From Methyloglobulus morosus KoM1 (GTDB taxonomy: Bacteria; Pseudomonadota; Gammaproteobacteria; Methylococcales; Methylomonadaceae): 39,218 nt of DNA. Below the pieces are notes generated by a model, which did no database searches, was not told the origin of the DNA, and was given only the letters and a program-made list of their open reading frames with translations. Below, one piece after another: positions 1 to 39,218 of this stretch; positions within the stretch are counted from its first letter, which is position 1; each line of letters starts with the position of its first letter. The position numbers and the translations under genes are program-made. Location of the stretch: positions 1 through 39,218 of the forward strand of contig NZ_AYLO01000053.1 in the NCBI RefSeq assembly GCF_000496735.2, written 5' to 3'.

Positions 1-2
1 AT

Positions 3-299
3 ATTTTTGGAGTATACAACGGAAATCAGTATGTTGTTATGCCATTAACACCAAAGGATTGCCTTGTTGTTTTGCCATTTACAGCACATGAGATACTACC
101 CGAATTTTGCATCATTCCACAATACATTAGTGCAAATGAAGCATTGAGCCGAGATATATCGAGTATTCTTATTGCAAACGCGAGTATTGAATTTCTAGCA
201 GGAGAATCGTTTCAGTACGGTCTTCCAGAAATCGAAGAGTCTTGTAAAATCATGCGGCGAATAATTTTGTCTATCACCAAAATTATCTCTGAAAAATAG
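3..299 (+). CDS. 3' end of an unrecognised protein (truncated by the window edge)
   Basis: The reading frame is open from the first bases of the window to a TAG at 297-299, and the first ATG is only at 39, so this is best read as the C-terminal about 98 residues of a longer gene. The visible part contains a short PLTPKDCL-like segment and then a mixed alpha/beta tail with no obvious membrane helix. The PLTP segment reminds me of the C-terminal part of DUF4238-type proteins, but this is only a resemblance. It is followed by about 630 bases without a convincing gene. No function is assigned. Confidence 0.45.
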   Translation: MFGVYNGNQYVVMPLTPKDCLVVLPFTAHEILPEFCIIPQYISANEALSRDISSILIANASIEFLAGESFQYGLPEIEESCKIMRRIILSITKIISEK

Positions 300-419
300 T
301 GCTCGATTGTATAGAAGCGCCAGCACGGTGGGGTGAGGCACGAACCCCACCATAGCATCGGCCATTATTTGTTGGGGTTCACAAGTTCACCCCAACCTAC
401 AATTCCCCACCCTATCCCC

Positions 420-660
420 TTATGCCGCGCCGAGCATCGGAGCATTTATCGGGAATAGCCCGTTAGGGGTGCGGCAGGGATGCCGCACGTTGTCAAAGGG
501 ACAGGAGTCCCTTTTGACAACCCCCGGTAAATGCGAGAAGCGCAGGAAACAAGCGGTATCGGGCGGATTTCTTTTGGATACTTTTCTTTGTCCGCGCAAA
601 GAAAAGTATCTCGTCCGTGGGTACGAGAACCCACATTCAAATAACCGTCGCGCTAGCGAC
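420..660. repeat. Palindrome-rich intergenic repeat block
   Basis: At least five inverted repeats are packed into about 200 bases of the 630-base gap between the left-edge gene and the EEP-family gene. They are 469-475/482-488 (7 bp arms), 490-502/507-520 (imperfect, TTGTCAAAGGGAC versus its complement with one extra A), 577-590/597-610 (perfect 14 bp arms around a 6-base loop), 617-622/629-634 and 647-651/656-660. Short open frames across it on both strands have no ribosome binding site and read through the palindromes. It resembles the dispersed extragenic repeat modules common in proteobacteria. The flanks (300-419 and 661-928) show no gene. Confidence 0.6.
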
Positions 661-928
661 CCATATAACCGTACAACAAACACACATTTTTATCTTAGCC
701 GCCTAACGATTTAAAGTTGTCGTTCAGCATTTGTTAAGAATATTTAGGTGATAATTGACCCTTACTTCGGAAGCAGTATTTTAATCCAACAAATGAACCG
801 ACTACATTTCATCAAGTTCTCAGCAGTAGTGAATGACATTGTTTATCTACCAAACGCACCTCGCCCAAGCAAATCGGTCAATGTCATTTATGGGGATGCG
901 GCAAACTAAACTTATCGGGAGTGTCGAT

Positions 929-2089
929 ATGAATACTAACAGAGCTTATCGGATTTTGGTATTTTCAATCTTACTGGTATGCAGTACTACCTTATGGGCA
1001 AACGGGGAAGATAAAACGATTAAGGTCATGACGCTAAATGAGTATATAGGCGCTGATCTTAAGCCAATTCTGGAGACATTAACTCGCCATGACTTTAATG
1101 ATGAACTGGTTGCTGCGTTGCGAGGCATCGCGGCCAATCGCTTTCTGGACAGGGTTCAACGTCAAGCGGCCATCATCGCCCAGCAACAACCTGATATCGT
1201 GGCTTTACAGGAAGTTTGGGGATTCCAATGCGAAGATGTTGTCCCTACATCTCCTAAACAAGGCTGCAATGACCCCAGTATATCGGGGGCTTTCGTTGAC
1301 TTTCTTAAGGAAACCCTTTCAGCCCTTAATTCTCAAGGGCTGAACTACAGGGCAGTCTCAAAAGTAAAAAACCTGGATCTTTCTGCAATACGGGTTTCAG
1401 GCTTCCCGCCGGGCATTCCATTTGTGATTAACGGTTCTGATGCGGTGTTAAACGGGATTGACCGTGATGTCATCCTCGTCAGAAACGACATTCCGGCACG
1501 GGCAGTAAACTTTAGCAGGGCTTGCCCGAATAGGGCTTCAGTTAATGGTTGCACCTACGACCTATTACTGACGACACCGACGCCTATTGGCCCAATCACA
1601 CTCTTACATGGATTTACAGGTGCCGATGTCAAGGTTAACCGGAAAAATTACCGTATTATCAATACCCACCTCGAACAACGCGATCCGTTTCCTTTTATCC
1701 AGGCCGACCAAGCGAATGAGCTCATCAACACACTACGACGTACTACGCCGGCAAACAAGTCACTTTTGATACTTGGAGATATGAACTCATCACCTAGGGA
1801 TTCAGATTTTCCTGGAATAGCCCCTCCCTATCAACAATTTATCGAAGCGGGCTTTACCGACACATGGAAGTTTCGCCGCCCTGCTTCCCCAGGTTTTACC
1901 TGTTGTCAGGCGGAAGACCTGTCAAACAAAAGATCCCTGTTAAATAGTCGAATCGATTTCATATTTTCACAGCGGGTCGTAAAAAGGGCCAAAGTAAATT
2001 TGGTTGGTATGAGACAAACAGATAAAACTGCGCCCCCTAAGTTATGGCCAACCGATCATGCAGGTATTGTAGCGGAACTCCATTATTAG
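929..2089 (+). CDS. Secreted endonuclease/exonuclease/phosphatase (EEP) family protein
   Basis: A 386-residue protein of the EEP fold (the DNase I / sphingomyelinase / inositol phosphatase superfamily), which hydrolyses phosphodiester or phosphomonoester bonds with a divalent metal. Visible family motifs are MTLNEY near residue 37 (the early Asn), QEVWG with the metal-binding Glu near residue 95, NTHLEQR, GDMNSSP and a C-terminal TDHAG with the catalytic Asp-His. Residues 1-25 form a signal peptide ending at TLWANG, so the product is exported. The frame is open back to 833, but ATG 929 is chosen because it begins the signal peptide and has GGGAG seven bases upstream. Several cysteines suggest disulfides in an extracytoplasmic protein. 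The substrate cannot be told from sequence, and no neighbour gives context. Confidence 0.82.
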   Translation: MNTNRAYRILVFSILLVCSTTLWANGEDKTIKVMTLNEYIGADLKPILETLTRHDFNDELVAALRGIAANRFLDRVQRQAAIIAQQQPDIVALQEVWGFQCEDVVPTSPKQGCNDPSISGAFVDFLKETLSALNSQGLNYRAVSKVKNLDLSAIRVSGFPPGIPFVINGSDAVLNGIDRDVILVRNDIPARAVNFSRACPNRASVNGCTYDLLLTTPTPIGPITLLHGFTGADVKVNRKNYRIINTHLEQRDPFPFIQADQANELINTLRRTTPANKSLLILGDMNSSPRDSDFPGIAPPYQQFIEAGFTDTWKFRRPASPGFTCCQAEDLSNKRSLLNSRIDFIFSQRVVKRAKVNLVGMRQTDKTAPPKLWPTDHAGIVAELHY

Positions 2090-2170
2090 GCGTGATGGCT
2101 TAAACTTTTTAAGGTTCTAGGCTATCAGGAAACTCCCAATGATAGCTTATAGATTCGGTCTTTTAATGTC

Positions 2171-2230
2171 TGAACCGTTCGTGCTGAGCTTGTCGAAGCA
2201 CACACCGCCTTTCGACAGGCGAACGGAAAC
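2171..2230. repeat. Inverted repeat of the CCGTTCG / CGAACGG type
   Basis: Outer arms CCGTTCG (2175-2181) and CGAACGG (2220-2226) enclose an inner pair TGTCGAA (2191-2197) and TTCGACA (2211-2217). This is a compact extragenic palindrome between the EEP-family gene and the IS200/IS605 remnant. The same GTTCG/TGTCGAA vocabulary recurs near 24795 and 27006 in this window, so it is probably a dispersed repeat rather than a gene-specific site. Confidence 0.55.
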
Positions 2231-2281
2231 TTAATACTTCACAAGGCCGAATCAATAGAGCCTATGAAATATGTGAATACT

Positions 2282-2579
2282 CCACCGGCTAAAGCCGGTG
2301 GCTTCGGGTTACGGCTTAAAGCCGGATTTTATCGACCCAATGGGTCGATTACAGCACCCTGAACTCGTCGTCGGGACCATCCTGTTTCTGCTCTTCAATG
2401 TGTTTCTTCCATACCTTATCGGTCACATTGCCGCTCAACGCAGCCCAGTATCCGCATAACGGTTTTTCGTCACCCATACCAAGTGGTAATTACAATCCCA
2501 AACCGTATGACTTCCGCGCTTATAATCTTTCATGCCTCCATTCTAGCCCTATCCCCTTAACCCTGTCGCCTAAAGGCGA
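2282..2579 (-). mobile_element. Internally deleted IS200/IS605-family element (non-autonomous remnant)
   Basis: The stretch carries both the first and the last parts of an IS200/IS605 Y1 transposase gene on the minus strand with the middle missing. It is bounded by two short-loop palindromes. One is CCACCGGCT-AA-AGCCGGTGG at 2282-2301, on the transposase 3' side. The other is TCGCCT-AA-AGGCGA at 2566-2579, upstream of the transposase start. A further palindrome ATCGACCCA/TGGGTCGAT (2331-2349) abuts the transposase stop. Subterminal hairpins recognised as single strands are a hallmark of this family. The exact ends were not determined, since this family makes no target duplication or terminal inverted repeats. 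Confidence 0.75.
2349..2533 (-). pseudogene. tnpA: IS200/IS605 TnpA transposase, internal deletion
   Basis: Reading the minus strand from the ATG at 2533 gives about 26 residues that match the start of IS200-type TnpA, including MKDYKRGSHTVWD and YHLVWVTKNRY. From 2453, in another frame, come 34 residues matching the TnpA C-terminus: GYWAALSGNVTDK, an HIEEQK helix and a final FRVL before TAA at 2349. The roughly 80-100 residues between, which would include the HUH metal site and the catalytic Tyr region of the full protein, are absent. The two parts are out of frame, so the gene cannot make transposase. The family is the HUH/Y1 single-strand transposases. Confidence 0.8.
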
Positions 2580-2607
2580 GGGATTTCCTGATCCCCTATC
2601 GGGGACT

Positions 2608-4281
2608 TTAAAACAACCCCGTAATCTTCCCGTCATCATCAATATCGATCCTTTCCGCCGCAGGCGATTTCGGTAGCCCCGGCATGGTCATCATGTCACC
2701 AGCAACGGCGACGATAAAGCCCGCGCCATTCGACAACCTGACCTCGTTGATTTCGACAGTATGCCCTGATGGCGCGCCTTTTAGGTTGGGATTGGTGGAA
2801 AACGACATCTGGGTTTTGGCGATACAAACCGGGAATTTGCCGTAGTTTTCATCCCACGTAAGTAGCTGGTCTTTAATCTTGGCGCTGGCGACAATCCCCG
2901 ATGCACCGTAAAGCTTGGTCGCTATGGTTGCTATCTTGTCCCACGAACTCAGGTTTTCATCGTAAACGTAAGTGCAGCCAGATTCACGGCTATCGACAAT
3001 GTTAACGATTTCATTCGCTAGGTTTTCTGCGCCCGCACCGCCTTCTGCCCAATGTTTGGAGACGACGCAATTTGCGCCTAGGGATTTACACTTGGATTGA
3101 AGCAGGTCAAGCTCGGCTTCGGTGTCAAAGGTAAAATGGTTAACGCACACCACGCACGGCAAGCCGTAATGCTGGGTAATGTTTTGGTAATGGCGTTGCA
3201 GGTTTTCAAAGCCTTTTTCGAGGGCGGGTAGGTTTTCTTGGTTTAAGTCCTCTTTGGCAATGCCGCCGTGGAATTTCAATGCCCGTACCGTCGCTACCAA
3301 TACAACCGCCGAAGGTTTTAAACCGGACATGCGGCATTTGATGTCGATGAATTTTTCCGCCCCTAAGTCCGCACCGAAACCGGCTTCCGTGACCACGTAA
3401 TCAGCCAGCTTTAAGGCGGTTTTGGTGGCGGTCACGGTATTGCAACCGTGGGCGATATTGGCAAAAGGGCCGCCATGAATGATGGCGATATTGTTTTCCA
3501 GCGTTTGCACTAGGTTCGGTTTAATGGCATCCTTGAGCAAGGCCGCCATTGCGCCGTGCGCTTTCAGGTCGCTGGCGTATATCGGCGTTTTTCCATCCGC
3601 CTTGTAACCGATGACAATGCGCCCCAGACGTTCTTTCAAGTCGGCGCGGCTGGTTGCCAAGCACAGGATGGCCATGACCTCGGAAGCAACGACTATATCG
3701 TATCCGTCTTCCCGGGAATAACCGTTGCCGATGCCGCCCAAGCCGATGATGATTTTTCGCAAGGCGCGGTCATTCATGTCCACCACGCGCTTCCATTGGA
3801 TGCGGCGCGGGTCAATGCCGAGTGCATTGCCTTGGGTGATGTGGTTGTCGATCAGTGCGGCCAACAGGTTATGCGCTACGCCAATCGCGTGAAAATCGCC
3901 CGTAAAATGGAGGTTGATGTCCTCCATTGGCACGACTTGGGCATAACCCCCACCCGCCGCGCCACCTTTTACACCAAAACACGGCCCCAAGGACGGCTCG
4001 CGCAAGCACATAATCGCTTTTTTGCCGATCCGGTTAAGGGCATCGCCCAAACCCACCGTGGTGGTGGTTTTACCTTCCCCGGCTGGGGTTGGGCTGATGG
4101 CTGTCACCAAAATGAGTTTGCCGTCTTTTTTATCCGCTAGACTGTTGACGTATTCCAGCGAGAGCTTGGCTTTGTAATGACCGAAAGGGTCTAAATGTTC
4201 CGCATCAATGCCAAACCGTTCTTTGACCAAGCCAATGATGGGTTTCATGTTTGCTTTTTGGGCGATTTCTATATCAGACAT
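2608..4281 (-). CDS. fhs: Formate-tetrahydrofolate ligase
   Basis: A 557-residue ATP-dependent enzyme that joins formate to tetrahydrofolate to give 10-formyltetrahydrofolate in the cytoplasm. This feeds one-carbon units to purine, formyl-Met and serine pathways; in methylotrophs it also takes part in C1 assimilation. The nucleotide-binding loop TPAGEGKT lies at residues 65-72. It is followed by the family segments [33 protein letters not shown] and [13 protein letters not shown]. Length and end-to-end similarity fit the usual 550-560 residue family. It stands alone, convergent with the IS remnant and divergent from mlaF across 260 bases. The large antisense open frame inside it (3556-4140) is a codon-bias shadow. 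Confidence 0.97.
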
Positions 4282-4356
4282 GTTCTACTGAAAGGGTAAG
4301 TTAAGCTCCGGATTACATTTAATCGTCCGAAAATTCTTTGTTAGTGTTTGCACTGT

Positions 4357-4362
4357 ATTATA
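4357..4362 (-). promoter_or_regulatory. Possible -10 element for fhs
   Basis: On the minus strand TATAAT is perfect at this position, about 75 bases before the fhs start. No good -35 hexamer sits 16-18 bases upstream; the nearest TTGACC is 22 bases away. The 4282-4541 gap is AT-rich and separates the divergent fhs and mlaF genes, so promoters for both must lie here. Confidence 0.25.
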
Positions 4363-4541
4363 GTTACTAATGCCTCGCAAGGGTGGTCAAATTATCGGGC
4401 TGAAACCTAAAACCTTTTGCGCTTCCACTTTAAGGCCTTTACAACAAGCCTTTTGGACAATTCTTGATTTAAGTTTGACTCAAAAGGCAGTAGTCATAGA
4501 CAATAGCCTGTTTACATTCAATTGATTAATCCTTGCCGAAT

Positions 4542-5369
4542 ATGGGTGACAGCTTTCGCTCCCAAAACAGTTTAGTCGCAGTCCGAGGCCTGTCATTTTC
4601 GCGGGGTGAGAATAAAATTTTCTCCGATGTGTCCATGGACTTTGAACGCGGAAAAATTACCGCCATTATGGGACCTAGCGGCACGGGCAAGACGACATTG
4701 TTAAAGTTGATTGGCGGCCAATTGCAGCCAGCTCAAGGCACTGTGACAGTGGATGGCAGTAATGTCCATCGTTTAAGAAGAAGCCAGTTGTTCAATCTGC
4801 GTAAACGAATCGGCATGTTATTCCAAAGCGGCGCATTGCTCATGGATATGAATGTGTTCGATAACGTGGCATTTCCGTTGCGGGAACATACCCAGCTCCC
4901 CGAATCCATGATCCGCTCGTTGGTATTGATGAAACTCCAGGCGGTTGGCCTGCGCGGCGCACGAAACCTGATGCCGAATGAGCTTTCAGGAGGGATGGCC
5001 AGACGCGTCGCCCTGGCTAGGGCCATCGCCCTGGACCCTATGATGATTATGTATGACGAGCCATTTACTGGGCAAGATCCTATTTCAAAAGGCGTATTGG
5101 TGCACCTTATCAAGTCGTTGAACATCACGTTGGGGCTGACAACTATTATCGTATCCCATGATGTGCATGAAACCTCGGCAATTGCCGATTACATCTATGT
5201 GGTTTCGGACGGAAAAGTGATGGGTGAAGGTACGCCTTCTGAAATTCAACATTCCTCGTCGGAATGGGTGCAGCAATTTATGGACGGCACGGCTGATGGG
5301 CCTGTGCATTTTCACTATCCCGCCAGGGAGTTACAGGACGATTTGATGTCATCCGGGAAACGCTATTAA
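4542..5369 (+). CDS. mlaF: Phospholipid ABC transporter ATP-binding protein MlaF
   Basis: The ATPase of the Mla system, which moves phospholipids between the inner membrane and the periplasm to maintain outer-membrane lipid asymmetry. Walker A GPSGTGKTT is at residues 44-52. The MlaF-specific stretches LFQSGAL, NVFDNVAFPLREHTQ and LSGGMARRVALARA (signature) follow, then Walker B MIMYDEP, the GQDP loop and the switch SHDVHE. The C-terminus ends in the family's FMDGTADGPV and YPA motifs. ATG 4542 is chosen. A TTG three codons upstream (4533) is an alternative, and neither has a clear ribosome binding site. It is first in a tight mlaF-mlaE-mlaD-mlaB set (15 bases to mlaE). Confidence 0.95.
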   Translation: MGDSFRSQNSLVAVRGLSFSRGENKIFSDVSMDFERGKITAIMGPSGTGKTTLLKLIGGQLQPAQGTVTVDGSNVHRLRRSQLFNLRKRIGMLFQSGALLMDMNVFDNVAFPLREHTQLPESMIRSLVLMKLQAVGLRGARNLMPNELSGGMARRVALARAIALDPMMIMYDEPFTGQDPISKGVLVHLIKSLNITLGLTTIIVSHDVHETSAIADYIYVVSDGKVMGEGTPSEIQHSSSEWVQQFMDGTADGPVHFHYPARELQDDLMSSGKRY

Positions 5370-5384
5370 ATTTGCCGCTTAAGC

Positions 5385-6167
5385 ATGATGGAATTTTTTC
5401 AAACTTTGGGCAGGAATACGCGCAGCAGTTTTACTAAGCTAGGCCGTGCGACTTTTTTCCTTTTGCATACGCTTACCGGGATCATCGGCCTGTTGCCGAG
5501 GCCTAGGCTGCTGATTAACCAGCTTTATTCAGTCGGGGTATTGTCATTTTTGATTATCTCCATATCCGGCCTGTTTGTCGGCATGGTGTTAGGTTTGCAA
5601 GGTTATTATATTTTGTCCGATTTCGGCGCAGAAGAAACGTTGGGCGTGATGGTTGCCGCTTCTTTAGTGCGGGAGCTGGGGCCGGTTGTTGCTGCTTTAT
5701 TATTTGCCGGTCGTGCCGGTTCTGCATTGACAGCGGAAATCGGCCTGATGAAAGCCACGGAACAACTATCCGGCATGGAAATGATGGCGGTTGACCCGAT
5801 TAAGCGCATCATATCGCCGCGTTTTCTGGCAGGCCTCATCTCCATGCCATTATTGGCGGGCTTATTCAGCGCAATTGGCATTTTAGGCGGACAGCTTGTC
5901 GGTTCTGGCTTGTTGGGCGTGGACGACGGCGCTTACTGGTCGCAAATGCACGCAAAAATTGATTTTTATGACGATATTGTCAATGGCTGCATCAAGAGTT
6001 TGGTGTTTGGTTTCGTGGCCACTTGGATTGCCTTGTTTGAAGGCTACGACGCTATCCCCACTTCCGAAGGCGTTAGCCGCGCGACCACGCGTACCGTGGT
6101 AAATTCAGCTTTCAGTATCTTGGGTTTGGATTTTATCCTGACCGCACTCATGTTTGGAGACGATTAA
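5385..6167 (+). CDS. mlaE: Phospholipid ABC transporter permease MlaE
   Basis: The 260-residue inner-membrane permease of the Mla complex, partner of MlaF (ATPase), MlaD (substrate-binding MCE ring) and MlaB (STAS regulator). It has the MlaE/DUF140 layout: an amphipathic N-terminus, then several hydrophobic helices. The conserved central stretch [20 protein letters not shown] and the downstream GLMKATEQL and VDPIKR segments are present, with a final FGDD. Its 3' end lies only one base before the mlaD ATG, and the mlaD ribosome binding site (GGAG at 6155-6158) is inside mlaE, indicating coupled translation. Confidence 0.95.
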
Positions 6168-6168
6168 T

Positions 6169-6632
6169 ATGCAGCACAGCAGTACCCAGGACACGCTGGT
6201 CGGGCTCTTTGTCGCCGCTGGCATTGCCGGATTGTTTTTTCTTGCGTTACATGTGAGCAACTTAGGCTCGTTCGTCGAACAGGAAGGTTACACAATCACC
6301 GCACGTTTTGAAAACTCCGGCGGTTTAAAGATAAAGTCCCCTGTCTCTGCCGCAGGCGTCAAGATAGGCCAGGTCAGCGACATCAGCTTTGACCTTAAAA
6401 CCTACGAATCCATCGTTAAAATGCGGATTAACGCCCAATACAACAGCATTCCCGATGACACGACTGCCAGCATCTTCACTGCCGGATTGTTGGGAGAGCA
6501 GTATGTCAGCCTTGAACCTGGCGGCTCCAATGAATACCTTAAAGAAAACAGTACAATAGAAATTACCCAGTCGGCGATCATACTTGAGAAAGCCATCGGC
6601 CAATTCCTGTTCAAATCTGCAGAAGAAAAAAA

Positions 6633-6636
<4 letters not shown>
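6169..6636 (+). CDS. mlaD: Outer-membrane lipid asymmetry protein MlaD (MCE domain)
   Basis: About 155 residues with one N-terminal membrane helix (QDTLVGLFVAAGIAGLFFLA) and a periplasmic MCE domain that forms the hexameric lipid-conducting ring on MlaFEB. MCE landmarks are the FENSGGLKIKSPVSAAGVKIG region, the pore-side GLLGEQYVSLEPG, and a final ILEKAIGQFLF helix as in Escherichia coli MlaD. ATG 6169 is chosen over 6154 because of GGAG ten bases upstream and homology of the start. The C-terminus ends soon after the FLF helix, without the long tail of the E. coli protein. The next gene overlaps it by four bases and is mlaB rather than mlaC. Confidence 0.93.
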
Positions 6637-8262
<1,626 letters not shown>

Positions 8263-8268
8263 GTCGTT

Positions 8269-8895
8269 ATGCTAACTATTGCCGTATCGAAAGGCCGAAT
8301 TTACGAGGAAGCCTTGCCTTTTTTGGAAGAGGCGGGCATCACGCCAACGGATGATCCCGAGAAATCCCGTAAGCTGATCTTATCGACAACACGGGACGAC
8401 GTGCAACTCGTCATCATCCGCGCCACCGATGTCCCTACTTTCGTTGAATACGGCGCTGCCGATATGGGCATTGCCGGCAAAGACATCCTACTGGAACACG
8501 GTGCCGAAAGCCTTTATGAACCCCTGGATTTAGGCATTGCCAAATGCCGCCTGATGACGGCGGCGCATAAGGACGCGCCACTGCCCAAAGGGCGGATTCG
8601 GGTCGCCACCAAATACGTCAAAATCGCACAACGCTATTTCGCCAATTTAGGCATACAGGCTGAAATTATCAAGCTCTACGGATCGATGGAACTTGCGCCG
8701 CTGGTTGGCCTTGCCGATTGCATCGTCGACTTGGTCGATACCGGCAACACCTTACGCGCCAATAACTTGGAGCCGCGAGAATTAATTATGAACATTAGCT
8801 CCCGTCTCGTGGTCAATAAAGCCGCCATGAAAATGAAAAACCAAGCGATTGCCGCCTTGCTGGAACAATTCGAACTTACGTTGGCTAAAAGGTAA
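8269..8895 (+). CDS. hisG: ATP phosphoribosyltransferase, short form (HisG-S)
   Basis: First enzyme of histidine biosynthesis, condensing ATP with phosphoribosyl pyrophosphate. At 208 residues it is the short form, lacking the C-terminal ACT-like regulatory domain of the long form. Short HisG normally needs the HisRS-like regulatory partner HisZ, which is not in this window and so should be elsewhere. Motifs seen are [12 protein letters not shown] at the start, the [13 protein letters not shown] segment and the phosphoribosyl-binding [13 protein letters not shown]. It lies seven bases after murA and four bases before hisD. Confidence 0.97.
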
Positions 8896-8899
8896 GCCT

Positions 8900-10201
8900 A
8901 TGCCAGAGATTATGATAACTGAATTAGATGCCGTTTCCCCTGATTTCCCTGGGCAATTACAAAACTTGCTGGCCTGGAATGAATCCGAAGACTTAGACAT
9001 CCATCGGCAAGTCCTGGACATCATTGCTGACGTGCGCCGCAATGGCGACAAAGCGGTGATCGCCTACACCAACCGTTTCGACCACCGTCAGGTTAATTCT
9101 GCGGCGGAATTGGAGCTAGACCAAAATAGCCTGAAATCCGCTTTTGGGTCTATCCCGACAGACCAAGCCAACGCCTTGAAAACCGCCGCAAATCGGATTC
9201 GTTCTTATGCAGAACACCAAAAAATAGAATCTTGGGATTATACGGAAGCCGATGGCACGGTATTGGGGCAAAAGATCACTCCGCTCGATCGTGTAGGGCT
9301 TTACGTGCCGGGCGGCAAAGCCGCTTATCCTTCTTCTGTGTTGATGAACGCCATTCCCGCAAAAGTGGCGGGTGTCGGCGAATTGATTATGGTCGTCCCC
9401 ATGCCGAAAGGCGAATGCAACCCACTGGTATTGGCTGCCGCTTATCTAGCAGGGGTCGATAGGATATTTACCGTCGGCGGCGCACAAGCCGTTGCCGCCC
9501 TTGCTTACGGCACAGAGACAATTCCGGCCGTCGCAAAAATCGTCGGCCCCGGTAATATTTATGTTGCCACCGCCAAAAAACTGGTTTTTGGCCAAGTCGG
9601 TATCGATATGATTGCAGGCCCTTCGGAAATCCTGATTATCTGTGACGGCTTGACCAATCCCGATTGGATTGCGATGGATTTATTTTCCCAAGCCGAACAC
9701 GACGAGAACGCCCAAGCCATCCTGATTAGCCCAGACAAGGCTTATCTTGCCGCAGTCAAGCAAAGCATCAACAACTTGCTACCCACGATGGAGCGTGCCG
9801 AGATTATCCGAACGTCATTGTCCACCCGGGGCGCATTCATCACAGTGAAGGATTTGCAACAAGCCGCCGAGGTCGCCAATACGATAGCGCCAGAGCACTT
9901 GGAGCTTTCAGTGGAAAACCCAGAAGCCTTCAGCCAACATATCCACCATGCAGGCGCGATCTTCATGGGACGCTACACAGCGGAAGCCTTGGGTGATTAC
10001 TGCGCCGGCCCTAACCACGTCTTGCCTACCTCGAGTTCGGCACGGTATTCCTCACCTTTGGGCGTCTATGACTTCCAGAAGCGCACCAGCCTGATTAACT
10101 GTTCCAAAGCTGGCGCAAAAGAGTTGGGAAAAACGGCTTCTGTCCTCGCACGTGGCGAAAGCCTGTTCGCCCATGCCCGTTCGGCTGAGTACAGGCTTTA
10201 G
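8900..10201 (+). CDS. hisD: Histidinol dehydrogenase
   Basis: A 433-residue zinc- and NAD-dependent enzyme that oxidises histidinol to histidine, the last steps of the pathway. Family motifs in order are [76 protein letters not shown] and [10 protein letters not shown]; the last includes metal and substrate ligands. The frame is open upstream into hisG, but ATG 8900 begins the recognisable protein and has AAAGG just upstream. It ends the mla-murA-his run: hisC, often the next gene, is not here, and 234 bases without a gene separate it from kdsD. Confidence 0.97.
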
Positions 10202-10435
10202 AATTCAATTGTGTCCCGCTTGATTTTTGATTAACCGAAGTTCGCTTTGCTTCTTTTTATGACAGGCAACCGCCCTATAAGCTTCCAAATCGCCAGAAAT
10301 GCCGCTTCGAGCCCAAATTAGGACGACTGCCGGATCGTGCCTTGATAAGACAAAATTGACTTAAATATGACATAATGACAGCACATTTAAGCCGTATCCC
10401 CTGTTAATAGAGGTTGTCTTACACAATGGAAGAAA

Positions 10436-11413
10436 ATGAAGTTGCATGACGGAAAGCTTCGCGAGTTAGCCCTGGCCGTTATTCAAGTTGAAGCCGAAGC
10501 GGTTACTGCACTGGCGAGGCAAATCAACGATAGCTTTGTTAGCGCATGTAAGCTGATGTACAACTGCAAAGGACGCGTCGTCGTGATAGGTATGGGTAAA
10601 TCAGGGCATATCGCCAGCAAGATTGCTGCGACCTTGGCAAGTACGGGAACACCGGCTTTTTTTGTGCATCCCGGTGAGGCCAGCCATGGCGACATGGGCA
10701 TGATTACCAAACAGGACGTGGTGCTGGCTTTGTCAAACTCCGGCGAAACGGAGGAGATAGTAAAGATCCTGCCGATAATCAAACGTCTGGCTGTGCCGCT
10801 TATCGCCATGACAGGCAACCCGAAATCGACATTGGCCGATTTTTCCACCACACACATCAATGTCGGTGTCGCGCAGGAAGCCTGTCCTTTAGGGTTGGCC
10901 CCAACCTCCAGCACCACGGCGGCCTTGGTGATGGGCGATGCCTTGGCAGTGTCGTTATTGGAAGCACGCGGCTTTACTCGCGATGATTTTGCCCTGTCAC
11001 ATCCCGGCGGTACATTAGGTAAGCAGTTGTTGTTGCGGGTTGGCGATATTATGCATGTTGATGAGGCCATGCCGCTAATCCATAAATCCGCACTTATCAG
11101 TGCCGCCCTGCTGGAAATGACTGAAAAGAAATTGGGCATGACGGCCATTGTTGAAGACGATAACCGACTGGTTGGGATTTTCACCGATGGTGATTTGCGC
11201 CGCATGTTAGCCAGGAATCTCGATGTCCACACTACGGCTATCGCTGATGTCATGACCCCAAATTGCACGGTCATTAAAGCCGATGCGCTGGCTGCCGAAG
11301 CCATGCAGGTTATGGAGCAGAAAAAAATAAATGCCTTGATTGTAGTTGACGACCAGCACTATGCAGTGGGCGCTTTGAATATGCACGATTTGATTCGTGC
11401 CGGAATCGTATAA
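10436..11413 (+). CDS. kdsD: Arabinose-5-phosphate isomerase KdsD
   Basis: Converts ribulose 5-phosphate to arabinose 5-phosphate, the precursor of the Kdo sugar of lipopolysaccharide. The 325 residues have an N-terminal SIS isomerase domain (GMGKSGHIASKIAATLAS, SNSGETEEI, PTSSTTAALVMGDALA) and two C-terminal CBS domains beginning near residue 205 (GDIMH, GIFTDGDLRR, DVMTPNC). ATG 10436 has a purine-rich GGAAG closely upstream; an ATG at 10426 is in another frame with an early stop. Its stop overlaps the kdsC start (TAATG), showing translational coupling. It starts the Kdo/Lpt cluster. The 10202-10435 gap has no gene, and I could not define a convincing promoter in it. Confidence 0.96.
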   Translation: MKLHDGKLRELALAVIQVEAEAVTALARQINDSFVSACKLMYNCKGRVVVIGMGKSGHIASKIAATLASTGTPAFFVHPGEASHGDMGMITKQDVVLALSNSGETEEIVKILPIIKRLAVPLIAMTGNPKSTLADFSTTHINVGVAQEACPLGLAPTSSTTAALVMGDALAVSLLEARGFTRDDFALSHPGGTLGKQLLLRVGDIMHVDEAMPLIHKSALISAALLEMTEKKLGMTAIVEDDNRLVGIFTDGDLRRMLARNLDVHTTAIADVMTPNCTVIKADALAAEAMQVMEQKKINALIVVDDQHYAVGALNMHDLIRAGIV

Positions 11414-11967
11414 TGGTAGAAATGGACAGCAACCAAAAGCCAATGGCGCACATCTTGGAAAAAGCCAAGAAGCTGAAATTACTGATCCTGGATGTCGATG
11501 GCGTGTTAACTGACGGGCGGCTTTATTTCGACAATGAAGGCATGGAATATAAATGCTTTCATGCCCGTGATGGCCATGGCCTCAAATTGTTACAAAAGAC
11601 TAGCGTAAAAGTGGCGATTATCTCCGGCAGGAAATCCAATTCAGTGGAGCTGCGCATGAAAAGCCTGGGCATTGATTATGTCTATCAAGGCCATGAAGAT
11701 AAGCAAGGCGTATTCGCCGAACTGCTCGAAAGTGCCGGCATTATAGCGGAACAAGCGGCTTATGTCGGAGATGACCTGCTGGACTTGCCGATCATGAAAA
11801 GGGTTGGCCTGGCTATTGCCGTAAATGATGCGCACTACGCCGTCAAAGAACGGGCGGATTGGTGTACCGTTTTGCCTGGCGGGCAAGGCGCGGTGCGGGA
11901 AGTTTGCGATTTGATTATGCAGGCGCAAGGGAACTTTGATAAGGTCTTGGATTATTACCTGAAATGA
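11413..11967 (+). CDS. kdsC: 3-deoxy-manno-octulosonate-8-phosphatase KdsC
   Basis: A HAD-superfamily phosphatase (C0 type, tetrameric) that removes phosphate from Kdo-8-phosphate. The nucleophile motif DVDGVLTDG is at residues 27-35, with Asp27 and Asp29. Motif II appears as IISGRKS and the metal-binding motif as YVGDDLLDLPIM. The usual family length of about 180 residues is kept (184). It overlaps kdsD by one base and lptC by four (ATGA), so the three are read from one messenger. Confidence 0.96.
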   Translation: MVEMDSNQKPMAHILEKAKKLKLLILDVDGVLTDGRLYFDNEGMEYKCFHARDGHGLKLLQKTSVKVAIISGRKSNSVELRMKSLGIDYVYQGHEDKQGVFAELLESAGIIAEQAAYVGDDLLDLPIMKRVGLAIAVNDAHYAVKERADWCTVLPGGQGAVREVCDLIMQAQGNFDKVLDYYLK

Positions 11968-12536
11968 CCCACTTCAGTGAAAAATTCATTTACATATTCC
12001 TGACGGGACTGGCTTTGCTAAGCTGGTGGTTAACGCAATACACGGGATTAATTCAGGCCGAAAAAGAAAAGGTTAACGGAACATACCCGGATTATTTCAG
12101 CAAGTCCTACACCAAATGGGAAATGGATGAAACCGGTCAGGTAAAGAGCACGCTGACGGCGGAAGAAATGACGCATTATGCGACAGACGACTGGGCGACG
12201 CATACGAAAAAACCGGTCATGACGTTTAATAACGAAAAAACGCCACCTTGGGTTGTGATAGCCGAAACAGGGGTGCTGTCAAAAGACGGAAAAAAACTCC
12301 AGTTGAACGGCAAAGTAACGGTTAACCGGGCGAACACCCAGGATCTCAAACAACTGACGATCAATACATCTAATTTGATGGTTACACCAGAAACCAGTTA
12401 TGCGGAAACCAATGCATGGGCAGAGCTGATCAGTGCCTCTAATGTCACCACTGGCACAGGGATGAAAATGACATTTAAAGAGCCGATTCATGTAGAGTTG
12501 CTTTCCAAAGTGAAAGGTAAATATGAAACGAAATAA
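11964..12536 (+). CDS. lptC: LPS export protein LptC
   Basis: A bitopic inner-membrane protein that accepts lipopolysaccharide from the LptB2FG transporter and passes it to LptA. The 190 residues begin with one N-terminal membrane helix (FIYIFLTGLALLSWWLT). A periplasmic beta-jellyroll follows, with the family's PDYFSKSYTKWEMDETG start and a LQLNGKVTVNR strand. Overlaps with kdsC (4 bases) and lptA (14 bases) fit the canonical kdsC-lptC-lptA-lptB order. Sequence conservation in this family is low; gene order makes the call firm. Confidence 0.93.
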   Translation: MTHFSEKFIYIFLTGLALLSWWLTQYTGLIQAEKEKVNGTYPDYFSKSYTKWEMDETGQVKSTLTAEEMTHYATDDWATHTKKPVMTFNNEKTPPWVVIAETGVLSKDGKKLQLNGKVTVNRANTQDLKQLTINTSNLMVTPETSYAETNAWAELISASNVTTGTGMKMTFKEPIHVELLSKVKGKYETK

Positions 12537-13107
12537 GATAATTGCTTGCTGCTGGGCATTGTTGACGAGTTGTTGCTGCACAACCTTATGGGCATTGGAG
12601 AGCGATGCCGACCAACCCATCACGATTGATTCCAATACTGCCACTTACGACGATGCCACATCAACCAGTATCTACACAGGAAACGTCATCTCAATACAAG
12701 GCACCATAAGGGTCAATTCGGACAAACTCGTGGTTTATTTTCTTGATGGTGAAGCCGATAAGTTAGTGTTCACTGGAAACAAGGCGAAATTTAAACAAAC
12801 ACCCAGCGTAGGGGCGGAAGATGTAACCGGCGAAGCGTTGACCGGCGAGTATTACCCTAAGAAAAATCTTCTGGTGCTTATTAAAGAAGCAACGGTTTGG
12901 CAAGGCAATGGCACATATTCCAGTGATTATATCGAATACAACAGCAAAAGCTCGGTCGTGAAAGCCGGCGACAACTCCACAGATGCCAAACGCGTCCATG
13001 TCTTGTTGAAGCCTAAACAAAAAACGCCTAATGATACAGGGCTTAAAACGGATTCTAAAAAGAATGACGACACTAGCGGCAAAACATCTGATCAAAACCT
13101 ACAATAA
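12523..13107 (+). CDS. lptA: Periplasmic LPS-transport protein LptA
   Basis: The periplasmic bridge protein carrying lipopolysaccharide from LptC to the outer-membrane LptD. Residues 1-24 are a signal peptide ending TLWALE. The OstA-type domain follows with [48 protein letters not shown] and [12 protein letters not shown], the expected repeating beta-strand pattern. The last 30 residues are Lys/Asp-rich and probably disordered. The tail's coding sequence overlaps the start of lptB by 44 bases. Confidence 0.93.
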
Positions 13108-13789
13108 ACGCAATGTCGTCAATGGTGTTTCATTGCATGTCAATACCGGCGAAGTGGTCGGTTTGTTGGGCCCTAATGGTGCCGGGAAAACCACCAGTTT
13201 TTATATGATGGTGGGCCTTATCAAAGCCGATGAAGGCGAAATTTTGTTGGATGAATTAGACATCACCCAACACCCCATGCACTTAAGGGCAAAGCTGGGT
13301 GTAGGCTATTTGCCGCAGGAACCGTCAGTATTCCGCAAACTCAGCGTGGCGGATAATTTACGGGCAGTCCTCCAAATTCGGACAGATTTGACCGAAGGGC
13401 AGATGGAGCTGATTATTGAAGAATTACTGGAAGAGTTCCACATCCCGCATCTACGTAACCAAATGGCCTTAAGCCTTTCCGGTGGCGAACGACGACGGGT
13501 GGAAATCGCCAGGGCATTGGCAAGCAATCCCCAGTTCATTTTATTGGACGAACCTTTCGCGGGTGTCGACCCCATCTCGGTAGAAGACATACAAGCCATC
13601 ATAGAACACCTCAAAGACCGCGGTATCGGCATCTTGATTACCGAACATAATGTCCAAGAAACACTAGGTATTTGCAGCCGTGCGTATATACTTAACGAAG
13701 GCAGGGTTATTGCTGAAGGCAGCACGGATGAGATCGTACAGAACGAGGAAGTCCGTAAAGTTTATCTGGGCAATAACTTTAAATTATGA
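13064..13789 (+). CDS. lptB: LPS export ABC transporter ATP-binding protein LptB
   Basis: The cytoplasmic ATPase dimer that powers lipopolysaccharide extraction with LptF and LptG, whose genes are not in this window. Walker [10 protein letters not shown] is at residues 36-44. The Q-loop region [15 protein letters not shown], signature [15 protein letters not shown], Walker [14 protein letters not shown] and the [10 protein letters not shown] switch all match LptB. ATG 13064 gives the standard 241 residues; the frame is open to 13031, but the extension does not look like LptB. Translation starts inside lptA. Confidence 0.97.
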
Positions 13790-13819
13790 TGCTTTTTTGC
13801 AAAAAAATGTGATGCGCTT

Positions 13820-15271
13820 ATGAAACAGTCCATCAATCTAAAACTAGGGCAGCAGCTCTCGATGACACCGCAATTGCAACAGGCAATCCGGTTGCTGCAA
13901 ATGTCCACCTTAGATTTACAACAAGAAATTCAGCAAGCTCTCGATTCCAATATCATGCTGGAAGTCGAGGAGGAAGAAGGCAACTTTCAACCCCTGGAAG
14001 GATTGACCGAAAAAAAAACTGAAACGACCGACACGCTCACCAGTGAAGGCTCGCAAACCGACATGCCAGACGAACTTCCCATTGATTCGTCCTGGGACGA
14101 TGTTTATGAAGAAGACTACGAATCCACGGCCAGCTCTACCAGCAACGAAGCCGTGGAGTTTGAAACGCAGCGCGGCAATACTTCAACATTACTCGACCAT
14201 TTAGTCTGGCAATTGGAGCTGACCCGATTTTCTGAGCGCGATCACGACATTGCACTGTCAATCATCGATTCCATAAACGATGAAGGTTACCTGATTAGCA
14301 GCCTTGAGGAAATTTATCAGGGTTTACAGGGTCAAATGGATGACTTGGACTTCGATGAAGTGCAAGCGGTGCTGCACCGGATACAAAATTTTGACCCGTC
14401 TGGCGTGGCCGCTGTTGACCTTCAAGATTGCCTGAAAATTCAACTGATGCAATTGCCTGAACATACGCCTTTCCGAAAAGTCGCCTTGACCATCGTCACA
14501 AACCACCTGGATTTATTGGCAAATCATGGTCGGGCGGCATTGATGCGTGAATTGTCCTTGACTTCAGAACAATTGGATAAGGCCGTCGCACTTATCCGGT
14601 CGCTTGATCCCAAACCCGGCTTACAAATACAGCAATCGGAATCGGAATATGTGATACCTGATGTTTATGTCATTAAACGCAACAACGCATGGCAAGTTAG
14701 CCTCAACCCAGAGGCCGCCCCCAAATTGCGCATTAATACCGAGTATTCCTCACTCATTAAAAGGGCTGATGACAGTAAAGGCAATCAGTTCATGAAAGAT
14801 CATTACCAAGAAGCCAAATGGTTCATCAAAAGCCTGCAAGGCCGCAACGACACGATCTTACGGGTTGCCCGCGCTATCGTAGACCGACAAAAGGAGTTTC
14901 TTGAGCATGGCGCCATCGCCATGAAACCGATGGTCCTAAGGGCCATTGCCGAGGAGCTGGAACTGCATGAATCGACCGTCTCCCGGGTCACTACCCAAAA
15001 ATATATGCACACGCCCAACGGGATAGTCGAATTTAAGTATTTTTTTTCCAGCCATGTTTCAACCGAAGAAGGAGGTGAATGTTCATCAACGGCCATTAGG
15101 GCCTTTATAAAAGAGTTAGTCAGCAATGAAAATCCGGCCAAACCATTGAGTGACAGCAAGATCGCCGATTTATTGAATGAAAAAGGCATCAATGTTGCGA
15201 GAAGAACCATAGCAAAATATCGCGAAGCAATGTTTATCGCCTCTTCCAGCGAACGGAAACGTACCTTATAA
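13820..15271 (+). CDS. rpoN: RNA polymerase sigma-54 factor RpoN
   Basis: The alternative sigma factor for -24/-12 promoters, dependent on AAA+ activators. Region I is Gln/Leu-rich at residues 1-50 (LGQQLSMTPQLQQAIRLLQ). An acidic region II is at about 52-105. The core-binding and helix-turn-helix regions follow (AIAEELELHESTVSRVT), and the diagnostic RpoN box ARRTIAKYRE is near the C-terminus. 483 residues is normal. It follows lptB by 30 bases and precedes hpf, as in E. coli and many other gammaproteobacteria. Confidence 0.97.
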   Translation: MKQSINLKLGQQLSMTPQLQQAIRLLQMSTLDLQQEIQQALDSNIMLEVEEEEGNFQPLEGLTEKKTETTDTLTSEGSQTDMPDELPIDSSWDDVYEEDYESTASSTSNEAVEFETQRGNTSTLLDHLVWQLELTRFSERDHDIALSIIDSINDEGYLISSLEEIYQGLQGQMDDLDFDEVQAVLHRIQNFDPSGVAAVDLQDCLKIQLMQLPEHTPFRKVALTIVTNHLDLLANHGRAALMRELSLTSEQLDKAVALIRSLDPKPGLQIQQSESEYVIPDVYVIKRNNAWQVSLNPEAAPKLRINTEYSSLIKRADDSKGNQFMKDHYQEAKWFIKSLQGRNDTILRVARAIVDRQKEFLEHGAIAMKPMVLRAIAEELELHESTVSRVTTQKYMHTPNGIVEFKYFFSSHVSTEEGGECSSTAIRAFIKELVSNENPAKPLSDSKIADLLNEKGINVARRTIAKYREAMFIASSSERKRTL

Positions 15272-15317
15272 GGCTAACTCGTCCAAATCTAATTATCTAT
15301 CAGTAAAGGAGTATTCC

Positions 15318-15608
15318 ATGCAAATCATCGTAACAGGTCATCATCTTGAAATTACAGACTCTTTGAGAGCGCACGTCAATTCTAAATTTGATAAGTTAGG
15401 GCGTCACTTTGATAATGTCACTGATGTACACGTTATATTGAGCATAGAAAAGTTAATGCAAAAAGCAGAAGCCACCGTGCATATTAACGGGGCGAAGTTA
15501 TTTGCCGAAGACCAACAGGAAGATATGTACGCCGCCATTGACGATATGGTCGATAAGCTCGACCGTCAAATTACCAAACACAAAGAAAAATTGACCAACC
15601 ACCGTTAA
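15318..15608 (+). CDS. hpf: Ribosome hibernation-promoting factor (short HPF)
   Basis: A 96-residue HPF/YfiA-family protein that binds in the decoding region of idle ribosomes and promotes hibernation. The fold start MQIIVTGHHLEITDSLRAHV, the FDKLGRHFDNVTDVHV strand-helix and the C-terminal DDMVDKLDRQITKHKEK helix are all recognisable. It lacks the long C-terminal dimerisation domain of long HPFs. AAAGGAG lies ten bases before the ATG. It is the standard gene after rpoN. Confidence 0.95.
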   Translation: MQIIVTGHHLEITDSLRAHVNSKFDKLGRHFDNVTDVHVILSIEKLMQKAEATVHINGAKLFAEDQQEDMYAAIDDMVDKLDRQITKHKEKLTNHR

Positions 15609-15619
15609 TATCAATGATA

Positions 15620-15644
15620 GGGTGCAAAGTTCGGCTTTGCACCC
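15620..15644 (+). terminator. Strong hairpin between hpf and rapZ (no clear U tract)
   Basis: GGGTGCAAAG (15620-15629) pairs perfectly with CTTTGCACCC (15635-15644) around the loop TTCGG. It fills the 54-base gap where ptsN would be expected. There is no run of T after the stem, so it may be a partial terminator, an RNA-stability element or a repeat rather than an efficient Rho-independent stop. Confidence 0.5.
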
Positions 15645-15662
15645 TCGCCTTCCCAAATACCA

Positions 15663-16520
15663 ATGAAACTAATTATTGTCAGCGGCCTTTCAGGTTCCGG
15701 CAAAAGTATTGCACTAGAAACCCTGGAAGACTGCGGCTATTACTGCATCGATAACCTGCCGTTTACGTTACTGGAAAGCTTTATTGCCGATGTCATGCTG
15801 GTGGACAAGAACACCTACGCTAAAACGGCAATAGGCATTGACGCACGAAACCAAAGCGAAAGCCTCGTCAATTTCTCTGAAAGCTTACGTTTAATCCGAA
15901 ATAAGGGCATTGACTGTGAAATCATTTTTATGCAGGCCGAAGAGTCCACCTTACTGAAACGCTACAGCGAAACTCGCCGCAGGCATCCGTTGACCGATTT
16001 TAATATTCCCTTAAAGGAAGCGATAAAAATTGAAAAGGAGATGCTGGTGCCTATTGCGCGGCATGCTAGCGTCGTCATTGACACGAGCCGAACCCATTAC
16101 CACCAGCTTCGGGATCTTATTAAGGATCAAATAGGCGAACGCGAATTTAGGCATATTTCCTTGCAATTTCAGTCATTTGGATACAAAAACGGCATTCCTT
16201 TGGACGCTGATTTTGTCTATGATGCGCGGAGCTTGCCAAATCCTTATTGGATACCCGAATTGAGGGGATTGACAGGCAAGGACCAGCCTGTCAGCGATTT
16301 CCTCAAAAGCCAAGAGCTTGTCGGGGAACTTTTTCAAGATATTACGGACTTCCTGGAACGTTGGATTCCACGATTTGAAGCAGAAGGCCGGAGTTACCTC
16401 ACAGTCGCCATTGGCTGTACCGGGGGACAACACCGCTCTGTTTATCTGGTCGATACACTGGCAAAGCAGTTCAAGAGCCCCACCCTCAATGTGATAGTAA
16501 GGCACAGGGAACTTAGCTAA
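15663..16520 (+). CDS. rapZ: RNase adapter protein RapZ
   Basis: A 285-residue P-loop protein which in enterobacteria binds the small RNA GlmZ and hands it to RNase E, tuning glucosamine-6-phosphate supply. Walker A GLSGSGKS lies at residues 8-15. The CEIIFMQAEESTLLKRYSETRRRHPL segment is present in shortened recognisable form around residues 80-105. The C-terminal domain has the conserved IGCTGGQHRSV loop. In the usual cluster ptsN precedes rapZ and npr follows; neither is here. It is convergent with the min operon. Confidence 0.94.
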   Translation: MKLIIVSGLSGSGKSIALETLEDCGYYCIDNLPFTLLESFIADVMLVDKNTYAKTAIGIDARNQSESLVNFSESLRLIRNKGIDCEIIFMQAEESTLLKRYSETRRRHPLTDFNIPLKEAIKIEKEMLVPIARHASVVIDTSRTHYHQLRDLIKDQIGEREFRHISLQFQSFGYKNGIPLDADFVYDARSLPNPYWIPELRGLTGKDQPVSDFLKSQELVGELFQDITDFLERWIPRFEAEGRSYLTVAIGCTGGQHRSVYLVDTLAKQFKSPTLNVIVRHRELS

Positions 16521-16550
16521 GGAAAGCCATTAACAGGCCTTTCCATAAGG

Positions 16551-16754
16551 TTATTTCAGCGAGAGCGTCTCAACCCGGCCTTTCAACTCGACCACCAGTT
16601 TGCCTTCTTTAGCCAACCAGCCGATAGCGCGTTGAACCTCGCTTTTGCCCAAAGCCGTATCTGTGGTAATTTTTGTGACACTGGACGGGCCATTTTTTTC
16701 CAGGTAATGCCAGATTTTTCCAGCCGCTGTGCCAATTTCAGTGATCGCTGTCAT
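16551..16754 (-). CDS. Small winged-helix protein (DUF2582 / PF10771 type)
   Basis: A 67-residue protein, essentially one winged helix-turn-helix: IGTAAGKIWHYLEKNGPSSV, then a TDTALGKSEVQRAIGWLA recognition-helix region, and a KLVVELKGR wing. This matches the short DUF2582 family, whose role is not established. ATG 16754 is chosen because TAAGGAG sits seven bases upstream; the open frame continues back into minE and is not needed. It follows minE by 19 bases on the same strand and is probably on the min transcript. DNA binding is inference from the fold. Confidence 0.75.
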   Translation of the reverse strand: MTAITEIGTAAGKIWHYLEKNGPSSVTKITTDTALGKSEVQRAIGWLAKEGKLVVELKGRVETLSLK

Positions 16755-16773
16755 ATTTATCTCCTTACCTAAA

Positions 16774-17040
16774 TTAAAATCGCTTCGTTTGGTCATCAGG
16801 TAACATGATATTTAGCTCCAAGGTTTCCTGATTTCCGTCCTGCTCAAACTTTACGGAGATGGCATCTTTGTCAACATGGACATATTTCTGGATGACATCC
16901 AATAGTTCTTGCTGTAATTGCGGCAAATACATGGGCTGGCTTTGCGAAACACGTTCATGCGCCACCAGGATTTGCAGCCTTTCTTTGGCCAATGAAGCCG
17001 AACTGGTTTTGGAGGTTTTAAAGTAATCGAGTAAGCTCAT
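16774..17040 (-). CDS. minE: Cell division topological specificity factor MinE
   Basis: An 88-residue protein that stimulates MinD ATPase at the membrane and drives the pole-to-pole Min oscillation. The N-terminal LLDYFKTSK is the membrane-targeting segment. AKERLQILVAHER is the anti-MinCD helix/strand that contacts MinD. The C-terminal half is the dimeric topological-specificity domain, with QQELLDVIQKYV and a final ELNIMLP. Its start overlaps the last base of minD, as expected for minCDE. Confidence 0.96.
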   Translation of the reverse strand: MSLLDYFKTSKTSSASLAKERLQILVAHERVSQSQPMYLPQLQQELLDVIQKYVHVDKDAISVKFEQDGNQETLELNIMLPDDQTKRF

Positions 17041-17849
17041 TACTTGCCTCCAAACAGTTTACCAAAGAAGCCTTTCTTGTCGTCGATAAAGCGGTGTGGT
17101 TTATTTTCCCCCAAGTAGCGGGCGACAATATCAACGTAAGCTTGGCCGGCATCGCTTTTTTCATCGAGGATGACCGGAATCCCTGAGTTTGATGCATTCA
17201 GTACCGATTTTGATTCCGGTATCACGCCTAAAAGATGCAACGACAGAATCTCCTGCACATCATCGACGCTCAACATTTCGCCCAGTTTTACACGTTCAGG
17301 GGAATAACGAGTGAGTAGCAAGTATTCTTTGATGGGTTCCTTGTTTTCTTCAGCCCGACGGGATTTGCTGGACAATATCCCCAACATGCGGTCGGAATCC
17401 CTGACCGAAGACACTTCGGGGTTGGTCACCACAAACGCATCGTCGGCAAAATACATCGCCAAATGCGCACCTTTCTCGATGCCGGCAGGGGAATCACAAA
17501 TAATGTATTTGAAGTCCCTGGACAGTTCGTCCAAAACTTTTCCGACACCTTCCTGGCTCAGCGCATCTTTATCGCGAGTTTGTGAGGCAGCCAGTATGTA
17601 TAGCAAATTACAGTTTTTATCTTTTATCAGGGCCTGATTAAGGCTGGCTTCCCCGTTGATGACATTGATAAAGTCATAAACGACCCGACGCTCACAGCCC
17701 ATTATCAAATCCAGGTTACGTAAGCCCACATCAAAATCAATCACGGCTGTCTTATGGCCTTTTTTTGCAAGCCCCATGGCGATAGCGGCGCTGGTCGTGG
17801 TTTTGCCTACGCCCCCCTTACCTGATGTTACGACAATAATTCTTGCCAA
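17040..17849 (-). CDS. minD: Septum-site determining ATPase MinD
   Basis: A 269-residue ParA/MinD-type ATPase that recruits MinC to the membrane. The deviant Walker A GKGGVGKTT starts at residue 10, with both Lys11 and Lys16. CERRVVYDF and the Walker B-like YIICDSPAGIE match MinD, and NPEVSSVRDSDR is diagnostic. The last residues KGFFGKLFGGK form the amphipathic membrane-targeting helix. It is 39 bases downstream of minC. Confidence 0.98.
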   Translation of the reverse strand: MARIIVVTSGKGGVGKTTTSAAIAMGLAKKGHKTAVIDFDVGLRNLDLIMGCERRVVYDFINVINGEASLNQALIKDKNCNLLYILAASQTRDKDALSQEGVGKVLDELSRDFKYIICDSPAGIEKGAHLAMYFADDAFVVTNPEVSSVRDSDRMLGILSSKSRRAEENKEPIKEYLLLTRYSPERVKLGEMLSVDDVQEILSLHLLGVIPESKSVLNASNSGIPVILDEKSDAGQAYVDIVARYLGENKPHRFIDDKKGFFGKLFGGK

Positions 17850-17888
17850 TGGATGTTCCCCCTTGAATCGGAATGGTACCAGAATGGA

Positions 17889-18623
17889 TTATATTTCTTG
17901 AATGACTAATGTTTGTTTATCAAGATAGATTTGTACAGGCTTATTATGGACATTTTGGTTAAGATCTTCGCTGATTTTATAATTACCGGCGATAGAAATC
18001 AGTTCTGCTTGCAGGGCATTGCAAAAAATGCGCGCTTCAGTGTTGCCTTGCACACCCGCTAAGGCGCGACCACGCAATGCGCCGTAAACGTGGATGTTGC
18101 CTTCCGCCAAAATCTCCGTACCGGCACTTACGGGTGCCACAATGACCAAGTCACCCGCAGCATAAACACGCTGGCCTGAGCGTATAGGTTGGGTTATGAG
18201 CGTTGTCCCCGTTTGCAACAAATCTTTAGTTTCAGGTTCTGGAGCTGGTGTTTTAGGTTTATTTGTGTCGGCTGTAATGCTGCTGGTGTGAATTGAATGC
18301 ACCGGAATTCCTAGTGCGATCCCTTGCTCATTTTGTTGTGGATTCCCGCCCCGTATACCAATGGGCAACAAGCCCAGCTTGCGTATTATCCCAATAATGG
18401 CTGCAACATCAACGTCGATATTATGCTTATTCAGTTCCTGGACATCCAAAATCAACGGGGAATTTTTAAAGAATTCCGGCGCCAGTTGAATCTTTGCCAG
18501 AAGTTGTTGTTCAACTGTTATCTGGTCATCGCTAGACAAGACCAAGACAGGTACAGAAAAAGTGCTGCTCTTGAATTCCAAAGCAGGCGGGTTATAAGGC
18601 GTTTTTTGTGCGTCTTGAGACAT
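17889..18623 (-). CDS. minC: Septum formation inhibitor MinC
   Basis: A 244-residue FtsZ-assembly inhibitor. The N-terminal domain (residues 1-105) includes FFKNSPLILDVQELN and GIIRKLGLLPIGIRGG. A linker with Pro/Glu/Thr follows. The C-terminal beta-helix domain from about residue 140 has the typical GQRVYAAGDLVIVAPVSAG, ILAEGNIHVYGALRGRALAG and ARIFCNALQAELISIAG strands that bind MinD. It is the first gene of minCDE. The 18624-18900 stretch upstream contains no gene and must hold promoters for both min and thiC. Confidence 0.96.
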   Translation of the reverse strand: MSQDAQKTPYNPPALEFKSSTFSVPVLVLSSDDQITVEQQLLAKIQLAPEFFKNSPLILDVQELNKHNIDVDVAAIIGIIRKLGLLPIGIRGGNPQQNEQGIALGIPVHSIHTSSITADTNKPKTPAPEPETKDLLQTGTTLITQPIRSGQRVYAAGDLVIVAPVSAGTEILAEGNIHVYGALRGRALAGVQGNTEARIFCNALQAELISIAGNYKISEDLNQNVHNKPVQIYLDKQTLVIQEI

Positions 18624-18900
18624 CCGTTCAATCGTGTTTTGGCAATTATTCTAGCAATATTAACACTAGTCTTAAAAAAAATCATTTTTCAACGGCTAAA
18701 AATTACACAGCACCCAATGAAATTGGCATCTGATCCCATCAAAACACAAGACAGCATTTAATTCCAATTTGCTCAATTGTATTAAAACGTAGGTTATCTA
18801 TCCTTTAAGCTTATGGGGGTATAACCTTAAACACCCGACCACCCTAGAATCAGGATTTGCAATTTCCCATTTTTTGATTTAACGTAACCTAATCCGTAAT

Positions 18901-20929
<2,029 letters not shown>

Positions 20930-20956
20930 TTATTTCAGTGCTATTTTAAAGAATTC

Positions 20957-20981
20957 ACCGAAGCAATTGTGTTGCTTCGGT
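20957..20981. terminator. Convergent hairpin between thiC and the TetR-family gene
   Basis: ACCGAAGCAA (20957-20966) and TTGCTTCGGT (20972-20981) form a perfect 10-bp stem with loop TTGTG, in the 71-base gap between the convergent thiC and TetR-family genes. T-rich sequence follows weakly on either side, so it may serve both strands. Confidence 0.6.
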
Positions 20982-21000
20982 AAACTGTTTACTTTACCTA

Positions 21001-21669
21001 TTACACAGTACGGACGGAACGCAACAAACGCGAAGCCTGTGGGGTTTTGGTAAGGGGTGTTATTCCGCCCATGGCGTTCATCCAACCGTCATGAATGAAC
21101 CGCCTGACGAGCAGAACAACACTTTCTTCCAAATCATTATCATTTAAACCACCGAGCTGTGTCGTCAGCATAAAAACGCAAATTCCGTGAATGCCGCCCA
21201 AGAAAGCCAACGCTGTTTGCCGACGTTGGGCAGGAGACAACTCAGGTGCAATCAATGCGAAATGCGTATCAAACTGTCCGTAAAGGTTATCTACTTTTTT
21301 CTGATACCACTCAGGAATTTCGGCATCATCGGGTAAACGGTGTTCAAAAACCATGCTCCACCGATTGAGGTTTTGGCAGGCGTAACGAATATAAACGCCC
21401 GCCAACTCTTCAAGACAGCGCTCAGGGTTTGAACATTTCACTTGTTGCATTTGTTCGGTTATGGTGTCCAACGTCCTGCCTTTAATGTGCAAGATCAAAT
21501 CGTTCATATTATCGAACACCATGTAGATACTGCCTACGGTATAGCCTATTTTGACTGCTATATTCCTTACCCGTAGCTGAGGCAAACCCCCTTCGATAAC
21601 TAAATCTTCAGCGGCTACCAAAACCATGTTTTTTATTTGCTCTAAAGAGTGATGCCCTCGTCTTGCCAT
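21001..21669 (-). CDS. TetR/AcrR-family transcriptional regulator
   Basis: A 222-residue regulator. The N-terminal TetR DNA-binding domain runs over about residues 8-55, with LEQIKNMVLVAAEDLVIEGG and the recognition region VRNIAVKIGYTVGSIYMVFDN. The C-terminal ligand domain contains a Trp-His-Gly-like region (FLGGIHGICVF), suggesting the WHG-type C-terminal family. ATG 21669 has GGAGT upstream; a TTG two codons earlier is an alternative. It lies 39 bases after the S8 protease gene on the same strand and may be part of that operon. Ligand and targets are unknown. Confidence 0.85.
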   Translation of the reverse strand: MARRGHHSLEQIKNMVLVAAEDLVIEGGLPQLRVRNIAVKIGYTVGSIYMVFDNMNDLILHIKGRTLDTITEQMQQVKCSNPERCLEELAGVYIRYACQNLNRWSMVFEHRLPDDAEIPEWYQKKVDNLYGQFDTHFALIAPELSPAQRRQTALAFLGGIHGICVFMLTTQLGGLNDNDLEESVVLLVRRFIHDGWMNAMGGITPLTKTPQASRLLRSVRTV

Positions 21670-21708
21670 TTTCAATTACTCCAGAATCAGGAAATATTTT
21701 TGTTAGTC

Positions 21709-23034
21709 TTATAAAGGATTGAACTGAGCAAAACTCAAAAATTGATGACCGCAATGGGCTGATTCACATAAGGAATTCACCGCAACATTAGCATTTACAC
21801 CAGAAATCAAACCTTCCTTTGAAGTTATTTTTGATTTTTGCAATATCGTATGCGCCTCAGCTACCGTTAGGTCAGGTTTCAACTCTAACAATAGCGCCAC
21901 CACGCCAGACACTTCAGCCGCCGCGATTGAACTGCCTGAGATAAAATCGTAGGTACCGTAAGGCAAAGTGGTCAACACTTTCTCACCCGGAGCCGATATG
22001 GATTCAGCCAAAGAACCGGGGGTTGATGCAGGCTGCTTGATAGACTGTACGGAAATCACATCTTTTAGGGAGGCAGGGAAGTTTTCGCTTGTGTTACCAG
22101 ACCCGGTATCGGCGGCAACGACTATAATGCCTTTTTCCAAGGCTTTTTTGAGCAACAAGGTAAGCAATGGGTCTTGTGGGCCGGTCAGGCTCATGTTAAG
22201 GACATCCACGCCTGCCTTGATGGCTGTATTAACGGCAAGCGCGAGTGTGTAACTATTACAGACGGCTTCCATAGCGTCTACTTTGTCCGGCCAACAGGCT
22301 TTCAGTGCCAACAACTTGGCATCAGGGGCTACCCCCATAATTCCGGTAGAGTTATCTCTCCGGGCTACCATAACACCGGCCACTGCCGTACCATGCTTAT
22401 CCGTCGCAAAACTGGCGGATATGTCTTCCGCAAAATTTTGGTTATTGCTGACTTGCCCTGCCAAATCGGGGTGATTTAAATCTACTCCCGTATCAATCAT
22501 ACCGATGACAATATCCCGACCCGTTGCCTTTCCATGAGCTAAACTAATCTGCATTTGCTGCAAATTAGCCTGAAGCCTAAAGTAAGGGTCGTTGGAACTG
22601 GAGGATTGCGTTTTGGTCTTGAATACGTTCATGCCCTGAACAACTTCGACACGGTCATCCTTGGACAATCGCTCGATGGTAGTTGCCACAGAGGCTTTAT
22701 CGGCAACACGGTACACTACGCAATGTTCACCGACTTCGGTCATGGGCCACTCAGCCAGCTTCTCCAAATCGTAATCGTCTGCAATTTGGTTGGTGATTCG
22801 CTCACTCCAGGTCGAACTTTGGTAACCGCCCCGTTGCCTGTAAGACGTTGGAGATGCCGTGTTTTTGATACTGTTAATCGTGTTGTCAGAAAAAGCCACC
22901 AGCAGCAGCCGATCTGCATTTTGCTGGGATAACATGCTGTTAAGCCCGCTTTCACTGTCGATTGGTGTTTTGCTTTCCGCTGGGACCATAAAAACGGCCA
23001 ACATCAGCAGGCCTGCCATTAGATAAGTTTTCAT
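21709..23034 (-). CDS. Secreted S8-family (subtilisin-like) serine peptidase, divergent active site
   Basis: 441 residues with a signal peptide (1-21), an N-terminal propeptide-like region (about 40-140, ending SKDDRVEVVQGMNVF) and a subtilase domain (about 170-400). The Asp-His-Ser residues are present: Asp181 in MIDTGVDLNHPDL, His214 in KHGTAVAG and Ser369 in SGSSIAAAEVSG. Two departures stand out. The oxyanion-hole position usually filled by Asn reads AADTGSGN, and the usual AAPH after the serine is AAAE. Its ATG abuts the anti-sigma gene stop, with AGGAG inside that gene, so the two are co-translated. This suggests a dedicated role in the sigma/anti-sigma unit rather than bulk proteolysis; that part is inference. 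Confidence 0.85.
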   Translation of the reverse strand: MKTYLMAGLLMLAVFMVPAESKTPIDSESGLNSMLSQQNADRLLLVAFSDNTINSIKNTASPTSYRQRGGYQSSTWSERITNQIADDYDLEKLAEWPMTEVGEHCVVYRVADKASVATTIERLSKDDRVEVVQGMNVFKTKTQSSSSNDPYFRLQANLQQMQISLAHGKATGRDIVIGMIDTGVDLNHPDLAGQVSNNQNFAEDISASFATDKHGTAVAGVMVARRDNSTGIMGVAPDAKLLALKACWPDKVDAMEAVCNSYTLALAVNTAIKAGVDVLNMSLTGPQDPLLTLLLKKALEKGIIVVAADTGSGNTSENFPASLKDVISVQSIKQPASTPGSLAESISAPGEKVLTTLPYGTYDFISGSSIAAAEVSGVVALLLELKPDLTVAEAHTILQKSKITSKEGLISGVNANVAVNSLCESAHCGHQFLSFAQFNPL

Positions 23035-23760
23035 CTATTCCTCCGAATGCATTGATGAAAGCAATGCATAGGCGGGTTCTGCAAAAATAACGTTGCCGTC
23101 TTTCTTTAACAATTCAATAACATCAAAAAGATGTTTGGCCGCAATGTCCTTATCGAGCCTAACTGTATACACACCCTGGGGAGTTGGGCTATTGCTAATG
23201 AATTGCCCATGTATACGCTCAAGAATCGTATTTTTCTGCAGCTGATCGACATTGTCAGCAAAAACCACTCGAATTTCATTCGCGCTTACGGCTTCTTGTT
23301 GCCCGTCAGACAACGTCTTAAAGCTGTTGCCGAGTTGCACATCATTCCCCGCATAACGCGGCATCAGCAGGGTTATAGACAACAGCACGGCTGCCGCCAT
23401 CGCCAACGCAGGATGAGAGATCGCGCTGCTCACCCAACGCTGTTTTCTGCCGTCACTTAATTGTGTGACATTGCCGGAAACCGTGCTTCCTTTTAGATTT
23501 AAGCCCGCTTGCTGGCCTTGAAGGCGCATTTTCAAGCGCGTAAAAGAGGCCTGTTCTGCTGAGTCAAGCGAACCTTCCTGGATCACGGCTTGCGCCAACT
23601 TCTGCAAATGGGCCTGCTCACGTTTACACGTCAGGCAAACGGCTAAATGCGCCTCGACTGCCTTTAACTCACCGCCTTGAAGTGTCTTGTTGACGTACCA
23701 AGGCAATAACTGAGACAGTTCCTGATGGTCAGAGTAAGATTTTGTATAATGCTGTTTCAT
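23035..23760 (-). CDS. Membrane zinc-finger anti-sigma factor with an S8-propeptide-like outer domain
   Basis: 241 residues in three parts. The cytoplasmic N-terminus carries the ZAS/zf-HC2 motif His38-X3-Cys42-X2-Cys45 (HLAVCLTC), typical of proteins that hold ECF sigma factors. One membrane helix follows at about 116-133 (PALAMAAAVLLSITLLM). The extracytoplasmic part (about 161-233) reads NEIRVVF, GVYTVRL, then a helix and DGNVIFAEPAY, closely resembling the propeptide/inhibitor domain of subtilases (fervidolysin-propeptide-like). It sits between the sigma gene (17 bases) and the S8 protease gene (0 bases). I infer that the outer domain binds or is cleaved by the neighbouring protease. Confidence 0.82.
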   Translation of the reverse strand: MKQHYTKSYSDHQELSQLLPWYVNKTLQGGELKAVEAHLAVCLTCKREQAHLQKLAQAVIQEGSLDSAEQASFTRLKMRLQGQQAGLNLKGSTVSGNVTQLSDGRKQRWVSSAISHPALAMAAAVLLSITLLMPRYAGNDVQLGNSFKTLSDGQQEAVSANEIRVVFADNVDQLQKNTILERIHGQFISNSPTPQGVYTVRLDKDIAAKHLFDVIELLKKDGNVIFAEPAYALLSSMHSEE

Positions 23761-23777
23761 CGTAAACTCCTAAACTC

Positions 23778-24407
23778 TCAGTGGGTGCGGTTTGAACTGT
23801 CGTTCGTTGGGGTTAAAATCAATGCCAGATTTTTACGGGCATGGTGCATTCGGGTTTTTACAGTGTTTTCAGGGCAACCCATGATGACAGCGATTTCGCT
23901 GTAATGCAGGCCCTCGTAATAAGTCAGCTCTATCACCGCCCGATGTTCGGGCGACAAGGCACTAAGGGCCGATTCCAGCCATTCATCGAGTTCGAGCTGA
24001 TTCATCCCGGCATCTTGCTTGCCCAGCCATGAACTGTCTTCGTCAAGTTCATCCAGCGACTCTTCTTCGGCCCGGTTGGCATCACGCATAACCTGCCGAG
24101 CCTTGTTAAAGGCGATCCCAAAAATCCAAGTGGACGGTTTGCACTTAGGGTCGTAACTCGCCGCTTTCTCCCAGACGACAAACATGACATCGTTGATGAT
24201 TTCATCAATCAACTCGTCACGACGGGTAATGCGGGCAATAAACCGGAATAATCTTGTGTAATAATGGTGATAGAGCTGTTCAAGTGCGCATTCATCTGCA
24301 TTGCAAAGCCGCGCTATCAAATCGGCATCCCGTAGCTGCTGACCATTTTGATGTGTACTCAACGGTGTACCTGCAAAAGATTGTGTCACTTCGGCTTGAG
24401 CTTTCAT
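23778..24407 (-). CDS. ECF-type RNA polymerase sigma factor
   Basis: 209 residues with region 2 (ALEQLYHHYYTRLFRFIARI, DELIDEIINDVMFVVWEKA) and region 4 (LSPEHRAVIELTYYEGLHYS, IAVIMGCPENTVKTRMHHAR), and no region 1 or 3, which is the extracytoplasmic-function sigma layout. The first 27 residues are a Gln/Thr-rich extension. It is first in the operon with the membrane anti-sigma factor and S8 protease. An inverted repeat (24426-24446) lies just upstream of the start. The ATG has a poor ribosome binding site. Confidence 0.92.
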   Translation of the reverse strand: MKAQAEVTQSFAGTPLSTHQNGQQLRDADLIARLCNADECALEQLYHHYYTRLFRFIARITRRDELIDEIINDVMFVVWEKAASYDPKCKPSTWIFGIAFNKARQVMRDANRAEEESLDELDEDSSWLGKQDAGMNQLELDEWLESALSALSPEHRAVIELTYYEGLHYSEIAVIMGCPENTVKTRMHHARKNLALILTPTNDSSNRTH

Positions 24408-24425
24408 TAAACATAGACCAAATTA

Positions 24426-24446
24426 AATTAACTTTGTACGTTAATT
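24426..24446. promoter_or_regulatory. Operator-like inverted repeat upstream of the ECF sigma gene
   Basis: AATTAAC (24426-24432) and GTTAATT (24440-24446) are perfect 7-bp arms around the spacer TTTGTAC, 18 bases before the sigma start codon. This fits a dimeric repressor site, and the TetR regulator at the other end of the operon is a candidate. The surrounding DNA is very AT-rich, so chance pairing is possible. Confidence 0.35.
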
Positions 24447-24942
24447 CCAAAAAACCAATGAAAGGTTCAATGGATAATTAAAAAAAACTTAAATTTGTTG
24501 AAACCACCCCAAATTTTAGATGAAAAGTGAATTCGATTGGTCAGCCAGAATTAATTTTTTAAAGAAAAAATAATTTAAAAAAACAAACCCTTAATTTGTT
24601 TTTATACGGAAAATAAAAAAAATGGTGTCGAACAAATAAAATTTAAGGAATATCGAATCAGTTGCTTCTTTATGGCTTGGCGCGCGAAGCGACCTCGCAT
24701 TGGTTTTTGAAGAATTCAATGGGCAAATCCTTAGGAATTAAGGAAACCTTGAATAATAAGTTGATGCCATGTGTGGTTCGACATGCCCTCCAGCAACGGT
24801 ATCAACACGATACCGTTCGTCCTGGGCCTATCTAAGGAGGGTAGTGGAAAGACTGGTTAAGAAATCCCTTATATTTAAGACGAATAGGCGAGTTCTATTT
24901 TATTGAACTATTGAACTTCACTTATCAAAAAGCCGGTTAGCA
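24447..24942. other. AT-rich gap without a gene
   Basis: About 500 bases between the ECF sigma gene and the secreted paralogs. The part next to the sigma gene is dominated by A and T runs and presumably carries its promoter. Near the other end, AACGGTATC (24795-24803) and GATACCGTT (24809-24817) form a perfect 9-bp stem with loop AACAC. This is followed by GTTCGTCCTGGGCC, which is like the other GTTCG palindromes of the window. No open frame with a ribosome binding site was seen. Confidence 0.5.
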
Positions 24943-25341
24943 TTACCTTGGCAAACACATTTCGATAACGCCACCTATGCGGGCATGAGTGCCGGCTTTG
25001 CGAATGACCCCCACCGCTTTTTTATTTTTGATGAAGTCCGGTGGAATGGGTGTTGCGCTTGGATTAGCGCTTATAACGTCTGGGTCACTGTCGAAAACAA
25101 AACCAATCGCACCCTTGCTGTCTGTGGCTTTTTCTCCAGACTGGATGGCAGTCTCCCCTGAGTAGACTTTGACATAGTAGCGCCCTTTAAGGCCCGTTCC
25201 ACGCACTAAAATTTTTGAACGGCTGCCGCCATTGAAAACCAGGCATTTAACACCGAGGGATGCGGCGTTAACTTCACCCAATGTACACAGGTTAAACGCC
25301 AAGAACATTAAGGCTATGATTGCTGATTTCTTAAAATTCAT
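24943..25341 (-). CDS. Secreted protein of unknown function (paralog of the next gene)
   Basis: 132 residues with a signal peptide (MNFKKSAIIALMFLAFNLCT to about VNAA). The mature part begins LGVKCLVFNG and continues through KILVRGTGLKGRYYVKVYSG and GFVFDSDPDVI to a C-terminal VIEMCLPR. Two mature-domain cysteines, one near each end, could form a disulfide. It aligns along its whole length with the product of the upstream gene 25374-25853, so the two arose by tandem duplication. The start at ATG 25341 is preferred to the TTG four codons earlier. I do not recognise the family; the beta-rich look suggests a small periplasmic or secreted domain. Confidence 0.65.
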   Translation of the reverse strand: MNFKKSAIIALMFLAFNLCTLGEVNAASLGVKCLVFNGGSRSKILVRGTGLKGRYYVKVYSGETAIQSGEKATDSKGAIGFVFDSDPDVISANPSATPIPPDFIKNKKAVGVIRKAGTHARIGGVIEMCLPR

Positions 25342-25373
25342 GTTTATTCTCAAGGATCAAAGGTAAGCAATTA

Positions 25374-25853
25374 TCATCTAATTATACAATTTGTAGTCAT
25401 ATAACCTTTGATTAGAAGTTTGGTTTTGGCATCACGTATGCTCGCCCTGACAACCCCACCTTGGATAAAAGCAGGATGAATCGCTGTTTTGGCTTCGAGA
25501 ATGACATCTTCAGGGTTGCTGTCGAATTCAAATTGCACTTGGCGGCTGACTGCGGCTTTTGGTCTCGACTTAACTGAGTTCCCACCAGAATCCACTTTTG
25601 CGTAATACTTCCCTTTTGGGAATCCGTAACCCCTGACAGTTACTTTCGAACGCGGAACGCCGCCCCCTCCCACAGGATCGTCCAGCCCCCCTCGTCCACT
25701 GCCTGAACCCGCGCCGTGTGTATCGCCTACCGTAGCAGTTGTACTCCGCAGTTCACACGAAACGTCAATACGCGCAGCATTCGCATCGCCCAAAATACCC
25801 AAATTGAGCAAAATGGTTGCTATTGCCAAAAATGCTGCATTTTTAAAAGCCAT
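25374..25853 (-). CDS. Secreted protein of unknown function with Gly-rich insert (paralog)
   Basis: 159 residues: a signal peptide ending at about DANAA, then IDVSCELRS, a Gly/Ser-rich insert of about 25 residues (HGAGSGSGRGGLDDPVGGGG) absent from its neighbour, and the shared domain KVTVRGYGFPKGKYYAKVDSGG, FEFDSNPEDVI, ending TTNCIIR. The two cysteine positions are the same as in the paralog 32 bases downstream. Co-directional with the ECF sigma operon, and upstream of it on the same strand. No function is assigned. Confidence 0.65.
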   Translation of the reverse strand: MAFKNAAFLAIATILLNLGILGDANAARIDVSCELRSTTATVGDTHGAGSGSGRGGLDDPVGGGGVPRSKVTVRGYGFPKGKYYAKVDSGGNSVKSRPKAAVSRQVQFEFDSNPEDVILEAKTAIHPAFIQGGVVRASIRDAKTKLLIKGYMTTNCIIR

Positions 25854-26001
25854 GCTTTTTCCTGTTAACTCAAATAGTTATTGCTTCGTCGCAAGAAATC
25901 AATAGAAATCTTATTTCCCATATACCTGTATATTGCAATAAATTAATTAAAGTTCATTGTCAGCTAAAAAATTTTCCGCTCGGTCTGTCCTTGTCGAACT
26001 A

Positions 26002-26754
26002 TTAGAATCCCACCGAAATAGAAAATACCACTGTTGCCTTCAAGGTTACTGGATGGTCGGGCGATATATTCCCCCCTAGCTCATCCAGATAATAAATTTC
26101 ACTTGCGTCGTAATAACGTAAATCCAGTGCAATAAACTTATATCGCCCCGTTAGGCCGGCATTCCAATACGGATAATCGGCATCTTGGACATCTTTGACT
26201 CGGGCGTAACCAAATGCGCTAGAAAATTCCAAATAGTCAGTCAACGGGTAGCGTCCGGTCAATTCATAGAAGAACGAATCGCCTTTTAGCCCATAAAAAT
26301 CATTCGAATAGGAGAACTGTGCGCTCAGATAACTCTTGTAATGAAGAAACAGGTAATATTCGCTGTAATCTCCCGGACGTGAAAAAATCAGGTTGTCATA
26401 AATATAGCGGGAATACTGTAAATCCATCCGCCAATCATCGGCAAATTGATAACTCCAGCCAACATAGGGAGTGACTTCAACTTGGGCTGCATTGGGATAA
26501 ATGAGATCTTCTTCTTGTTCATTTCTGCCTATGTCAAAACTAGAGGCACTGGCCCCGACATAAACTCCCGATGAATGTTGGTAATCGAGATTGCCTTGAA
26601 TAGCTGGATTGCCAGCACTTTTGGAGTACATCCTGGAAATATAATTGGTCGTGCCCGTTATCGTCCCGTGAATTTCAGCGAGGGCGAAACCGCTTTGAAA
26701 CAAGAAAACTACCGCGCAAAGCCTATATAATGGGAAAAAGAAAGTTGTCTGCAT
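26002..26754 (-). CDS. Outer-membrane beta-barrel protein, TIGR02001 / TorF-like putative porin
   Basis: 250 residues with a signal peptide ending at about ALAE. The mature part consists of alternating aromatic-rich strands, with GTTNYISRMYSKSAGNPAIQG near the start, then VYVGASASSFD, VTPYVGWSYQF and WNAGLTGRYKFIALDLRYYD. The protein ends ATVVFSISVGF with a terminal Phe, the outer-membrane insertion signal. The opening strand and its spacing match the TIGR02001 family, common in methanotrophs and other gammaproteobacteria. The transported solute is unknown. It is preceded by a 577-base gap. Confidence 0.8.
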   Translation of the reverse strand: MQTTFFFPLYRLCAVVFLFQSGFALAEIHGTITGTTNYISRMYSKSAGNPAIQGNLDYQHSSGVYVGASASSFDIGRNEQEEDLIYPNAAQVEVTPYVGWSYQFADDWRMDLQYSRYIYDNLIFSRPGDYSEYYLFLHYKSYLSAQFSYSNDFYGLKGDSFFYELTGRYPLTDYLEFSSAFGYARVKDVQDADYPYWNAGLTGRYKFIALDLRYYDASEIYYLDELGGNISPDHPVTLKATVVFSISVGF

Positions 26755-27331
26755 GAGGCGATCTTAGACTTTTTTGAGTTAAGCGGCATTCGCCTGAAAG
26801 TCAGGCTTATTTAGTCCTATCTGCATCATCAGCTAAGCGAACCGTTCATAAGGCATAGTGAACATCTTTTTCATTAAGCGGCTATTAAAATGATTATTTA
26901 TCACCCGTGGACAAATCTCCCCCCAGCAACATCGTTCAGTCACCCAAAGTTAATTGGGTTTATTGGCAACCAAATTGGCATGCCCAGTTAACAAACGACA
27001 AGTATTTGATTCCGTTCATGGTGAATCCTGTCGAACTATGAACGGAATCAACTTGCCCTAAGGCTCCTTAATCCTATTTAAATAAATCATAGTTCGTGCA
27101 ACAGCTTAAGAATTTATGAAAAATTTTGCAATTAGTGAAATTACCTATGTTTAATTCCTTAAGTGTCCCACAATGCCAAAACAAAAAGGCACTATCAATA
27201 TACGTTTCTTGGGCTAAAAACTGATTCGACTGTCCAACTCACAACGGGTATCAAACAGCAGCACATGGCGCCAGCCAGATAGTTGAAGAAGGAGTATAAT
27301 AGCAAACTAGCAACCTGCCGAAAAAATTCTT
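26755..27331. other. 577-base gap without a gene; one strong inverted repeat
   Basis: No open frame with supporting features was found. The notable structure is TTGATTCCGTTCAT (27006-27019) and ATGAACGGAATCAA (27038-27051), perfect 14-bp arms around an 18-base loop that contains CCTGTCGAAC. It shares vocabulary with the palindrome at 2171-2230. A TATAAT at 27295-27300 lies 32 bases before the next ATG but lacks a matching -35 element. Confidence 0.5.
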
Positions 27332-27883
27332 ATGCCAGAAACTCCTAAAACGGTACTTGAGGCGGACAAAAAACTTCGTCTATTAGCCATTTTTGAAAAG
27401 CTGTTGCCCTTGGTGGACAACCTTGCCGACAAGTTGCGCTTGTTTGTAATCCTGGGTGTACTGGTGGCAAGTTGGCTGGTCGTTTGGTGCTACTTCTTAA
27501 AGCATTTTTCCATAGGAATCGCCGTTATGGTGGGGATTGCTGCGATTTTGCCGGCATTGATCCTGGCGAGATTCTGGTGGGCATTGGAAGAGCTAAAATG
27601 CCTACCTGGCATTGCAGGCCGTATAACTGGCGATGCCAAAGCTGGACTCCAAGGATCAGTACAGAACATCCGCGCTGGCAAACTGCCCAAGTTAGGACTT
27701 TTGAGTGCCGGGAAGGGCCTTTGGTCGGTTGGCGCGATGGCTACGGAAGCGCGCGAATTGATGGGCTCTTACATTGGCATGGCAACATTGGCCAACCCAG
27801 TTATGCTGGTTTTTGGAGTCTTGTCGGTTATGAATGTGTTTTTATTGTTTTTAGTCGGTATAGTGCTAGTTTTTTTTATCTAA
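27332..27883 (+). CDS. Hypothetical inner-membrane protein
   Basis: 183 residues that I do not recognise as a named family. The N-terminal 35 residues are charged. Two hydrophobic helices follow, at about 38-57 (LFVILGVLVASWLVVWCYFL) and 60-83. A soluble middle contains Gly/Lys stretches (GKLPKLGLLSAGKGLWSVG), and a long hydrophobic C-terminus (about 150-183) ends VGIVLVFFI. The start has no clear ribosome binding site. It lies 32 bases before coaD on the same strand and may share its transcript. Codon use and in-frame continuity support a real gene. Confidence 0.65.
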   Translation: MPETPKTVLEADKKLRLLAIFEKLLPLVDNLADKLRLFVILGVLVASWLVVWCYFLKHFSIGIAVMVGIAAILPALILARFWWALEELKCLPGIAGRITGDAKAGLQGSVQNIRAGKLPKLGLLSAGKGLWSVGAMATEARELMGSYIGMATLANPVMLVFGVLSVMNVFLLFLVGIVLVFFI

Positions 27884-27915
27884 GCCATTTCGTTTTACAC
27901 ACAACTCCTGAACAG

Positions 27916-28658
<743 letters not shown>

Positions 28659-28753
28659 TTATTTTGTGGCGAAACTCTTTTCTCATAGGTCAGGCAGAAA
28701 ATCAGTTATTTTTCTTGGCCGCATTGATGCGAGCAGCATTCGGAACGAATACC

Positions 28754-30316
28754 ATGAATACCACGCCAAGAATTTTGATCGGGCAATGCGCTATCGCCGC
28801 AAGCAAGACAAAGCGAAGTACTCAGATATTTTCGCTGCAAACAGCAATTATTTTGTTTGTCGCCAGTTGCAGTTCCCCCAATTTTGCAACGAAACCCCAC
28901 CCACTAGCAAAACCAACCCTAAACGATATCGAGCATATCATCGTCATTTATGCTGAAAACCGCAGTTTCGATAATCTCTATGGTTTGTTCCCTGGTGCGA
29001 ACGGTATCAAGCAAGCTTCCAAAGAACAATATACCCAGATCGATCACGACGGCAAGCCGTTCAAAGAATTGCCGCCAGTTTGGGCAAGCGAGGCAGATCA
29101 GCCACCCATTGCCGAACACCTGCCTAACCAGCCATTTCAAATTGATAGACCTTCCTTGAACTTGCCGTTGTCCGCCAGGACGCGAGACCTAGTCCACCGC
29201 TACTACCACAATATAGAGCAAATCAACGGCGGCAAAAACAACAAGTTTGCCGCCATTTCCGACGCGGGCGGCTTGGTCATGGGTTATTACGACGGCTCAA
29301 AGTTGCCGTTGTGGCGTTGGGCGCAAGAACATACACTTGCCGACAACTTTTTCATGGGCGCATTTGGCGGTTCATTCCTCAACCACCAATGGTTAGTATG
29401 CGCTTGCACGCCTCGCGACCCTTCCGTGCCAGCAGATGAACGCCTTACCCTGGATGAACGGGGCCTGCTAAAACGGAAACCAGATTCACCGCCATCTGCC
29501 AAGTATGGCGCACCCAAGTTTTTGGGAAATGACCTATCCTTCACACCGGATGGTTTTGCCGTTAACACCACACAGCCGGCTTACCAACCCTCAAAAATCC
29601 CCCCTGTAAAAGGGGGCGACCCACGCTTTGCCGATCCCGCTGAGAAGCCATTGTCTCCACAGACCACAAAAACCATCGGCGACACTTTGTCGGCAAAAAA
29701 CATCTCTTGGGCGTGGTATGCCGGCGGCTGGAAGCAGGCATTGGCCGACGGAAGGCGACCGCCTGTTGTAAAGCGCCGTGTGATTTACAACAGCAAACCT
29801 GGCGCAATAAACTTCCAACCACATCACCAGCCCTTCAACTACTTTGCCCGATTTGCGCCCGGCAACCCTGATCGGGAACTGCATTTGCAGGATGGCGAAG
29901 ATTTTCTGCAAGCCATAGACAAAGGCACATTACCGCAAGTCGCCTTTTATAAGCCTTCCGGCAATTTGAACGAACACCCTGGTTACACGGATGTCTTGTC
30001 CGGCGACAAGCACTTAGATGAAATACTTAACAAAATCAAAAACAGTCCGGTTTGGAAAAAAACCGTGGTGATAGTCACTTATGATGAAAATGGCGGATTT
30101 TGGGATCATGTCGCGCCACCCAAAGGCGACCGCTGGGGCCCTGGCACGCGCATACCCGCCATTTTCATCTCGCCTTTCGCCAAAAGGCATTTTGTTGACC
30201 ATACCTCTTACGATACCACGTCGATCATAAAGTTTATTACCTTGCGGTTTGGTTTAGAACCCTTGCCAGGGGTGCGTGCTAATGCGGGTGATTTGACTAA
30301 TGCTTTCGATTTCTGA
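28754..30316 (+). CDS. Secreted phosphoesterase of the phospholipase C / acid phosphatase AcpA family (PF04185)
   Basis: 520 residues. The N-terminus has a hydrophobic stretch ending FVASCSS, a plausible lipobox, so the protein is probably a lipoprotein facing the periplasm. The catalytic domain begins IEHIIVIYAENRSFDNLYG, the conserved metal-site motif. It continues with a middle region of His/Asp-rich loops (LADNFFMGAFGGSFLNHQWL) and ends with VTYDENGGFWDHV and IPAIFISPFA, all characteristic of the family. The members split phospholipids or phosphomonoesters; which applies here is open. ATG 28754 is chosen (GGAAC upstream); an in-frame TTG at 28664 is a weaker alternative. Confidence 0.85.
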   Translation: MNTTPRILIGQCAIAASKTKRSTQIFSLQTAIILFVASCSSPNFATKPHPLAKPTLNDIEHIIVIYAENRSFDNLYGLFPGANGIKQASKEQYTQIDHDGKPFKELPPVWASEADQPPIAEHLPNQPFQIDRPSLNLPLSARTRDLVHRYYHNIEQINGGKNNKFAAISDAGGLVMGYYDGSKLPLWRWAQEHTLADNFFMGAFGGSFLNHQWLVCACTPRDPSVPADERLTLDERGLLKRKPDSPPSAKYGAPKFLGNDLSFTPDGFAVNTTQPAYQPSKIPPVKGGDPRFADPAEKPLSPQTTKTIGDTLSAKNISWAWYAGGWKQALADGRRPPVVKRRVIYNSKPGAINFQPHHQPFNYFARFAPGNPDRELHLQDGEDFLQAIDKGTLPQVAFYKPSGNLNEHPGYTDVLSGDKHLDEILNKIKNSPVWKKTVVIVTYDENGGFWDHVAPPKGDRWGPGTRIPAIFISPFAKRHFVDHTSYDTTSIIKFITLRFGLEPLPGVRANAGDLTNAFDF

Positions 30317-30340
30317 ATCTCATTTTTCCGGAGAAGACCT

Positions 30341-30781
30341 ATGCTAGAAATCACGCAGTTCATTGCTGTACTGACTTGCACCCTATTTACCGGCGCAGCT
30401 ATTTACATTAACCTTGTTGAGCATCCGGCACGCATGGGTTGTGATACAAAAATGGCTGCAACTGTTTGGGCACCCAGTTATAAACGTGCCACACTGATGC
30501 AAGCTCCGTTGGCAATAATAAGCTTTCTTGCAGGCATGACTGTATGTTTGTTAGGCGGCGGCACGCTGTGGCTGTTTAGCGCCTTTTGTATCGGTTTGGT
30601 CGTACCGTTCACATTCGTTGCCATTATGCCTACGAATCAGTTGCTGTTGGCACCCGGCCGTGACCTAGCTTCAGAAGAAACACGCGAATTGTTAAACAAG
30701 TGGGGTAACCTACACACTGTTCGTAGCCTTCTAAGTTTCATCGCATTAGTTAGTTATATAGCGTTGATAGTTGGGGGCTAG
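30341..30781 (+). CDS. DUF1772-family membrane protein (anthrone oxygenase-like)
   Basis: 146 residues with four hydrophobic helices: about 4-25, 52-72, 74-96 and 126-145. The family-like elements are TGAAIYINLVEHPAR in the first helix-loop and MPTNQLLLAPGRD followed by a WGNLHTVRS motif before the last helix. DUF1772 proteins are small integral membrane proteins, some related to anthrone oxygenases; bacterial roles are unclear. GGAGAA lies ten bases before the ATG. It is 24 bases downstream of the phosphoesterase gene. Confidence 0.78.
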   Translation: MLEITQFIAVLTCTLFTGAAIYINLVEHPARMGCDTKMAATVWAPSYKRATLMQAPLAIISFLAGMTVCLLGGGTLWLFSAFCIGLVVPFTFVAIMPTNQLLLAPGRDLASEETRELLNKWGNLHTVRSLLSFIALVSYIALIVGG

Positions 30782-30866
30782 CGTTATTAAGCAAAGTCCT
30801 GATTCGCACATTTGACCCTTCTGACCTGTTAAGCTAACTAAGCCATTTAACTGACAATAACACAGC

Positions 30867-32540
30867 ATGCAAAATCGATACCTTATTTTCGGGCTTTTGT
30901 GGCTCTTATTTTGGGTTAACCTAGCCAATGCCGATCGCCCCAAGGTAGCAATCGCCTCTGCCCATCCCTTAGCTACTGAGGCAGGGTTTGAAATCATAGC
31001 CAAAGGCGGCAATGTGTATGATGCGGCGGTTGCCGTGAGCGCGGTATTGGCCGTAGTCGAACCCGCAGGTTCGGGTTTGGGCGGCGGCGGCTACTGGTTG
31101 CTGCATCGGACGAAAGACCACGTGGAAACCATGATTGATGGCCGTGAAAAAGCCCCACTGGCGGCACATAAGGCCATGTTCCTGGATAAATCCGGCAACG
31201 TGATACCTAAATTATCGCTGGACGGGGCATTGGCTGCAGCCATCCCTGGGCTGCCAGCCGGATTGGTGTATTTGTCGGAAAAATACGGCCACCTATCACT
31301 TGAAGAAAATTTAGCACCAGCCATCCGACATGCCCAAAACGGTTTTGCCATTACGGAGCGACATAGGAAAATGCTGGTTTTCCGTTTAGCTACACTCAAA
31401 AAAAATCCTCAAGCAGCCGCTATTTTTTTGACTCATGGCGAAGCGCCCAATCCCTATGCCATCCTCAAACAACCTGACTTGGCAAACACCTTGAGGCGGC
31501 TTGCCAAATATGGGAGGGATGGCTTTTATAGTGGTGAAATTGCCGATAAATTGGTAAACGGTGTCCGCCAAGCAGGAGGGGTTTGGAATCGACAAGACCT
31601 GGATGCTTATCAAATAATCGAGCGCAAACCCATAAAAGGCCACTATCAGGGCATCGCCATCACCAGTGCGCCGCCATCATCATCGGGCGGCATTGTCTTG
31701 ATTGAAGCCCTGAATATCCTTTCCGGTTTCGATTTGCAACAAACCGACGAAATAACCCGCAAGCACCTGATAACAGAGGCCATGCGCCGTGCATACCATG
31801 ACCGCGCCTTATATCTGGGTGACCCTGATTTTATCGACATACCCGTTAACCGCCTACTGAATGCAGACTATGCGGCTGGCTTGCGTAGTACCATCAGGCC
31901 GGACAAAACCTTGCCCAGCGATTTTTTATCAGGCGACATGCCTAAGCAAAACCAAGGCAACCAGACTACACATTTTTCGATAATTGACCAAGAAGGCAAT
32001 CGTGTCGCTGCAACCTTAAGCATTAACACGGCATTTGGCGCAGGGTTTGTGCCGGAAGGCACGGGCGTGCTACTCAATAATGAAATGGATGATTTCGCTA
32101 GCCTTGAAGGCGCTATGAATACGTATGGGCTAGTAGGGGGCATCGCCAATTCGATTGCGCCAGGGAAACGCATGTTGTCCAGCATGACACCGACTTTTCT
32201 GGAAACCCCTGACCGAATCGCCGTTTTAGGTACGCCTGGCGGTAGCCGCATTATCTCAATGGTGCTGCTGGGCATTCTGGATTTTGCCAAAGGAAACAAC
32301 CCTGATTCATGGGTAAAAATCCCCCGCTTTCATCACCAATACCTGCCGGATGTGATCGAATATGAACAAGGCGCGTTTTCTCAAGATGAGATTACCAAGC
32401 TATCGAACTTAGGACATCGTTTGAAAGAAACCAATCGACATTACGGCGATATGCAAGCCGTGCAGTTACACAAAATCACCCATACCCTATCAGCCGCCAG
32501 CGATCCGCGAGGGGAAGGTAAAGCGTGGGTCAACCCTTAA
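30867..32540 (+). CDS. ggt: Gamma-glutamyltransferase (gamma-glutamyltranspeptidase)
   Basis: A periplasmic enzyme that cleaves the gamma-glutamyl bond of glutathione and transfers or hydrolyses the glutamyl group. 557 residues with a signal peptide (1-22, ending NANAD-like ANAD). The autocatalytic processing site and N-terminal nucleophile threonine of the small subunit is Thr367 in GNQTTHFSIID. Other landmarks are GSGLGGGGYWLLH, IDGREKAP, LLNNEMDDF, LSSMTPT and GTPGGSRIIS. It is translationally coupled to the next gene by a 16-base overlap. Confidence 0.96.
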   Translation: MQNRYLIFGLLWLLFWVNLANADRPKVAIASAHPLATEAGFEIIAKGGNVYDAAVAVSAVLAVVEPAGSGLGGGGYWLLHRTKDHVETMIDGREKAPLAAHKAMFLDKSGNVIPKLSLDGALAAAIPGLPAGLVYLSEKYGHLSLEENLAPAIRHAQNGFAITERHRKMLVFRLATLKKNPQAAAIFLTHGEAPNPYAILKQPDLANTLRRLAKYGRDGFYSGEIADKLVNGVRQAGGVWNRQDLDAYQIIERKPIKGHYQGIAITSAPPSSSGGIVLIEALNILSGFDLQQTDEITRKHLITEAMRRAYHDRALYLGDPDFIDIPVNRLLNADYAAGLRSTIRPDKTLPSDFLSGDMPKQNQGNQTTHFSIIDQEGNRVAATLSINTAFGAGFVPEGTGVLLNNEMDDFASLEGAMNTYGLVGGIANSIAPGKRMLSSMTPTFLETPDRIAVLGTPGGSRIISMVLLGILDFAKGNNPDSWVKIPRFHHQYLPDVIEYEQGAFSQDEITKLSNLGHRLKETNRHYGDMQAVQLHKITHTLSAASDPRGEGKAWVNP

Positions 32541-33256
32541 CGGATAAGGACACAATCAAGCTCTGGCAGGGTGAAATTTTGGCCACGGAAGCAGATTACC
32601 CAGATTACTGGCGTATTCTCGCGCCACCCGAACAGCAACATGCCAGCAGCATCGTAAACGGTCAACTGCACAAACGCTATGTAGAAATCCGTGCCCGACT
32701 AAGAATGCTATTGGCGCAAACCCTCAATACAAACCCCAAAAAGCTACGCATCCATAAGGCTGAACATGGCAAGCCCTATCTCGTTGATTACCCCGAATTG
32801 AGGTTTAATTTATCGCATACTGCCAATCGGATGGTGGTGGTCATTGCTAAAAACTGCGATCTAGGCGTTGACATTGAACAGTGCACCCCCCGAAAAAATC
32901 TGGTTGCGCTGGTCGATAAATGTTTTGCTGAAGAAGAAAAAAATTACTGGCAACGATTGCCGACATCTCAGCAAACGCTGGCTTTCTACCGATTTTGGAC
33001 GCGTAAAGAGGCGTTTGTTAAGGCTACGGGCAGGGGGATTGCATTAGGGTTGAAATACTGCGTCGTCAATCCCGAGAACCAACGTGAACTAGCGAGAATC
33101 CCCGAAAAATATGGTCTAGCCAGTGATTGGCTGATACAGGATTTTGACCTGGGTGAAGCTATTTGTGGCGCTTTGGTCGCACAAAACAAAATGGGCAATC
33201 ACTATACAGAAATCGAAGCCAACTCTTTACCTTGTGTTAGGTCGATCGCCATCTAA
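32525..33256 (+). CDS. 4'-phosphopantetheinyl transferase, Sfp/Gsp type
   Basis: 243 residues. The enzyme transfers phosphopantetheine from CoA to a carrier-protein serine (acyl, peptidyl or similar). The two diagnostic motifs are LGVDIEQ (Mg and CoA site, near residue 116) and FWTRKEAFVKATGRG (near 157-171). An upstream RFNLSHTAN segment also matches Sfp-type enzymes. The start is GTG 32525 inside ggt, with GGGGAAGG just upstream. No polyketide or peptide synthetase is in the window, so its carrier is elsewhere; it could also serve fatty-acid ACP. Confidence 0.93.
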   Translation: MGQPLTDKDTIKLWQGEILATEADYPDYWRILAPPEQQHASSIVNGQLHKRYVEIRARLRMLLAQTLNTNPKKLRIHKAEHGKPYLVDYPELRFNLSHTANRMVVVIAKNCDLGVDIEQCTPRKNLVALVDKCFAEEEKNYWQRLPTSQQTLAFYRFWTRKEAFVKATGRGIALGLKYCVVNPENQRELARIPEKYGLASDWLIQDFDLGEAICGALVAQNKMGNHYTEIEANSLPCVRSIAI

Positions 33257-33280
33257 AAAAAACCGCCCCTTAAGGAGCGG
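33255..33280 (-). terminator. Rho-independent terminator of the VPLPxA-protein gene
   Basis: On the minus strand the stem CCGCTCCTTAAGGGGCGG (33280-33263, one mismatch) is followed directly by eight T. It lies 18 bases downstream of the minus-strand gene ending at 33299 and also separates it from the convergent phosphopantetheinyl transferase gene. Confidence 0.85.
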
Positions 33281-33298
33281 CGAGTAGGTATGATAAAT

Positions 33299-33712
33299 TT
33301 AGGCCATTATCCCTTTTGCTTGCCTACGTGTAACCAAGCCAATCAAGCCAGACAACGCTGAACCAAATAACCAAACTGCCGAAGGAAGCGGGACAGCCGC
33401 AGGGCCGCCCTCATCACCGTCGGGCTCATGATGCCCGTGGTGTCCATGATGCTCATGACCAAAATCATCCCCAAATGAGCCGCCATGACCGAAATGCCCA
33501 AATACGAGATGAAACCAATCATCTGCAATTTTTAATGCACCTTGTTGATCAAAACCCGACCCAGAGGATGCTATAGTGGTACCACCTTGTGTAAAACTTA
33601 AGGAAAATGACACAGGCCCCGGATTCACTATGGATTCTGTTATTGAAGCGAAACTCACTGAGGAAAACATCCACAGTATAATTGCCGCAAGAAAGTAATA
33701 TCGTTTTTTCAT
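33299..33712 (-). CDS. Exported His-rich protein with VPLPxA-type C-terminal sorting signal
   Basis: 137 residues. Signal peptide at 1-22 (LAAIILWMFSSVSFA). The mature N-terminal part is short and Ser/Gly-rich. A His/Gly/Asp-rich stretch lies at about 72-103, with HEHHGHHGHHEPDGDEGG inside it. The C-terminus is a VPLPSAVWLFGS motif, a hydrophobic helix and a TRRQAK basic end (about 107-133). That layout is the PEP-CTERM-like VPLPA sorting domain, which directs processing in bacteria with exosortase-type systems. Function is unknown; the His-rich segment may bind metal. It has its own terminator and is separated from apaG by a long gap. Confidence 0.8.
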   Translation of the reverse strand: MKKRYYFLAAIILWMFSSVSFASITESIVNPGPVSFSLSFTQGGTTIASSGSGFDQQGALKIADDWFHLVFGHFGHGGSFGDDFGHEHHGHHGHHEPDGDEGGPAAVPLPSAVWLFGSALSGLIGLVTRRQAKGIMA

Positions 33713-34293
33713 AAAACCACCGTAGTTAAGTAAAATTGCGAGTCCCTATTTTTGCTTTGGTGAAAGTTTTTTCCTTCCCCTTCTGCTATCCATCATCACG
33801 CAAGTTTAGTAACCGTCTGTCTAAATTTTGTGAACTGGTTCACGCTTTAATTTTTATTGTGTGACCGAGTTCACATTTTTGTAATGCTATTTGGGCCGTT
33901 CCAAAAATTACCGGAACTATTGTGAACCCGATTATTGAAACCGCTCCGACGGACTTCTTTGATACCACTAAATTGGGCTTTACGAAACCTATCGATCTAT
34001 CGACTGGTTGAAGGCGGACGAAGCCAATGCTTCGTAGGGTCGAAACAATGAGGCCACCCAAATTTATTTACTATCGTTGATTAGCGCTTGATAGCCTGCA
34101 AACTTGGAGAGAGTGAGAAATATTCCGGGCCACTTACTTGATGGCAGGATAATTTTTTGAATAAAAAATCAAAATTTACCCGTTTTTAATGACTGAGAAA
34201 GAAGGTTAAGATAATCGAAATTGATAAAACAAGCTTGAGGCGAGGATATGTCCGTAGCATCAACCTAAAGTCTTGGCGTATTTGCTGTGGACT
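33713..34293. other. Gap without a gene, with palindromic sites and small hairpins
   Basis: Together with the apaG terminator zone, this is over 700 bases without a convincing gene. It contains the GTGAAC-type palindromes listed separately and a stem ACGAAGC/GCTTCGT (34018-34024/34029-34035). A minus-strand frame at 33840-34061 reads through these and has no ribosome binding site, so I do not call it. Confidence 0.45.
33830..33874. promoter_or_regulatory. Pair of GTGAAC-N2-GTTCAC palindromes, 31 bases apart
   Basis: GTGAACTGGTTCAC (33830-33843) is a perfect palindrome with a 2-base centre. GTGACCGAGTTCAC (33861-33874) differs by one base in one arm. Their centres are 31 bases apart, about three helical turns, on the upstream side of the VPLPxA-protein gene. 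This looks like a cooperative regulator site or a repeat; the regulator is unknown. Confidence 0.45.
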
Positions 34294-34320
34294 GAAAAAA
34301 GCAATGCGTCCATGCATTGC
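34294..34320 (-). terminator. Rho-independent terminator downstream of apaG
   Basis: Minus strand: GCAATGC (34320-34314), loop ATGGAC, GCATTGC (34307-34301), then six T. It lies about 150 bases past the apaG stop on the same strand. Confidence 0.65.
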
Positions 34321-34385
34321 ACTAACAAGCGGTTTTATTGAACCTGTTAGTGATGATAATTATAGGGCTTACCGATAATTATTCT

Positions 34386-34399
34386 GTGACCGTATTCAC
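34386..34399. promoter_or_regulatory. Third GTGACC-type palindrome
   Basis: GTGACCGTATTCAC is a close copy of the 33861-33874 site (GTGACCGAGTTCAC), with a mismatch between its arms. It lies downstream of apaG, over 500 bases from the pair near the VPLPxA gene, which argues for a dispersed element rather than a single-gene operator. Confidence 0.35.
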
Positions 34400-34470
34400 A
34401 AAACCTTAGGATTAATTTGTGAACTACATTTAACTTTTCAATATTGTAGTGAAAAAAATTGGAGCACGAG

Positions 34471-34848
34471 CTAATGCAGCGTCCTTGGGATAGACAAGGT
34501 AAACTTGGGGATCGCGGCATTAAAATTGACACCCTCATCAGAAATCATGGTGTACTGCCCCTGCATGGTGCCAACAGGCGTTTCCAGCATCGCGCCGCTA
34601 GTGTACCTGAAGGATTCGCCGGGTTTAAGATAAGGCTGCTCGCCGATCACGCCTTCGCCCCTAACTTCCTGTACTTTGCCGTTGGAATCGGTAATCAGCC
34701 AGTGGCGATTCAATAACTTGGCGGGAACTATACCCACATTGGTGATAGTGATGGTGTAGGCGAACACATAACGTCCATCGTCGGGCGAGGATTGCGCCTC
34801 GATAAAATGGGGCGTTGCTTCAACTAAGATTTTGTTTTTTTCTGTCAT
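34471..34848 (-). CDS. apaG: ApaG-domain protein (CO2+/Mg2+ efflux-associated)
   Basis: 125 residues forming one ApaG (fibronectin III-like) beta-sandwich domain. Recognisable family stretches are [48 protein letters not shown] and the GTMQGQYTM loop. ApaG is linked to cobalt/magnesium phenotypes in enterobacteria, with an unclear molecular role. It usually neighbours rsmA/apaH, which are not here. It is divergent from mpl across 124 bases. Confidence 0.95.
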
Positions 34849-34972
34849 TATCGGATGATACGGCTTATTTACGGTTTGTTATAATCGGCATAGTAATATA
34901 AGGTCGTATTTTATAACAAATATCGACTGAAAAAATAATTCACCAACCCACAGACAATTACGGGACAAAACA

Positions 34973-36325
34973 TTGCACATTCATATTCTAGGTATTTGCG
35001 GTACTTTCATGGGCGGACTTGCGCTGATTGCTCGGGAACTCGGCTACCAAGTTTCAGGTTCCGACCAGAATGTTTATCCCCCCATGAGCACGCAACTGGA
35101 AGAGCAGGGCATCCGTTTGATGGAAGGTTACAAGGCCGAAAACTTGGCGAATAAGCCCGATTTGGTTATCATCGGCAATGCCATATCGCGCGGCAATCCC
35201 GAAGTCGAAGCGGTACTCAACCAGGGTATTCGTTACATCTCCGGGCCGCAATGGCTATCCGAACACGTCTTGCAAAACCTTTGGGTACTGGGCGTAGCGG
35301 GTACGCACGGCAAAACCACCACCACCAGTATGTTAAGCTGGATTTTGGAACATAATGGCTTCAAGCCCGGATTCCTTATCGGCGGCATTCCGCTGAATTT
35401 CGGCATTTCCGCGCGATTGGGTGAATCGGATTTTTTCGTAATCGAAGCGGATGAATACGATTCGGCATTTTTCGATAAACGCTCGAAATTCGTCCATTAC
35501 CGCCCACGCACGGCAATCCTGAATAACCTGGAATACGACCACGCCGACATCTTCCCCGACCTGGACGCCATTAAAAGGCAATTCCATCATCTGGTGCGTA
35601 CTGTACCCAGCGAAGGCTTGATTATCAGCCCTGCCTGCGAAAAGAACATTGATGATGTGTTGGCGATGGGCTGCTGGACACCGGTATCACGAACCTCCAT
35701 TAACGCCGATGCCCAATGGAATGCGGAACTGGTAAAAACCGACGGTAGCCAATTCAAGGTTTGCGTTAACGGTATTGAACAGGGCTGTGTCGATTGGGCG
35801 TTAACTGGCGACCATAATGTTTACAATGCCATGTCCGCCGTTGTCGCCGCCCAACATATCGGCATTTTGCCTAAAGACGCAATTGCTGCGTTAGCCGGAT
35901 TTAAAAATGTCAAACGACGCATGGAAATCATTGCAAAAATCAATGGCGTAACCTTGTATGACGATTTCGCCCACCATCCCACTGCCATCGAAACCACCTT
36001 AGACGGTTTACGGAAACAAGTCGGCCAGGAGCGCATCATAGCGATAGTCGAACCGCGCTCCAACACCATGCGCCTCGGTGTGCACACCGAAACTTTGGCG
36101 CTATCCCTACATAATGCGGATAAAGCAATTTTGTACCAACCGGAAAATCTAGGATGGGATTTAAGCGGCCTGCTTAATTACGCCGGAAATATTGAAATTT
36201 GCCGGAGCTTGGATGAAATCATAGAAAAGCTCAAATTGGATGCGCGTTATGGTGGACATTTTGTCCTGATGAGCAATGGCAGTTTTGGGGGGATTTATCA
36301 GCGGTTACAAGAAGCGCTAAGTTAA
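34973..36325 (+). CDS. mpl: UDP-N-acetylmuramate:L-Ala-gamma-D-Glu-meso-DAP ligase Mpl
   Basis: A peptidoglycan-recycling enzyme that attaches recovered murein tripeptide to UDP-MurNAc. The 450 residues match E. coli Mpl throughout: the IHILGICGTFMGGLALIA start, SGSDQNVYPPMST, the ATP-loop AGTHGKTTTTSM, EADEYDSAFFDKRSKFVHY, LNNLEYDHADIF, DDFAHHPTAIETTL and EPRSNTMRLG. Translation begins at a TTG (34973), because homology starts exactly there and no ATG is suitably placed. The ribosome binding site is a modest GGGACAAA. Confidence 0.97.
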   Translation: MHIHILGICGTFMGGLALIARELGYQVSGSDQNVYPPMSTQLEEQGIRLMEGYKAENLANKPDLVIIGNAISRGNPEVEAVLNQGIRYISGPQWLSEHVLQNLWVLGVAGTHGKTTTTSMLSWILEHNGFKPGFLIGGIPLNFGISARLGESDFFVIEADEYDSAFFDKRSKFVHYRPRTAILNNLEYDHADIFPDLDAIKRQFHHLVRTVPSEGLIISPACEKNIDDVLAMGCWTPVSRTSINADAQWNAELVKTDGSQFKVCVNGIEQGCVDWALTGDHNVYNAMSAVVAAQHIGILPKDAIAALAGFKNVKRRMEIIAKINGVTLYDDFAHHPTAIETTLDGLRKQVGQERIIAIVEPRSNTMRLGVHTETLALSLHNADKAILYQPENLGWDLSGLLNYAGNIEICRSLDEIIEKLKLDARYGGHFVLMSNGSFGGIYQRLQEALS

Positions 36326-36493
36326 CTACGCACCGTTTACGTGTTGAGCGTGAAAGCAAAGAAACCTCTCGGACAAATTGATTCCGCTTTTGCTGATAGA
36401 ATTCAAGCTCACAATAAGTCATAATGTGCAACCATATACCGTAATAAATAACAATAACACATTATAAGAAAGACCCATTAGGAGGAGACACAC

Positions 36494-37810
36494 ATGCTCG
36501 AAGAAATTTCTGAAGCACCCGAAGTTATCGGTCAAGCTGCCGAACGCGCCTCGCTGGCGGCAAGTCGTTGTGAAGAATTTGCCCAAAATGCGGCACAATC
36601 CCAGGGTGTGGCCGAGCAAAATTCGCTATCTGCATCCCAGTATGCTGAACAAGCGGGTCAATACGCCCAACAAGCTGGTTCGGCCTGCGAACAAGCGATT
36701 GCGAATACCGAATCGGCGGCCTCTGCGGCACAACAGGCGCATGATTATGCCCAGGTATCTGCCAATAACGCCCAGCAAGCTGAATCATCCCGTCAGCAGG
36801 CTGATACGAATGCTGGCTCGGCAGCAGCAGCAGCACATCAAGCGCAGGAATATGCCCAAATATCGGCCAATAATGCCCAACAAGCCGAACTAAGCCGCCA
36901 GCAAGCAGGCACGGATGCTGATTCTGCAGCAGCTGCTGCCCGACAAGCACAGGAATATGCCCAAATATCGGTCAATAACGCCCAACAAGCCGAATCAGCC
37001 CGCCGGCAAGCGGACGAGAATGCCGAATCGGCAGCGTATGCGGCTCGGCAGGCACAAGACAATGCCCAGGCATCCGCCAATCATGCCGACCAAGCCTATA
37101 ATTACGCTGAAAGGGCAAATGGCGCTGCAAGGGATGCCATAGCACAGGCCGAAGCAGCCGGTTCAAACGCGGAAGCGACAGGGTATTCCGCCACGCGCGC
37201 CCGTGAATATGAAGGCAACGCCGATCAGTCCGCTTATAACGCCCAACAAGCAGCCAACTTGGCACAAACCCATGCCGAAGGGGCCAGCGCCCAAGTCAGG
37301 GAAGCGGAACGGTACGCCAGCGCGACGATTGATGCGCATAACAGCGCACTTTCAACCCTGTCGGGTATTGAACAAACCTCAACTCGGGCACAATCCGCCC
37401 TGGATGAGGCGCAAGGTTTCGCTCAGCAATCAAATGAGTATCTCGCCCAAACCGCCGACTTAAGCCGACTGGCATCAAACCGCGCGCAAGAGATCGAACA
37501 ACAACTGAACCAAGCGGGTGACTCTGTGGCGCAAGCCCAGGAAATCCAACGCCAGGCTGAAAGCCTATTATCGCAAGTGCAGCAAGCACTTCAGGAAAGC
37601 CAAGACGCCAAGCAATTGGCCGAGCAGGCGCGTGATGACGCACAAAGGCTACGTGATGAGGTACAGGCGATCTTGGAACGCATCCAAGATCATTCTAGCA
37701 GTGCCGAAAAAGCCGTTGCCGTCGCGAGCAGCGCATCGAAAGACACCATAAAACTCATGTTCGACGCAAAAGATGCGGTTTCACGGGTTTTCGCCGCGTC
37801 TAAGTTCTAA
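36494..37810 (+). CDS. Ala/Gln-rich coiled-coil repeat protein of unknown function
   Basis: 438 residues, overwhelmingly Ala, Gln, Ser, Glu and Asn, with no signal peptide or membrane helix. Small residues recur every three and four positions across nearly its whole length, so one long coiled coil or alanine-zipper rod is expected. Residues 84-188 contain three tandem 35-residue repeats (five heptads), each with YAQ, S-x-NNAQQAE and RQQA-like blocks. The C-terminal third is a more conventional heptad coiled coil (QEIQRQAESLLSQVQQAL), ending in a short non-repetitive tail (TIKLMFDAKDAVSRVFAASKF). AGGAGGAG eight bases upstream is one of the strongest ribosome binding sites here. Such composition is seen in phage tail-fibre-like and structural proteins; no function is assigned. 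Confidence 0.8.
   Translation: MLEEISEAPEVIGQAAERASLAASRCEEFAQNAAQSQGVAEQNSLSASQYAEQAGQYAQQAGSACEQAIANTESAASAAQQAHDYAQVSANNAQQAESSRQQADTNAGSAAAAAHQAQEYAQISANNAQQAELSRQQAGTDADSAAAAARQAQEYAQISVNNAQQAESARRQADENAESAAYAARQAQDNAQASANHADQAYNYAERANGAARDAIAQAEAAGSNAEATGYSATRAREYEGNADQSAYNAQQAANLAQTHAEGASAQVREAERYASATIDAHNSALSTLSGIEQTSTRAQSALDEAQGFAQQSNEYLAQTADLSRLASNRAQEIEQQLNQAGDSVAQAQEIQRQAESLLSQVQQALQESQDAKQLAEQARDDAQRLRDEVQAILERIQDHSSSAEKAVAVASSASKDTIKLMFDAKDAVSRVFAASKF
36743..37057 (+). repeat. Three tandem 105-base coding repeats
   Basis: Units at 36743-36847, 36848-36952 and 36953-37057 each encode 35 residues starting D/E-Y-A-Q-V/I-S and containing NNAQQAE. A fourth degenerate unit begins at 37058 (DNAQASANHADQA). 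The DNA is similar between units, pointing to recent internal duplication and potential length variation between strains. Confidence 0.8.
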
Positions 37811-37838
37811 AAGGTCATTTACCCAACCGAGATAGATA

Positions 37839-37861
37839 GGTGGGCAATTTTTTTGCCCACC
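37839..37861. terminator. Hairpin between the coiled-coil gene and the RES toxin gene
   Basis: GGTGGGCAA (37839-37847) and TTGCCCACC (37853-37861) form a perfect 9-bp stem with a loop of five T, in the gap between convergent genes. The T run is in the loop rather than after the stem, so terminator strength is uncertain. Confidence 0.5.
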
Positions 37862-37944
37862 CGTTACATCATCTTCATCGCGGCCAATTGCCCAAGCTGT
37901 GGACGAAGGATCGGGTATTCGTAAAAGTGTGTGTAAAATGTGGC

Positions 37945-38646
37945 CTAGCCGTCCGGTGCAATCAAGGATTTTTTGTACGCGTTCGTCATCTTATAACCAT
38001 CCCAAACGTAGCAAAAATGCGGCCCTTGCCTTGTCGGAGACAAGGCGCATGGCTTGAATAGGGCAACACATTCTCCGCCAGACATCCGTACGCTATCGTA
38101 AACAATACCGTTGGAACCGGCGCTCCATAAGCTCTTCGCCAGATCCTGTGCATCGGCGTAATGGTTTGGATCGGGGTTATAAATCTGGGGCAATGAAGGC
38201 TGGCATAAGCGAATGTCATGCAATTCTGCGGATAGATCTGACGCATAACTTCGCATGTCTATTTCGGTTGGCGGTTGGTGGGTGGCCGCCAAAAACAAGG
38301 CGCGGTGATATTGCGTTTCAGCAATAGCCGTCTCGATGGTATTCCCCGCATAATAAACACCATAGCTGCCGTCCGTAAAACGGCTGCCTTCGGGATTTAA
38401 ATGGGTAAAAGCCGCCATTATCGGTGTAGTGCCAGGCCCTGAAACCCTATCTTCGGGCTTAACCAGATTAATATCACCCGCATCATCAAGTAACCGATCA
38501 TTGGTTAGGCCTTCGATGGCATAAACGATGTCCAGGTCTTCCGGATCGGCAACGCGATCGAACAAGCCGACAGGTGGAAATCGGCTGGATACCAAGCGCC
38601 AGCAGGGTTGCCAATCAACATGGCTTGTCGGCAAGTTGTCAATCAC
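37945..38646 (-). CDS. RES-domain toxin (NAD-degrading type) of a RES-Xre module
   Basis: 233 residues. RES-family toxins studied elsewhere deplete NAD+. The three name-giving positions are visible: Arg in CWRLVSSRF near residue 17-22, Glu in NTIETAIAETQYHR, and Ser in GIVYDSVRMSGGECVALF. The GSYGVYYAGNTIETAIAE core is typical. It starts four bases inside the antitoxin gene (ATGA overlap), the usual antitoxin-first order for this family. Slightly longer than many RES proteins because of an N-terminal extension. Confidence 0.9.
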   Translation of the reverse strand: MIDNLPTSHVDWQPCWRLVSSRFPPVGLFDRVADPEDLDIVYAIEGLTNDRLLDDAGDINLVKPEDRVSGPGTTPIMAAFTHLNPEGSRFTDGSYGVYYAGNTIETAIAETQYHRALFLAATHQPPTEIDMRSYASDLSAELHDIRLCQPSLPQIYNPDPNHYADAQDLAKSLWSAGSNGIVYDSVRMSGGECVALFKPCALSPTRQGPHFCYVWDGYKMTNAYKKSLIAPDG

Positions 38647-39047
38647 GACCAGCCGCGCTGCCCGTCCAAATATTGCCGCACTATATACAAATCGGCGACG
38701 CGCCCGGTTAGCATCCGTTCCAAGGCAGATTTGCCTTGAAAGGGAAGTGCCGAGTTAGGCTGTTTTATCCATTGATCTGCGGAATCGGCATTGGGCAGCA
38801 GAAGTTGCAACGCCTTATAAATACCGAAGATGTAAGAAAGCCTTTCCAGTTTATCAGGTGTGAGTTTTGCCGACTCGGGATTTTTCTTCCATTTGAAATA
38901 GGTGCTGCGGGAATCCAGGCCAAGCAAGGTCATGGCTTGTTCGGAGCTAAGCTGCCATGTATTCATGATATTAAAAAAAGTCCGTAAGGCGCTTTTTGAA
39001 ATTTTGGCGCTGTCGGGCGGTAATTTAGCGTGTTCAATCGATAACAT
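38643..39047 (-). CDS. Xre/MbcA/ParS-type antitoxin
   Basis: 134 residues. The N-terminal half has an Xre-like helix-turn-helix (LSSEQAMTLLGLDSRSTYFKW). The C-terminal half carries the DUF2384 toxin-binding domain, ending ALERMLTGRVADLYIVRQYLD plus a short tail. ATG 39047 is chosen because GGAGG lies six bases upstream; a GTG four codons earlier overlaps that site. It neutralises the RES toxin and is expected to repress the pair through the upstream palindromes. Confidence 0.9.
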   Translation of the reverse strand: MLSIEHAKLPPDSAKISKSALRTFFNIMNTWQLSSEQAMTLLGLDSRSTYFKWKKNPESAKLTPDKLERLSYIFGIYKALQLLLPNADSADQWIKQPNSALPFQGKSALERMLTGRVADLYIVRQYLDGQRGWS

Positions 39048-39077
39048 AATGGCCTCCACACGTTATTCGATAATGTA

Positions 39078-39122
39078 GTATATTTATACACTATAATAAA
39101 CAATAAGTCTATATATGGACAA
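39078..39122 (-). promoter_or_regulatory. Promoter and probable operator of the RES-Xre pair
   Basis: On the minus strand TTGTCC (39122-39117) and TATTAT (39098-39093) are spaced 18 bases, a good -35/-10 pair. The near-palindrome GTCTATATATGGAC (39107-39120) overlaps the -35 region, and GTATATTTATAC (39078-39089) sits just past the -10, around the start point. Two dyads bracketing a promoter fit antitoxin autorepression. Confidence 0.55.
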
Positions 39123-39137
39123 TAAGTATCCAAATTT

Positions 39138-39218
39138 ATGACAAATACTCAACGTCCGGCAAATACATTTTTCGGCAACATTCCATGCATATCGGGCTTA
39201 TTTCATCAGTTGAAAGAA
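39138..39218 (+). CDS. Possible 5' end of an unidentified gene at the window edge
   Basis: From ATG 39138 the frame is open for 27 codons to the end of the window, beginning MTNTQRPANTFFGNIP. There is no clear ribosome binding site, and the stretch is too short to identify. It is divergent from the RES-Xre pair. It may be a real gene truncated by the window or chance. Confidence 0.3.
   Translation, partial: MTNTQRPANTFFGNIPCISGLFHQLKE

Follow-up and report, generated by a model that had tools for sequence, protein, structure and literature searches.

What do anti-sigma factors sense beyond the membrane? Their sensor domains are mostly unexplained. In the DegS/RseP-RseA-sigmaE system, in which a membrane anti-sigma factor responds to an envelope signal, the site-1 protease is a PDZ-containing, trypsin-like enzyme encoded elsewhere; the periplasmic part of RseA is, to our knowledge, not propeptide-like, and we know of no relationship to propeptides for the outer domain of RsiV, the anti-sigma factor of the RsiV-sigmaV-lysozyme system. 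In Bacillus subtilis, this outer domain of RsiV is an enzyme receptor whose binding gates regulated proteolysis (PMC4183432, in part). Sigma genes near a subtilase gene are found in the ECF54 group, which differs from the locus considered here in being described as devoid of an anti-sigma factor (both according to part of PMC8999054). Pfam 31 supplied the models for a previous survey of anti-sigma domains (PMC7406223), and we infer that PF22148, the Fervidolysin_NPro-like family, was absent from them.

The locus lies at positions 21709-24407 of what we call the window, the whole stretch of 39,218 nucleotides that was analysed (Methyloglobulus morosus KoM1, GCF_000496735.2, NZ_AYLO01000053.1, positions 1-39,218). 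The original prediction read it as consecutive genes for an ECF sigma factor, a zinc-finger anti-sigma factor with one membrane helix and an S8 protease, separated by 17 and 0 bases. By ORF coordinates and profile matches, this description proved accurate for all three genes:

23778-24407, minus strand: ECF sigma factor gene (209 aa; Pfam Sigma70_r2, E 5.4e-10, and Sigma70_r4_2, E 2.9e-17, both above cut-off)
23035-23760, minus strand: membrane anti-sigma factor gene (241 aa; zf-HC2 above cut-off)
21709-23034, minus strand: exported S8 subtilase gene (441 aa; PF00082, E 4.5e-36; profile match to subtilisins)
23626-23721, minus strand: zinc-finger anti-sigma domain (residues 14-45; PF13490 match)
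23350-23424, minus strand: single transmembrane segment of the anti-sigma factor (about residues 113-137; hydropathy)
23038-23298, minus strand: periplasmic S8-propeptide-like domain (anti-sigma residues 155-241; PF22148 match and predicted fold)

The sequence GGAGGAA stands immediately 5' of the S8 ATG, with which the anti-sigma stop codon is in frame. The zf-HC2 score is barely above the cut-off (22.8 against 22.2 bits), and H38, C42 and C45 of the Hx3Cx2C zinc motif are invariant in all 35 aligned anti-sigma sequences, window included. Hydropathy reveals one hydrophobic segment, in 19-residue windows starting at residues 113-119.

The claim that carried the original prediction, an outer domain with the pattern of an S8 propeptide, is borne out by profile and predicted fold alike. 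PF22148 matches anti-sigma residues 160-229 (23074-23283), scoring 17.7 bits (E 0.0049) when the complete protein is searched and 19.9 bits (E 0.00096) with the domain by itself, slightly below the 21 bits set as the curated threshold. Among 81 chosen ectodomains, PF22148 matches 62 at E<=1 and the next family 5, the best relative reaching E 2.5e-9. In fervidolysin, the N-terminal prodomain, to which this profile relates the ectodomain, precedes its protease in cis. PF22148 also finds the propeptides of S8 precursors themselves, such as one containing RPDVIFAEPNF directly before a catalytic domain (L207). The AlphaFold2 model of the ectodomain has a b-a-b-b-a-b order with a mean pLDDT of 84.8, and S8 propeptides (PC1/3, subtilisin BPN' and E; Z 8.2-7.2) fill its six top VIA rows, although unrelated folds tie with them within one Z unit, the ferredoxin-like plait being common and a Z near 8 possibly reflecting merely a common arrangement. 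The best Foldseek match has an E of 3.4e-3 and the second row is a ribosomal protein; a family missing from such structure match lists is not excluded thereby. Among PDB sequences, the ectodomain profile picked up nothing significant (best E 0.45), and a tblastn search of one anti-sigma factor against plasmids gave no match. When subtilisin is bound by its propeptide, a Glu of the latter caps the protease helices (Glu69; PMC6993865, in part); by our own alignment, this Glu has an equivalent in 75 of the 81 ectodomains. A chance fold, considered as a candidate, is weakened by the sequence profile together with this capping Glu, and we take the periplasmic domain, as judged from profile and model, to be a relative of S8 propeptides.

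Is the protease gene a regular companion of this anti-sigma factor? A search with the anti-sigma factor returned 53 rows, one being the window and two a single gene, which leaves 51 genes. All of these but G038 and G056 were read, and 46 of the resulting 49 loci have an S8 on the same stretch. Approached from the protease, which has at least 526 relatives in the genome collection, 76 of 80 loci carry the anti-sigma factor; being the best 80 of 526, this sample leans to close relatives. In the remaining direction, a class-wide draw of places with the domain, 27 places comprised 21 of anti-sigma type, two lipoprotein-like ones and four inside S8 ORFs. An S8 of at least three kinds adjoins 16 of the 21 (contig ends truncate L214, L223 and L224, the last of them ahead of its catalytic domain); four, L225-L228, are without S8 and one lies at a contig edge. 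The tally from the anti-sigma side excludes four repeats of the window's genome (L001, L002, L032, L033); that genome holds a second cassette, counted once, as L034. Carriers of the module include a laboratory methanotroph, Methylomonas sp. LW13 (L084). The commonest anti-sigma/S8 spacing is a 4-base overlap (47 of 106). Exceptions run both ways: L009, within the family, has the ectodomain without an adjoining S8, and L116 an S8 without anti-sigma factor in the 4.8 kb read upstream, while the anti-sigma factor is reduced to its last residues beside the S8 in L064 and is more distant or differently ordered in L103, L118, L125 and L128. The labels NtrC-like, caspase-like, lipoprotein and exported were given by eye. 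Synteny thus bears out the linkage that the original prediction staked itself on: the S8 gene is usually linked to the propeptide-bearing anti-sigma factor, and by the counts above a chance gene order is ruled out.

The subtilase itself departs from the picture on two points that the original prediction did not contain, its own propeptide-like domain and an unconserved oxyanion-hole Asn. The features concerned are:

22492-22494, minus strand: catalytic Asp181 (Asp in 110 of 110)
22393-22395, minus strand: catalytic His214 (His in 110 of 110)
21928-21930, minus strand: catalytic Ser369 (Ser in 109 of 110, the remaining sequence ending at a contig end)
22102-22104, minus strand: Gly311, which the alignment to subtilisins puts opposite the oxyanion-hole Asn (subtilisin Asn155)
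22609-22935, minus strand: N-terminal prodomain belonging to the S8 protein itself (roughly residues 34-142; fusion model)

Conservation of the triad across the 110 S8 sequences (124 minus 14 duplicates) speaks for selection on some catalytic activity. Three Cys of the S8 protein (105, 247 and 259) are invariant as well. Asn occupies the oxyanion-hole place in 2 of the 110 and is absent from it in 108, whereas the GN motif is present in all 14 of the other S8s of related genomes that could be read at this place; for this control, 39 matches gave 30 loci, 12 of them module S8s and 18 others, of which 14 were readable (two of them by pattern) and four (L134, L135, L161, L162) were unreadable. 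The image of a fully active exported protease therefore needs care, and the window-type S8 may, to judge by this loop, be catalytically weak. The window's S8 has a G313-N314 pair, Asn314 lying three places on from Gly311 in the same loop, where it might act as a stand-in; a GN pair occurs somewhere in the loop in 11 of 110, window included. In a fusion model of ectodomain and S8 as a single chain, the S8's own prodomain and catalytic domain align as one body onto pro-Tk-subtilisin. The joint model thus places a propeptide at the canonical site, but it is the S8's own, and of the ectodomain there is no sign there; an anti-sigma decoy must consequently compete with the prodomain or bind after maturation. 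Compared with PF22148, 21 such prodomains gave no match at E<=1, and profile comparison of ectodomain and own prodomain gave weak, merely suggestive probabilities of 60 and 30 %. Where the capping residue would be expected, the own prodomain of window-type S8s carries Gln in 105 of 110; few control S8s have a propeptide readable at this residue. As a candidate, a simple decoy of an ordinary protease is weakened by the prodomain in the site and by the altered oxyanion loop.

How, then, might these parts work together? On balance we think it somewhat probable that they constitute a self-contained envelope-signalling module, in which the anti-sigma factor docks its partner subtilase via a propeptide in trans and thereby gates sigma release. 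The zinc-finger anti-sigma factor would hold the sigma factor, and its periplasmic end would serve as a trans-acting, membrane-tethered S8 propeptide; the partner would be the S8 from the next gene, modelled as folding with its own cis prodomain. Once this prodomain leaves, the anti-sigma domain could take the same two-helix face and groove, and would thereby read the presence of mature, free subtilase in the periplasm. Docking would set whether the anti-sigma factor is cut: the S8 itself would most likely make the site-1 cut near the membrane, probably slowly because its oxyanion hole is altered, and RseP would then make the site-2 cut, freeing the sigma factor to switch on its own operon, in line with the promoter-like element described below. 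The genome does encode RseP (TIGR00054 above cut-off), which it has in common with the DegS/RseP system, as well as the membrane anti-sigma factor and, perhaps, an envelope- or outer-membrane-related signal. Such a signal is suggested by the porin neighbour:

26002-26754, minus strand: TorF/Gcw_chp-family porin gene (PF09694, E 2.4e-14), a recurrent neighbour of the module
24943-25353 and 25374-25853, minus strand: two small, putatively secreted proteins between porin and sigma (signal-like N-termini by eye; module membership uncertain)

The porin cluster occurs in 45 of the 80 loci (best 80 of 526), all 10 tested members match PF09694, and the window's genome has a single match to this family. 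L064 has a similar-looking ORF, by eye, between porin and S8. As a whole, then, the original interpretation, by which the anti-sigma factor displays a decoy or substrate propeptide and protease occupancy could set sigma activity, is partly supported. The sequence is compatible with a substrate as well as an inhibitor, and with protection as well as activation; binding, competition with the cis prodomain, the identity of the site-1 cutter and the signal are parts of the model that we infer.

Within this module, that the S8 is the activating site-1 protease is a tentative assignment, and the altered oxyanion loop speaks against an efficient one; that it is a bound ligand or shield while another protease cuts seems to us rather unlikely. 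The latter thought has its counterpart in the best-surviving alternative to the module, also rather improbable, by which the S8 is mainly a binding protein that does without catalysis, as with RsiV, and its docking or leaving unmasks or conceals the place at which a different protease, such as signal peptidase or a DegS-like enzyme, would cut; the S8 would then be signal or shield rather than cutter. The missing Asn, retained as GN by the other S8s, is in keeping with this, as is the catalytically inactive lysozyme that triggers cleavage on RsiV in B. subtilis (PMC4183432, in part), but the triad is invariant, the displaced GN pair might stand in, and S8s adjoining the same kind of anti-sigma factor in other lineages retain the Asn.

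A second alternative, less probable still, concerns control of the protease only: the anti-sigma domain would be a membrane tether and inhibitor until the protease leaves the cell, and the sigma factor would provide supply feedback. Stand-alone propeptide-like proteins can inhibit subtilases, as SUB1-ProM does (PMC6993865, in part), and in L221 and L222 (two genomes, one family) the ectodomain forms a stand-alone lipoprotein-like ORF directly 5' of a canonical S8, an arrangement that counts for the module as well. The sigma factor, furthermore, appears to drive its own operon, through this element:

24441-24469, minus strand: promoter-like element of ECF type that precedes sigma (TGAACCTTT-N12-GGAAT, about 62-66 bases 5' of the ATG)

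TGAAC-N16-GGAA recurs in 17 of 65 upstream regions (loci from the best 80 of 526 protease relatives; regions partly related), against 4 in the best of 20 mononucleotide shuffle sets, and the element precedes the sigma gene within the genus, too, as it does in 7 of 9 Nitrosomonas-type loci, so that autoregulation is likely on this pattern. Beyond the sigma promoter, the regulon scan of the own genome and eight genus genomes yielded little: five loose matches in the former against two for the reversed control, and in the latter eight strict places in five genomes, five at sigma genes and three elsewhere, with none in the control. The regions of other scan sites contain small ORFs that, named by eye, look exported. 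Across the whole window, the core pattern with one mismatch was in no excess over chance, and 5' of the porin gene no pattern was enriched (best 3; shuffles up to 4). An inhibitor, however, needs no fusion to an anti-sigma factor, and the S8 to be inhibited may be weak and has a prodomain of its own. Least probable, and in our view quite unlikely, is a generic ferredoxin-like sensor, an old propeptide descendant without S8 contact whose gene order was kept for co-expression alone. This reading fits the common fold, the loci with ectodomain but without S8, and a fused model in which the ectodomain shows no sign of occupying the propeptide site; the retained capping Glu and a linkage that extends to several S8 kinds speak against it.

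This sensor domain offers a readable clue: it is propeptide-like, and a protease gene adjoins it in most loci examined. If docking holds true, bacteria would have a signalling switch based on propeptide exchange, and what the sigma factor senses would become a directly testable question. The occurrence of an S8 beside the anti-sigma factor in many distantly related bacteria suggests a little-explored route by which an exported protease reports to the genome. We found no description of a propeptide-bearing anti-sigma factor with an adjoining subtilase in the literature searched, partly as top-ranked matches only, which does not establish its absence from print.

Propeptide folds acting in trans are otherwise represented by SUB1-ProM, the Pleurotus inhibitor POIA1 and TgMIC5, all of which, unlike the present domain, are stand-alone and not fused to an anti-sigma factor; SUB1-ProM shares the capping Glu and is encoded next to subtilase genes (PMC6993865, in part). 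By analogy, the closest logic is that of RsiV-lysozyme, where the enzyme is a foreign lysozyme, and of SPRING-S1P. In SREBP signalling, the subtilase S1P (MBTPS1) acts on a membrane-bound regulator, and the ectodomain of a membrane protein, SPRING, displaces its inhibitory prodomain (PMC11231238, in part); this system is eukaryotic, SPRING has a cysteine-rich, non-propeptide fold, and S1P possesses an oxyanion residue, N338. We can well imagine, without favouring it over other histories, that the pairing of a surrogate-propeptide anti-sigma factor with a dedicated subtilase arose repeatedly, making the anti-sigma factor a receptor for its own protease, and that in the window's lineage the S8 was tuned down by loss of the oxyanion Asn to a bound gate or to a site-1 protease that works slowly, perhaps for a single turnover. 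Switched by the exchange of propeptides, such a system would be to bacteria what S1P-SPRING is to eukaryotes.

The open reading frames confirm exactly the coordinates first read for the three consecutive genes. Domain matches identify the sigma factor as an ordinary ECF factor and, together with hydropathy, show that the anti-sigma combines a zinc finger with a single membrane segment and an outer domain; the S8 protein begins with a signal-like stretch, followed by a prodomain and the catalytic domain. The same genome carries the complete cassette twice, the other copy being diverged and on a different contig (locus L034). The features discussed below are:

21709-23034, minus strand: S8 subtilase gene
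23035-23760, minus strand: anti-sigma gene
23778-24407, minus strand: ECF sigma gene
24441-24469: sigma upstream element TGAACCTTT-N12-GGAAT, common to sigma genes
26002-26754: TorF-type porin gene, repeatedly found near the module in other taxa

Is this arrangement kept elsewhere? A search with the anti-sigma hits 44 of the family's 151 genomes, and the S8 gene lies on the same stretch in 46 of the 49 other loci read, the exceptions being L009, L019 (anti-sigma broken) and L035. The protease-side count covers the best 80 of 526 loci, from Methylococcales, Nitrosomonas, a Nitrospira-labelled MAG, Acidobacteria, Dyella, Paraburkholderia, Duganella and others; here the anti-sigma is present in 76 and the sigma gene in 69. 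The ectodomain (anti-sigma residues 155-241) is found at profile level in 73, and by eye is diverged in the other three anti-sigmas. Among the four loci lacking the anti-sigma, L082 and L126 are truncated at the ends of their contigs, L064 has an anti-sigma tail only, and L116 is a genuine exception; in L103, L118, L125 and L128 the anti-sigma is more distant or the gene order different, and in L090 the sigma gene sits on the opposite strand, past the S8 gene. At class level, 276 evenly drawn genomes were searched with the domain, which gave 27 places in 23 genomes; at the 21 anti-sigma places an S8 gene adjoins in 16, none in four, and one is unreadable. These 16 comprise five S8s of the window's subfamily (window-type, two of them from its own genome), ten of a second kind, marked by a long extension at the N-terminus, and a single one of a third. 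Linkage of the protease gene is thus the usual state. Two variants were seen besides: in L225 (2311-4975; genome G010, same family) a sigma and related anti-sigma precede a caspase-like gene, judged by eye, in place of the S8; and in L035 (2618-4387; G149:C78) an NtrC-like regulator, also by eye, continues without a frame change into this anti-sigma family's membrane segment and propeptide-like domain, which may reflect either a genuine fusion or a join made in assembly.

The propeptide-like pattern that the original prediction saw in the outer domain is borne out. Of 81 ectodomains, 62 are hit at E<=1 by the fervidolysin prodomain family PF22148 (top E 2.5e-9) and five by the runner-up family; the window's own copy scores slightly below the curated cut-off. 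The same profile detects the propeptides at the N-termini of ordinary S8 precursors (L203, L206, L207). In L211 it matches a stretch near the C-terminus of an S8 ORF, 3' of the catalytic domain. The structure predicted from the alignment of 81 sequences has b-a-b-b-a-b order (mean pLDDT 84.8). Foldseek ranks pro-subtilisin E first, at an E of only 3.4e-3, and a ribosomal protein second; a second aligner fills its top six rows with S8 propeptides (Z 8.2 to 7.2), closely followed by unrelated ferredoxin-like rows. The Glu of the FAEP motif, conserved in 75 of 81 anti-sigmas, corresponds in our own alignment to subtilisin Glu69, described as capping protease helices (PMC6993865).

A joint structure prediction covered both propeptides. 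The modelled chain ran from the ectodomain into the S8, with serine standing in for the stop codon that separates the two in-frame genes, and 18 of the 66 alignment rows were paired by such readthrough. In the model (pLDDT 84.2, pTM 0.81) the S8's own cis prodomain fills the site, so the anti-sigma domain would need to compete or come later. Residues 129-512 of the modelled chain, the cis prodomain and catalytic domain, superpose as a single body on pro-Tk-subtilisin forms (first row: Z 39, rmsd 2.9 over 323 residues). By our own pairing of places, the cis prodomain has Gln (105/110) where the trans domain has Glu.

The triad of Asp181, His214 and Ser369 is kept in 110, 110 and 109 of 110 distinct window-type S8s, the last shortfall being a contig end. 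At the place of subtilisin's oxyanion Asn155 (Gly311 in the window), Asn occurs in two of 110. In related genomes the GN motif is present in 14/14 readable control S8s from outside the module, and none of 12 module S8s has Asn at the corresponding position; in the class draw, non-window-type S8s with a readable loop (L212, L213, L215-L222) have the motif in 10/10. Two of these, in L221 and L222, adjoin stand-alone lipoprotein-like ORFs (5134-5550 and 2390-2782) that carry the propeptide-like domain alone, immediately 5' of the canonical S8 gene; each of these ORFs is a candidate bacterial trans inhibitor. Counting against a clean loss, 20/110 window-type S8s show Asn at one or another of places 310-313, and in 11/110, including the window's (G313-N314), a GN pair stands at a different point of the loop. 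As these positions vary even among close relatives, the oxyanion Asn can safely be called no longer fixed. Subtilisin mutants at Asn155 are slower by a hundred-fold or more, yet not dead. Cysteines at residues 105 (prodomain), 247 and 259 (catalytic domain) are invariant (110/110) and could possibly permit a link between the two domains, putatively redox-dependent. A crude lipobox pattern marks 46/111 S8s as lipoprotein-like; by eye, the window's is not among them.

Of the best 80 of 526 S8 loci, 45 have a TorF/Gcw_chp-type porin gene no more than ~5 kb away, by our count immediately before sigma in 28, immediately after the S8 in seven and in another position or orientation in ten. PF09694 was confirmed in 10/10 porin-cluster members tested, and its single match in the window's genome is the porin gene listed here. 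The element upstream of sigma we read as its putative own promoter; TGAAC-N16-GGAA occurs in 17 of 65 sigma-upstream regions, versus at most four in 20 mononucleotide shuffle sets. Small proteins, exported-looking by eye, stand 3' of matches to this pattern at L181:2488-2910, L182:1621-2199 and L183:1407-2141, and are candidate regulon members.

In the mechanism we propose, the partner subtilase would dock on the anti-sigma's trans propeptide and so gate sigma release, with a second cut by the site-2 protease RseP, which is present in the genome. The invariant triad would favour the S8 as cutter; the altered oxyanion loop would favour it as mere binder. As this main reading does not rest on the oxyanion Asn, its odds are unaffected by it. 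Among the nearest precedents are RsiV, described as an anti-sigma that binds an enzyme as its ligand without requiring the enzyme's catalysis (PMC4183432), which would resemble the proposed unit in the anti-sigma acting as enzyme receptor, and SPRING, described as a membrane protein that displaces the prodomain from S1P, a subtilase (PMC11231238), where the likeness would lie in a membrane protein acting on a subtilase prodomain.
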